Positions 1 to 64,000 of a stretch of DNA of 64,000 bases are shown one piece after another (within the stretch, counting starts at the first letter, position 1; each line of letters starts with the position of its first letter). Origin of the DNA: Phycomyces blakesleeanus NRRL 1555(-) (taxonomy: Eukaryota > Mucoromycota > Mucoromycetes > Mucorales > Phycomycetaceae); assembly GCF_001638985.1 (NCBI RefSeq), contig NW_017265139.1:2356001-2420000 (forward strand). The letters are read 5' to 3'. The notes beneath the pieces are model-generated. The model had not been told where the DNA came from. It made no database searches and saw nothing but the letters and a program-made list of their open reading frames with translations. A program made the position numbers and the translations under genes.

Positions 1-2213
1 TTTGCTTAGGTGTTCTCTTTCTTGAGTAATTACTGGTAAAATAGATAATAGTTGATTTTCCATTTCGACTCGAGAATAATCCAGCGAAAACAACAATATC
101 AATATTTTTGGATGAGATATTGGTCGTACCATACGCTTGTGAGCGACATTCTTTGAACAGACTACACCTTTTACATAGAAGCTATCACTAGGTATTCCAC
201 CTGGAATTTTCTTAATTTTAACGTAGTGACGAACATCCATATCATCTCCAGCACGCACATCAGGACGCACATTGTCGGCGACTTTAAGCAATAAAGACAT
301 TATTGTGTCTTCCCAGATACTCTTAGTCTTTTCGGATAGATCGTCAAGGCTATTTTCTTCCATAAGTTTTTTGAGCAAATTTCGCGCGTGGGATAGTGCG
401 CCATAACTGAGTTCAACGTTTGGTGGAGCCGATGTGCGTTTGTGACGTATTTGCGTTCGTTTTGGAGAAGAGGTATCATCGGTCAGCAGAAAAGGGTTAG
501 GCGACCATACTTCGGCTTGATGAGCATCGGTTTTGGGCAGGTTTGTGGTATTTATGTGAATATTTCTCAATCTTGAGTTGCGACGTTGGTGATTCATACT
601 CTGACGCCTTAAAGGACTATGAGGCAACATGCCTCGTAATTCTTCCGTTCGTTTATCTCGTAACCGGCCATCCCCAACTTCATCGTCACTGTCACCCGAG
701 ACTCGTACGATTACATCTCCACTGCTGTGCGCCCTTAAAGGCACTCTCGGGGTAAAATGGGCTGATCTACCCCATAGATCATAACCCTGACAATCTTGGT
801 CGTGCGGCGACAGGTTGTCGATAGCACCACATGCACTTAACTCACTCTCGGCCATTACTGTGCCACCTCCACGGTCCAAGTGTTGCAACATGGGCGATCC
901 TATTATAGGCTCGAGGGGTGCGGATGCAGACGTGTTAGATCTTGGGCGAGATTTCAGCAAGGATGTTCCGGCATCCAGTAAACGTTTCAACCCTCCATCA
1001 CCAATAGTCTCCGCCTCCGTGAATGATTGGCGTGGGGTTGATAAAGTTATCAGAGGACTCAACGAAGCCTTGGGATCTACAGGTGACTCCCGCGATGGAA
1101 TCTCGAGTGCTACTGTGGTAGCATCTGCATTTCCATAAAGACTCTGTGGTTGTTTGAGAGCATTTGTAGGTATCTGCATTTGAGGGGCTTCGACTGGAGG
1201 TTTTTGTGATGGTATAACAGGTGTGTAAGTCTCGGTGATACACGGCAATGCAGAACTAGACATATATGCCTGGGTTTCCCCTTGTTGATCCTCAGAATAA
1301 CAGAAGTTACATTGCCGTACTTGACCCTTTTGCTTATACATTTTCCCTGGTACTACATGCGATGCGCATTTTGCACAAAAAATCTGGCCTAGTCGAGATA
1401 AACAAGGCTTGAATTAATACATGATAGACCACCAGACAAACAATGAAATTTAAAAAAAAAATCGTGAAACATAATCGATCTATTTTAAGACTCACCACAA
1501 GTACGACAGTGGTGTCTGCGACGAAGAAGAGTAAATGGTTTACGGCACTTGTAACACTCTTTGCATTGCTCGTCTGGCATCCAGAACTCCTTGTCGCTTT
1601 TCTGTCCCCTGAGTCGGGCTAAGATACGTCCAAGCGAGTTGGAAGTGGAGACCGAAAATGTCGTTATGATCGACTGCGTGTCACTATCCACAGAGCGGGA
1701 TTTGCTGAGAGGAGATCCGAGATAGTCATCGCCAAACGTAATAGTTGTGGAACGGTCATCTTGTGGCAATCGAGAAGATGCGGTGTTTATTGAGTCTTGT
1801 CTGCTTATATAGTTGGCTGTTCCAGGGGTTGAAAAGTTTACTACCACTGAATCTTTAGATGAGGCTGGTGGCGTAGGGGATGTCACGTAAATATGACGCT
1901 GTAGGCTTGATCGAGAGGAAGTTACTGTAGTTGAAGCAAGCCTGTTAGTAGTAGCTGCTGTCCAAAGCTCAGGATCGGTTTTATTAAGGCGGGTTGACGC
2001 TAAAGAAATTGTCGAACTGCTACTGTGAAGATCACTAGCAGAAGCTTGCTCAGAATATAGTGAATGTGCTTGAGTGTACGATACTGGCTGCCCTGCAACC
2101 GCTGTCTTTACTTTCCCCAATAACTTTGACAGCACTCCCTCATTGTCTTTGTCTGTTGTTGGAACGTCGAAATTAAAGCTTGTGAGCGATGTCTGGCAGG
2201 AATCGTTTTCCAT
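1..2213 (-). CDS. FAB1: FAB1/PIKfyve-type phosphatidylinositol-3-phosphate 5-kinase, 5' part (runs off left edge)
   Basis: Makes PtdIns(3,5)P2 on endosome and vacuole membranes in the known family. Exon 1 (about 1496-2213) encodes a Ser/Thr-rich N-terminus and the first half of a FYVE zinc finger (CKECYKCRKPFTLLRRRHHC). A GT-AG intron at 1389-1495 is followed by the second half, starting CGQIFCAKCASHVVPGK. The remaining exon is open to the window edge: a long low-complexity linker, then the start of the Fab1 chaperonin-like (CCT/TCP1) region, with a stretch reading HPKILILLFSLDYSRVE. The kinase domain lies outside the window. I chose the Met at 2213; an in-frame Met at 2315 would add 34 residues of less typical sequence. 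FYVE proteins are many, but FYVE followed by the HPKI segment points to Fab1. Confidence 0.85.
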
Positions 2214-2935
2214 GTCAATGGGCTGAACAAGAATGACGCATGACCAACTTATCCAAAAATCATTCCCTTGACCATGGCCACGTTTCCCATCTTCAACCTC
2301 ACTAAAACCGGTCACACCAAAGAACCAACCCGCATAATGCAGTTATAAACCTCCCGTTTTAGGAGAAGATCCAAGAACCATGAAAGGATCTTTACTTAAA
2401 TAGTGTGCTTTTTCTTTGTAATATTTTTTTGGTACTTGTTTTATACTTTCTATTAACAAGCTACCAAACTTAATGTTATAAGAAAAACGTAAAACAATCA
2501 ATGCAACATTTGTGCTGTGTTTCAACACCTCTTTGTTCTTCATTAAAACTCCTCTTAATCAATGTGACGTCGAATGAGAGACACATCTCACGCCAAAGCC
2601 TGCTACCATGATTTCGCCCTCTTTTACCATACATATCCTCCAAAGGTAAAAAAGAGCTGCCGTTAAAGAAGGATCGTAAAAGAGTATGGATGGATGGATG
2701 GATGGTTTGGTTGGTTGATTGATTGATTGATTAAACATATGGATGGATGTGGCTGATCTAATATTCATAACTTAACCAACCAGTCCATTCTGCAAATTTA
2801 TTATCAAATGATAAAGATTATACTTGACAATGATCCTTCATTAAACCAATCAGCAGCCCTATTATTGTCATTTCAATAGACTGACCCTATTATGTTTTTC
2901 TTTCTTTATTTCTTATTTTCAGGGTTTAGTTAGTC
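2214..2935. other. Intergenic region between divergent FAB1 and eL15
   Basis: No coding feature seen. It should hold both promoters. The pyrimidine-rich stretch with a cag acceptor just before the eL15 start (around 2900-2922) could be the end of a 5'-UTR intron, common in ribosomal protein genes. Confidence 0.4.
2686..2732. repeat. Compound tetranucleotide microsatellite (GATG/GGTT/GATT)
   Basis: Consecutive runs of GGAT, then GGTT, then GATT units are read directly in the sequence. Noncoding, in the FAB1/eL15 intergenic space. Confidence 0.8.
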
Positions 2936-3614
2936 ATGGGTGGTAAGTGTGATCAACAATTACCGATTTCTTCCCGAACACAATCTAATTTATACAACGA
3001 ATATAGCCTACAAGTATATCGAGGAGCTCTACAAGAAGAAGCAGTCGGATGTCTTCCGTTTCTTGCTCCGTGTCAGATGCTGGGAGTTCAGACAAATGAA
3101 CGTCATCCATCGTGCATCCCGTCCTTCCCGCCCCGACAAGGCTCGTCGTCTCGGTTACAAGGCCAAGCAGGGCTTTGTTATCTACCGTATCCGCGTCCGT
3201 CGTGGTGGTCGTAAGAGACCCGTCCACAAGGGTGCCACCTTCGGTAAGCCCGTCAACGAGGGTGTTAACCAGCTCAAGTACCAGCGTTCCCTCCGCTCCA
3301 CCGCTGAGGAGCGTGTTGGTCGCAAGTGCGCCAACCTCCGTGTCTTGAACTCTTACTGGATCAACCAGGATGCCACCTACAAGTACTTTGAGGTCATCCT
3401 TGTCGACCCCTCCCACAAGGCCATCCGTCGTGATCCCCGTATCAACTGGATCGTCAACGCCGTTCACAAGCGTCGTGAGGCTCGTGGTCTCACTGCCATC
3501 GGCAAGAAGAGTCGCGGTAAGGGCAAGGGCCACCGCTTCACCAAGACCAAGGGTTCCGGTCGCACTGCCAACTGGAAGAGACGCAACACTCTTTCCCTCA
3601 CCCGTTACCGTTAA
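2936..3614 (+). CDS. RPL15: 60S ribosomal protein eL15
   Basis: Large-subunit ribosomal protein. A 7-nt first exon (2936-2942, ATG GGT G) joins over a 64-bp intron (2943-3006) to exon 2 (3007-3614). The join gives [17 protein letters not shown], the universal eL15 N-terminus. The spliced product is 204 residues, the family's usual length, and ends in [11 protein letters not shown]. Unspliced reading from 2940 would replace the conserved start with unrelated residues, so the spliced model is clearly right. Codons are strongly C-ending (CGT, CGC, AAG, GTC), unlike neighbouring non-ribosomal genes, as expected for very high expression. Confidence 0.97.
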
Positions 3615-3812
3615 AGGTCTCGGCATTAGCGCCAACCTTAATGTTATATTTTCGTTTGTTTTCTCACTCGATATTTTCTGTACTGAATACACGACATTGG
3701 TGAACTCAAACTATTGGTTATTATTATTTTGGTTTATTGGAACTTTGTGGATTTGTTAAATTTTGTCAAAGGTTTATTAAGGTTTTTTTGGGAGTTAATT
3801 TTTATAAGCATA

Positions 3813-6800
3813 TTAGCCTTGAATGAGTGCTTTGATACCATTGCAGAGTATAGTATCTAGAGAAAAGAATTGAAGAAGATTAATTTTGGTAATCAAAATA
3901 CTTGAATATCGAGCTGTACATACCGAGTTTTGTAGGAATAGCGGTAGTGACTGGGGTAGGAGGGGGTGAGAGTGTGGCAGGGCAATCAGTGCGCAACTTG
4001 TTTTCAGTAATAGCACCTTCAAAAGTGCCTGCCCAGGCATCACGTTTAGTGAGGAAATTAGGCAAATTAAAAATCTACTCATTTTAAATTAAGCTTTTAT
4101 TAGAATATTGCTTTTGACATTGGAATGGATTGAATCATTACCTTTTTAATAGTAGCAGGAATTGATGAATGCTCGTATTCGGAATCAGGATATGGACCAT
4201 CAGCCTTACCAATAACGCCACCCTTTTCGACCCAAGGCGAGATTAATAGAGTAGGAACGCGAACACCCTATAATTATAAACAATTAGTGACAATTTTAAC
4301 TTCTGTATTGTGATACAAACAAGTCTGTTGAAGTTAAAATCGGTGACATTGACACCATCGGGATTAGGGGCTACAATTAGATATTAAATGAGTAACAGCA
4401 TTAATAATCATAATATGACATCCTACCTTTGAGAGGAGTAGGGACGTGATCATGGTATCCACCGTGCTAACATAATCATGTCAATAAACAAAACGTAACA
4501 AAATGATGTGACCCTGCTAATAATATATATACCTCATCATAAGTAACGATAAAGAGAGTCTCATTCCACTGAGGAGAAGCACGGAGGGTCTCGTAAACAT
4601 CTTTAAGAAGACGTTCTCCTTGGGCTACATCAGCTGGGGGGTGGTTATCATCTTCCACGATGCAGTTGGCAATTCCAAAGTAAGCAGGGTCAAGGAAAGA
4701 CACTGGAGGTAAGTTTCCGGAAGCAGCATCGGATTTGAAGGTTGACCAATTCTTGAAACGGTTCAACTTGGCTCTCAATTTGGTGAAAACTATGAGAGAT
4801 GGTACTTCTTCGTAATAATTTTTCCACTCAATGCCAGCATCTATTAAGACCAATAAATACATTTGTTAAAACATAATTCAACCGATAAACAAAAGAAAAA
4901 CAAACACCTACCATCTAAATTATTGTAAATGGTCTTTTGCGAATATCCTTTAATATAATGAGTTCCATCAGTGTTAGCTTCGCCATTAGAAGTTCCTGAA
5001 TGAACGTACAGGCGATTTGGCATGGTAGATCCAGGGAAGGATGAGAAATAGCGGTTCATGATAGTGTAGTTAGATGCCAATTCGTAAGTAATTGGGATTT
5101 TGGATGGCTCAAACCCATCCATAATCTGATGGATAGCTGTAGCGTTATCCTTAATCTGCTCAAATGTCTTGACGAAGTTCTGTACAAATCCACCCATTGT
5201 GGCTTCCTTCATACTTGCATCCGATGCCAAGGTTGGATCACCACTGATCTGGTAGGTAACATCCTGGTAACCATGGGCAGGATCCAATGGGTCTTTGAGA
5301 AGGCCATTACGGGTAGCATATATTTTTTGGCTCGAAGGGTCGGATGGGTCAACATAGTTAAACTCTGCCCCAGTTAAACCATCGATATCTTTGTTGTATT
5401 TAAACCACCCCATCATTCGATCAAAGCTACGATTCTCCAACACCAACAACACAACATTCTTGATCTTTTCAGATGCGCCATTTTCTAAATATATATATAT
5501 ATATATATTATATTGAAAAAAATGTAAATAAAAAATAAAGTAATTATTATGACGGCTTGCTTAGACGGTACCTGCTTGGTCCTTAACAACAAGAGGGATC
5601 GCATTATCGTCTTTTAGGGCCAATGTACCCAAGCTCCACTATAAATTTGAAGATAATAGTATAAGAGAAAAGATATTAGCTGTATAAACAACTTACGTTG
5701 TCTTCGACACTTCTCAAAACCGAGTAATGGCTATATGGTGCACCATCTGTAAGTGAAGCTCTCTTGACAGCAGATCCAAGCAGTACAGTGTAAACATGGT
5801 TCTCAAGCGAGACATAAGTCTTTTGTTCATCCCAGGTCAAGACAAATAACGTGTTGGTATTAAATGCTGGCTTCTCGAAGCGTGGCTCAAGCCATCCCTT
5901 GATCCAGTTAGATGAGTACTCAAGGGTGGTGTCTACAAACAAGTATTAATATAAGTACTTTGACTGAATTGTATGTGTTTCTTACCATGACCATCGTTGT
6001 TAATCTAAATATAATATTTTTTAAAGTTGTGATATTGTATAGTTAGTATATAGGTATTCTTTTGGGTGGATGTATGTGTCTTACATCTGGTGTATAGAAC
6101 ACAAATTGAGGGACGTCATTATTTGCAATATCGATGTCCAACTGAGTTCCGGGTACAATCTTAGCACAGCGCGTAGTATTGTTACGGATGTTGTTGATTG
6201 AGATGAAAGGATTGTGCTTGCGGTGATAGGTCCCCGAGACTGCGCTTGCGTCGCAGTTACCTATAGCGCATCTGAAGTAAGTACTTAATTCTTGAAAACT
6301 ACATACAGCTAGTAATACTTTACCGGGATATCCTTCTTGATATGATTTCCACGAAACGCCCTTGGTCTCCAAGAGATCAACAACAGAATCACGGTCGATA
6401 TCTGAGTTTAAGTCAAGAGTAGTACCTTTGGTTGATCCACTGATCATACCAATCTATATATAAATAAAAGCCATCGTTAAACACAATATGTCAAAGTTGT
6501 AAAATTCCTACGTAGTTTGGCTGAGAAGGATGAGTTATGGCCTTATAATTGGTCAGCGTAACACCTTTTTGTCATAGAGAGTTAATTAGTATCTTGAACA
6601 TCGATTCTTTAAGAGCAAAAAAAAAATCTCTGTGATTTACCCTTGTGCTTAGCAGCCAATGTTGAGAAGTAAGGATCTTTGGACACGTCTGCGTAATTCT
6701 GGTTCTCAAATAACACAATCACAATACGATCATAATCTTTTCCTGGGACAATATTGGATGACTCTCGTTTCTCTCCGATGGGAATTGTTGCAGCCAGCGT

Positions 6801-6851
6801 AGCAACCATCATTAAGGATGAAACTAGCGTAAGTGACCATAGGAGCTTCAT
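3813..6851 (-). CDS. Fused secreted acid phosphatase - phospholipase C-like protein (two PF04185 phosphoesterase domains)
   Basis: Fourteen exons splice to 2184 nt (727 residues) without a frame break. Domain 1 (exons at 6641-6851, 6512-6564, 6324-6453, 6085-6260, 5986-6004, 5697-5932, 5572-5638) starts with a signal peptide ([20 protein letters not shown]). It then has [29 protein letters not shown] and LTWDE blocks, like fungal acid phosphatases of the phosphoesterase family. Domain 2 (4912-5484, 4533-4840, 4427-4466, 4321-4370, 4142-4267, 3924-4074, 3813-3856) has [61 protein letters not shown] and [12 protein letters not shown], hallmarks of bacterial and plant non-specific phospholipase C. 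Domain 2 has no in-frame ATG before ENRSFD and only about 75 bp separates the halves, so it must be spliced to domain 1. If the junction intron (5485-5571) is retained, TAA at 5561-5563 ends a 300-residue phosphatase. Probable role: extracellular phosphate scavenging from phosphoesters and phospholipids (inference). Confidence 0.8.
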
Positions 6852-7102
6852 GGTTTAAGAAGGAAAGGAAAGGATAGATGTGGGTGTGGGTGTGGCTGTA
6901 CTTTGTGCGTTTTGAATAGCTGTTTATATACTTTTTTCTCATATGGTACCTCTTTCTCCAGTAGTTTTCGGTAAATTATAGGGTTCTATTCTTCAGATGA
7001 CAATAATACCTGGTGAAACATATATATTCTAGTAAACAGCTAGGTTCTATATATTGTGGGATACATTTGGTATCTCAAATTTATTAGATATACTTTTTAC
7101 AA

Positions 7103-7116
7103 CACGTTTCAACGTG
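7103..7116. promoter_or_regulatory. Inverted pair of CACGTT motifs upstream of the phosphoesterase gene
   Basis: CACGTT at 7103-7108 and AACGTG at 7111-7116 face each other about 250 bp upstream of the start codon. CACGT(T/G) is the core recognised by Pho4-type bHLH factors in yeasts, so a phosphate-response site is conceivable. Functional assignment is inference; such hexamers also occur by chance. Confidence 0.25.
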
Positions 7117-8623
7117 CAATTTAGAGTATAAATTTTGTGCACTAAAATAGTATATATTTGTAGCAAATGGTGTAGATACCTATTCTGTGTAATGAAATTG
7201 GTTATGCAATTGCGGTTATTCACCCTTCAAACTCTTACAGAAAAAAAAACATGTTTCTTATCGACGCTCTGATTCATCCAAATATGTTACACGTAGCCGA
7301 GTGAATCTCGGATATTATATGTCGTACCAAATATTTATTAAACGAAACATATTTGGTAACACCTAAGCAATGAATAATATGTCAATTCACAATATCGCAC
7401 AGACTTATATATAAGTAACGTTTGCTTTACATCCATTTATCAATAATTCGGCTAAATAAAAAAAAATACGCACTAATACTGATACTTCTCGGACTGTTAC
7501 TAGGAATAATTATGAATATTATCCAAGAGATGTAGTTTAACTACACTACGTTATTTAAATTACATGTATATAACGTTTTAAGATATTGGGATCTACGAGA
7601 AATAAAGGGTGTAAAATTCTCTTGCATAATACAAGGTATTTATTTGAAATTTTTTTATCCCTGTCCTGTTTGAGGAAATAAATTCCAGTTAAAGTGAATT
7701 AAAACGTTTATGATGAAATGCCATTTGTCTAATAATATATAATATATCCTATTAAGGAATTTGTATAGAAGCTCTACATAAATATATGTTTATTGAACAC
7801 ATATGCTTATTACTTATAAAGATTAGTAAAGTGGTTTACTTTTCTATAAAACACAACCTGGGCATATTTTTATTTCCTAGTAATTGATACCAAACATCAA
7901 GATTATTAAAAAAAAAAGAACGTTACTATAGGTAGTTTTTGAACTACTCTATAAACCAGAGTTGACTTTATTATTATTATTATTTTGATAGCTATCGAAA
8001 TTTATTGTTTCCCAAAAACCAAAGCAGTGGTTTATTGAAATTAAGATACAGGAGATAATACAAATACTCTACTTTTGGTGCACGTTGATAATTCATTGAA
8101 AAAGGTCTCGTCCCTAAAAAGTAAATAAATCTGCGACATATCTCGAGAGATAATATAGCACAAAACGCCGCTACAACGTACCTGTGTATACTACTTTTAG
8201 TGGATAAATTAATTATACTGCTAGAGGCACTTTTCTACGGATATATCTTCTCCAGGAAGTTACAAGGCGAACAATCTGAGTAATATCTTATATGTCTAAT
8301 TAACGTTAATGCCTTGGTTATATACTATACTTATGTATGTCCAGTCAATGATACTGTCTCTAATTATAGACATTAGTAAGTAGAAGTATATATGTATATT
8401 AATGTGACCATAATTGAAATATAATTTTCAACGTTTGCTTCTAAAAATTCAAAAATATCCTGAACAGGGTGCTAACAAGAAATTATATAGGCCTACCTCA
8501 TTATTATAATTAGCTGTCACAAATATTTAAGTCGAACATTATCGCCTTACTACTTTCTTTTTGAACTCTTTGACTATAACGAATCTTGAGCCATTGTTCC
8601 AAATATACTGATAACATACCTTG

Positions 8624-8782
8624 ATGATTGCACTCCTGGAAATATTTTCTGACGACCCTTATACTATCATTGCCTTTGTCACACTAACAGTTGCTGTCTA
8701 TAGTCTTGTGGTAACTACCTATATTATCAAGAGCAAGGATACACATGTTATCCCTCCAGGAATTGTCAAAGCTTCATTTTAA
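8624..8782 (+). pseudogene. Cytochrome P450-like N-terminal anchor relic (52-codon ORF)
   Basis: A short ATG-initiated ORF, compositionally richer than its surroundings. It encodes MIALLEIFSDDPYTIIAFV, a hydrophobic membrane segment (about residues 13-34), a basic patch (IIKSKD) and a VIPPGIVKASF end. A single hydrophobic anchor followed by a basic stretch and a PPG hinge is the usual N-terminus of microsomal P450s. No downstream P450 motif (I-helix, ExxR, heme Cys loop) is visible, so this is probably a truncated remnant; alternatively it is a genuine tiny membrane protein. Confidence 0.35.
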
Positions 8783-11700
8783 GGTGTACTTGACTCAGTA
8801 ATACCGTAACACTCGAGCCATTAATTTGCATACATGTTATGTATGTATTATAATCCCAGCTACCAATAAACAAATCAAGTTGTAGAAAAACAACATGCTG
8901 TTAAAAGGTATAGAAAATCAACTTTGAATAGTATATTTTTTTTGTTAACTATATCTCTGGTCAAACTAACAGACATACGTATTGGTCTGATTTCAGTCCA
9001 ATTATACACGTGTAGTATTTAATGGTACCTTATTTACAAAGGTGTAAAGCGAGGTGCGTTAAACAGCATATAGTGTATTATAAAATACTATTAATACATA
9101 GGTACACTATGGGAAAAAGTGGTTACTATGATGGTGATTTTGCGAAGTATTATAGAAAATTTCCAAAATTACCATCAGAATCACCATTCATTATTCATGG
9201 TGTTATTAACGAGGGAGATATTTTACTTTTAGTGAACTATGGATTAAATATATACAGTATTAAAATAATCTTGGTATAGAAGCATCAAAACCAAGAGGAT
9301 TTTACGACAACCCTCAAGGAATGAGTTTAAACCAAACACCTGTATAGCTCTTTTATTTTCCGTCAAAAATTAATAACTTTATGCACAATATAGTACAGTT
9401 TATGTAATTTTTGTCTGACAAGGTGATTAATATATATATATATATATATAATAGCCACCGCATTTTTTTTAAATATATATCGATCGAGTATGCTTATAAT
9501 AAAGACAGCTATATATATCCAATGTAAAAGATTCCTCCTACTCCAAATCATTTTCTTGCCCTTTCAGCGATTTAAGCTGACAATATATTTAATATACCTT
9601 TACGTAAAAAGAAACTTCAGATATTCTCAATTGGACTAAAGTCCAGAATAATTGTTAATCACAAAAAGAATAGTTTTAATTCCCCCTTTGCATTATCTTT
9701 ACAAAGCTGATTTATGAAATAACATACTATTTTCTCGAAATGAATGATTTTATGTATGGCTGTATGGCAATATGACATAGTATGACGTAAATTACGTCTG
9801 AAAGTCTTTATATGTCTCTTACGGTTCATGCTACACTTGGGGAAGAAAATATACGAGTATATACCGCTTAGATATACTCAGGCGCTATTGCTAACCTTCA
9901 ATTTCTCAAAATATTTGGTGAAAGATACTTTAAATGATAGTTGTTAACCGGCTTTCTCCACGCGTATTCTTATTTATTTATTATGTGAAGTTTAACTTAA
10001 AAAAGACCAAGCTTTTGGGAATAATATACTATGAAACAAGCTTTTCACTAAATGCGTTCACTATTATCGTAATATTTATTGTTTTTTAATGACATGCTTT
10101 TTGTAATGTCCTGAAATTTTCAGTCTTTTATAAAATTATAAAGCTCTAGATTTCTCAAATTAAGTTTATCTTGTATATACCTTTTTTTAAAAAAAAAATG
10201 TCTTTGTACGATGCTACATAGTGTTCCCTTGGTAGCTTTCGTATGTTTGCGAATTATGGTAAATAGTACCCTGCCTTAAGCATTATTATTAGAATGGTTT
10301 TTAACAGACAAATTCATTTTTTTTTCTGAAGGAGGTTTTATGTCCAATTATTTTTATTCGAAACTAATATATTTAAATTTACAGAGATACTCTATACATG
10401 TAAGCTATGCGCTAATAAAGATAGAAATAAAATAAATATAAATATAAACGCAACAATAGAATAACATATAAATTGTATTACTTTATCCCTTACTAAACCT
10501 GAGAAAATACAATATTGAACAATGTGGAATACACACCACAATTGTGAAATACAAACTTCACAATCCAGAACGGATACTACAATTGCTAATAAACCTGGCA
10601 GGGTCACATCTCAGGAACGTAACACACACCAGGCACTCGTACACTTCACACTGCTTCAGTGATAACCAACCATTAACTAACGGAGATCTTAAATTAGGGA
10701 ACCAAATGTCTATATAAACAGCTATGATCTTCTTTCTTAAATAAACAACACTCTCACAGTACCTATTGTTCCCTTTCTAAATTTATTTGTATACCTCAAA
10801 CAATATGTAATAATCTACCTACTTTTTCGGGTTACTTGAGATATTTATCTTTTTAAAACAACATCTGTCAAACACTTTGATATTGCCAAATATATATGCG
10901 CAATAATAGCTTGAGAAAACCCTTGATTTCTCTAATACTTTAATAGCTGGTAAAATATAAGATTACATTTTCATGTAATAAAATAAATTAACTAATAAAA
11001 GTACATATTTTTTCTATATTTCAATTTATTACAAAGCTTTTCGTCAAAGTAATAGAACTATATACCCAGTAGAGACTTAACACTAACTCAAATCAGGCAC
11101 GGCAATGCCGTTCCTGATCAGAATTAGCTTTCCTTTAGATATAGTGCTTTTACTTAAGATTGGGCCACATTAGGATTTTTTAGATGAGTTAGATTTATCC
11201 TTTAGACAATTCTTAAAAGAAAAAATAGGCAAGTTTAAACTTTTATATAAAAAATCATATTAACAATTGAGAAGTCAGTGATTTTTTTTGACGGCCAAGT
11301 TAATATAAAGACAATTATACTTTATATACTAAATTGTTTTAATTTAACTTCGAGAACCATTGATAATAACTTATTCACCAGTATCTACTATATGTGGAGC
11401 AAGAGCTGCAGAAGGGTATCAGAACCAATATCTTTACTATGAAGTTAGATTATAGTAACTTAGTATAAAAATACAATAATTTTTACTTTTTTTAGTCATA
11501 TAAAAAATTTAGACTTGCCTAGAAAATAGGTTTGTCTCTGATGCATTCTTAATTGTTTATGAGTTAATATTACACTATTTAAAGAATTAATATTGTGAGG
11601 GTATTATTTATATCTAAGAATCATTCTTTAAAATTGATAATCCCTAGTGGCATTGCTTTGAAACTTAGTTACAAGTGCCAAAAAAGAAATACCAGATCAA

Positions 11701-12007
11701 ACCTGACAACTTACAGGTATGTCAAAACAATATCCGAATATGTCGGACATTATTTTGATAAATCCGTAAAATCTGAAGATAGTTAACCGCAGTACTTCTT
11801 TATGCGCAGTATTAGCTTAGAAAACTATATAAGACAATTCAATTCCTATCAATAAAAAGTATGTTTTATCCTCTCTTTGATTTTACGTATACTACTTGAT
11901 CCCCAGTGGGTTTGACCTTTTGACTTTGTTATAGTAAAAGGAAGACCAACCCAGATCGGGAACGACAAATACATCGCCGCTTAAATATTAAGCGGAAATT
12001 CTAAAAA

Positions 12008-12089
12008 TAGTGGCTGCGAGATTCGAACTCGCGTCCCCGAAGAGAACAGGGCCTAAACCTGCCGCCTTAGACCACTCGGCCAAACCACT
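12008..12089 (-). tRNA. tRNA-Leu (anticodon UAG)
   Basis: An 82-nt cloverleaf on the minus strand. Acceptor AGTGGTT pairs with AGCCACT and is followed by discriminator A. The D arm is GGCCGAGTGGTCTAAGGC. The anticodon stem GCAGG/CCTGT encloses loop TTTAGGC, so the anticodon is TAG. A long class II variable arm is followed by the T arm GCGAG-TTCGAAT-CTCGC. The internal A and B boxes are intact, there is no intron, and a short T run (TTTTT) just downstream fits a Pol III terminator. It sits alone at the edge of the repeat cluster. Confidence 0.95.
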
Positions 12090-12210
12090 ACTACGTGGAC
12101 AGATAAAAATAAAGCATATTTAATGTACCGTAATATAAGCTTAGATTTTTGTATGTAATTTGTGGTATTTCAGATATAAAGTAATAAAAAAATTAATAGT
12201 AAATATAATA

Positions 12211-12510
12211 TGTGATGATTCAGACACTTGGCTGCTAAATTTATCACATATAAGAACATATTCATATTGGGATAGCTTAGTGACTATCATCTTGTCAGAA
12301 TATATATATATATATAAACATTTAAGTAATCAGAATAATAATTATTATAATTAATACTGCAGATAATATTTTAAAGATCATCAAGATAATTATATCATAC
12401 TGCTGAATAAACTGTGGCAGAGCAATATTGAGATAATTTAGTAGGAAGTCCTAAAGCTTTAGTGTAAAAGAGAAAAGAATAACTAAGAGCTAAAGAAGTA
12501 TGATTTATGA
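12211..12510 (+). repeat. Direct repeat, copy 1
   Basis: About 300 bp beginning TGTGATGATTCAGACACTTG and ending near AGAGCTAAAGAAGTA; similar in sequence and order to the copy at 14111-14407, with scattered substitutions and small indels seen by eye. Confidence 0.8.
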
Positions 12511-12532
12511 TATCTGTTGTAGTGGTTGAATT

Positions 12533-12745
12533 TTGAAGAAGTTTTTAAGAAGAAGAATTGAAGATTTGAGATTAGGAATGAAGATTCGTGAGAACTTGTA
12601 TAGGTTTTGTTTATTGAGAAAAGATTTTGTATTAAAGTTTGACCAGGTCCCTACACTGAACTACTACTGCTATTTATATTATTTTGGATTGGGAAAATTA
12701 TATGACTGGGGTCAGATAATCGATTCTGTTGTAAATAAGTATTGA
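12533..12745 (+). repeat. ORF-bearing inverted repeat, copy 1 (70 codons)
   Basis: Encodes KKFLRRRIEDLRLG, then a Cys/Leu/Arg-rich middle and QVPTLNYYCYLYYF. A diverged copy lies on the opposite strand at 13678-13893 and is open over the same length, with many differences at synonymous positions. I do not recognise the peptide. It may be the end of a lost transposon protein or simply a shared noncoding segment. Confidence 0.5.
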
Positions 12746-13494
12746 CTACTGCTGTAATTGAGAATAAGTCTGAAGGAAATAATATAAGACCTCAGCTATT
12801 CCAGTCAAAGGTTTCTACCAATTACTTTATTATTTAACACACAGGTTTAGCATGCATGATAGTTGTTGTGGGAAGAAAATAAAGCAAAATATAATATAGA
12901 CGAAAGAATTCATGAGAACTTGTGTAGGTTGTTTATTTCAAAAGAAAAGTAAAGAATGATAAAATCTCATTGTCTTTCTACACGGAACTATCTACTGATA
13001 TTTATATGTTTTTCTAATTTGTAATTCAGTGTGTGCTTAAGTAATTTTTATCACGATGAGTCATCTTCCAGGAGTATTGTTCTTCTGGAAAGATCCGGAA
13101 AGACTAATTGATATGATACTTCTCCATTCAGATCAGTCCAAGAGTTTTGGTAAAGAAGAGCATTTATGCTATTGGTAATATTTTGGTATTCCGACCCAGA
13201 TACTCGGGTAATGTTTCATAATATTAGATAGTTGTAGTTGTAGTCTCTCAATTAAGTATTTGTATAATAAAAGAAATATATAAATGAAATATAATGATGC
13301 CATATATATAATGTATATGTATTTGTATATCCCATGTCATGGTGATAATAATAAATAATCAATTATGTGTATGATGATCTGTGTATTAGATAATATCATA
13401 AAGGGAGATCCATTTGACTGGAATAGCTGAGGATATTATTTTATCCTTCAGTCTTACTCTCAGATTCAGCAGTAATCAATACTCATTCACAACA

Positions 13495-14041
13495 ATAGTG
13501 ATTATATTTCATATGATGATATCACCATAATATGGGATACATCAGTGGATTATTATAAGCATAATTATAACTCATAAATACATTTACTTTCGATGTTAAT
13601 ACTTCATTGGGACTACACACATTTATATAATTAATCATACATTAATTATCCCAAGATCACGTTGCTCTGATTAAGGCTCAGATAGGATCGATTACCTGAT
13701 CCCAGTCATATAATTTTCCTGATTCAAAATAATATAAATAGCAGTAGTAGTTCAGTGTAGGAACCTGGTCAAACTTTGATACAAAATCCTTTCTCAATAA
13801 ACAAAACCTACACAAGTTCTCACAAATCTTCGTTCCTAATCTCAAATCTTCAATTCTTCCTCTTAAAAACTTCTTCAACTTCAACCACCACAACAGTATG
13901 ATTAATTATATAAATGTATATAGTCCCAATGAAGTATTAATATCGAAAGTAAATGTATTTATGAGTTATAATTATGCTTATAATAATCCACTGATGTATC
14001 TCATATTATGGTGATATCATCATATGAAATATAATCACTAT
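13495..14041. repeat. Fold-back (inverted-repeat) element
   Basis: The arm at 13495 to about 13640 is the near-perfect reverse complement of about 13895-14041, beginning ATAGTGATTATATTTCATAT and ending in the complementary sequence. The roughly 250-bp loop contains the minus-strand copy of the 70-codon ORF. The outermost bases pair exactly at 13495/14041 and stop there. No clear target duplication. Confidence 0.75.
13678..13893 (-). repeat. ORF-bearing inverted repeat, copy 2 (71 codons)
   Basis: Minus-strand counterpart of the 12533-12745 ORF: KKFLRGRIEDLRLG and the same QVPTLNYYCYLYYF block. It forms the loop of the fold-back element. Function unknown. Confidence 0.5.
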
Positions 14042-14110
14042 CATACATGCTAAACCTGTGTGTTAAATAATAAAGTAATCGGTAGACACCTTTGACTGAA
14101 ATAGCCAAGG

Positions 14111-14737
14111 TGTGGTGATCCAGACACTCGGATGTTGGATTTGTTACATATAAGAACATATTCATATTGGGATAGCGTAGTAGCTATCATCTTGTCAGTA
14201 TAAAATATATATAAACAATTAAGTAATCAGCCCAAAAATTATTACAGTTAGTACTATACATAATATCTTAAAGATTGTTAAGATAATTATATTATACTGC
14301 CGGATAAACTGTGTCAGATCAATATGGAGCTAATTTAGTAGGAAGTCCTAAAGCTCTAGTATAAAAGAGAAAAGAATAGCTAAGAGCTAAAGAAGTACAA
14401 TTTATGACTTGATGTCATAATTGTAACACCAACACTAGTTAAGTAGTAAATACACTCTAATAACCAAATATAGTAAAGGAAGAAAGTCTTAAGAAACTAA
14501 GCCGTAATAACAAAAGCAGATTGTGTTTTCTTATAAAAAGAAACACTTTTTATTTATGAATAAAGGACAACTTATATACAGTCTCAAAGTATTTCTATAT
14601 ATCTCTATTATCAAATTTATTATTTTTCTATTGTTTCGTACCTGAAATACCACATGAGGCCTTATATTATTTTCTTCAGACTTATTCTCAATTACAGTAG
14701 TAGTTAATACTCATTTACAACAGTCTGGATCACCACA
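14111..14737. mobile_element. 627-bp element with perfect 15-bp terminal inverted repeats
   Basis: TGTGGTGATCCAGAC at 14111-14125 and its exact complement at 14723-14737. The left half is the second copy of the 300-bp direct repeat. Flanks do not show an obvious duplication, and there is no coding capacity. The TG...CA ends also fit an LTR, but 15 bp of terminal inversion is long for one. Confidence 0.55.
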
Positions 14738-15742
14738 TTATCTATTAAAATCAAATTACTGAAAAAAAATATCTATATTTCATAATATTTAAGTTATTCT
14801 TCTTCACTCTTTTTTTTCATTCACACTAAAAGATAAAATTACACAATCTCTTGGTATATACTTTAAATAATCTAAGTAAATGCTTGGTTTTTTTTCATTT
14901 ATATTTATTATAAAAAATAAATCAAAATAATATAATATATACTATATTTTATTAAGACAAAGTATATTTTATAAAAACCTAACTTTTATTTAATAATACA
15001 ATATCTTTACTATAAATACTTTTTTAGAGTATAATTTATAATAATATTAAAGAAGTGTAGAATATAGAGGGAAAAGTAATAATAGTATAATTTTATAGTT
15101 AAAAAAAAACAGATTAGAAATTACAGCCAAAGATAGAATATATATATTCTGAAAGTATAAATATACTAATAAAACTATATTAAATTGTTAAATTGGCAGA
15201 CTCTTCTAATACATAGTATAGAAAAATGTATAATAAACTTCTGCAAGAAGATGAGTATACAAAGGCTAACAAAAAACTCACTCAATAACAATGATGACAT
15301 TACTGCGACTTTATTTGAACTAAAGTTTTTATTTTTTTTAATAATTATTTTATTTTCATTTTAGTATCAAAACTTTTTACTTCATAAGAATAAAATATTT
15401 AAATAAACTTAGATGAACAAAGTTTTCTTTCTTTACAGACATGATTTTTCTTCTTAAAACAGTCCATATAAAGACTCACCTATATATTATTTATATATAT
15501 TAACTACCTGCAGAATAAAACCTTCACAGGAAAGAGAAAGCAAAACTTCTAATATTATATATATAATATTAGAAAAACAATTTATAATATGTTTTATGAG
15601 AATATCCTATGCAATTGTAAACAAAAATATATTTAAAATGAAAAGTACATGGCTGTACATAAGACAGTATAAAGTTATTTAATGACGTCGATTTTCAAGG
15701 CAATGACAAAGGTCTGAAAATTTAACTTCCTTGACAGTAACA
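14738..15742. other. Very AT-rich intergenic stretch upstream of the BAG gene
   Basis: No gene seen. The proximal part should contain the BAG-domain gene promoter. A long perfect palindrome sits about 170 bp before the start codon. Confidence 0.4.
15547..15574. repeat. 28-bp perfect AT palindrome
   Basis: Reads TTCTAATATTATAT followed by its exact reverse complement, centred between 15560 and 15561. It could form a cruciform. Chance is possible in DNA this AT-rich. Confidence 0.7.
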
Positions 15743-16473
15743 ATGGCACCATTGACAATTGAATTGAAATGGTCCTCCAAACGCTTTACTTTTCAATTTG
15801 AAGACGAAAACGAGCTCGAAAAAACAACAGTACGAGAGCTGAAAGCTAAATGTCAGAAAGTAACAGAAGTAAAATCAGATTTCATCAAACTATTGGCCAA
15901 TGGAGGTGAGAGAAGCACTGTTTTTCAGGTACATATCTTGTCAATGGCACCAACCAACCGGGATCACATGCTTTTTTTTAGCTGTGATGCGTAATGATGA
16001 AATGACTTTGGCCGATTATAACATCAGAGATAGAGCCAAGGTTATGATGATGGGATCATTGCAAAAGGTAGAGAACAGGGGTACATTCTAAAGATTCAGA
16101 AGGAAGCACTATGTAGTCCATATATACTTATATACTCTATTTCTCATAGAATAAGAAAGAAAGTCATGAACAAGAGGTGCTAATTAAGCTTCAAAGCATT
16201 CGTCCCAAGATTGGGCGTGCTCTTGCAGCCCTTGAAGACTATCAATTGACAGTGGAAGGCTATCTGGTGAAAGCCGAGAGAGACGTAAAAAAGACAGAAC
16301 GTCTACTGTATCATGGTAGAGGACTTGGAGAGGAATTGATGCAGATATTGATGCAGTTGGATACGCTTTTGTGTGAGTCTCTCAGCCAGGCTATTCGCCA
16401 GGAGCGCAAAGATAACGTGAACACTGTCCAGGGATTGTTAGACAGATTGGACAATATCAAAAGGAAGTTATGA
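15743..16473 (+). CDS. UBL-BAG domain co-chaperone (BAG family Hsp70 nucleotide-exchange factor)
   Basis: Three exons (15743-15905, 15982-16067, 16150-16473) give 190 residues in frame. Residues about 5-83 form a ubiquitin-like domain: LTIELKW, then KLLANGAVMRNDEMTLADYN and RDRAKVMMMGS, the usual ending of BAG-protein UBLs. The second half is a helical BAG domain (about 110-188) with LALEDY-like helices and repeated charged heptads ending in DNIKRKL. The family binds the Hsp70 ATPase domain and promotes ADP release; the UBL can dock to proteasomes. It resembles the fission yeast Bag101/Bag102 type, but no transmembrane segment is seen, so it is probably cytosolic. I took the first ATG (MAPLTIEL). 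Confidence 0.85.
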
Positions 16474-16740
16474 ATTAAGGTTATCAAGGAGAGTAAATAA
16501 ATTACAAAGTATATATATATAGATACTTTTATCGTTCGTGCGCAAATAAAATTGGTTTATCCATTTACTTCATATTGATAGCTGCCTATCGTTTTCCTTT
16601 TTATGAGGAAATACTTCTTCATTTGATCATGTGATTAGATATTTGCCTTTATACTCTGACAGCAAATCAACCGTCACATTAAAATATAGGTTTTGACTGT
16701 GGAAAAGACATGTTTGGTTGTTTGAGGCCAAGCTAAAATA

Positions 16741-17010
16741 ATGAAGGTTAAGGTTAAGTCATGGACAATGGCTGCATATTGGTCATGGAATGATACAAAT
16801 TCAGATGTTTGTGGTATATGTCAAGTGGAGTTCGAAGGATGCTGCCCGGAATGCAACATGCCAGGTGACGATTGCCCGGTTCTCTGGGGTGAATGTTCGC
16901 ATGCTTTCCACATGCATTGCATTATGAAATGGTTGGAAAAAGCTACTGGTAATCCGCAATGTCCACTGGATAGGCAACTATGGAAAACAGCCACTGCTCC
17001 TAGTCAATAA
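16741..17010 (+). CDS. APC11: Anaphase-promoting complex subunit 11 (RING-H2)
   Basis: A single-exon, 89-residue protein with the family start MKVKVKSW, a Trp-rich cullin-contacting N-terminus (YWSWND) and the RING-H2 of the APC/C ubiquitin ligase. Ligands visible: VCGIC, CCPEC, GDDCPVLWGECSHAFHMHC and QCPLD. The module pairs with the Apc2 cullin and recruits the E2 in mitotic ubiquitylation. The last expected zinc ligand is Asp (CPLDRQ) where human and budding yeast proteins have Cys (CPMCRQ); Asp at this place is what Rbx1 uses. It lies 267 bp downstream of the BAG gene in the same direction, with its own promoter space. Confidence 0.95.
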   Translation: MKVKVKSWTMAAYWSWNDTNSDVCGICQVEFEGCCPECNMPGDDCPVLWGECSHAFHMHCIMKWLEKATGNPQCPLDRQLWKTATAPSQ

Positions 17011-17270
17011 GAATATATGACTTCATCACTACCGTCAAATTTAACAAAAATTATGCAAATTGTCGCCATTTCTCCAGATTCCATCCCAAATGTTCACATC
17101 CACAAAACATGCATTCTTTCATTTTTGATCCACATAATAAACGATATTAATAGTGTAGAATGAGAGAGCAAGAATTCAATATTGCATTCCTTTATTTAAG
17201 TCCATAACACGAATGAGTTCAACATGTACGGTAGAGAACAATGCCAAGTCGACAACTAAGACTAAAAAGT

Positions 17271-18014
17271 TTATTTGTTGCTGACAACACCATCGAACTA
17301 TATAAAAAAGTTTAAATTTAAATTGTCAGAAAATACGTTAATGTAGCTATAAGAATATTTTAACTTACGCGGGTCTTAAACCACTCGACAGACTCCTCCT
17401 TCTTGATGCGGTGGGTGGCACCAACCTTGGACTTGCAGTGCTTGCGACGAGCGACACGGTTACCGGGACGGCCCATGACAATGTAGTAATCCATACCGTA
17501 GATACCAATTGAAGGATCGTATTTGATGCCCAAGTCAATGTGCTCATCAATACCGAAACCGAAGTTACCGGTCTCAGAGAAGTTACGAGCACGGAGCTCA
17601 TACTCCTTAACCTTGAGACCACGCTCAAGGATCTCCTCAGCCTTGGGGCCACGAACGGTGACGTGAACGGAGATCTTCTCGTTACGACGGATACCAAAGG
17701 TACGGACAGTGTAACGGGCCTTGGAGTAGACAGGAGTCTGACCAGTTAACTGTTCAAGAACCTTGGCAGCACGGGTGAGTCTATCACCAGATTCACCAAC
17801 ACAAATGTTGAGGACGAGCTTCTCAATATGAAGAGCCTTCATCTTGTTAACGGCAACTGTCTTTTGTTCGGCGCTCTAGAGAATGGAGGGTTAGAAACAA
17901 CTACTTTGAGCGTCTGATTTGAATACAATCGAGATCCATCCATCCAATCCATCTGCGTCTCTCGATTGTATCTAATATAGCTCAGTGGTTTGTGGTGTTG
18001 AGATAGAGTACCAT
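17271..18014 (-). CDS. RPL11: 60S ribosomal protein uL5 (L11)
   Basis: The core exon (17369-17875) encodes [34 protein letters not shown] and [20 protein letters not shown], typical of eukaryotic uL5, which binds 5S rRNA and the P-site region. The unspliced ORF ends badly (KTRVS). A GTAAGT donor after 17369 and an acceptor at 17298 add FDGVVSNK and a stop at 17271-17273, matching the family's WF-x-x-x-(Y/F)DG tail. Upstream, the reading frame continues past the internal Met at 17842 through [11 protein letters not shown] to an acceptor at 17876. The best initiator is an ATG alone at 18012-18014 (3-nt first exon, donor GTACTC), giving [13 protein letters not shown]. That first exon is less certain than the rest. 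Strong C-ending codon bias. Confidence 0.93.
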
Positions 18015-18355
18015 TGTTGATGATATGGAAGCAGAAGAGGGGGGACAAGTCATATGAAAGTCGCACTCTAAAGTCGTCCTGATGCCGTCAGTCCAAGGTC
18101 CGACTCGGGCCTCTTCCCTTCTTCCTCTTTACGACTCATTGGCACACCGCCTTTCAAACAAAAAGAATATAAGACTTTTGTTGTGTCAGGAGAGTATGGC
18201 CTCCAAACTCTCTCTATTTCTTTTGCTATTACTCCAGCTTGCATATCATTGACTTAAGGGTAGCTCTTGCTTAAACAACATTTATTTATTTTTAAAGCCA
18301 GCTATAATGCGCAAGATACACAAGTGTGTGTATTTTAGTAGCTTAGCCAAGTTCC
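18015..18355. other. Intergenic region between eS8 3' end and uL5 5' end
   Basis: Tandem genes on the minus strand. The segment should hold the uL5 promoter and 5' UTR and the eS8 terminator region. No RNA gene could be established in it. Confidence 0.4.
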
Positions 18356-19185
18356 TTAATGCTGCTTCTTGGACTAAAAAAATAGATAAAAAAAGGATTA
18401 AATATAATGCAAAATAGATATAGTTACACAATAATTACCTTGATCTTCTTAACGTAGAATTCAAGTTCCTTGCCCTCAAGAATGTAACCATCACAACGAC
18501 CGGACTGACCAGGACGGGAAGCAATGACAGCGTACAAACGACCAGCGGTGAACTGATCATCAAGAAGAGGATCGACAGCAGCATCGGCCTGGCGAGCGGC
18601 AATCTTCTTCTGAACACTGTTGGACTTCTTCTCAACAGCAACCTCCTCAGTGGTGGCCTTCTTCTTACCAAGGGAGGAAGCATAATGTGCCTCATGCCAC
18701 TGGCGGAAAGGAGTGGCATCGATTTGGACAACAGCGCCCTTGACAAGGGTGTTTGTGCGGACCAATTCGTTGTTGGAGGCGTTGTATACCACAGTCAAAA
18801 CACGAGTCTTGCGGGCAATACCCTCGGAACCCCAAGAGAAGTTGCCAGACTCAAGACGAAGAGCTCTGTGCTTGACGTTGCCACCACGAACGCGAACGAC
18901 GTGAATGCGTCTACCACCGAGCTTGGTCATGGCTGGGGGGCGACCCAACTCAAACCTAGTTAATTGTTGGTTGAGCTAATTATTCAAATGTACATCTCAT
19001 TTGTCCTCTTTCTCGTCATTGTCGATCCGCTTACTTTCTCTTCTTTCTGTATTGGTCACGCTTGGCACCTGTGGCGCTGCGCTTGTGGCGAGAATCACGG
19101 CTGATACCTGCATGAAAATTGAGCTGTTGTTAGGGATGGATGGACGGATGGATTGGTAGGGTAAGTGTGTGGATGTGTTACCCAT
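18356..19185 (-). CDS. RPS8: 40S ribosomal protein eS8
   Basis: Four exons: 19182-19185 (4 nt, ATG G), 19035-19107, 18439-18955 and 18356-18373. Spliced length is 203 residues. The N-terminus reads [18 protein letters not shown], then [48 protein letters not shown] and [20 protein letters not shown]; it ends in KKIKSKKQH. All are standard eS8 blocks. Reading only the large exon from its internal Met would lose the conserved first 28 residues and give a false tail (VIIV). Small-subunit protein involved in early 40S assembly. Codon usage is strongly biased as in the other ribosomal genes here. Confidence 0.97.
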
Positions 19186-19409
19186 AGTGATTGCAGAGAA
19201 GGAATCACCGGTCTGCCTGGCCTATGATAGGTTTTAGGCCTACACTGCCCGAACCAACTGCAATGTAGTCACGCTTGCTACTCCGACACTACTTTACTTT
19301 ATCTATTAACACAATTGGATGTAGATAATGCATTTATTGAATTATTAAGTCGTATATATTATAAGTACATATGGGATTATTATATTTGTAGAATATTTTA
19401 AAGCTGGGA

Positions 19410-21165
19410 TTAAGTTATTATACAGCTGGTTTGATGTCGAGATCGACGTGAGTGCCGGGTCTGAGTGTTTGATACCCGAGTGTTTGATACCCGAGTGTTT
19501 GATACCCGAGTGTTTGATACCCGAGTGTTTGGTACCCGAGTGTTTGATATCCGAACATTTTGTGCGCGATAAGGTAGTCGTGAATACATTCTTTGAAAAT
19601 GTTCCTCTGGGCTGACTGGCTGCATTTCAGCCCGCTCAGCCGCGTTATCGCGCTCTTTCTCTTCGATTTCTTGAGGGAAATTAAGCTTCATAAATTTGGA
19701 AAGTGTTGTGTCAAGATTTCCGGCGGTTGCTTCAGGTATTGCATTCTCACTTCGACATATAAAGCAGTTTGTGATATTATTTTTTTTCGCTTTGATTAAG
19801 CATCGCGCACAGAATAAATGAGTACATTTTAGGCGAACAGGTTTCCATGCTAGATCTAATAAAATAAGCAAGAATAAAGATGAGTATTCTTGATATCAAG
19901 TAGTAGATATTATTTTCTTACAAAAGCACACAGGACAAGTAAATTCATCCGGTTGAGGGACAATAGTAATCAACTTTGTTTGAACGGCTTGGCAAAGAGA
20001 GAGTAATATTCCATCCACAAATACCACATTTCCCTTTATAAAGGCAGAAAATTCTTCAGTCGCACTAATAAAATCCCATCACACCACTTAATTCATATTT
20101 CGTGGAAAAATTAAAGCATGTTGAATATTTTACCTAAGCCCGCTTTTCTTATCATGTTTTTTGAGAATTTTGGTGATAGCCATTCGGTTAAGATTTTGGA
20201 AATGTTGAAAGTCTATAAGCTTATAATTGATAACTAGAAAGTGTTTGAGAATACTCTTGGATTCCTTGAGTACAAAGTTGCTTTCCTAGTAAGTTATATT
20301 TTTAGTATGAGCACACGAGTTTTCTTTTTCCAAAAATCAGTAATTATGGATCAATATAAAGTACCAATAGTCTGTCCAAGAGGTTATCTTTAAACTTCTC
20401 CAGTCGTTTTCTGCTTTCTTTAGCCGGATCTTTAGTCATGTCAATATCTTGAAAGATTGCGGCCTCGATATACAATTTGAAGATCTCGCGCCAAGTGTAC
20501 ATATCGTTCTTATTGGTGGCAGTCTAAATGTAATGCATATATGAGTTTCTGTCAGGGTCTACATAATGATTACATAATAAAGCACCAATAGCTTACCATC
20601 TGACACAGCTCATCTCCAAGACTTTGGACTGTCTCACTGAATTTCTTTTGTTCTACATCGTGTAGGGCGGTAGCTCGGGCTAATTCATCCAACAGAAAAC
20701 GAAAAAAATCTGAATCCCGCTCTAATTGAATTTTAAGAAGTAAAGGTTCATTGGAGACAGCGGAAGCAGATATAAACAGTTTTTTTAATGCCGGCTGTAC
20801 ATTAACAGGAAGATTTTCTTGGTCGACAGAATATGGATCTGGGATGGTGACATGAATACAGGGATCTGGGGCATTCGCGCTTCCTACGGTAATAAATAAA
20901 ACAGACAAATAAATTGATGAGCGCAAGGAAAAAACAATCAATGCTCCAAACCAAAGAACTTACCTTTGAAGGCATAAGTGAGACTTAATTGACCAGAGCA
21001 GATTCCTTGTTTTTTAGCAAGTAGCTTGTCAAAAAGCCCTTGTGAATGAAGCTCGTCTACGATTAAGTGGATATGTTTTTTGAGACATTTATAGTGAATA
21101 AGGTACGGGCGCCAGTGAGCCGGAAGATCAGAGGCAGCCGTTTCTATCTGCTTAGCGAATTTCAT
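19410..21165 (-). CDS. SPX-RING E3 ubiquitin ligase with C-terminal pentapeptide repeats and CaaX-like end
   Basis: Six exons (20964-21165, 20597-20883, 20365-20523, 20134-20285, 19922-20064, 19410-19855) splice in frame to 462 residues. The N-terminus is an SPX domain: MKFAKQIETAASDLP, WRPYLIHYKCLKKHI, and KSILKHFLVINYKLIDF near its end. SPX domains bind inositol pyrophosphates and sense phosphate. Residues about 300-350 form a C3HC4 RING: EFTCPVC, LKCTHLFCARC, NCFIC. SPX-RING proteins are known from plants (NLA, which targets phosphate transporters) and are widespread in filamentous fungi. After the RING comes a basic Asn/Thr/Arg tail of six 5-residue repeats (SNTRV), then QTSCIIT and stop. 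CIIT is CaaX-like and could be prenylated, tethering the ligase to membranes (inference). Confidence 0.87.
19466..19560 (-). repeat. 15-bp minisatellite inside the SPX-RING gene
   Basis: Six in-phase 15-bp units (GATACCCGAGTGTTT on the plus strand), four identical and two variant. Each unit encodes one SNTRV pentapeptide, so unit number can change without breaking the frame. Confidence 0.95.
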
Positions 21166-22558
21166 TGTGGTAGAGATTGTGGACCGTGCGCAATAGAAAT
21201 AAGCAAAAATAGAAGAAAGGCAAACATTGAGCCAACCACTCTTTTATATCATTTTGTATTTGTATTGCGCTGGCCAATAGATTACCCAATAGACCCCCCT
21301 CGTGAGGTTCCATATTAGGTAAGTCTGACCAGATATTCGGTTATAACTTTGCCCGCAATGACAGAATTATACAATCAAAACGGGTCTCAGATTGGGTTGC
21401 ATTGCCAAACCATTTTTTTTTAAATTTTCTGAAAGCATTATTAAACTTTCAGCTTCAAAACCAATAAGCAACATAGAAAAGCTCACAGAGTTAATACAGA
21501 AGATGTGATATATACTCTCTAACCCGCGCCTTTATATATATAATAAAGCTATAATTCCCCTATCTATCAACTGTTATGTTATACTGTACCCAGAGAAGTA
21601 GGAGCTGATCCTGTTATATACATATATACATATATACATATATACGGCTTTCAAAATAACTACTTTTTTTTTAAAAAAAACAACAACAACAAAAACTTAA
21701 ACACTATTCTGATTGATTTATGTGGATCTAAATCAATACTGCCCGAGGAATATTATAACATTCCAAAAAAGTAGCCTTCCAATATCTGATCTTTATTGCT
21801 AAGTACTAAGAAGACACAGAAAACAATTTTTTTGCTATAAACTTGTCATGTTTTGGTAGCAGACTTCAAAGCATTTACTTATTTTCTTATATATTGCGGT
21901 AAAATGCCTATTATCAGTTTGATTTTCAACGGTCGTTGTATGTACATTGACCATATATTTAAAAGACCTCGTTAAGTGGGGTTTTTTAACGTGTTTCTGA
22001 AACCTAAAATAATTTTATTTGAGAGCCTTTGAGTATATTTATTGACCAATTGCAGACGTTATATAGAATTCTTATATTGGCAACTGAATGCTTCTATTTG
22101 TAATTAGGTTGGATATGAATTAAAATCTGCTGTATTCGATTTTCCTATAGTAAGTAGAGGCTTGACAAATACTTTGTATGTGAAAACGTATGTTTAAAGA
22201 ATATTATCTCATCTTCTATTCTCATGAATCAATAATTTTCATTGGAGTATCCTATACTTGAATAGCCTTCTTTGCTGTTTCTGCCCGGCTTTTAAGAGAA
22301 GATTTTCTTATCTGATCTTTAAGGTCTTTTCGACACGTTTCAGATCGCATGGTATATGCTTGTCATTTTAACATCATTTTTAATATATATTACTCTAAAT
22401 TTAAGGTTATACGTATTAATATTGGTTTTTTTTGCTTTCTTATATTGCGATTCAATTGGTAATCGAGCATACGATTAACCATCCTACTTTTATTTACAGT
22501 CCCAAGGTTTCCCGTGGCATTAAAACAGTCTTATATACCGATTATTGTTTAAACGCCA

Positions 22559-22738
22559 CTAAGGATATCTAATATTAACCTTTTTATAATTAAAAGTTTG
22601 TCTATGTGACCAATACTGAGAAGAAATACCATACTTTTTGAGCCTGTTATATGTGACCTTTACATGATTAACAATCCGATTCAAGTCATTTTGGTTGTCC
22701 CGGTACTGTTCAATTTTCTTATTGTATTCGGTCTTTAT
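22559..22738 (-). pseudogene. Coding relic (about 58 open codons without start)
   Basis: A minus-strand frame encodes a plausible helical, charged segment (KTEYNKKIEQYRDNQNDL, then NRLKKYGISSQYWSHRQ) before a TAG. It lacks an initiator and no continuation is visible upstream. Its composition looks protein-like against the AT-rich background. Not recognised; it may be a transposon-protein fragment. Confidence 0.25.
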
Positions 22739-25700
22739 TATGGAGGGGATTTACAAATAAGACGTATTTGATTTATAATTGCAGTGTCAATGAAGCCTTT
22801 GCTAATGTACTGGGAAGAATACGGAATAAGCAATATTTAATTTATGAAAAAGATATACTTATAAAACTTAATAAATTTAAGCCATAAGTAATTTTATAAA
22901 AACCAATTCAAAATTCAAAATTACAAAAGATAAAATCAACTGTAAATTTCCAATATACTTAATAATTGGCGTCCAATAGTAGTGAATACACAAAATGTAC
23001 TATATATAATAATTATAGCATCTTTTACTATCTTTTTTTTTCTGGAAATCCGAAACCCAAGAAAGAAGAAATAAGCCATTCTCATAAAGTCTAAACAGTA
23101 GTGTATTTCCACTTTTACCAATCTTTTGGGTCCATAGTTTTATGTCTTATTATTATTATTATGCGCATAATTTCTCGAAGGTCTCATAATCCGACCATTT
23201 GTATAATATCTTACATACTGATAGCCAATCAGAAGACAAAAAGGGAAATATAATATGCCAATAGTTTGCTTAAGCTATATGTAATGCTGCTAGTAAGAGT
23301 AACTATAATACATATATTAGTTATATTTACTTGAAGCGACTTTTTTTAACTGATCATAAGAATATCAATGGTATTAATATAGTCCATGCTTTTATCCACT
23401 GATCTATCTACCCGTTGCTTTAATTTGCCCAGAAGCCTCAAGGCACCACTTCGTTTGATTTTAAAGGAATAATGGTCAGAGTGCTGTCAGTTATATTTTA
23501 CAGCTATATTGTCGTCAGCTATAGTTTACTTGTATATATTTATAGTCTTCCTTATGAGTTTCTTTGACCATTAATATGACGATTGTATTTTTTTGGTAAT
23601 TCTTTAGCATTATATCATTTTTATATAATGGGCTGGGATTTGAAAGTCTCTCGCAAAGGTTGACCAATAAAGACTTGGTTTTAGCTGTGGTTGTACTTTT
23701 GATTATAAAGCCAATTTGTATGCTTTTTAGGCATTTCATTAAACCGATTCATAAAATCGATTTTTAAAGAATAAAATAAAGCATACATGATTCAAGTAAC
23801 CATGCATAGCACTGTTCAAACATCTGACCATACTATTAATGCTTGTAATTTTCGATATTGTAAAGCTGAGTTTCTCAAAGGGAAGAAGTAAACTCTATAA
23901 CTCTACAAGTCATTATATTAAACGTAGTGGCAAATAATGCTGCTATTAGTTTTACATCATCATATTCTACTGTCCCCGAGACTTTTAACATTAAATCTAA
24001 ATAAACATATCAAATGTGTTCAAACATTTAAAGTTTTCTTCGATACATTTTATCATATAATATTCAGTTTGATTTTGTTGATGTTAATCAAGTTTAATTA
24101 TTTTGAAGTTTCTTTGTGTGCCATTAAACTGTCATTTATTCAGGTAATAGCCAGTCTGCTATCTAAGCCGTTAAACCATCGGCGTAGGCGTAGGCTAAGT
24201 GAATTCCCAAATTTGTGAAAACATTGTAACTCCGATGTTTCACTTCCCTTTAAAGCTATCCGCTGAAGATTTAACGGCTATCTAAGCCTTTAAAGCCGAA
24301 TCTTATCCTTTGGATTCTTGAAGACATATTCACCTCATATTTTTCAAATTCCATAGCATAAAATATAGAAGGAGGCCCTTGGCTAACATGTACTACAATG
24401 TCAATCAGAAATATAAATTAGTTCTTTGTAAAACTCATTATACTTGACATGATATCAATTATTAGCATAACACATCAAAGAGTGTAGTGTAAATAAGGAC
24501 ATTTGTCTTTCGCATTCTTGCTAAATTTCTTCCATTTCACCTATTTCACTCTTATATACAAGCTAGTATGATCTTCATCACTCTCAAAAACACTCTCATA
24601 ATTAGTAAAAGGAAGTTAATCTTCAAAAGTTACACTTCTCCATATGAAAAAGACACGTAGTCAACTGCGAGAAGGTTGCATGGTATAACATTAAAGCCAA
24701 AGAAAGAATATAAAAAGTAAACTACCAAAAATAAGCTTGCTCTAATACAAGAGTACTCGGACCTCTACACAACTGTTTGTCCAGAGTATCTGTCCTAAAG
24801 TATTGGGATACAATTATCAAAAGGGTAAACTCGTGTGTTAAACTGTGTCTGTTATTTGGCTATATAATTTAAAATGTTCTCCATACCTCTGCAAACTCTT
24901 ACTTATGACGAATATTACGTATATGTTTTCTTAAGCGCATTATTGAAGTGGTAAACATATTAGGTTGTTCTTTGAATATGTTTATTTTAATAAAATAAGC
25001 TCAAATACAAGTAAATATAACTTAAATCTTCTTAAATAGCAGTAAAACCTTGGAAACAAAACATAATATATAAAGAAAATATTAATATAGATATTGTATT
25101 GGCCAATTATTCGTAAAAATGTATGTTAACAAGGTCATTATGGTTGTTTTTTCTCTTTCATCACAACCATCGTCTCCCTATTCTAAGTCGATGAATAATT
25201 TAAACACATATATAAGAATTTTGCTACTTTTGGTATACAGTATTTAAATCCAGGTAGCAAGCTCTCTAATATTTACACCTAGATTCTTTATGTTTTTCGA
25301 CCATCTGGTATAACTGATCCTTGTCATCTGTTGTCCCCAATTTTTATTTGCATTCCTTGATTTTTTGGAAGATACTGTCTTTTACAGACAGATTCAAAAG
25401 GCTTGGCTCCTTCTATTAAACTTTGAAGTTCAGAAAAAAAAGAACATCCTTTGATCTTCGCCATTATTGTATGATACTTGAGTTTATTAAAATACGTACT
25501 CCATATAAGTATTTTGCCTCCTCCTTTACGGTATCACCAGTTTTTACTTCTGATCCCAATAATCATACAGCTTACCTTCTTGGTAAACATATTATCTGAT
25601 TTGTAAAAGATAGATCATACGATCTACATGCTTTCTGAATTTAACTCATATCAAATACTGCGTTAAATGTGGCGACTTTATTTCGGCACGCATTCTATTG

Positions 25701-25837
25701 GGGCCCTATTAGCCTACCTTTATTATATCCGTAGAGTATCAATTTACTATACAATCTCTTTTTTTTATTACTATTTGATGGTGGTGCTTCGGATTTTTAT
25801 TGATCTAAATTCTGGGACAATAACTACATAATGCAAT

Positions 25838-28110
25838 TTAGTCCAGGTGTAGTGCACTCGATGATAAAACAAATGCCGGAGGGTATATTACGCGAATAAG
25901 CTTTGCATAACGGGCATATGTAAGAACTTCGTTTGTGAGGATGTGTAAGTAGATTTGATACGCAATTATGTGATATTGTTTTTTTTTCTGAGCCAAGAAC
26001 TTTTTCAAAGTATTGAAAATCAAAGAGTATACTAACTTTTCGGCGATAGAGAAATTATGAGACTTATGTTTAGCATTTTCTAAATATAAAAGTGTATTAT
26101 TGTTGAAAACCAAGAGTTTTATGATGGGCATGAGCTGACTCAACATTATTTCTGGAACATCTTCATCCAAAGTCTCCTCTTCTTCCAAAAAATCTTGCTG
26201 CTCTTCCTCGCTGTTCAAATCCTAAACAAAAAGTTTGCGTTCTACGGAGGCTTCCTAATTACCGTTCAGCGTTTAAAATATATTTTGTAGTAAAATGGAG
26301 CATTAGTTGGCGACTTTAAACTATTAAAGGATGTTTCCGCTTTACCTTTTTAATATCATGTTTTAAATTTGCTAGACGCCTCTTCGCTCTGTTTATTATA
26401 GTGTTCCATTTCTCTCCTTCCGATATTTAGGCTTTTCCTTTTTTTTGTATCATATTTTTCAGCCTTTTATCCTCTGGACGACAAACATGACCTGCATAGT
26501 TTTTTTATCCTTCTTACTAGGTTTTTTCAGTGTTTTTTGTGGTCGAGATACGTTTTGATCCTCAATTGGGGGTAATATTGTGGCGAAGTAACACTAGTAC
26601 TACTTTTCCCAAAAAATTTTGGCTGTCTTTTTACCGTCCCACATATTTTCGAAGTTGATCATTTACGTTTAGATCCATAGCCATTGGTTATTGGCATACA
26701 TTTTCAAGATAAAAGCTTTGTTTATTAAGACTGTGTCTTTTTTAAAAAATCAAGACATGCTATTATTCACAACGTGTGCTTTTAAATTGTCTTCTGTAGC
26801 ACCACGTACCAAAAGAAAATAGCTATGCACAACTTGTAAGTGCTGGCTTGTGAAGAAGCACCTGAAGTCAGTATCGAACTGACTAGAGCCAGCCAAGTTC
26901 TTGTCCAATGACTGGATAGTGTGTTCTGGCTCTATAGCTGCAACAAAAGGCAGTAATTTGACGAGGTTGAAGCCAGGAATCTTTTAATCTTAATATACTT
27001 ATTTCCGAAGAAGAATTTGCTAGTCTTCAACTCACTGATCAGCATATATATGAGTGCTAAAAAACAAAGGATATAGTCTTTTGAGGTAATTATTGAATTT
27101 TGTAATCTCGTACAAACGAATGTCTTCACGTTAGAGTGTAGATCAGCTCTGAAGAGTCTGTTCATTTGGACCTTGCACATTTTCATTTCGTCATACGACT
27201 GTTTTTTTTGGTGGAGTGGCATAAAAGGATTCTTTAGCTGTACCCTTTACCATTGAACCTACTGTAGCCTCAGCTATTTTGTCGAAGTTTTTAGATATGA
27301 GCTTCTTTTAATTCCTCATTTTTTTTTAGCCCAGCGCAGTTCTCCATATGAAAATGCATTACTTTTTTGTCACACTTAGCAAGTTGTGCTGATTTCTTAT
27401 TATTGCTACCTGCAGAGTTTTTACATTTGGGCGCTTGTTTTTCATTTACTTTATTTTATTTTATTTTATTTTATTTTTTGCTTTAATTTTTTTTGACAAT
27501 TTCTTCTACACGGTCTCTTATCAAAGTAAAGAACCATTCTCCCATGATTTTCATAGGTCCTTCTACACGTTTTTTTTGCCGAGACTTCCTTGAGCAGAGC
27601 TCTCCTATAAGGTTCTTCGATATTATTTTTCGGGAAGGATTGTGACAAGGTGATCACACCTGGGAAGAAACCTTTTTTTGGGGGATTTTTTTTCTTCGAC
27701 GTATCCGATTATTCTTTACCAAATTTCCAAATATGCTGTCTATTTCTACTATTTAGTTTACTAATTATTTATCAACTTACCAAGTATGTGAATTCCTTCT
27801 ATCTTTATGCAGTTACTCGTATAAACTCAGTGGATATGTATATTCCTTTTATATTCATGTAATTATGTTTTATCAAATCAGTGAATATGTGGATTACCAA
27901 AAGTATTTTAAGAACGTCGGTGAAAAAAAAAGAAGACAAATGTTCAAAATAAAAATAAAAAATTAAGCAACTTTAAGTGCTCACAGGGTTGGACTACGTA
28001 GTCGAAAGTTGCAATCGATAGCAGAGTTGACAGCTTCTTTCTCGAGCCAAATCTTGGTTTTAGGCTTCAAAATATTCATATTCGGCCGAACAAAGATGAA
28101 GATTGAATGA
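25838..28110 (-). pseudogene. Multiply frameshifted gene relic, probably of a repeated or mobile element
   Basis: On the minus strand, successive short frames read like one protein broken by shifts. About 28000-28110: NMNILKPKTKIWLEKEAV. 27466-27657: TYENHGRMVLYFDKRPCRR. About 27190-27440: NCAGLKKNEELKEA, then ISKNFDKIAEATVGSMVKGT, then SYDEMKMCKVQMNRLFRADL. About 26760-26980: GFNLVKLLPFVAAIEPEHT, ending VVNNSMS. About 26340-26560: HVCRPEDKRLKNMIQKKGKA and KRRLANLKHDIKKVKRKHPL. 25838-26218: an acidic segment then a Leu/Tyr-rich segment. Frame changes fall at homopolymer runs (for example the A run near 27195). I cannot name the family. Small introns could explain some breaks, but not in-frame stops next to A runs. 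Confidence 0.5.
27446..27478. repeat. (TTTTA)n microsatellite
   Basis: Five to six successive TTTTA units inside the relic region. Confidence 0.85.
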
Positions 28111-28346
28111 ATATAAGGGTTAATATAAGTCTGAATATAAATGTCATTCGGCTTATGGAAGAAGTTGTTTATTAAGGGTCTACGTGTAATAAAAGTTTGC
28201 CCATATAATGTGAGTGACCCTGATCATTGTGACTTTTTTATATGGGGAAGTACTGTTACCGTTACTTTTATGAGTGTTTGAGTTTTAATCAGAAACTCTG
28301 CCAATAGCAGTTTTTGGAAAGGTATTTCTTATATTTCAGTGAAATT

Positions 28347-29181
28347 TTATTGATAGTAGGCCCCAGAAATTGTGCTAATAGTGTCCGTATACTCTCGTAA
28401 CTCTTTGAGTGTCTTTTCCCAGTAAGTTTTATCGAATTTATTCTGGAATCCATTAACGAATAGCCCAGCTTGATGATTATGCAAGATCTGCTTTGCGACG
28501 ATCAGTACAACATATACTATAATTTCTTATTGTATCATTTTCAAGTAAAAAGAAAAAACTTACCTTTTCTGCTCGTAGAATATTATGATTCATCTTTTTA
28601 CAATTATCTAATAAAATTACATAAAAGCGTAAATACACTCTACGAGACTTCAATTGTCTATCCATCAAATACTTGCAGGAAGATGGGTCAAACATTCCGT
28701 CTTCTTGGTTGTGCAGTGTGCATTTTTCAATCTGCGCCGCCAATTTGTTTGTCACCCTTTCAAGTTCAGTGAATGCAGTTTTTGTTGCTATGGCCCCATT
28801 TTGGGACGCCTGAAACAAATACATTTATTAGTGTATTTTCAAGAATGTCAATAATAATCATTACCGGACTAAGCTCTGTTTCTGCAATGTCTCGTTTAAG
28901 TGAATGCACTAAATTCAATGCATGTTCCGTCTGTCGCTTTATTTCGTCTAGAGTAGGTTGAGTCTGATGAGAAACTGTTGCGTGGATTATGTGTTGTTGT
29001 TGGAGGGAAAAAAGTGGTCGGTCGGTTGCGAATAATTCAGATAATGTCCCGGGCGATTGAATGATATAATCTAATAATGCAATGGAATCGAGGGTTGATT
29101 GACGAATTCTGAAATAAACATGAGTTCATGATCGTTATACAAAAAATATTGTTATCCTTACGGAATAGTATTGTGTTCCAT
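28347..29181 (-). CDS. Conserved-looking helical protein of unknown function (216 residues)
   Basis: Four exons (29162-29181, 28865-29108, 28564-28809, 28347-28487) with canonical borders splice to exactly 217 codons including stop, which argues for a real gene. The protein starts MEHNTIPIRQSTLDSIALLD and is predominantly helical, with likely coiled coils in the middle (EIKRQTEHALNLVHSLKRDI; TELERVTNKLAAQIEK). It ends EKTLKELREYTDTISTISGA and YYQ. No signal peptide, membrane segment or zinc site. I do not recognise it; size and character would fit a subunit of a coiled-coil complex, but this is only a guess. Divergent from the OPY2-like gene with 177 bp between start codons. Confidence 0.7.
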
Positions 29182-29358
29182 TAGTGAGGGTAAGTGGGGC
29201 AGGTGAGAATGTAGATGAGAGGGTTAGAAACCTACGTCACCGCTCTGGATTATGAGTGATCCCCTTCAATTTTTCCGTTTCGGTCTTTTGGATTTGATTT
29301 GACTTGCTTCTCTCTCTTCTTATTCTTCTCTTCTCCTTTCTCTTATTCTTGTACTGTG
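29182..29358. promoter_or_regulatory. Short divergent promoter region
   Basis: 177 bp between the start codons of the unknown helical gene and the OPY2-like gene. It contains long CT-rich stretches toward the plus-strand gene. The two genes must share or abut regulatory sequence. Confidence 0.5.
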
Positions 29359-30825
29359 ATGGTGCATTCTCAAGGTGAGTTTGCATTTTCATAAAGACAT
29401 TTTTCATAACTCAAAATAGAGAACTGGGTATTCCAGCGACGAGACCTCGCCGATTGTCGTCCAATAAACTGTAGACCTGATTGTAGCCCTGGATGTGGCT
29501 CACAGCAGACGTGCGTACTAGGTGTCATGTCAGAATGTGGGAAGTGCCCAGTATCTCAGTGTTCATACATCTCGCAGATAATTCCTCGATCTCCTGATTC
29601 ACCCGAGAGCACCCCCAGAGTGGGTCTTATTGCCGGGCTAACCACAGGTTTAGTAGCTGTTGCCTTGATAGCAGTGACAGTGGCTGGGCTTGTATTCTAT
29701 CGACGACGGCGACAGCAGCAGCAACAACAACAAGGGCAAAAGTCAAGTAACGATAGAGAGGTGTGTGATGATGATCTCTACTCCTTCCGCCCCGAGTTGT
29801 CGCCTGTTCCACCAATGTTACCTTTCAACAGCCATACACAGGTAGGGGCAGTTGCAAGTACAATGAAAGGATCGGGTATTCTGCCACGATATTATATGAT
29901 TCAGGAGACTTACTCTGTTGCTCAACATTTATATCTCTCTTCCCACCTTTATTGTTGCTTCTTTCTTTAGGTACCACCCCAAGTCAACCTCCAAAACGAT
30001 AATCATCAGAATTATGCTTATGGGCATAGTTGTGGAAGTCCTTCACCATCCTTACTTATTGGTACATCCCCTCTCCAAATACCTCACCTGGAGACGCCCA
30101 CTCCAGTATTTGCCTCACCTCCTAAACCTACCAGCGCTGTCATTCGTCGTTCACTTAACATCCTTCCAACTCACACGCTTGATAATTCTACTATAAACCG
30201 TTCTTCATCTGTTAAGATATCAAAATACGATAATATTAGCGCTTACCCTCGCCCCATAACATTTTCTGATAATCCCTTTGAAGATCTCGACGACGAATCC
30301 AAGGTTCAAATTAAACGAGCAGTATCTGTACGAAAAAATAGAGATGTTTCTCGCTCCTCCTCCATCCGTTCCAACGCACTTGTTGATCCAGAACAAAATG
30401 AAGGAATGCCAGCAATCAAGGTTTTCTGTGCAAAGCCCACAATGGTCCGTATTAATACCATTTCTCGTAACGAAGGTGGAATAACTCGCAAAAGATCTGT
30501 GCGTACCACCATCAACAATGATTCTACTCAATCTGCGTCTAACGTCAGTAATTTAAGCAACAACGACAGCAACAAAGACAGTAATAGCGGCAACAATAAT
30601 GATAGCAGTAATGATAGCAGTAATGCTACTACTTTTCTAACCCCTACAGCATCTTCTCTCGACCCTCACAAACGAACACGGGCAGAAAGTCTTATATCTG
30701 TTCACAGTACAGCCGAAAGCACGCATTCAACTATTGGTGATGGAGAGATAACTGTCATCTGGGATGCATCTCGACCAACTTCACGACGCAGTCTGAGCCA
30801 AGACTGCCCGTCCGCCTGTCCATAA
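29359..30825 (+). CDS. OPY2: OPY2-like membrane anchor protein (HOG pathway)
   Basis: Three exons (29359-29374, 29420-29841, 29971-30825) give 430 residues. There is no signal peptide. The N-terminal outside segment is Cys-rich: CRPINCRPDCSPGCGSQQTC, then SECGKCPVSQC, the spacing of the Opy2 domain. One transmembrane helix follows (VGLIAGLTTGLVAVALIA and on, about residues 72-95), then a stop-transfer RRRRQQQQQQQ. The long cytosolic tail is Ser/Thr/Asn-rich and ends with EITVIWDASRPTSRRS. In budding yeast Opy2 anchors Ste50-Ste11 at the plasma membrane for osmotic signalling; a similar role is inferred. The tail is low-complexity (poly-Asn/Ser/Asp from about residue 340). Confidence 0.78.
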
Positions 30826-31537
30826 CACAACACAACATAACATTAACATAACATTAACATAACGTAACATCACATAATTCTTTTCTTTTCTTTATATTTC
30901 ATTTCACACATAATCTAGCTGTATAAACACACACACACACACCTTTGTTTTATTTTTTTATTTTATTTTAAAAAACACTTTGTATATGCGACTGAATTCT
31001 TTACTCTTTTCAACTATGGTTGTACAAGGGAAATCTACATAAATATAAAACTTATATCAATGATAAGCACACCATATTGTACTGGGTGCCTAAATAAGGA
31101 GATCTATCCAGAAATAGCCTTATCCAGACATAAAAACAAGACAGGCTCACTTAACATTCCAATGATTTGCACGTTTGTCTTTATATCAAGGAGTGTTCAT
31201 TGATTCATTTATGAGTTCATTAAAGAAACTTGTCTGTCATCACCAAATACGGAAACTATCAACTCTATAATTTTTTTTCAACACCAAGTTTGGTGCTAAT
31301 TAGCCTATGGCCTTGAATGTGTAAAGAGAAATTTGCTGCGCTCGTAGATATACAATAATATGTAAGCACTTGCTTGGTTTCAGTATTGTTGGTGTCAAGA
31401 TTATCCACCAAGCACTAAGAAAACCCAAGAACAGCAATATATTATTTATGTCAATGAGTTGTATTATATGGTCCTGGTTAAAAGAATTGTGTTATTCCAG
31501 ATGATTGGCTCTATTTTACACAGATACATTCTTTTTT

Positions 31538-31569
<32 letters not shown>

Positions 31570-32422
31570 TGTGAATTTAAATAGATCTTGGATCATATAA
31601 CCGGAAAGATCGAGTTAAATGCTAAACAATTTTTCATCCAAGCAAGTTAGTTTTTGATAATAGAAAGCCAAAAGGTAGGTTATTGTCTTTTAGCTAAAAT
31701 ACTTTAACAAAATGTGGTATTGAAAATGTACTGCTATTATGTTTAAAAAACAATTGATGTTTCAAAACCTAGGTTACCAAAGAGACATTGGCTCCGACGT
31801 GGAACATATTACACACACACACACAAATGAAAAGACCCAGACCAGTGGTCATCTAAACGCTTGGCGAAAAACAAGACTAAAAAATATGGTAAGATAGAGC
31901 ATATTTTGATTATTGATTATTTTAAGCCTATCAAAAATAGGCGTATTTCACGGACCCTCCCCCAGTCGAATTTGTTTTATTGTTGTATTTCTTGAATATC
32001 ATTTGTGTATTTGTATGTTCGGGTACAGCCAAAATAAATACTAGGGGTTTAATTAATTCTGGTAAACATGTATTTATCACATAAAAAATTTAGATCAATG
32101 TGTTAATTGACAACTGTCGATTGTTCTCTTGATTGTAGTCTATTCCTATCTTTGATATGACTATATAGATTTTCTTGCGCATTTTATGTACACTATGGTA
32201 AAAAAAAAAAAAGAAAGGGAAATTTTAGTAGGAGATTTTTGCAAACTTTTTTTTTTATACATGTTTCAATTTTAATTTTTCACATTTCTTTACCATGGTA
32301 ATTCAAAAAAAAAGACACCTTTTCAATATCCCACTTTTGCCCCACCATGTTCTTAAAATCAACACAAAGCACCTTCTTATTTCTCCATCCTCATCCAGCG
32401 CAGAAAATGATACTAAGATAAT

Positions 32423-32638
32423 TTATAATATCGCTCTATTAATATAAAAAACTTGGAGTTTAAGCTCATTACTCTTCCTCACAGAACTAACTTGTTCATG
32501 AATAATTCCCAGGATCTTCCCAAGATATTCTGGTACAAAACCGTAGTATCCATCTGCATGTAGCATGTGGAGTAGGATCGGCGAAGAGGAAATAAGTTGA
32601 AGGATTGAAATCCGAGTTCTAGGATCTGGGCAGTACAA
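32423..32638 (-). pseudogene. Doubtful coding fragment (about 70 codons)
   Basis: The minus-strand frame reads DPRTRISILQLISSSPILLH, then a Gly/Tyr segment and KILGIIHEQVSSVRKSNELK. It looks amphipathic and protein-like, and an AG acceptor precedes it, but there is no partner exon nearby. Could be an orphaned last exon. Not recognised. Confidence 0.2.
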
Positions 32639-33113
32639 AAACAGGCAATGTTGTATAATAGTAAAAACAATATATCTGGTATGAAAGTATAGGATATATT
32701 AGAACATTGCAATTAATGCCTTGTAATTTTAAATGAGAATTCTATTCCAAATTATACGATATATAAGATAAAATGTTAAATCCGCAAAAGAGTAGTATAT
32801 ATTATTTTCTATAAAATTAAAAGGTTAAAAAAGTAGCTTTTTCGAAAAAGCATTATCTAGAATCGTTTTTGAAATCACTTTTTTGTTGTTGTAGTGGCAG
32901 ATAAATTCCAAAGCATTAAGCATTAAGCATTAGACATTACTATGGAATAATTTCTTGTCTGTATGGAGCTATTGATAGGCTGGTGTTTATAAAAAAAGTC
33001 TTTAATGAGAGAATTATATTATTTGTTCGTCTGAGGGTTATGTGGTGTATATGATGTTTTTGGCTTTTGGCTTTGTTCGGCATCTTTGTCGTCTCAATTT
33101 GCGAGGTGATATT

Positions 33114-33855
33114 GGGGGTACTCAGCCAGATTGATCGATCAAATTCTTGTGTGAATTTTGGCCAATGGTATCAATTTGTAGTTGAGGACACCAAAAGACA
33201 AAAGTACAAAATTCGTACAAAATTCATGGATTTTTATAGCATTTATAGAATAATCTTTGCACATTCTGATTTCTTCTTTGAACCTGTAGGCATCTAGACT
33301 CTCGAAGAAATCAAGTGCTCTTTCCCTTTACTCAACATCTGGCAATACATTGTCAACCTTGTGTATATATTTATTGGCTTTAAGTGTTTGTTTAAGCTCC
33401 TTCGCGGCAGTCATCTGCTCCAACTTTATATTAACTTCCTTTTTGATTACTTCTAAAATATCTTTAATAAGTTCGTCTGCACTTGCTGATAAAGACTCTA
33501 CCAGTGTTTTTTTTCACGATAAATTCCCTGATTTTATGCGATTTCTTCAAGGCATCAATTGCTTGTTGCTTTGTACTATATTTTGGCATGTAAGATGGAG
33601 AGAAAGAAGTATTATATAACTGTTGGCAATAAATTCTATGATTTATTAAGGAGAAAGATAAAAACAGTATCGTATTGCATATAAAAAGTAAGGATTAGGT
33701 TAATCAGAGAGCCGTACGTTTTTCGATCAAAATTTGATCGAAATTTGATCTTTCAAAAAGACGATCAAATTTTTATCGTCGCTATTACAATTATAGTCCA
33801 ATAATATGGCGTTCTGAATTCAAAATTTGATCGATCAATCCGGCTGAGTACCCCC
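33114..33855. mobile_element. 742-bp DNA-transposon deletion derivative, possibly PIF/Harbinger-like
   Basis: About 35-bp terminal inverted repeats start GGGGGTACTCAGCC(A/G)GATTG on each side and continue into ATCGATCAAATT, with two mismatches. The element is flanked by ATT on both sides (33111-33113 and 33856-33858), consistent with a 3-bp target duplication. Subterminal GATCAAATTTT motifs repeat near 33725-33780. The 3-bp duplication and G-rich ends suggest PIF/Harbinger, but no DDE domain remains to prove it. Confidence 0.75.
33328..33589 (-). pseudogene. Truncated, frameshifted N-terminal fragment of the element's protein
   Basis: Inside the transposon, the minus strand starts MPKYSTKQQAIDALKKSHKI. 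After a frameshift near 33500 it continues SASADELIKDILEVIKKEVN and ends VDNVLPDVE before TAA. This looks like the helical N-terminus of a transposon-encoded protein whose catalytic part was deleted. Confidence 0.5.
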
Positions 33856-34729
33856 ATTGTCTTAAAAAGTGTCTAAAAATTAAATCTAATTCGTCTAAGA
33901 AAATCCCCATTTGTCTCAAACTTAAGTAAAAGCACAGTAATTTGCGCAATCTATATTTTTGGCAGAGCGCAGATTGTGGTCAAAAGATTGGCCAAAGTTT
34001 AAAACAATTCTGTATTACACAAATTGATTTCTGTTGGGTGAACACAAAAGAGAGGATTCTCAATTGATATGGACCCTTTGTCAATGTCAAGTTAAGTTAC
34101 CTTGGTATCAAATGCGTTAATATTCTATAGATACTCAAGACATGGATATATTGTAATATTTTTCTTTCAAAGAAAGACAAATCAGACAACGACAACAACA
34201 ACAAGATCAAGGGCTTTTATATTACCCAGCAAATAAAATGCTTACAAAGGAAAGCAAGTGAATATTTTACATGTAAATCTTCTTGCTTATCAATCAACAT
34301 ACCAGAGAACAGAAAAACTGTTACACCTTTGTCTTCTTCTTTAATATCTAAAAAGCAGTAAAAAGAGCAACATACCTTTCATTATAAGCACAGTAAATAT
34401 CTTGGACATTCTTGAAAATTGTTTAGTTTTTATTATTATTATCTTCTTAAAAGAAACAAATATTGATATTTACTTGTTTGATGATCCAGGTAAAGAGGCA
34501 GAAATACAAGTCCCACTTCTCGGGCTTTGACCTTCCCGTTTACTTTTTTTTCACGTGCAACCCGTGTATCGCTGTTGAGAGTTGACTTCCCCAAAAGAAA
34601 AAAAAAGGAAATGAAAAGTAATTCAAATAATAAATAAGAATAATAAGAATAATAGCTGAAAATAAGCTTTCCTTTGGGTTTTCTTTGGTTCTTTTTTATT
34701 TTTTATTTTTACCATCCAAATATCTCCTT

Positions 34730-36482
34730 ATGGCTGGAAAACGACGATCTCCTGCACAATATCGTGCCCCCTCCCCTCAAACAGAAGAGAAACAATTGTT
34801 GGTCAAAAAAGATCAAACTATTCTCTTAGCAGCCCAACCTGCAAAAAAGAAATGGCAGAATTGGTGGTTACGTACAATCACAACATTTATTATGATCGGC
34901 ACCTTCTTTGCAATCCTTGCTTCAGGTCACATTTGGGTGATTGTAATGGTAGTGGCCATCCAGATCATGGTTTACAATGAAGTCATTCACATCGCAGAAG
35001 GACCTGCCAAAGAGCGCAGTTTAAGGTGGTTCAAGACCATGAGCTGGTAATACCAAAATTACAAAAGATAAACTATATCTAACACCTTACACAAAGGTAT
35101 TTTCTGGTATCGACAGCATATTATCTTTATGGCGAATCAGTCATTTATTACTTCCAACAAGTTGTCCTGGTAGACGCTTCACTACTTCCCTTTGTTACCC
35201 ACCATCGTTTTATTAGTTTTGTGCTTTATGTGATCGGTAAGATAAAATTTAAAGCTTAATTGAGTTTCTCATTAAACATTCTATCCGCAGGCTTTGTTTT
35301 CTTTGTAACCAATCTCAAGAAAGGCTTCTATAAACGCCAGTTCTCGCAGTTCGGATGGACACACATGGCTTTAATTCTTGTCGTAGTTCAGAGTCATTTT
35401 ATTGTTAACAACATCTTGGAAGGGTTAATATGGTATGGGCTTATGTAGAAATATAATAATACAAAAACAGTTTTGTCAGTTACTTATCTATGGAATGAAT
35501 TAGGCTTGTATTGCCAGCATCTTTAGTGATTTGTAATGACATCTTTGCCTATGTATGCGGTTTTTTCTGGGGTCGCACACAGTTAATTCAGCTCAGTCCC
35601 AAAAAGACAGTCGAAGGATTTGTGGGTGCCTGGATGTGCACCCTTGTTTTTGGGTTTTTGGTAAGTGAATATATATAGATAGGTATGTCAACTAAACTGT
35701 TCTTTCATAGTGGGCCTCTCTTCTTATGCGATCCAACTACCTTATATGTCCTGCCAAGGTAAGCTATATATAAAAATGGTCTGACGATGTGGCTATAGCT
35801 TGGCTAACCGGGGGTTTTGTTAAATTTAGGATTTATCTACCTCTGCATGGTCTAATGTTACTTGTGAGCCCAAGAACCCAGTATTTACTGCTGTACCATG
35901 GCCATTGCCCGAAGCTTGGACTTCTATTCTAAAATATGTGGTAAAATACAATACCATAGTTAACCAAGCTTGATATACTTATATCGCATCCAAATTAGTT
36001 TCAAACAACCATATCTGAACTCTGGATTGCTCCAATCCAATTACACGCTCTTGTAATGGCATGCTTCGCTTCTCTAATTGCTCCTTTTGGTGGATTTTTT
36101 GCCAGTGGTGTCAAGCGTGCTTTTAATATAAAGGATTTTGGACAGAGTATTCCTGGTCACGGTGGTATGACGGACAGAATGGATTGTCAGTTTATAATGG
36201 GTCTCTTCTCTTATATGTACTACCAAAGCTTCATAAAGGTAACCGTCAACTCTGTAGTTTAATAATGAACCTAGACTTATATTTATGCTTTAGACCTATA
36301 ATTTGTCTGTGGGTGCTATATTGGCTACTGTAATCAACAACCTGTCTGCTCAAGACCAATTGGAACTTCTGGAGCGTTTCTTGACTTATTTTGTTAACCA
36401 AGGCGTCCTGGATCCCTCTGCTCTAGAAAAATTCGGTGCAAGCATATTATCCGAAAGTGCACGCGCAGTCTTTGAACATTAA
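34730..36482 (+). CDS. CDS1: CDP-diacylglycerol synthase (phosphatidate cytidylyltransferase)
   Basis: Converts phosphatidic acid and CTP to CDP-diacylglycerol in the ER membrane, the branch point to phosphatidylinositol, phosphatidylglycerol and, in fungi, phosphatidylserine. Eight exons (34730-35046, 35097-35236, 35291-35432, 35504-35660, 35711-35758, 35830-35940, 35999-36238, 36294-36482) give 447 residues. A polar N-terminus precedes at least seven hydrophobic segments. [19 protein letters not shown] and [13 protein letters not shown] are conserved family blocks. The CdsA signature near the C-terminus reads [19 protein letters not shown] followed by MTDRMDCQ, containing the catalytic Asp residues. 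Length fits the eukaryotic family (about 420-460). I started at the ATG giving [12 protein letters not shown]; an in-frame upstream start at 34685 would add only a hydrophobic artefact. Confidence 0.96.
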
Positions 36483-36847
36483 CCTTCTTTTGTTTCTTCT
36501 TTTCTTCTAAAAAGACTATACGCATCTTGATTAATGAGCGTGGGTGGGCATAATAATTTTCCTACGGCGCAGGTCGCAAGGAGGAACTATTCTTATTATT
36601 ATTATTTTTGATTTCTCTAATTTTTTCTTGCATTTGTTCATTTACTGTTTATACAAAGAGGATTTACTGTATACTAACCTGTCTTATCAAAACGTTTAAT
36701 ATTAACTCATAATAAAATGCACAGTCCTTCTGTTGACTAATTCCTTTATAAAACATCTAACAATGATCTTTACATTTTTGAGCCAATATTTTGCTTATTT
36801 TAATTAATGCAAAAAAAGTGTTTTGAACGTCGAAAGAAATACTACTG
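36483..36847. other. Convergent 3' region between CDS1 and EXO70
   Basis: Both genes end here. AT-rich with likely poly(A) signals; no gene seen. Confidence 0.5.
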
Positions 36848-39579
36848 TTAAGCTGTCGGCTCAAAGAGATGGCCAATCATCTTTTCCAATTTATCCTTGT
36901 CGTATTTAATATACTTTGAGGGATTTTTAGTAAATTCAGTACTTTGGTACCTATTAAAAAATATTAGAATAATTCACAATCTTTTTAGTGGGTACTTACT
37001 TGTCTAAGAAGCGGCAGTACATAGGAACCAGTACATTTTTAACATCTCTAATGACTTGGTTACGAAGTTCGGTGTCAGGTACAGCGTATGTTGTTTGAAC
37101 ACGCCAGATATCATCGAATTCCGTGTTGAAGCTCTGAGTAACATATATTAATTCACCCGGGCTGTGGTTTAATACGAGCTATGATGATTATGGTATTACC
37201 TTAAATTTATCTTTTATCAACTGTCTCTCTCCATTGCTCATCGAGCTCTTGATCGTACCACCACGGACATATGTTACATCCATTAGATTCTCTACACATG
37301 GTTTCCAGGACTCTTGGTAAGCGTCTAGCTGTTTCTTTACGAGTCTGCTAAACTTGGCTTCGGACCCATCATCAAATACTGCATTGAGGGGGGGAGATCT
37401 GATCTGTCGTAAGATATGATTGTAGTTGTTTAACAAGAAAATGTTGGCCAAGGTTGGTTTCTTATAGCCTCTTGATTTCGTTTGAAGAGATATTGTCATT
37501 TGATCTAATGCATCGACTGTAATAATAATACAAAAGAAGCATTTAATTATCAACTTTCATCATTCCTTTCAATACAAGTGTTGTTGTTTACCAAAGAACT
37601 TTTGAAGAAGGGCCGTTCCCATAGCAGAGTCACAATGACTCCGCTGATCAGACAAAGATTGGTAATTGTGAGGGCTATTCCAACCACCATCTCCCATGAC
37701 AATAAGTAAAGGTTCCACCGTATCCCTCCAAAGATAAAGTCGCTTAAGGTAATTAAGAGTCTATATGTAAGAAAAAAAATCGTCATTAGTTCGAATAAAT
37801 CAAAGTAAAAAAAAAATACAATATATATATATATATTCAATATATTTTCTTACATTACTGGTCATCTCATGTACGGTTCCATCGCTACTTAGGTTAAGAT
37901 ATGCGTTGTTTTCCCGCTTGCCCTTTACGTCTTCCATGAAATCATAAAAATTCTTAAGGGCTGTAAACTTGAATGCTGACACCATGTCTGCGATTTCGCC
38001 AAGGTCAATGTCTTGTGTCATTTCTGCAAATAATGGGGCACAATCTTTATCATATTTTTCAATTATATCAAAGATAAACACAGAGTCTGTGTAATTAAGT
38101 CGTTTGGCCACCATGTTGAGCTGACGACCAGTCAATACTAATTCATTCTCTGCAGGACTAATGCTGCCTTTCAGGGCAGCCATTCGTCTCGAGGGATTAC
38201 CGAGTATTCGTCCTGCAAACTCTAGTTCGTTCTGATATTTTTTTTCATGCAATGTGTTAGTAGAATGATTTTCTTTAATACATATATAACTATATTACCT
38301 TGACCATCTTTGCAAAACATTCGAGATACCTGAGGAATTCAGTTGAACCCTTTTCATAAGAAATTCCCTGATGTTTTTCCGAGAGTTGAACAGATTGGGA
38401 GAGGGGATGTAGAGACTTTAAGAGGTAAGACGATCTGATCTCAATATAAGGTTTGGTGAAATCTACTGTGTAGCCAATTTCTGCTTCAGAGGTGGCGATA
38501 TAGGTCGATAACTGAGATAATTGTTTCATTGCCTGACTCGACATCAAATCGTTGTCTTTTTGAGGCAAAGTTAGGTCATTTGGATATAAACACTATAAAA
38601 GTACAAGTTTGGGCTTTGTACCCAAGCCCTCAAAATCTTACTTGAATTGAGAATGGTATTCATGTCGACTGGACTGCTGACAGACGACAGCCATTTTCGG
38701 AACAACGTCTCGAGATGCAGCATACCCGCCTTAAGCAATTGTTTCTATATCACATAAAAAGTAAGTCTCTGTTTCAATATCAACTTGTAACCAACCCCCC
38801 AAAAAATGATCAGGGTAATACACTCCTACTTACCATCTGATAGATGGCTTTATCACAGGATCTCAATTGATTCTTCTCTACAGTATCGGCAGCATCTTTA
38901 AGTCTACCCATTGCCTTAAGATAGGGTAATACATTGGTCTCGTCAGGCCTATATCAACATTTCTTTATCAGTATATATATATATATATATTGTGGGGTGT
39001 TATTATTGTTATCAAAATTATTGATATGCGCATAGCTACGTATAATTATTACCCTTTGAGGATATAAGCTTCTTCTTTACTAGGTAAATTAAGGCAATCG
39101 ACAATATTCTCGGTCGTTTTAAGAGCAGAATCGACGTCTGATAGAAATTATAAGTGACTGTAATTGATTACCGCTCCCTTCCTAAAAATATAGTATATCA
39201 AATGAACTTGCACATACTTTTAGCAAGTCTAGTGAGGCTTTGAGTTGCCTTGTGAATGGGAAGAATAGAAGCTTCAAGCTTCATCAGCCGACCATCAAAT
39301 CCGTCGAGAATGCCAACCTAAGTTCGACGTAATAATAATTCGTATTTTGTTTTCGTTTTAGTAAAATGTCAAAAGGGCATTGTATTCTGTAACACGTGTG
39401 AGGATTGCTGTTACCAGCTGCCCTGAGAGGGAATCCATTCGTTTGAATTGACTTTGAAGGTAGTTAAGTTCAGCTGTGTCATCATCCAGTCGTCCATTCT
39501 TTGTTCGGATGCTGTTTGATTACGTTTGAGACAAGTAGATTGATGTAAGTTTAAAAGTAATCCTTTGGTACCTTGGCAT
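36848..39579 (-). CDS. EXO70: Exocyst complex component EXO70
   Basis: Tethers secretory vesicles to the plasma membrane; binds PI(4,5)P2 and Rho GTPases. About twelve exons. The first is 8 nt (39572-39579, MP plus part of Ser), joined to 39415-39511, giving MPSIRTKNGRLDDDTAEL. Next come LDGFDGRLMKLEASILPIH (the classic N-terminal helix) and DETNVLPYLKAMGRLKDAAD. The C-terminal half has LNYLKRLYLWRDTVEPLL, KKPTLANIFLLNNYNHILR and FTKNPSKYIKYDKDKLEKM, ending HLFEPTA. These are standard Exo70 rod motifs; the final basic KYIKY region is the lipid-binding end. Divergent from the HPS1-like gene (213 bp between start codons). Confidence 0.93.
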
Positions 39580-39792
39580 TGTGAATAAAAATAAATAAAT
39601 AAACGTCGACCAACAAACAACGGTTGAATCCACACAAGGCGTGTAACAACAATGGAAGTAGGCCAGTTTTGGAATCGGGGTTACAAGATACAAAGCAATG
39701 CCACATTCAAAGGACGCCTGACGTCGCTTCGTCAAAGTGTGGAATTTCTTCCCCTTTTTACAGGACCAGAGTGAAACTGTGTTTGCTCTCCA
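39580..39792. promoter_or_regulatory. Divergent promoter region EXO70 / HPS1-like
   Basis: 213 bp between start codons of two membrane-traffic genes. No specific motif is claimed. Confidence 0.45.
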
Positions 39793-42363
39793 ATGATCTC
39801 ATACTTTATACTGAACAAATCTGGAGACTTAATCTATCAATCAGCACCTGAAAATAACTCAGCTTCGGTAGAGGGTAGTAAGATCCGCTTCCTACCATTG
39901 ATCCTCATCAAAGACTTGATCAAAGCCAACTTCCGCGACCGCATTCAATATGTCAAGTCTGGAAAGAGGACGGTCGCGTTCTGGGAGGTAGGCAGTCCGG
40001 TGGAGGAGATTGCGATGTCTGACACAACATAGAAAAGTGGTGTATTTTATGTGGCATGGACAAGAGACCAGGTCGTACCCGTCAGCTTACTGCATCACCA
40101 TCTGCGTGTTATCCATCGCTTCTTGAGATTCAACTACGGACCGCAGTGGTTTAGTCACCTTCAGGGACCCACTTTATCCCGAACCCAACGGACTTGCTCT
40201 TCATTTTCACTATCAACAGCCAACATTGCAAGCTGTCTTTCGCATTTACCGTTTCTCATTCACCATCGTCTTTGTGAAAAAGACATACTTTGCCATGTAG
40301 AGCAAGTAGAGATACACGAAGACCTACGAAATAGACTAACCCGCTGCCTCGAGACAAGCTGTCTCTCCACACTTATCAGTACTCCATCACGCCCTCCAAC
40401 AAAACTCGCCTCCTTCTTCACTCCTCCTAAGCGCACTATACACGGAAAGCTATATACCGGAGACCGCCATTTTTTAGATCACCATGCATCTGAACACATG
40501 CGCCACTGGACCCATGCTTTTTTATTTGCCAAAGAAAAAATTGTTTCCCACTGCCTCAACCATGATCAAGGCAACCAAAAAACTCCAGATGATCTTCTAA
40601 TGTTTCTACAGCTATTAGTAGCGCATTATCTTGGTGAAAGTCAACCTGGTAAAGTTGTATGGAGGAAAAAGGGAAAAAAGGGTTGATCTGTCTATGAATA
40701 TATATAAGTTATAATTGTGTTTTGTGTATCTAATGATTTCTTCTATTCTACAGAAGACACTGATAACACAGAAAGTGGTGTAGCACCAAGTCTACCTCAA
40801 CCGATCGCAAGGCCACCGTAAGAAAGACTACCGATATCAAAATAAAATAAAATAGATATTATTAACACCTATTTAGAAGTCCTGTGAACTCTCTTGATAA
40901 ATTATCTGTAGCAGGCGGTAGTGCATCGACAGAATCAGCTTCATCACCTCCTCTCTATACCTCGTCTTCAGCATCAGAAACACCTAGCCACAATTCATCT
41001 TTTGCCTATATCTCTAACACAACATCAGCCCCATTTAAAATTCGCAAAAAGTCATCGTCTGCAACTGTGATGGCTTCTGCGAGCCCAGTTCCATCGGTAT
41101 CCTGGAGTAGTCCTCCTCCATTGATCTACAGCCATCTCCTATCTCATCTCCCTAAACACGCTCAGGACTCTCTCTCCTTGGATGAGTCTCGAAGACCTTT
41201 TCGACACGATTGGTCCAACAGCGACGAAAACAATCTCCCACGTAATGCCACTATCAAACATCGTGGGATATCATCTTCTGAAAGAATTTCGACCCATCAA
41301 CTCTCTAGTAGCTTTCCTACAGAGACCGAGTTTTTTATGCACAAACATGAACTCACTCAATCGTCCGCTCCCTCTTCACCAAAGGTACATTCGCGTGCCA
41401 ATAGTTTAGCCGAACCATTATCAACCAAGGGATCAGTCAAGAGTCTGTTAGTAACCTTTTTACAAGGCGAAGAAGACAAACCGCCACCTAATGAGACATC
41501 CGATGTCGAAGGCATGCTTGTGTGGCGATGGATGAGTACCGGAGACCATGTATCACTGTGTTCAATTTTTGTCACTTGTGTGGGTGATGGATTATGTGCA
41601 GTAGTAGTTTCAAAAGAGGATGACAATAAGGTAAACCAAAATTTTAACGTACAACAAGATGCAAAGGGATGATCTTTGCAAAGTATAGAGAGCTGCCTCA
41701 CTGATCCCTTAAGGTGTATTGTAGCCCCTTACTCTTCCCATAAAATTACCTCGACCGTCAGACTATGCATATGTAGACAATCTTAAGGCATTCCGTGCTG
41801 CTCTTCAAGAAGATCTCAAGGACTTCATGGCATTTTTGTTGATCAAGGAAGCCGCACATTTTACTATCTTGTCTTTTATTGCATCTTATCCGGGGCTTGT
41901 CCATTTCATCTATCTCCAAGATGGACGAATGATTGCACCCCAATTAGTAGATCTAGAGTCTCTTGACAAGAACTGTGAAGCTTTGCGTGCATTGTGCGAC
42001 GAACAAGGAAAGGCAAACTTCACGTGCAACAATCCATGGCGGTGGCCCACGCTTGGCAAATTAAGGAAGTTGGTAAGACATGAAGAATCGAGCTCTATTC
42101 ACAGCTGGCTAAACCCATATTAATGACATAACAAGTCAAAGGAAATGATGTACTGCGGTCTAGCATGTAGAGAAGACGATGTCCAGTACCAAATGGAGCC
42201 ATCGTTAGAATCCCATCGGCAGGCTTCTCGCTTTAATTATGTTTATCAACGTGGATCTAAAGGAGAAGAACTTTTTGGTCTCTACTTTGGCCTTGTCTCT
42301 CCTAATCGAGTATGGCCTATGCACCGACGGTTACTCCAGGACATCAGCCAACGCATGGTGTAA
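39793..42363 (+). CDS. HPS1: HPS1-like protein (BLOC-3 subunit, Rab32/38 exchange-factor family)
   Basis: Six exons (39793-39987, 40033-40648, 40754-40817, 40877-41630, 41725-42072, 42136-42363) give 734 residues, close to human HPS1 (about 700). The N-terminus MISYFILNKSGDLIYQ and the GVFYVAWTRDQVVPVSLLHH strand-helix fit the first longin domain of the FUZ-MON1-HPS1 family. A Ser-rich linker (about residues 290-480) separates it from the rest. The C-terminal part has LKDFMAFLLIKEAAHFTILS and YPGLVHFIYLQDGRMIAPQL, matching the human HPS1 block around PGLVHFIYVDR...MVAPSL. The first intron (39988-40032) is only 45 bp and in phase, with TAG as its last three bases. In animals HPS1-HPS4 activates Rab32/38 for lysosome-related organelles; the fungal role is unknown. 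MON1 is the main alternative, but the C-terminal block favours HPS1. Confidence 0.72.
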
Positions 42364-42576
42364 AAACTTCTTTTTTATGTATATCCAAGTGAAGTGGGAG
42401 GGGTTTTCTCTCTCTTTTATATCCATTGAACGACGCGTATGTATCCTTATCTTTTCGTTGTGGGTTAATTATATGGATTATGTGGGTGAGGGTGAGGGGG
42501 GTTGTATGCGTACTCTTGTAATTCTCTTTCTCTTTCTACTCTATCATTGAACACTGGCAAAAGAACAAGAAAAATC

Positions 42577-43317
42577 CTAAAAGTTCTTCTTTCTTGTTTC
42601 AAAGGTCATGTTCATAGGCAACTCGGTCTGATTATCCTCGAAGAACTTCTCGATAGAAGATGCTGCTATAACTTCCTCTTCCGATCGCTTGTAATAATCG
42701 AGCAAATCACCCACTGTCTTGATCTGGTTCAACTCCATGTTGGGTACTTCCTTGCCGGTCTTTTTGATTGATTCCTTGACAATCTAGAATAAAAACAATA
42801 AGAATAAATATTTACAAATTATACGAGCAATAAATCAATTCCCCAATATATTTACCTTGAACTTTGTCTCTACATCCTCAAGAGCTGCACTCTCCCAATT
42901 CACTTCATGTGTACCAGAGATATTTTCCAAGACGATATCACGCACAACCGACTTAATTTCCTCGGAATCTCTGATAATATTAGTCGATTTCCACCTGTCA
43001 ATAAATAATGAAAATAAGAAAAAAAGAAAGAAAGAAATGAATAAATAAAGAAGCGGTCCACCAATATATACTGTATGTATATGCATCTAAGTATAAACCT
43101 ACGAAACAATTTCTTCTTCGCCATCGTCGTATTTAACGTCTAATACAAGATTTTCGTTGGTCTCAACAGAAGTAGGGGTGACAACTTCAGGTTCGGGTTT
43201 CTTGGCCCAGGGATTGAATCGGCCAAACACACCAGCACGCTCAGCACCTGCGAATGCAGAGGTGTGGAATGCAGCCCGTGCTTGAAGGGTCGATCGAACA
43301 ATAGGAGAAAAGAGCAT
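42577..43317 (-). CDS. MRPL50: Mitochondrial large-subunit ribosomal protein mL50
   Basis: Three exons (43103-43317, 42856-42994, 42577-42783) give 186 residues. An N-terminal targeting sequence (MLFSPIVRSTLQARAAFHTS) precedes a linker and the mL50 fold: VRDIVLENI, then a Trp-containing NWESAALEDVETKF, KEVPNMELNQIKTVGDLLDY and ELPMNMTF at the end. These align with the human MRPL50 pattern (W..I.L.D..KF, VPN..L..I..V.D.L.FY, LP.N). The 3' end converges on the HPS1-like gene, and the start diverges from U5-40K. No break or odd feature. Confidence 0.75.
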
Positions 43318-43554
43318 TATGAAATAGAGGGACAGAAGCCACAGAAATTGGAAGATCAAGTATCAAAAAAAGGGGAAGGCAACAAGGCGTGTAATGTGTA
43401 TGTCTAAAGTCCCTCAAGGGAGGGGGGGACTGGTGTTTGACTGCGAAATTCAATGTTGGGCAAACAAAGCGGGCTAGCAAATCAAACGGTCCATCATCAT
43501 TGACGGAACCAACCAACCTTCTAGGGCTGTTTTTTAAAAAGGACGATTCACACC
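43318..43554. promoter_or_regulatory. Divergent promoter region MRPL50 / U5-40K
   Basis: 237 bp between start codons. It contains a short G-rich run (about 43418-43430). No specific factor site is claimed. Confidence 0.4.
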
Positions 43555-44993
43555 ATGACCGAAAAGAGAAAAGATTCACCCAATCCACCCAACACAGGCT
43601 CATTGATAAAGCGGTCCAAGCAAGAAAGTGATAATGACAGCTCACTCATAACTCTCTCGAGCGAGAGATCCGGTACAAACCATGCTATTGTTGGTACAGT
43701 AAGTAACCTTCTTCATACGCGTGGAATCGAAGTCTGTGGTCTCATTACCATCTATTTGTATAGGTTAGACGTACATCAAGTCTAGATGCTCCTGTAATGC
43801 AACTTTCTGGTCATCAGGTAATTTTGATCATCTATAAATGGTTTTGTGATTCAAGTATTTAGTAGGTAGACGCGTAATTGTAACTTACGCTATATATATT
43901 TATCTATTTGGTATTGAAGGGTGAAATATTTGCATGCGAGTTTGATCCTAGTGGTGAACATATTGCTTCTGCTTCATTTGACAGACAAATCTGTAAGTTT
44001 TAGCTCTTATAAACTATCTGCAAAAAAAAGTAAATTTATGGATTGAATTTGGGGGTATAGTATTATGGAATACATATGGAGAGAGCAAGAATTATGGCGT
44101 TTTGAAGGGTCACACCAATGCGGTTATGGATGTACATTGGTCTCGCGATGCAAGGTAAATAAAGAAGGTTGAAGACGTTTAAATTTACTAATATTTTAAT
44201 TTGGTAGCCAGTTGTTCAGTTGTTCGGCTGACAAAACAGTTGGTATATGGGATGCTAAGACGGGAGAGAGGATTCGGCGGTGGAAGGGACACAGTATGGT
44301 AGTTAACAGCTGTCAAGTGGCGAGAAGAGGGCCTGAAATGGTTGTGTCTGGTAGCGATGATGGTTGCATAAAGCTCTGGGACAGTCGAGAGAAAGAAGCC
44401 ACTCAAACCTTTGAAGACAAGTATCAGGTCACAAGTGTCTGCTTCAGTGATGCAGGAGATATGGTTTACTCGGGTGGTCTTGATAATGAAATCAAAGTAT
44501 GGGATCTACGCAAGAGAGCTGTTTCCTATACTCTCTCGGGTCATATTGATACTATTTCTGGAATGTCTTTGAGCCATGACGGTTCCTATTTACTCTCAAA
44601 TGCCATGGACAACACAGGTAAATATTTGTTTTTTTTGTGATAGTAATAGCTGTGGGTTGAATTGACCTTATTTTGTTTTTTTTAGTGCGCATCTGGGATG
44701 TCAAACCATTTTCACCCGCAGATCGCTGTATTAAGGTGTTTGAGGGCGCACCTCATGGATTCGAAAAGAACTTGATTAAGCCCTGTTGGTCAACCAATGA
44801 TACACAGATCGCATGTGGTTCTGCAGACAGAACTGCTGTTGTTTGGGAAGTTGATTCTGGAAAGATTCTTTACAAATTACCAGGTCACAAGGGTAGTGTT
44901 AATGATGTAGACTGGCATCCCAAGGAACCCATTCTCATGAGTTGCAGTACTGATAAAACCATATTTCTTGGTGAAGTTAAACCAACCATTTAA
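43555..44993 (+). CDS. U5 snRNP 40 kDa WD40 protein (spliceosome)
   Basis: Seven-bladed WD40 propeller of the U5 snRNP, homolog of human SNRNP40 and fission yeast Spf38; it contacts Prp8. Exons splice from MTEKRKDSPNPPNTGSLIKR through VMQLSGHQGEIFACEFDPSG, LLWNTYGESKNYGVLKGHTN, SADKTVGIWDAKTGERIRRW, SGSDDGCIKLWDSREKEATQ, SGGLDNEIKVWDLRKRAVSY, VRIWDVKPFSPADRCIKVFE, SADRTAVVWEVDSGKILYKL and STDKTIFLGEVKPTI. The PFSPADRC..FEG.PHGFEKNL.KP segment is specific to this WD40 subfamily. Length (about 350 residues) is normal. Short introns, including one just before the last two blades. Confidence 0.92.
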
Positions 44994-45374
44994 AACTGAA
45001 CAAAATCCAAAGAAAGATCCCCTAAACCATTAAATAAAACATTCTCTTCTTTTACTGTATAATATTATTGGATTATATATATATATATATATATATATAT
45101 ACTACAACTACTCCTATGATTATTACTATTTAGACATGTAGTATGTCTGTTTGGGCTTCAAGCGCTTCTATTTGAAACAGTCCTTGTGACAAGCAACTAA
45201 ATATCGCCTATTCAAAATTAATCGTATGGCTTGCAACAGTGGCTTAACTCATTGATGTGCCGCGTGTGTGACTCTTGTTCGGCACCAAAAATTTTTATTC
45301 TGTTAAAATAACAGAGTTTCGTAGATTCTAATAATCCTCCTCTTTTTCCACTTCGAGATCTCTAATTAGTCAAT
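44994..45374. other. Intergenic region between U5-40K and uS15
   Basis: Contains a long AT dinucleotide run (about 45073-45100). The right part is the uS15 promoter, with CT-rich sequence before the start. No gene seen. Confidence 0.45.
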
Positions 45375-46094
45375 ATGGGTCGTCTCGTAAGTCAAACTGT
45401 TTTTACAATAATTATCTTCATGTTCTTACATATTCGTTTGCAATATTATAGCACACTCCTGGTAAGGGTATCTCTAGCAGCGCTCTCCCCTATCGTCGCT
45501 CCCCTCCCTCCTGGTTGAAGACCAGCCCCGAGGAGGTCGTTGACATGATCTGCAAGAGCGCCAAGAAGGGTCTCTGCCCCGCCCAGATTGGTGTTGTCCT
45601 CCGTGACTCCCACGGTATCCCCCAGGTTAACCGTGTCACTGGCAACAAGATCCTCCGTATCCTCAAGAAGAACGGTCTTGCTCCTGAGATCCCTGAGGAT
45701 CTTTACTTCCTCATCAAGAAGGCTGTCTCCGTCCGCAAGCACATGGAGCGCAACCGCAAGGATATGGACTCCAAGTACCGTCTCATTCTCATTGAGTCCC
45801 GTATCCACCGTCTCGCACGTTACTACAAGACCTCCGGCCAGTTGCCTCCCACCTGGAAATAGTATCCTTTTTTACTTAACAGCTTGAGATCTGAGGGAAA
45901 GTGGTTTAGAATCACTTTGGCTTATCTACAGATGATGCCATTGGTTTTTGTGACCACTAAAACAACGATTTTTCTATATTGGACATTATGACAGAGCAAA
46001 ATGCTTTCTGCATCGCTCGGTAACTGTCTGCCTTAACCTCTTTCTTTTTTATTTTTATAGTGAGTCTTCCACTGCCTCCGCTATGGTCGCATAA
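45375..46094 (+). CDS. RPS13: 40S ribosomal protein uS15 (S13)
   Basis: Three exons: 45375-45386 (MGRL), 45452-45861 and 46061-46094. The product is 151 residues, exactly the usual length. It reads [20 protein letters not shown], then [40 protein letters not shown] and [20 protein letters not shown]. The last exon adds [11 protein letters not shown], the conserved C-terminus. Without it the unspliced frame stops right after WK. Strong C-ending codon bias. The 199-bp second intron is the longest in the ribosomal protein genes here. Confidence 0.97.
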
Positions 46095-46796
46095 GCAACT
46101 CTATTCGATGGATAGCTCTTGGTCGAGCTGGTTCTTGTGTTCATACACACGTATCTTTTTCGTACTGAGAAACAATATTCTCTGAACATCTAGTTAATAA
46201 AATTTCAAGAATCGTTTGGATATATTGGCGTATATACTTTATATGTAGACTATATTTTTAATTTTGGTGAGCGAAGCAAAAGGTTACTTGATCTAATGAA
46301 ATGATGTTTTCTGCTGCTGTGTTGTGCAAACAGGTGTTGCTCTTGCTTGTTGTGATTTACCCAGTGATGACAAATAATCTTTTATAACTCGAAAACAAAA
46401 AACATGGGAGTTTTGTATTCACACTGACTGAGGGTTATTTAAACAAACAAGAGCATTGCTATTTGTACACATACTCAGATACATCATCAGATCAAGTAAG
46501 TTGAAATAGTTTATCTAGATAAATTTCCTTAATGGTACTGGTACTGGTACCTGAACAATTTAATAAAAACTATTTTTTTGTTTAAACTGGTGTTAAGTTT
46601 AATTGGAAGTCACGTCATTGAATTTATTCTGCAATTTTTCAGTTTAATTGAATTCCCCTTTATGTGGATTTATATATATATATGTCTGTGTGTTTACAAT
46701 AAAATAGGCTTGTGTGTGTGTGTGTGCGATTTGATTTCATATACTTATAGCCTCTTGAATCTGTATAAATTATAAAAATCGCTCTCCATTTTCACG
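46095..46796. other. Intergenic region between uS15 and VAC8
   Basis: No gene seen. TG and AT dinucleotide runs occur near 46675-46725. The VAC8 promoter must lie at the right end. Confidence 0.45.
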
Positions 46797-49175
46797 ATGG
46801 GAAATTCATGTAGCTCATGTTTAGACTGCTGTGGAAGTGAGTAGATCGCTCGAGATAATCTACTACACATACGTACATAGATATTTAATGCTCGCCTTAT
46901 TTTATGCGTATTAGTGCGCAGTCATGATGGTCAATATGAACCAATCTTACAAGCGAATGAGCGAGTTGCCATCTCTGAACTCCTTCGCTATCTCGAGAGT
47001 AAGCTAAATCCTCATTAAAGTAATGTAATTTCCTTTGGCTTAGTTGTGATTAGATCGCGATCCCAACACTTTCTTTGAGGGGGAAGCCCTTAATGCATTG
47101 TCCACACTCGCATTTTCTGCTAATGTCGATCTACAAAGATCAGCCGCTCTTGCTTTTGCAGAAATCACCGAAAAGGGTAAATCACTAATATTGTTCGCAT
47201 AGTTTAAGAAAATTAATAAGGACAACTATAAATGAATGGTTTAAGCATCAAATAATAACCGTTTAAAGTATAGATGTCCGTACAGTTGGGCGTGAAACAC
47301 TTCAACCTATCCTGTCCTTGCTTCAATCGCATGATGTTGAAGTGCAAAGAGCAGCTAGTGCAGCCTTGGGAAATTTAGCTGTTGACCGTAAGTGTTGACA
47401 TATGCGACCACCAGACAGCTGATGGAGTTATGTTCAGCCAACAATAAACTGCTCATTGTCGAACTTGGTGGACTGGACCAACTTATAAATCAGATGAGAA
47501 GCACCAATGTAGAAGTCCAATGCAATGCTGTAGGCTGCATCACTAATCTAGCTACTCATGGTAAATATATCATCATATTCTACTTTTAAGAAACTGTAGT
47601 GCTTTTTTTAGGTAGAAAAGACAGATAATTTATGGTAGGTACTAATGACATCAATTGTAGATGATAACAAGGCAAAAATCGCTAATTCAGAAGGACTTGG
47701 CCTTCTGGTCGACCTTGCACGGTCAAAGGATCAAAGAGTTCAACGTAATGCAACAGGTGCTCTTTTAAACATGACCCACACACGTAAGAAACCTCTTTTT
47801 TTTTACTTCTGTGTGAAATAATATATATTTTAACTTTGTCTTTAATAAATCCACAGAGGAAAACAGACTTCAGTTGGTGAATGCAAATGCCATTCCAGTT
47901 TTAGTAGGCCTCCTTAATTCGTCTGATCCAGATGTTCAGTACTATTGTACAACTGCATTGAGTAACATTGCAGTTGATGGTACGTTTAAAAATAATAATA
48001 AATATGTTCTAGTTTTTGATAAAAAGGTTTTTTATATAACTCGTAGCTGAGAATCGCCAAAGACTAGCAAAAACCGAATCCTCTCGTCTCGTAGAATATT
48101 TAATTGCATCAATGGACACAAAAAGTCTCAAGGTCCAATGCCAAGCTGCTCTTGCATTAAGAAATCTAGCATCAGATGGTACACGAATTCTCATCAATTA
48201 CCGCTAAATTAACAAAGCAATCTAACAAAAAAAACCTTTTTTTATATTTTTATCTCAGAAATTTACCAACTAGAGATTGTTCGATGTCATGGTCTTCCCC
48301 ATCTTCTTCGACTCCTTACTTCTGCCTTCCTTCCTCTGATCTTATCCTCAGTTGCATGTGTGAGGAATATTTCCATTCATCCAGCCAATGAATCGCCTAT
48401 CATTGATGGTGGATTCGTTCTCCCTTTGATAGAGTTATTATCCTACGAAGATAATGAGGAAATACAGTGCCATGCCATCTCCACTCTTCGTAATTTAGCT
48501 GCAAGCTCTGAACGCAACAAACGAGCGATTGTAGACGCAGGGGCTGTGAATAGCATCAAGCGGCTGATAGGAAAAGCACCTGAAAGTGTTCAAACCGAAA
48601 TGACTGCAGCCATTGCAGTATTGGCACTTAGCGAGGAACTTAAGCAAAGACTTGTTCACATGGATATATTAAAGGTACTGATACCATTGACAGCAAGCAC
48701 CAACATGGAGGTACAGGGCAACTCTGCTGCTGCTATTGGAAACCTCAGTGCGAAAGTACAAGATTATACACCGTTTGTGAGTGCGTGGGAGTCCCCTTCT
48801 GGAGGACTTCACCAGTTTCTGAGAGTATTCTTGGATGAGCGCCAAGAGATTACCTTTCAGCACATTGGTGTATGGACAATTGAACAGTTCATGACTGGTG
48901 GAGGTGAGCATAAAGTTTATGATGTCGAAAGAACACGCCTAATAATATGGCCAATGATAGACAAGAGGCTTATGGCATGTATCGTTCGGTCTAAGGATAT
49001 TGTGGATGCTGTTCTTCGTATTTCTAATGCAAGCGACGAGTTCCAACTACAGGCAGCAATTATTAATGAACAAGGCGAGGGAAATATAGATGATTTTGAC
49101 GGAGACATTGTCAAATTAGCTAAGAAGGTAGCCCTTTTGTTTGAAGATGTAGAAGAGTACCAGCTCGAAAAATAA
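46797..49175 (+). CDS. VAC8: Vacuolar armadillo-repeat protein Vac8
   Basis: Lipid-anchored ARM scaffold of the vacuole membrane, needed in yeast for vacuole inheritance, nucleus-vacuole junctions and selective autophagy. Many small exons: the first (46797-46836) encodes [13 protein letters not shown], with Gly2 for N-myristoylation and a Cys cluster for palmitoylation. Then [127 protein letters not shown] and [20 protein letters not shown] mark successive ARM repeats. The C-terminal [16 protein letters not shown] also matches Vac8. Introns often fall near repeat boundaries. Next gene is VAC1/PEP7, another vacuole-pathway gene, in the same direction. Confidence 0.95.
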
Positions 49176-49409
49176 AGTGTGAAAACCTGATCATAATTAA
49201 AAGTACAGCAAGTACATATAAGAAACCCTTGTTATTATTATTACAATATAAACTTTTATTTATCTTTACAAAACAAAGAGTTGTTACCTCAATCATATAC
49301 CATGAACCACTTTTTGAACAATAATGTTTTAATCGCCGACAAACTCGCATGTGTGTCTGAATATTGGTCGAAGTCTTTCTTATTTTACTTCTTATAGTGG
49401 TAGCACATC

Positions 49410-51752
49410 ATGTCAACCAGTCGGCCATTACCTGTTTACAATTATGAAGATTATGTTCCAATTGAGGGAATCTCATGCCCAATTTGTGGTAACCCCTGTG
49501 GGTCTCTTCAAGATTTAAACAAGGCATGCATGACTTAAGTAGTGTAAATGAAACAGGAGATCATTGACAACCCTTATCTTTATTTTTTTGAATACAGCAT
49601 TTAGATGTTGCTCACAATGAGGAAGATACAAAAGGAGCTTTTTTATCGTGGTTTGGAAATGCACAAAGAAAGGTCCAAAATACACTCAGTGTAGGACCAA
49701 ACAGCAGATACCTCGGCTCATCCCCAAATACAAATGCAGTCGAACGGTCTCTTCGGCAGCTGGTGGATCCTGCACTAATGAGCAGCTTTAACAATTTTAG
49801 TCTCGGAAACAATAATCCTGTATTTTTTGCATCGGATAATGAACGACAGGGTACAGAGTTTATTACCAGAGAACACTGGCAACGAGAATCAAATAATGAT
49901 ATGTGCAGTCTGCCCGGATGTGGTAAAACACTAGGCAGAAATGGAGCGGGAAAGCAACACTGCAGAAAGTATGCTGGGTTGGAATGAATAATTAACATGG
50001 ACAGGTTTATACGTATCCGAAAAACTTATTGTACTTCTTCTTTATATCAGATGTGGCCGCTTATTTTGTGAAACTCATACTCAGTATGAGATCAAGCTCA
50101 ACCGACAAGCCTGTCATGATCCAGAAAACGGCGTGTGGTGTAAAGTGTGTGTGGGGTGCTATATTGGAAGGGAAAGGTATATGGAGAATCAGGGAGCCAC
50201 ACGTAATCTATCAAAGATGTTCCTGGAACAGAGAGCCAAAACGATCGATCGTGTTTATCTGGACAGTAATCGTCTAGAAAAGCGACTAGAAAAGGTAGAC
50301 TGTATACAGGTGGACCAAGAATAAACACCAACTAATCAATTGGAGAAGCTTGCTAGAATTCACTATAATTCAGATACTGGTGTTAAAGGCCATGAGCGTC
50401 CTACCAGTTTACTTACAAGTCCTGCTTCATCTTTAAGAAGTATTACTTTAGAGAGATCCGAGTCCTCTTCTTCTAAAGACAGTTTCAGCAGCATGATTGC
50501 CCCAAATTCGCCTTTAGTGTCTAGTGGCAACAGTATTCTAAGCATGAAGCTAAAATATCGAGGTGAGAGTCAACTAATAGATAATTGCACTGCATTAGAA
50601 AATAAGAATGTAAATCGTATCTAACAATGGAAATTATGGCAAGATGGTGAACAGACCGTGGCGAAATGGCAAGATGATCGTACTGTTACAAAATGTCCTT
50701 TGTGTCTGTAAGTATAATGTAAAAAGTTAATATATTACATATATTTTGTATTTACATTGATTATAGTCAATCATTTACTCTAACAAATCGCAAGCACCAT
50801 TGTCGCCTGTGTGGAGATGTTGTATGCGGAAATGTTCGATGCTCCAAAATGATACCTCTCTTCTTAAATATGTCTTCTGGTGAGTAAATAATAGCGATGA
50901 CTATGTTGACTCTAAAGTTTTTTTTACAATACAATAGATACATTTGATGAAGAGCCTGTTGGCGACACCCGTGCTTGTTGCAAATGTCAAAGAGCCGTTT
51001 TTCGGTGAGATATATTGTTAATAGTATTTTAAGAAACGCTATATTTATTTAATATTATTGATTTGTATCTGTAAAAAAAACTAGGCGCAAAACAAAGCAT
51101 GAAGAGTCCCTTCGGCCTTTACCGATTTTTCCCCTTTACCACCAACTTTCACTTACTCGAGAAAAGATTGAGAAGCAGCTACCTAAATTTCACGATACAA
51201 TTATCATGCTCGAGTAAGATTTATATTCTACTCAAAAGTACTCATTTATTAATACGTTCAAATCTTGACAGAAAAGAAAAAACCTCTCAAAAGTCGCGAC
51301 AGACCCACGAAAGTTACCAAGTAGCAGCTCAGATTCGCAAATCTCTCTTGGATAATTTTGCCTTGTATGATACTCTCTCAAAGAGCATTAGATCTCTCCC
51401 TGCTCCCACTGCTCCCATGAAAAGACTTCAAACCAACATATGTACGGCGGCTAACCTCTATCTACAGCGTAATATGTTGCCTCTTCAAATGCTTCCGCGA
51501 CTACTCAAACCCGAGAAAAAAAATCAGAATACATCTAATCAGTCTTTAAATGGCTCGCCAGATCCAACTGCTACATGGAAACAAGATATTAGAATGCAGA
51601 TTCAAGCCTACAAAGAGCAATACGGGCTTGTTGAAGGATTTATTAGAGATGCGCAAAAGGAACGAAGGATTGATGATGTTAAAACATTGAAGAACAGCCT
51701 TGATGAATTGCGTGTCGAAATTGATAAATTACAGGCACAGCTGGCCTCTTAA
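49410..51752 (+). CDS. PEP7: Double-FYVE endosomal tethering protein Vac1/Pep7 (rabenosyn-5-like)
   Basis: Rab5/Vps21 effector acting with Vps45 in Golgi-to-endosome fusion. An N-terminal C2H2 finger (CPICGNPCGSLQDLNK, then HLDVAH across an intron) is followed by a first FYVE-type finger: MCSLPGCGKTLGRNGAGKQH, then CRKCGRLFCETHTQYEIKLN and CKVCVGCY. A Ser-rich linker leads to a second FYVE: CPLCLQSFTLTNRKHHCRLC, VVCGNVRCSKMIPL and ACCKCQ. Next comes a helical region (about 51109-51210 and after 51272) with YQVAAQIRKSLLDNFALYD and a C-terminal coiled coil ending LDELRVEIDKLQAQLAS. The C2H2 plus two FYVE order is that of Pep7/Vac1. Several introns; the reading frame is restored over the one near 51210-51270. 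Start chosen at MSTSRPLPVYNYEDYVP. Confidence 0.9.
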
Positions 51753-52022
51753 TACCAATGAAAAAAGATACCTTCCGTCTATTTAACGTGTCATGTAATA
51801 CCAAAGATAATATTAGCCTTATAAAAATCACAATTTAATAAATCATAGTCGATGTTCAAATTTGAAAACGTACAAGCCTTTTTTTTGGATATATTTCTCC
51901 AAGTACTGTTAGCAGTACAGCTTGTATGAATATCTTCAGGCTTTTTTTGGATTTTTACTCGTCACACGAAATAAAATAAAATAATCAATGAGAGACGTGA
52001 TGATTTTATAGACATAATTAGA

Positions 52023-53172
52023 ATGGATTCACAATCAGGGGATTTGCGTACAGGTTCATCAGAAGAGGTTTGTTTTTAGATAATCAGCCAACAATGTTAA
52101 CTCACTCAAGATCTAGGGAGATCTCTGGAATGACATTGATTTGATCAAGTATTGGGACACAGCATTATCAGGTTACAAGGCAAGATTAATTAAAATAGTC
52201 ACCATTACCAACATTAGTATACTAAGATTATACATTTGATGAAATAGCAGCATCATAGTAAAGACAACGTCAAAAAGTTAGGGGAATTATGTCCTGATCC
52301 TTCAGAAATTCCTCGTTCGAATCCGTAATATAATAAATCTCAGTCTTTACAAAAGCCAGTGAACTAATGTAAAATATACATGTATATATAAAAGTAAAAA
52401 ACGTCAAGTACCTGCAGATATATTAGCCAAGGTAAAAAAAACTACAAGTATTAAAATAAAATTTGCATGAAACGAGAGTAAAAGATCCCCTAAACTTCAT
52501 CTTTTATTTTTTTCTCTGTTCCAGAAAACTGAAGCTAAAAGAACAAGAATCACCGCGTCAGTAGAGATCATAAATCTTCCAAATGATAACCAAGGATTAA
52601 ATGAAGGGCGTGAACAAGAATCTTTATATATCTCTGATGATAAGAAGGGCGCGGAAGAAAAGCAAGAACAACATGATTTAAATGAAGAGTGCTACGAAGA
52701 AGAGGAAGAAGAATATGAAGAAGAAGAAGAAGAGGGGGAAGGGGAGGGGGAACAAGAAGAACAAGAGGACGAAGTTGAGAAAGAAGAAAAAGAAGGATAT
52801 CAAGATCAAGGACAGTCATATTATAATCATCTTCCTCATCAAGCACATGCGCATCCTTCTATGCCATATTATTCGAGTCACTCCTATCATGCACCCGAAA
52901 ATATTACACACCCAGCTCACACCATGCCTACAATGCCACCAATGCCACCAATGCCACAGAGATCGAATGGATCAAGTCAAGGCAAGATTCTGTTTATACT
53001 TAATCAAGATATGTATTTAATTAATATTGTACTTTAGATGATGAGATGCTCTCAAATTTGATGATGGCTTGGTATTACAGTGGGTACTACACCGGCCTTT
53101 ACCAAGTAAGTCTACGCTTTTACTATTAATGAACTCTGATTCTTATTTACATCTTAGGCTCGGAGGTCTTAG
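52023..53172 (+). CDS. SMN1: Survival motor neuron (SMN) homolog, Tudor-less with acidic insert
   Basis: Assembles Sm rings on spliceosomal snRNAs with Gemin2. Seven exons (52023-52067, 52117-52179, 52248-52324, 52395-52431, 52525-52981, 53038-53105, 53158-53172) give 253 residues. The N-terminal Gemin2-binding helix reads DLWNDIDLIKYWDTALSGYK. The C-terminal YG box reads MLSNLMMAWYYSGYYTGLYQ, the SMN oligomerisation motif. Between them are KKRQVPADILAKK, a run of about 60 mostly Glu residues with Gln and Gly, then a His/Tyr/Pro/Met-rich linker. No Tudor domain, as in fission yeast Smn1. Two introns (after 52179 and after 52981) begin GCAAGATT instead of GT. A TATA-like AT-rich stretch precedes the gene. 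The last exon (ARRS) is less certain. Confidence 0.85.
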
Positions 53173-54234
53173 ATATATTATTATTATATATATATTTGAC
53201 CAAGATTTGCAAGCAACATTTTTCCCATTTTCTTCCGTTTTGTTGTTGTTGTTTTTTCACCAAAAATAATTGTGCGATATAATAAGAAAAAAAGCGACAA
53301 AAAAGATAATATAATCAATCTGAATAATTTTAGCTATCTTGTCCAAATTACTGAAGCCTGTATTACACATAGGTACTTTAATAAAGGGTATTATACTCAA
53401 GAGTATTTCACTCAAAAAGTATTAAAAGCACTCAAAAAGTTTTCTTTTATATTGGACATTATCTGATGGTAATTAAATCATCGCAAACAACGAATTTCCA
53501 CTAATCGGAAATTGGTGAAACTTCCCGGGGTTAAACTTTTCCTTTACCAAAGAAGCCAGTAGAAGCTGTACAAACATATTGCATTTGAAAGGATCAATTT
53601 AGTATATGTATTGTAAAGGGTTAATATGTAAATATAAACCACATAATATACTGCGTTAAAATAAAGGCCGGCAGAAAGACAAAAAAGGAAATAATGCTCT
53701 GATTTTGTAGTTAGGAATGTCCTTAACTTTGTTTATTCTAGTTGCTGTACAAGAAACTCTTATCGATTCATATATCATAGTAATACTAATGAGTGATCGG
53801 GTTATAGTAATGATAAATAGTATTAAATAAAAGAGAAAAATATTTTTTATTATATATACCTTTAACCGCTTAATATCCATGTATTAGCAGAAACATAACG
53901 AACGACAAAGAGAATGGTGTGTTGGCTTGTACAACAATAAGTCAGTGTTTTGATGCATCAACATTTAACCTTGGTAGACAAGTATAGTAGTAATATAAAA
54001 AATTAACATACACGCATGTACACGAACGAAGCTAAAATTTAAGTGTATGGTCTTGACTTACATTTTTCAAATTATATATACCTATAATAATGTTAAGCAA
54101 GACAACTAAAAGTCTTTAGAGTCATATTTAATTAAGTGTTACTGCGTTGTGACTGGCATGTATTCTCCCTTTTTTCATATAAAGAAGCCTGAAAGATCCT
54201 CATGAACTTCTCTTGTCCTTCTTTCGAAAAAAAA
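53173..54234. other. Intergenic region between SMN and HSP78
   Basis: AT-rich; short ORFs here have no recognisable motif. The HSP78 promoter should lie in the last few hundred bases; I did not find a convincing tandem nGAAn heat-shock element by eye. Confidence 0.4.
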
Positions 54235-57200
54235 ATGTTAAGAATTTCCCGACAAACGGTCTCTCGCCCAACTACTTTTCGGCGAGTACCTTTGACTTCT
54301 ATTCGCCGAGCAACAACAGCATCATCAAGCGTAACTAGAAATCGTGTATATGCAAATGTTAGCCGTGTAGGTGTATCGACAGGCTTGCGGCAATTTCCCG
54401 ACACTGACTTTTTTAGCTTTGCTAAAAGATTCTATGCTGGTATGTAAAATAAAGAATATGTTATATTGTAGTATCATTAGCTTATCTCTAAAGCACTCGA
54501 GATTGTTGACTTTCGGAATAAATTTCTTAACTGAATCATACATAGGAGGAACGCCTGGAGGAATGCGTATGAACCCAGCCCAAGAACAAGAGCAGCAATC
54601 GGCTTTGCAACTCTATGTGTGTACATATAGCATATATGTAATATATATTTCGACCATTTCTAACAATATGTATATATATATCTTAACCAGGGACTCGATC
54701 TAACTGCTTTGGCGGAAACGGGCAAGCTGGGTAAGATCAAGATATTCTGGATAATTCTGTAGCGGGCTTTATCGAATGCTTATATCGGCATTTGTCTGAG
54801 TAAAACTAATAAGTAATCATGTCTTGATTTATGTTTAGACCCTGTCATTGGCAGAGATGAAGAAATCAGACGAACTCTTGAAGGTAATAAAGTTTTTATT
54901 TGCCCATTCAGGCAAAGAGGCACCGAGAATTAACTCATTCTGTCTATAGTGTAAGATGAACACAGTAATATATGATTATGGAGCTGTATATTTATGTGAA
55001 CATTAGATTGGCACGACGAACAAAGAACAACCCAGTGTTGATCGGAGAAGCAGGGTAAGCTAAAATTAAAAATACAACAAAGATCATTTATTAAGCTTCT
55101 TAATAGTGTGGGTAAAACTGCCATTGCAGAGGTGAGTTTCCTTAGATAGTACTGGGATTATTCTCCTAACTCATCGTGTTTTATGTCAGGGCCTTGCCCA
55201 GCGTATCGTGGCAAATGAAGTCCCCGAATCTATCCAGGGAAGACGTGTTATTACACTTGATCTTGGTGTAAGTGTGGATTGATGCTATATCACGTGTATG
55301 TATGTGTATTTATGTTCCATAAAAAAATGGTTGTGTGTAGAGTCTTGTAGCTGGTGCAAAGTATCGGTAAGAAAAGCTAAACTCCCGTTTGCAGAGATGA
55401 TATTGATTGTTAATGTTTTAAAAAAACAGCGGAGAATTTGAAGATCGTCTCAAGGCTGTTCTTAAAGAAGTTACAGAAGCAAACGGAAAGATCATTCTTT
55501 TTATTGATGAAATCCACAACTTGCTTGGACTTGGAAAGTCAGAGGGTACAATGGATGCCGGTAACCTGCTTAAGCCAGCACTTGCTAGAGGACAGCTGCG
55601 ATGTGTTGGTGCTACTACCATTGATGAGTACAGAAAGTATATCATGAAGGATCCAGCATTAGCAAGACGTTTTCAGCAGGTTCTTGTTGAGGAACCGACA
55701 GTTCAAGATACAATTTCAATTTTGAGAGGCCTCAAGGAGCGTTATGAGATTCATCATGGTGTGAGAATTGCTGACTCGGCACTGGTGTCTGCAGCCATCA
55801 ACTCCCACCGCTATATTACAGAAAGATTCTTGCCTGATAAAGCCATTGATCTTGTAGATGAAGCATGTTCCAAATTAAGGCTTCAGCAAGAGAGCAAACC
55901 CGAGGTCCTTGAGAACCTTGATCGTCAGATAATGACTACTCAGATTGAACTCGAATCTCTCCGAAAAGAGTCTGATGCAGCATCCGTAGAGCGAAGAAAT
56001 AAGCTTCAATCTGAACTTGAAGAAAAACAAAAAGAAAGTCAGAGATTGTCGGCTATCTGGAACGAAGAGCGCCAAAAACTAGAAGGAATTCAAAAAATCA
56101 AAGAAGATCTTGAGAAAGCTCGTGTTGAGCTGGACTTGGCCCAAAGATCTGGAAACTTCCAGAAAGCGTCTGAGCTGCGTTACGGGACCATTCCTACTCT
56201 GGAGAAGAAACTTCCAAAGGAAAACCTCGATGAAGATAATCCAGACGCATTTATTCACGAGAGAGTTACAGCTGATGATATTGCTCGTGTTGTTGCCCGT
56301 ATGACGGGTATTCCTGTGCGTAACTTGATGAAAGGCGAGAGAGAAAAGCTTTTGCACATGGAGGATGTGTTGAAGGAGCGCGTTGTTGGCCAGACTGAAG
56401 CTATATCTGCTGTATCTGATGCTGTACGACTCAGTAGAGCAGGTCTCCAGAACCCTTCTAGACCAATTGCATCGTTTATGTTTCTAGGTCCAACTGGCGT
56501 CGGAAAAACCGAGCTCTGCAAAACCATTGCTGATTTCTTGTTTGATACTGAAAATGCTATTGTGCGAATCGACATGTCAGAATACATGGAGAAATTCTCG
56601 GTCAGCCGTTTGATTGGATCTCCTCCAGGTTATGTTGGTCATGAGGAAGGTGGTGAACTTACCGAAGCCGTGAGAAGACGCCCTTATGCAGTTGTACTTC
56701 TTGATGAAATGGAGAAGGCTCACAGAGATGGTAATATTCCAAGTGTTAGTGCCATTAATTGAATTAACACTAATACATGCCTCTCCAGTCTCGAACATTC
56801 TTCTCCAAGTCTTGGATGATGGTATTCTCACCGATAGTACGTATAGTTGCGACTTGTATCTATGTCTGTGTAATGTTACTAAGATTTATATATAGGCAAG
56901 GGACAAAAGATTGATTTCAAGAATACGATCATTATTATGACATCCAATTTGGGTGCTGAAGCATTAGTATCCGATGCATCGAGTGACACCACTGTCAGCA
57001 CAAGAGCGAGAAGTAGTGTTATGGATGCTGTGCGTCACAATTTTGCTCCTGAATTTATTAACCGTATCGATGAGATGGTAAATATGATTAGATGTAGGCA
57101 TTTTTCTATAAGAAAGCTAACATTCTTGTATGTATGTATGTATGTATGTATGTATATATGTATATATATATATATATTTAAACAAAGGTTATCTTTAACC

Positions 57201-57580
57201 GACTCACCAAACCGGCTCTTCGTGACATTGTAGATGTCAGACTGAAGGAAGTAGAGGAACGTACCAAGGACCGGAATATCAAGTTAGATGTGGATATGGC
57301 AGCGCGTGACTGGCTTGGTGAGCACGGCTACGATCCTGCGTATGGTGCTCGTCCTTTGAACCGTCTGATTCAAAAGTCCCTCCTTAATCCACTTGCCCAT
57401 CTTCTTATTGATGGTGGTGTGCGTACTGGCGAAAAGGCAAAGGTGACTGTCCATCAGACAGAGTCGGGTGAGACTCAATTGGATATCCAGCGTAACCATC
57501 CTCCTGGAGAATTGAGTCCAAATGAAGAGAAGAATTTGAAAAACAAAATAGCACCTGTAGGCGATGAAGAACTCGATTAG
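54235..57580 (+). CDS. HSP78: Mitochondrial ClpB-type disaggregase Hsp78
   Basis: AAA+ hexamer that resolubilises matrix proteins with mtHsp70. An Arg/Ser/Thr-rich targeting peptide ([20 protein letters not shown]) is followed by a short N-terminus lacking the Clp-N domain, as in Hsp78. AAA1: [30 protein letters not shown] (Walker A), [12 protein letters not shown] (Walker B) and [13 protein letters not shown] coiled-coil middle domain follows (about 55880-56200). AAA2: [71 protein letters not shown] and NRIDEM. The C-terminal domain holds [15 protein letters not shown]. The 5' half is broken into many small exons. At 54950 a single T between two introns restores the GTA (Val) codon in [16 protein letters not shown]. 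An in-frame Met at 54202 is a weaker start. Confidence 0.95.
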
Positions 57581-58890
57581 ATAGATGACCACATACAAAG
57601 ATTGTTTTGTTTTTGCTTCCAAAAAACTATATTATAAATCAAAAGGGCTTTAATTAAATCCGATCCCGGAAGAGAAAGCGGGCTGTTTACCTTTATTACC
57701 AAGCAAAGCTATGGAGTTTATGTGCTCTGTAGACAGATACTAAGCTGAACAAAAAGTATAAATTAAGCTTGCTTTAAATAATAAACTGCTCGGCGTATAA
57801 TATATTATTTCTACCAACGCAGACAATCAATCTATGTATCTTTTTCTTATCAAACTTTATCAAGCCGTGTTGTTCCTTCATATGATTATTCTTTAACTTT
57901 ACTTTAAGAAGAATAGTTGCTTGTGCATACATATACTTCAGGGATACATGTTTATTCAGTATATCCAATCACACACACACACATATATATATATATGAGC
58001 AAAGGAATCTAATACTAGTAATAACGTGTGGTGCTAAGTACCAACAACGCCAAAAATACTATAATCTAGAGTCTTTCTGGTTTATACAAAGTAATAAAGA
58101 CACCTAAATTGTCCATCAATTACACTGAGTACTCTGTAAAATTCTTAATTACTAGTCTTTATACCATATGTATATACTCTTCTTCGGTGCTTATTTCACA
58201 ACTCTTGCTTATTTAATATAGTATCTAATTGCAGTATATGGATCATACTAAAATATCTTATTTGCCTTAAATGGCTAAATTGAACAACCTGAATGTTTGA
58301 CACGTCTACAAGTAAAGATGAAATGATAGCAGCGGTCTCCAGCTGTACCTGGTTTATATAATGCATCAATAATATGTATATACTAAATTACTTACAGATG
58401 CTAGACTAAAGGGCCTTATATATATACCCTTTACATGGTTTTGGTAATAAAGAAAACCCGAGTAGTTTTTACTTGATATCAATATTAGTAATACACCTAA
58501 ATTATAGCCGCGGTATTGGATTACTAATAAGGTATTAATGTGTTCGGTGCCTAGTTATGTAAGATATTTGTGATATATATCTATAACAATCAGTCCTTTC
58601 TTTCTGCACACCCTGCTTACAGGCCCTTTTAAAGCTCGAGTGTTACCAAATATCTAATGGTGATGCATTGCTGACAGTACCAGAAACCGATTAACAGTCC
58701 TACATATTGAAACGTGCCCTGTTTCAAGGCGAACTACTGGATTCCGGGCCGGACAATGTTTATTGTGTACATACTGTAAAACATGATCGTCACATACAAA
58801 GTTACACGGATTGATGCCACTAATTCATCTTTCTTTTTCCCCTCTCTTTCCGTTTTTTAATACTTTATACAGCACCAACAAAAAGAAGAA
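57581..58890. other. Intergenic region between HSP78 and the epimerase gene
   Basis: AT-rich with a CA/TA dinucleotide run (about 57972-57997). No gene seen. The right end is CT-rich and leads to the epimerase start codon. Confidence 0.45.
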
Positions 58891-60204
<1,314 letters not shown>

Positions 60205-60921
60205 AGTCCGGGGTTGTGGACATAAGATGTTACCTTTGTGGTATAGCACACAGTGGAACAAATGTGTTACTTGAACTAATAAATAATAAATAAACAAAAA
60301 AAGGGAGTTTGATATTTTTGAAAAATCAGGTAATGAGAAGCCTCACCCCCGCTCAGACCCCTTCATTTGTGCGTTTCTTTATTTCTTCTGGGTCTTGCAT
60401 GAGCCACTTTAGAAAGGCTAAACATCTTTTAAAGGGGTTTATATATAAATATAAAAGGCGTCCTACATGGTCTTTTGTTGCGGCGCCTCTAATGACATCA
60501 TATAAAGGCTGCAATGTTAATGCCAATGCCAAAGACTTTAGCTTTCAAGTTTTCGATATCAAGAAGATCCCCTCTTCCTTTCTTTTATCTTTTTCTAAAT
60601 ATAATATATAATTTAATCAAACTGGTTTAAGCAAATATGTTAAATAGCAGTAAGTGGACTATTTGAGCCACTCATACACATACGCACATACACATACACA
60701 CACATATATATATATATATACAGTCATAAAATAAATGGAAAACAAAAGTGGGGGGGTTTAATTTTCGGACACACAACTTTCTTGTCTGCTTAAAAAGCAA
60801 AAGATTGTCCTGTGTGGAATACGTTGATTGGGTGCTATTGAACCCGCGCCTGCATCGCAAAACAACAAAATATGGGCCATCCTTCAATTATCTCTGCCTT
60901 TTTCTTCTCAACTTTTTCACA
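60205..60921. other. Intergenic region between the epimerase gene and ERV29
   Basis: No supported gene. A compound CA/TA dinucleotide repeat lies at about 60670-60720. The ERV29 leader just before the start is CT-rich. Confidence 0.45.
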
Positions 60922-61809
60922 ATGTCAGATTTCAAGCAGCAATTGGAAGCATTCAGCTCAAAGGCCGAAGATATTGTTGACCGAATTGGACAGCCTCTCA
61001 AACCATATATCCCTGTCATTGCCCGCTTCCTCATCGTTGCCACTTTCCTCGAAGACACTCTTCGTATTTTTATGCAATGGTCTGAGCAGGTTTCATTTAT
61101 GGAAGAGTCTCGAGGCTTTCCCAGTGGCATCAGCCACTTGTTCCTTGCTCTTAATATCATTGTAAGTGACAGACCATCCTAAACTCTGAGAACTCTGATT
61201 TTCATTCATTCTACTATACAGGTCATGCTGGCAGGTTCTGGTCTAGTGATTGCAAAGAAGCATCAAGATTACGCAATCTACGGCTTGATTGGCGTAGTAG
61301 TGGCTCAAGCATTCGGCTATGGCTTGATTTTTAACCTCTCATTTTTCTTGCGTAACCTCTCGGTCTTAGGTGGCCTTCTCATGGTTTTATCAGACTCTTT
61401 GTCTAAGCGCAAGCAGATGTTCGCTGCTCTCCCTCAAATATCGGAGAACAACCGCCGTACCTACCTTCAGTTGGCTGGTCGTATTCTCTTGATCTTCCTC
61501 TTCATCGGCTCGGCATTCCATGGTGACTGGTCACTTACCCGCGTTCTAGTCTCGGTGTTTGGTTTGATAGCATGTGTCATGGTGGCTGTTGGATTCAAGG
61601 CCAAGTGGTCTGCAATGTTCCTTGTCTTGTTCTTGTCAATTCTTAATGTCGTCATCAACAACTTTTGGTCTGTACAGCACAGCTATTTCAAGCGTGATTT
61701 CTTGAAGTATGACTTCTTCCAGACTTTGTCGACTGTTGGTGGTTTCTTGCTCTTGGTCAGCACTGGTCCCGGAGGCTACTCAATTGACGAGAAGAAGAAG
61801 GCTTTCTAA
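60922..61809 (+). CDS. ERV29: ER cargo receptor Erv29/SURF4
   Basis: Multispanning receptor that loads soluble secretory proteins into COPII vesicles. Two exons (60922-61161 and 61222-61809) give 275 residues. It starts MSDFKQQLEAFSSKAEDIVD and has a family-typical VIARFLIVATFLEDTLRIF followed by QWSEQ. Several hydrophobic helices follow. GGLLMVLSDSLSKRK, LAGRILLIFLFIGSAFHGDW and SILNVVINNFWSVQ are conserved SURF4 blocks, and the end is GPGGYSIDEKKKAF. The C-terminal KKAF is a KKxx dilysine signal for COPI return to the ER. Length matches the family (about 270-310). Codons are fairly biased, suggesting good expression. Confidence 0.95.
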
Positions 61810-64000
61810 TATGAAGAAGAAGAATATGGGTCCCTTAATTTTCTTATATTAAAAAAAGTCAGGAAATAGTATAGTGGAGGTGTACAAATGTATATTCTGT
61901 TTCTTGTTTCATGTTTTTGCATTTCATATCTATATCTTTATTTTAATAATGGATTTAGTAATATAAGATAAGCCTAGGCTTGTCAATCAATATCTACCTG
62001 GCTTTATCTATTTACATATCTATATTTTGTTTGTTAGTATGTGTGCGTTTTTTTTGAAGTACTTTCATTAGGGGTTACCAATTAAATTTAGAAGGGTTAG
62101 ATGTGATTGATTATTATTTTTAAGCGGGTATTAAGCACTAATTAAATTATTGCATGTGAAATTAAAATTCAAAATATATATTCAATGAATTCCCGAGTAC
62201 AAATTATAGAGCTTCCAGGTTTTACTTTAAAGATCTTGGACATTATATTTTGATCTTGATACTTCTCTTTTAAAAAAGAACAAGAGATAGTCTATTATAT
62301 TGTGTGCGCTATAGTTTCTTTTTTGGCAAACTCTTTCTTTAAAAAAAAGCCGTCAAAGATAATGAGGCATTTAAGCTTGGGCTTATCGCATAAAAAGTAT
62401 CTTTAGATATATCACTAGACTAATATTGACTGAACTTATGGCAATTACTTGAAGACAATATTATAGTAGAAAGTTAGGGTATGTATGTCTTATAAGATAT
62501 CTATCTTACTCTCACGGTATAAACTCTCGATTCTATTCCGAGTTTTTGTGTAAGTATCTCTAATCTAAAAATGGCAAAAAGTTCTTATTATTCTCCAACA
62601 GAAACTTTTTGATCAACCTACGTGTTAGCATCATACTTGATATTATTTGATATTAAAACTTTTTTGAGATCTAAAGATGTGATTTTTTAAGAAAAGAAAA
62701 GAAAACAGGGTAATGCAACGGTATAATCTCAACTCTCACCCCTTTGAAGAGTGTATGTGTGTATACGGAAAACATACAATAAGATAGTCTACTTATTTAT
62801 ATAATTATCTATAATACATAACACTTCTGTTAGTACACATACAATAATAATAATATAAAAAATGAGATGTAAGAGTATATTTAAGAAAGCCTTACTGTTC
62901 CTTTCCCATTATTATAACAATTTGAGTACTTTCTCTTTCAAGACTTTTTTGACAAGATTATAATTATTAATGTATATTTCTTGACTGCAATTTCTAATAT
63001 AATTCCAAGAGCGGCTGTAACATCGGTGTTATATCAAAGGAGAAATATTGATTCACATACAATGCAATATGTTTCTGATTTTGATAATAAGGAGTAATTT
63101 TTTAAAAAATTCTTAGTTGTATTGGATACAACAATCAACAAAATTTCGAAACTTTCTTTGAATACAGTCAATAAACGTGTGTACACTATTAAATTGATAT
63201 ACAGTGGGCTTCTTAACATATTCTTTATTCAAAAAGTTGTATAATATTGTTCTAGTATATAATTTTAAAAAAGTACTAAGAGGGCCATTTGGTTTTACTT
63301 ATCAAAAGTGCTTAAAATAACATATAAATATATGATTATATTATTGCATATCATAAAACTACTGATTAACTGTAGCCTAACGTTCATACTTCTGACAAGA
63401 TATCTGCTGAATTTCCTAAGCGTTATAAAAGTGATTCACTTACATTAGCTGTACTTTTACAGCCAGAGTAATATAAATAACTTTACCCTGTTTGTACTAT
63501 AAGTATAAATACTTTCAAAAATTAAAATAGCAAAAGTCGGTTAAAAATACAATCAGTGCAAAGAAATAGAGAGCTTGTTAATAGAGTCGAACCTCTTTCT
63601 GTCAAAATTAGCAGTCGTTTATTTTTTTGCTGCTGGAATTATTTCATTGACTTAAGACTGGGCTATGGTTATGGCAATTATTTGTTCACTTTTTTTATGA
63701 ATTATTTGGATATTATTAGAAATTTATACTTAACATATACGTTAATATATCAGATGAATGTCAGAAGATTTATAAAGAAGTATATATGTTATCTGTTGTT
63801 ATTGAGCTTTTCGTGTTCTTTTTGTGTATTTATACATTATATTTACGATAAAGAAGCTACTTTTATTAGAGCTGCCTTATACATATTTTAATATAATCAA
63901 TAATATATAAAGTAGATTAAATATCAATTTTATGTATGTGTTATACACACTACAATTGAGTGAAGAACAGACTCCACAACCAAACACTAGTTCTTTATTG
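61810..64000. other. AT-rich right end without a supported gene
   Basis: A plus-strand frame at 63556-63891 (111 codons, Leu/Phe/Tyr-rich) has no recognisable motif and low complexity; I do not call it a gene. The last 60 bases (TGTTATACACAC start at about 63939) could be the edge of a repeat, but the window ends there. Confidence 0.4.

Follow-up and report, generated by a model that had tools for sequence, protein, structure and literature searches.

A probable single-nucleotide exon in the HSP78 gene of Phycomyces blakesleeanus and its signature in the protein models of related fungi

In the papers cited here, spliceosomal exons of one nucleotide are described from two genes of plants and a single gene family of Fusarium. 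A single-nucleotide exon was reported in APC11 of Arabidopsis (PMC4674806), and exons of this kind were reported in both APC11 and VPS55 across land plants (PMC8831610). For APC11, the authors suggest that the flanking introns are removed consecutively, by intron definition together with recursive splicing, and they argue from the size of the spliceosome that simultaneous recognition is unlikely (PMC4674806). The CYP621A genes of Fusarium are claimed by their authors as the second example, and the first from fungi (PMC12940212). Related phenomena include the one-base coding exon of placozoan mitochondrial cox1 (PMC5436844), the 0-nt ratchet points of Drosophila (PMC8605326), and the fungal stwintrons, in which one intron lies inside a splice site of a second and splicing is consecutive (PMC5639578).

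The window analyzed here (a 64,000-nt stretch of the P. blakesleeanus NRRL 1555(-) genome) contains a gene for HSP78, for which a spliced model without stops can be built; its product carries the Pfam domains AAA, AAA_lid_9, AAA_2, and ClpB_D2-small. Three Phycomyces database proteins match this product at 99, 100, and 95% identity (rounded) over 100, 91, and 86% of its length; the match at 100% over 91% is PHYBLDRAFT_56671 from P. blakesleeanus NRRL 1555(-). The gene very probably has a predicted one-base exon, T54950, within the codon for Val-121, and the features around it are as follows.

54235-57580, + strand: HSP78, mitochondrial ClpB-type disaggregase, 13 exons, 820 aa
54839-54883, + strand: exon 4, last bases GAA G, ending in phase 1
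54884-54949, + strand: upstream intron, 66 nt, GTAATA...CTATAG, with a branch-site-like TTAAC whose A lies 16 nt from the 3' end
54950, + strand: exon 5, predicted to consist of T alone, the second base of the GTA codon for Val-121
54951-55006, + strand: downstream intron, 56 nt, GTAAGA...CATTAG, phase 2, with a weak branch-site-like TTTAT
55007-55054, + strand: exon 6, first bases A TTG GCA CGA
54948-54956, + strand: overlapping sites AG-T-GTAAGA, read directly from the sequence, in which the upstream acceptor's AG doubles as positions -3/-2 of the downstream donor

Like the APC11 exon, T54950 is one base between an AG and a GT, is needed for the reading frame, and lies in a conserved gene (PMC4674806; PMC8831610); unlike APC11, HSP78 is a fungal chaperone gene with short introns (66 and 56 nt), and the exon is predicted here from genomic sequence and protein models. 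The 1-nt microexon of VPS55 is well conserved, as that of HSP78 probably is too, is absent from reference annotations, and is followed by a GTRAGT donor, compared with GTAAGA in HSP78; it belongs to plants, however, and has RNA evidence, with isoforms reported both with and without the exon (PMC8831610). CYP621A is also fungal, and in it too a phase-1 exon end meets a phase-2 start within a conserved motif, gene models are faulty at the joint, and the gap is roughly double the size of a usual intron (139 nt, vs. 123 nt in HSP78); there, however, the base is a G in a Gly codon, was described from Fusarium only, and is documented by 18 RNA reads (PMC12940212), whereas the HSP78 arrangement probably spans many genera. 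The first-pass annotation of this DNA had called one-nucleotide exons extremely rare, with a plant APC11 gene as a known case; the kind is better documented than was implied, with plant VPS55 and the Fusarium CYP621A genes beside APC11. Among the more distant systems, cox1 shares the one-base coding exon but involves group I introns in a mitochondrial genome and is not spliceosomal (PMC5436844). An acceptor adjoining a donor and stepwise removal are shared with the Drosophila ratchet points, but HSP78 is not a ratchet point of recursive splicing, as one nucleotide is kept in a codon and the introns are short (PMC8605326). The stwintrons share consecutive splicing at one place, and HSP78 differs in that no splice site is interrupted (PMC5639578).

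Rereading the sequence confirmed the junctions proposed in the first-pass annotation (an exon end at 54883, introns of 66 and 56 nt, T54950, and an exon start at 55007), together with its claim that one base is missing for the Val codon: HSP78 has an uninterrupted reading of 820 aa only with T54950. If exon 4 is joined straight to exon 6, the frame shifts and a stop follows after 11 wrong residues. Single introns that could bridge the gap were enumerated with GT or GC donors at 54842-55000, AG acceptors up to 55039, and a length of at least 20 nt. Nine are in frame and free of stops (five GT-AG and four GC-AG), which makes incomplete the earlier statement that the only other GT-AG solution lies at 54892/54983, and none of the nine keeps the conserved AAA1 stretch. 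If the dinucleotides are left free on the donor side (54876-54900) and on the acceptor side (54980-55015), joints of one residue give Gly (three ways) or Arg (one way), and never Val. Within the 123-nt gap, AG-N-GT occurs once, at T54950, and T is the sole base that makes the codon G-N-A a Val codon. Exactly one nucleotide restores both the frame and the conserved protein, and it stands directly between AG and GT with introns of workable size on either side, both inside the range of the other ten HSP78 introns (52-110 nt). Frame, splice sites, length markers, and one database model with Val all support the one-base exon. We put the probability at roughly 0.93 that T54950 is a constitutive one-nucleotide exon between two consecutively removed major-spliceosome introns, in an arrangement that is probably ancestral and has been partly undone.

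For comparison with other proteins, two protein searches were run and the best 120 matches of each were taken, giving 136 proteins in all. Seven were excluded (five start beyond the junction, and two are distant 'ena' proteins), and the others form sets of 71 models from Mucoromycotina, Glomeromycotina, and Calcarisporiella, and 58 from other fungi. Genera were assigned to these two sets by their taxonomy, and P0005 and P0016 were placed in the first set, where their best match lies. The three Phycomyces proteins in the collection disagree exactly at codon 121: P0001 has Val; P0002, whose contig is as long as that of the window (2,433,215 bases), has Gly; and P0003 has an 11-residue insert. 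Provided that the DNA behind P0001 is identical to that of the window, its Val can be reached with GT-AG introns by way of the T exon only. The insert of P0003 is identical to the in-frame single-intron solution at 54892/54983, and the DNA of P0003 must therefore contain the same frame gap.

The residue expected at this position was also assessed from sequences serving as length markers. Locus searches with P0004 covered the best 80 of 493 relatives in the set viral_contigs and the best 80 of 584 in genome_contigs; these best 80 loci of each yielded no orthologous gene layout, with no fungal gene recognized in viral_contigs. The loci in genome_contigs are bacterial records and those in viral_contigs have 41-60% identity, and both were used as a residue control. 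Val or Ile occupies the position in all 80 of the best bacterial ClpB loci (52 Val, 28 Ile) and in 59 of the 60 viral-contig loci with a readable motif, the remaining one having Thr (20 of the best 80 are without the motif). Two paralogs in the same genome, L170 (G000:C1:1244025-1245356) and L171 (G000:C8:222266-223609), have open frames of 934 and 903 aa and 57-58% identity to HSP78 over 433 residues, and are probably HSP104. Both have Val or Ile at the position, and their long open frames make them length markers free of introns there, a role filled in the Fusarium study by an intronless Aspergillus gene (PMC12940212). The three best solved structures, all ClpB, have no gap at the Val-121 position in the alignments shown.

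A single non-canonical intron (TA-AG at 54885-55006 or GT-TA at 54884-55005) would give Glu-Gly-Leu, and we regard it as very unlikely. The Gly of P0002, which counts against the one-base exon, would need an intron of this type, and a lone Gly is also present in 10 of the 71 group models. Gly is nevertheless absent from all 80 bacterial loci, from the 60 viral-contig loci that could be read, from both paralogs, and from the 58 other fungal models, and Val occurs in P0001 and 17 other models of the group. A cDNA with the extra T that is mis-mapped on the genomic G would give exactly Gly, and the P0002 residue may well be the product of a transcript with one extra base laid on the genome in this manner.

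The one-base exon would also be an artifact if a base were missing from the sequence of exon 4 or exon 6, such that one real 123-nt intron is present and AG-T-GTAAGA is coincidental. Any single-base error near the joint would make the same puzzle, and the first-pass annotation had named a missing or extra base as grounds for rejecting its reading. That objection is weakened, so far as the two contigs rest on independent reads, by P0003, which comes from a contig of different length (3,039,372 vs. 2,433,215 bases) and shows the same frame relation in its insert. In addition, P0038 belongs to a different genus and likewise falls short by exactly one base, and codon 121 is where models from many genera fail. 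Coincidence is likewise a poor explanation of the splice sites: with site profiles trained on the ten other introns of HSP78, an equally strong central T exon arose in 4 of 20,000 dinucleotide shuffles of the 123-nt gap (16 of 20,000 for any base). We consider sequence error very unlikely as well.

Across the rest of the window, an equally strong T exon was found at none of 60,301 positions per strand, and one with any base at 1 position per strand. Site strength carries most of the weight of this argument, since a bare central AGTGT, with strength ignored, occurred in 1,222 of 20,000 shuffles. When left out of the training, the donors of the upstream and downstream introns score 4.7 and 8.2 (ten other introns, 2.3 to 8.8), and their 6-nt acceptors score 4.7 and 3.1 (ten other introns, -1.2 to 5.3). 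A longer, 12-nt acceptor profile counts against the model, with both acceptors (2.5 and 0.0) below all ten training acceptors (4.1 to 11.2), which in this profile were scored on themselves; the weakness of the branch-site-like motif in the downstream intron is a further point against. Three other matches to CTATAGTGTAAG in the genome were taken as chance 12-mers. The donors of minor (U12-type) introns follow an RTATCCTT-like consensus, and the donors GTAATAAA and GTAAGATG are unlike this type.

Two further readings have almost no weight. One canonical intron at 54884-55035 (152 nt) is GT-AG and in frame, but would join RRTLE to VLIGEA and so remove ten residues just before Walker A, residues that the clean models keep, and it is used by none of the three Phycomyces models. 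A stwintron, suggested by two adjoining introns that need consecutive removal as in known fungal cases, is just as improbable, as both introns have complete sites with the acceptor AG of the first one whole, readings of donor and acceptor reveal no interrupted site, and nesting that breaks the donor after its first base would (by hand) join GAA to ATT GGC with loss of the frame.

The one-nucleotide exon is probably also reflected in the protein models of relatives. The 71-model set comprises 18 clean models, 10 with a single Gly, 17 with an insertion, 15 with a deletion, skip, or frameshift, eight without the upstream exon, and three without both sides; 34 genera are represented by irregular models only, and one or more clean models come from each of nine named genera. 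Among the other fungi, 57 of 58 models are clean at codon 121, with Val or Ile and no insertion or deletion. Because 18 of the 71 are clean, the structure is either not universal in the group or sometimes annotated correctly. An alignment gap falls at the codon-121 junction in 37 of 69 models of the Mucoromycotina, Glomeromycotina, and Calcarisporiella set, vs. 1 of 58 from other fungi, and gapped models make up 0 to 11% of that set at each junction that follows exons 2, 3, and 6 to 12. At the junction after exon 1, in the variable presequence, 52% are gapped (23 of 44), and other fungi are gapped there as often (26 of 47). Gap rates at residues 444-447 come close to that at codon 121, and those at 652-656 are lower; both look like natural length variation, since other fungi vary there even more (residue 445, 34 of 71 vs. 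47 of 58; residue 655, 18 of 71 vs. 34 of 58).

The irregular models further show a phase signature. With a phase-1 end in G on exon 4, the next residue must be coded by GNN (Gly, Ala, Asp, Glu, or Val), and the residue following Glu or Gln is so coded in all 41 readable irregular models, which are not 41 independent tests, as some genera contribute more than one of them. In 37 of these the residue is not Val, which excludes for them an exon ending in phase 2 with GT. A binomial value for 41 of 41 would be overstated, because the five GNN-coded residues account for 37.7% of all residues in these proteins, some of the models are related to one another, and eight are deletion models (Ala, Gly, or Glu before native sequence) in which a phase-0 joint would leave a GNN-coded residue as well. 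The pattern did not read P0091. At the other side, a downstream intron that ends in AG before the third codon base would leave a retained tail with Arg or Ser before Leu. Such an ending is found in 12 of 18 insertions (P0003 among them, and P0091 and P0119 too) and not in the other six, and in six of the eight models without the upstream exon, the exceptions being P0025 (Val) and P0039 (Glu). Both marks occur in one protein in models of Mucor, Fennellomyces, Choanephora, Halteromyces, Gilbertella, and Funneliformis; the Rhizophagus diaphanus model has both marks, but with Val first.

Individual models are informative as well. P0038 from Cunninghamella echinulata (VWPEEQKIIL) corresponds to the conserved stretch read one base short, which explains 10 of its 10 residues; with two bases missing, 0 residues are explained, and none of 20,000 random 10-mers passes the same test. 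The test explained 0 residues in P0030 from Circinella, a model that also has an insert. P0119 (Spizellomyces) and P0091 (Calcarisporiella) have long inserts at codon 121 with Val-Ser first, which may be an unspliced intron in phase 0 or 2, and they were not counted as cases of the one-base exon. In P0032 from Rhizopus delemar, RRTLEV is followed directly by VGKT. From this one model, the R. delemar gene is best explained by an exon 4 that ends in GAAGT, which would mean that the upstream intron is gone there and that exon 4 has taken in the T.

The arrangement suggests how T54950 would be spliced. The 66- and 56-nt introns would each be recognized through intron definition, and their excision would be consecutive. 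The U1 footprint on a donor extends from -3 to +6. Because the upstream acceptor AG is also positions -3/-2 of the downstream donor, both sites are unlikely to be bound at the same time. It is somewhat more probable that the upstream intron would usually go first than the reverse: its branch site is the better of the two and, like its acceptor, is transcribed sooner. The donor of the downstream intron is the stronger one (8.2 vs. 4.7), but that intron has only TTTAT as a branch-like site. Removal of the upstream intron would leave exon 4 ending in ...GAAGT, followed by GTAAGA, with a donor in the same local context (AGT before GTAAGA). Joining this donor to exon 6 would then produce GAA-GTA-TTG (Glu-Val-Leu). 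If the T were skipped, the frame would shift and translation would end 11 residues on, and the skipped transcript would presumably decay.

The common ancestor of Mucoromycotina and Glomeromycotina probably already had a phase-1 donor, a 1-nt T, and a phase-2 acceptor, deep conservation being read here from annotation failures in protein models. This ancestral arrangement has probably been undone in part by loss of the upstream intron, as in Rhizopus. The case is probably not private to P. blakesleeanus, given the phase signature in models from many genera. At odds barely better than even, we also favor a wider proposal, according to which the ancestral exon would have been spliced stepwise since then in many lineages and would be why most of the public models examined are wrong or truncated there, and its skipping could act as a frameshift off-switch for HSP78.

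The HSP78 case concerns a core heat-shock gene, and the exon has apparently been kept over a very long time. Phycomyces and Fusarium belong to different fungal phyla, and a one-base exon here would extend the kind to a further fungal phylum. Lineages that keep both introns and those that lost the upstream one would form a natural series in which to ask how the spliceosome deals with an acceptor only one base away from a donor, and why selection keeps them so. In practical terms, 53 of the 71 HSP78 models examined from the group are not clean where the first ATPase domain begins. Literature searches, with partial coverage, returned nothing on Hsp78 introns in Mucorales; among the matches listed, those on single-nucleotide exons contained no report of the HSP78 case and those on introns or alternative splicing in the Phycomyces genome had nothing on HSP78 by title and start of abstract, and those on microexons in fungi or Mucor had nothing on the subject by the same standard.

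Elsewhere in the gene there are two more very short exons on the + strand, at 55107-55131 (25 nt) and 55341-55366 (26 nt). P0001 is without the 25-nt exon and has intron-derived residues there instead. On the 3' side of HSP78 and on the same strand (58918-60049, +), the window has a match to an aldose-1-epimerase-like protein. The domain PF01263 is joined with HSP78 in a single model in six proteins (P0003, P0042, P0046, P0047, P0055, and P0109), which suggests a conserved order of the neighboring genes together with fused models.
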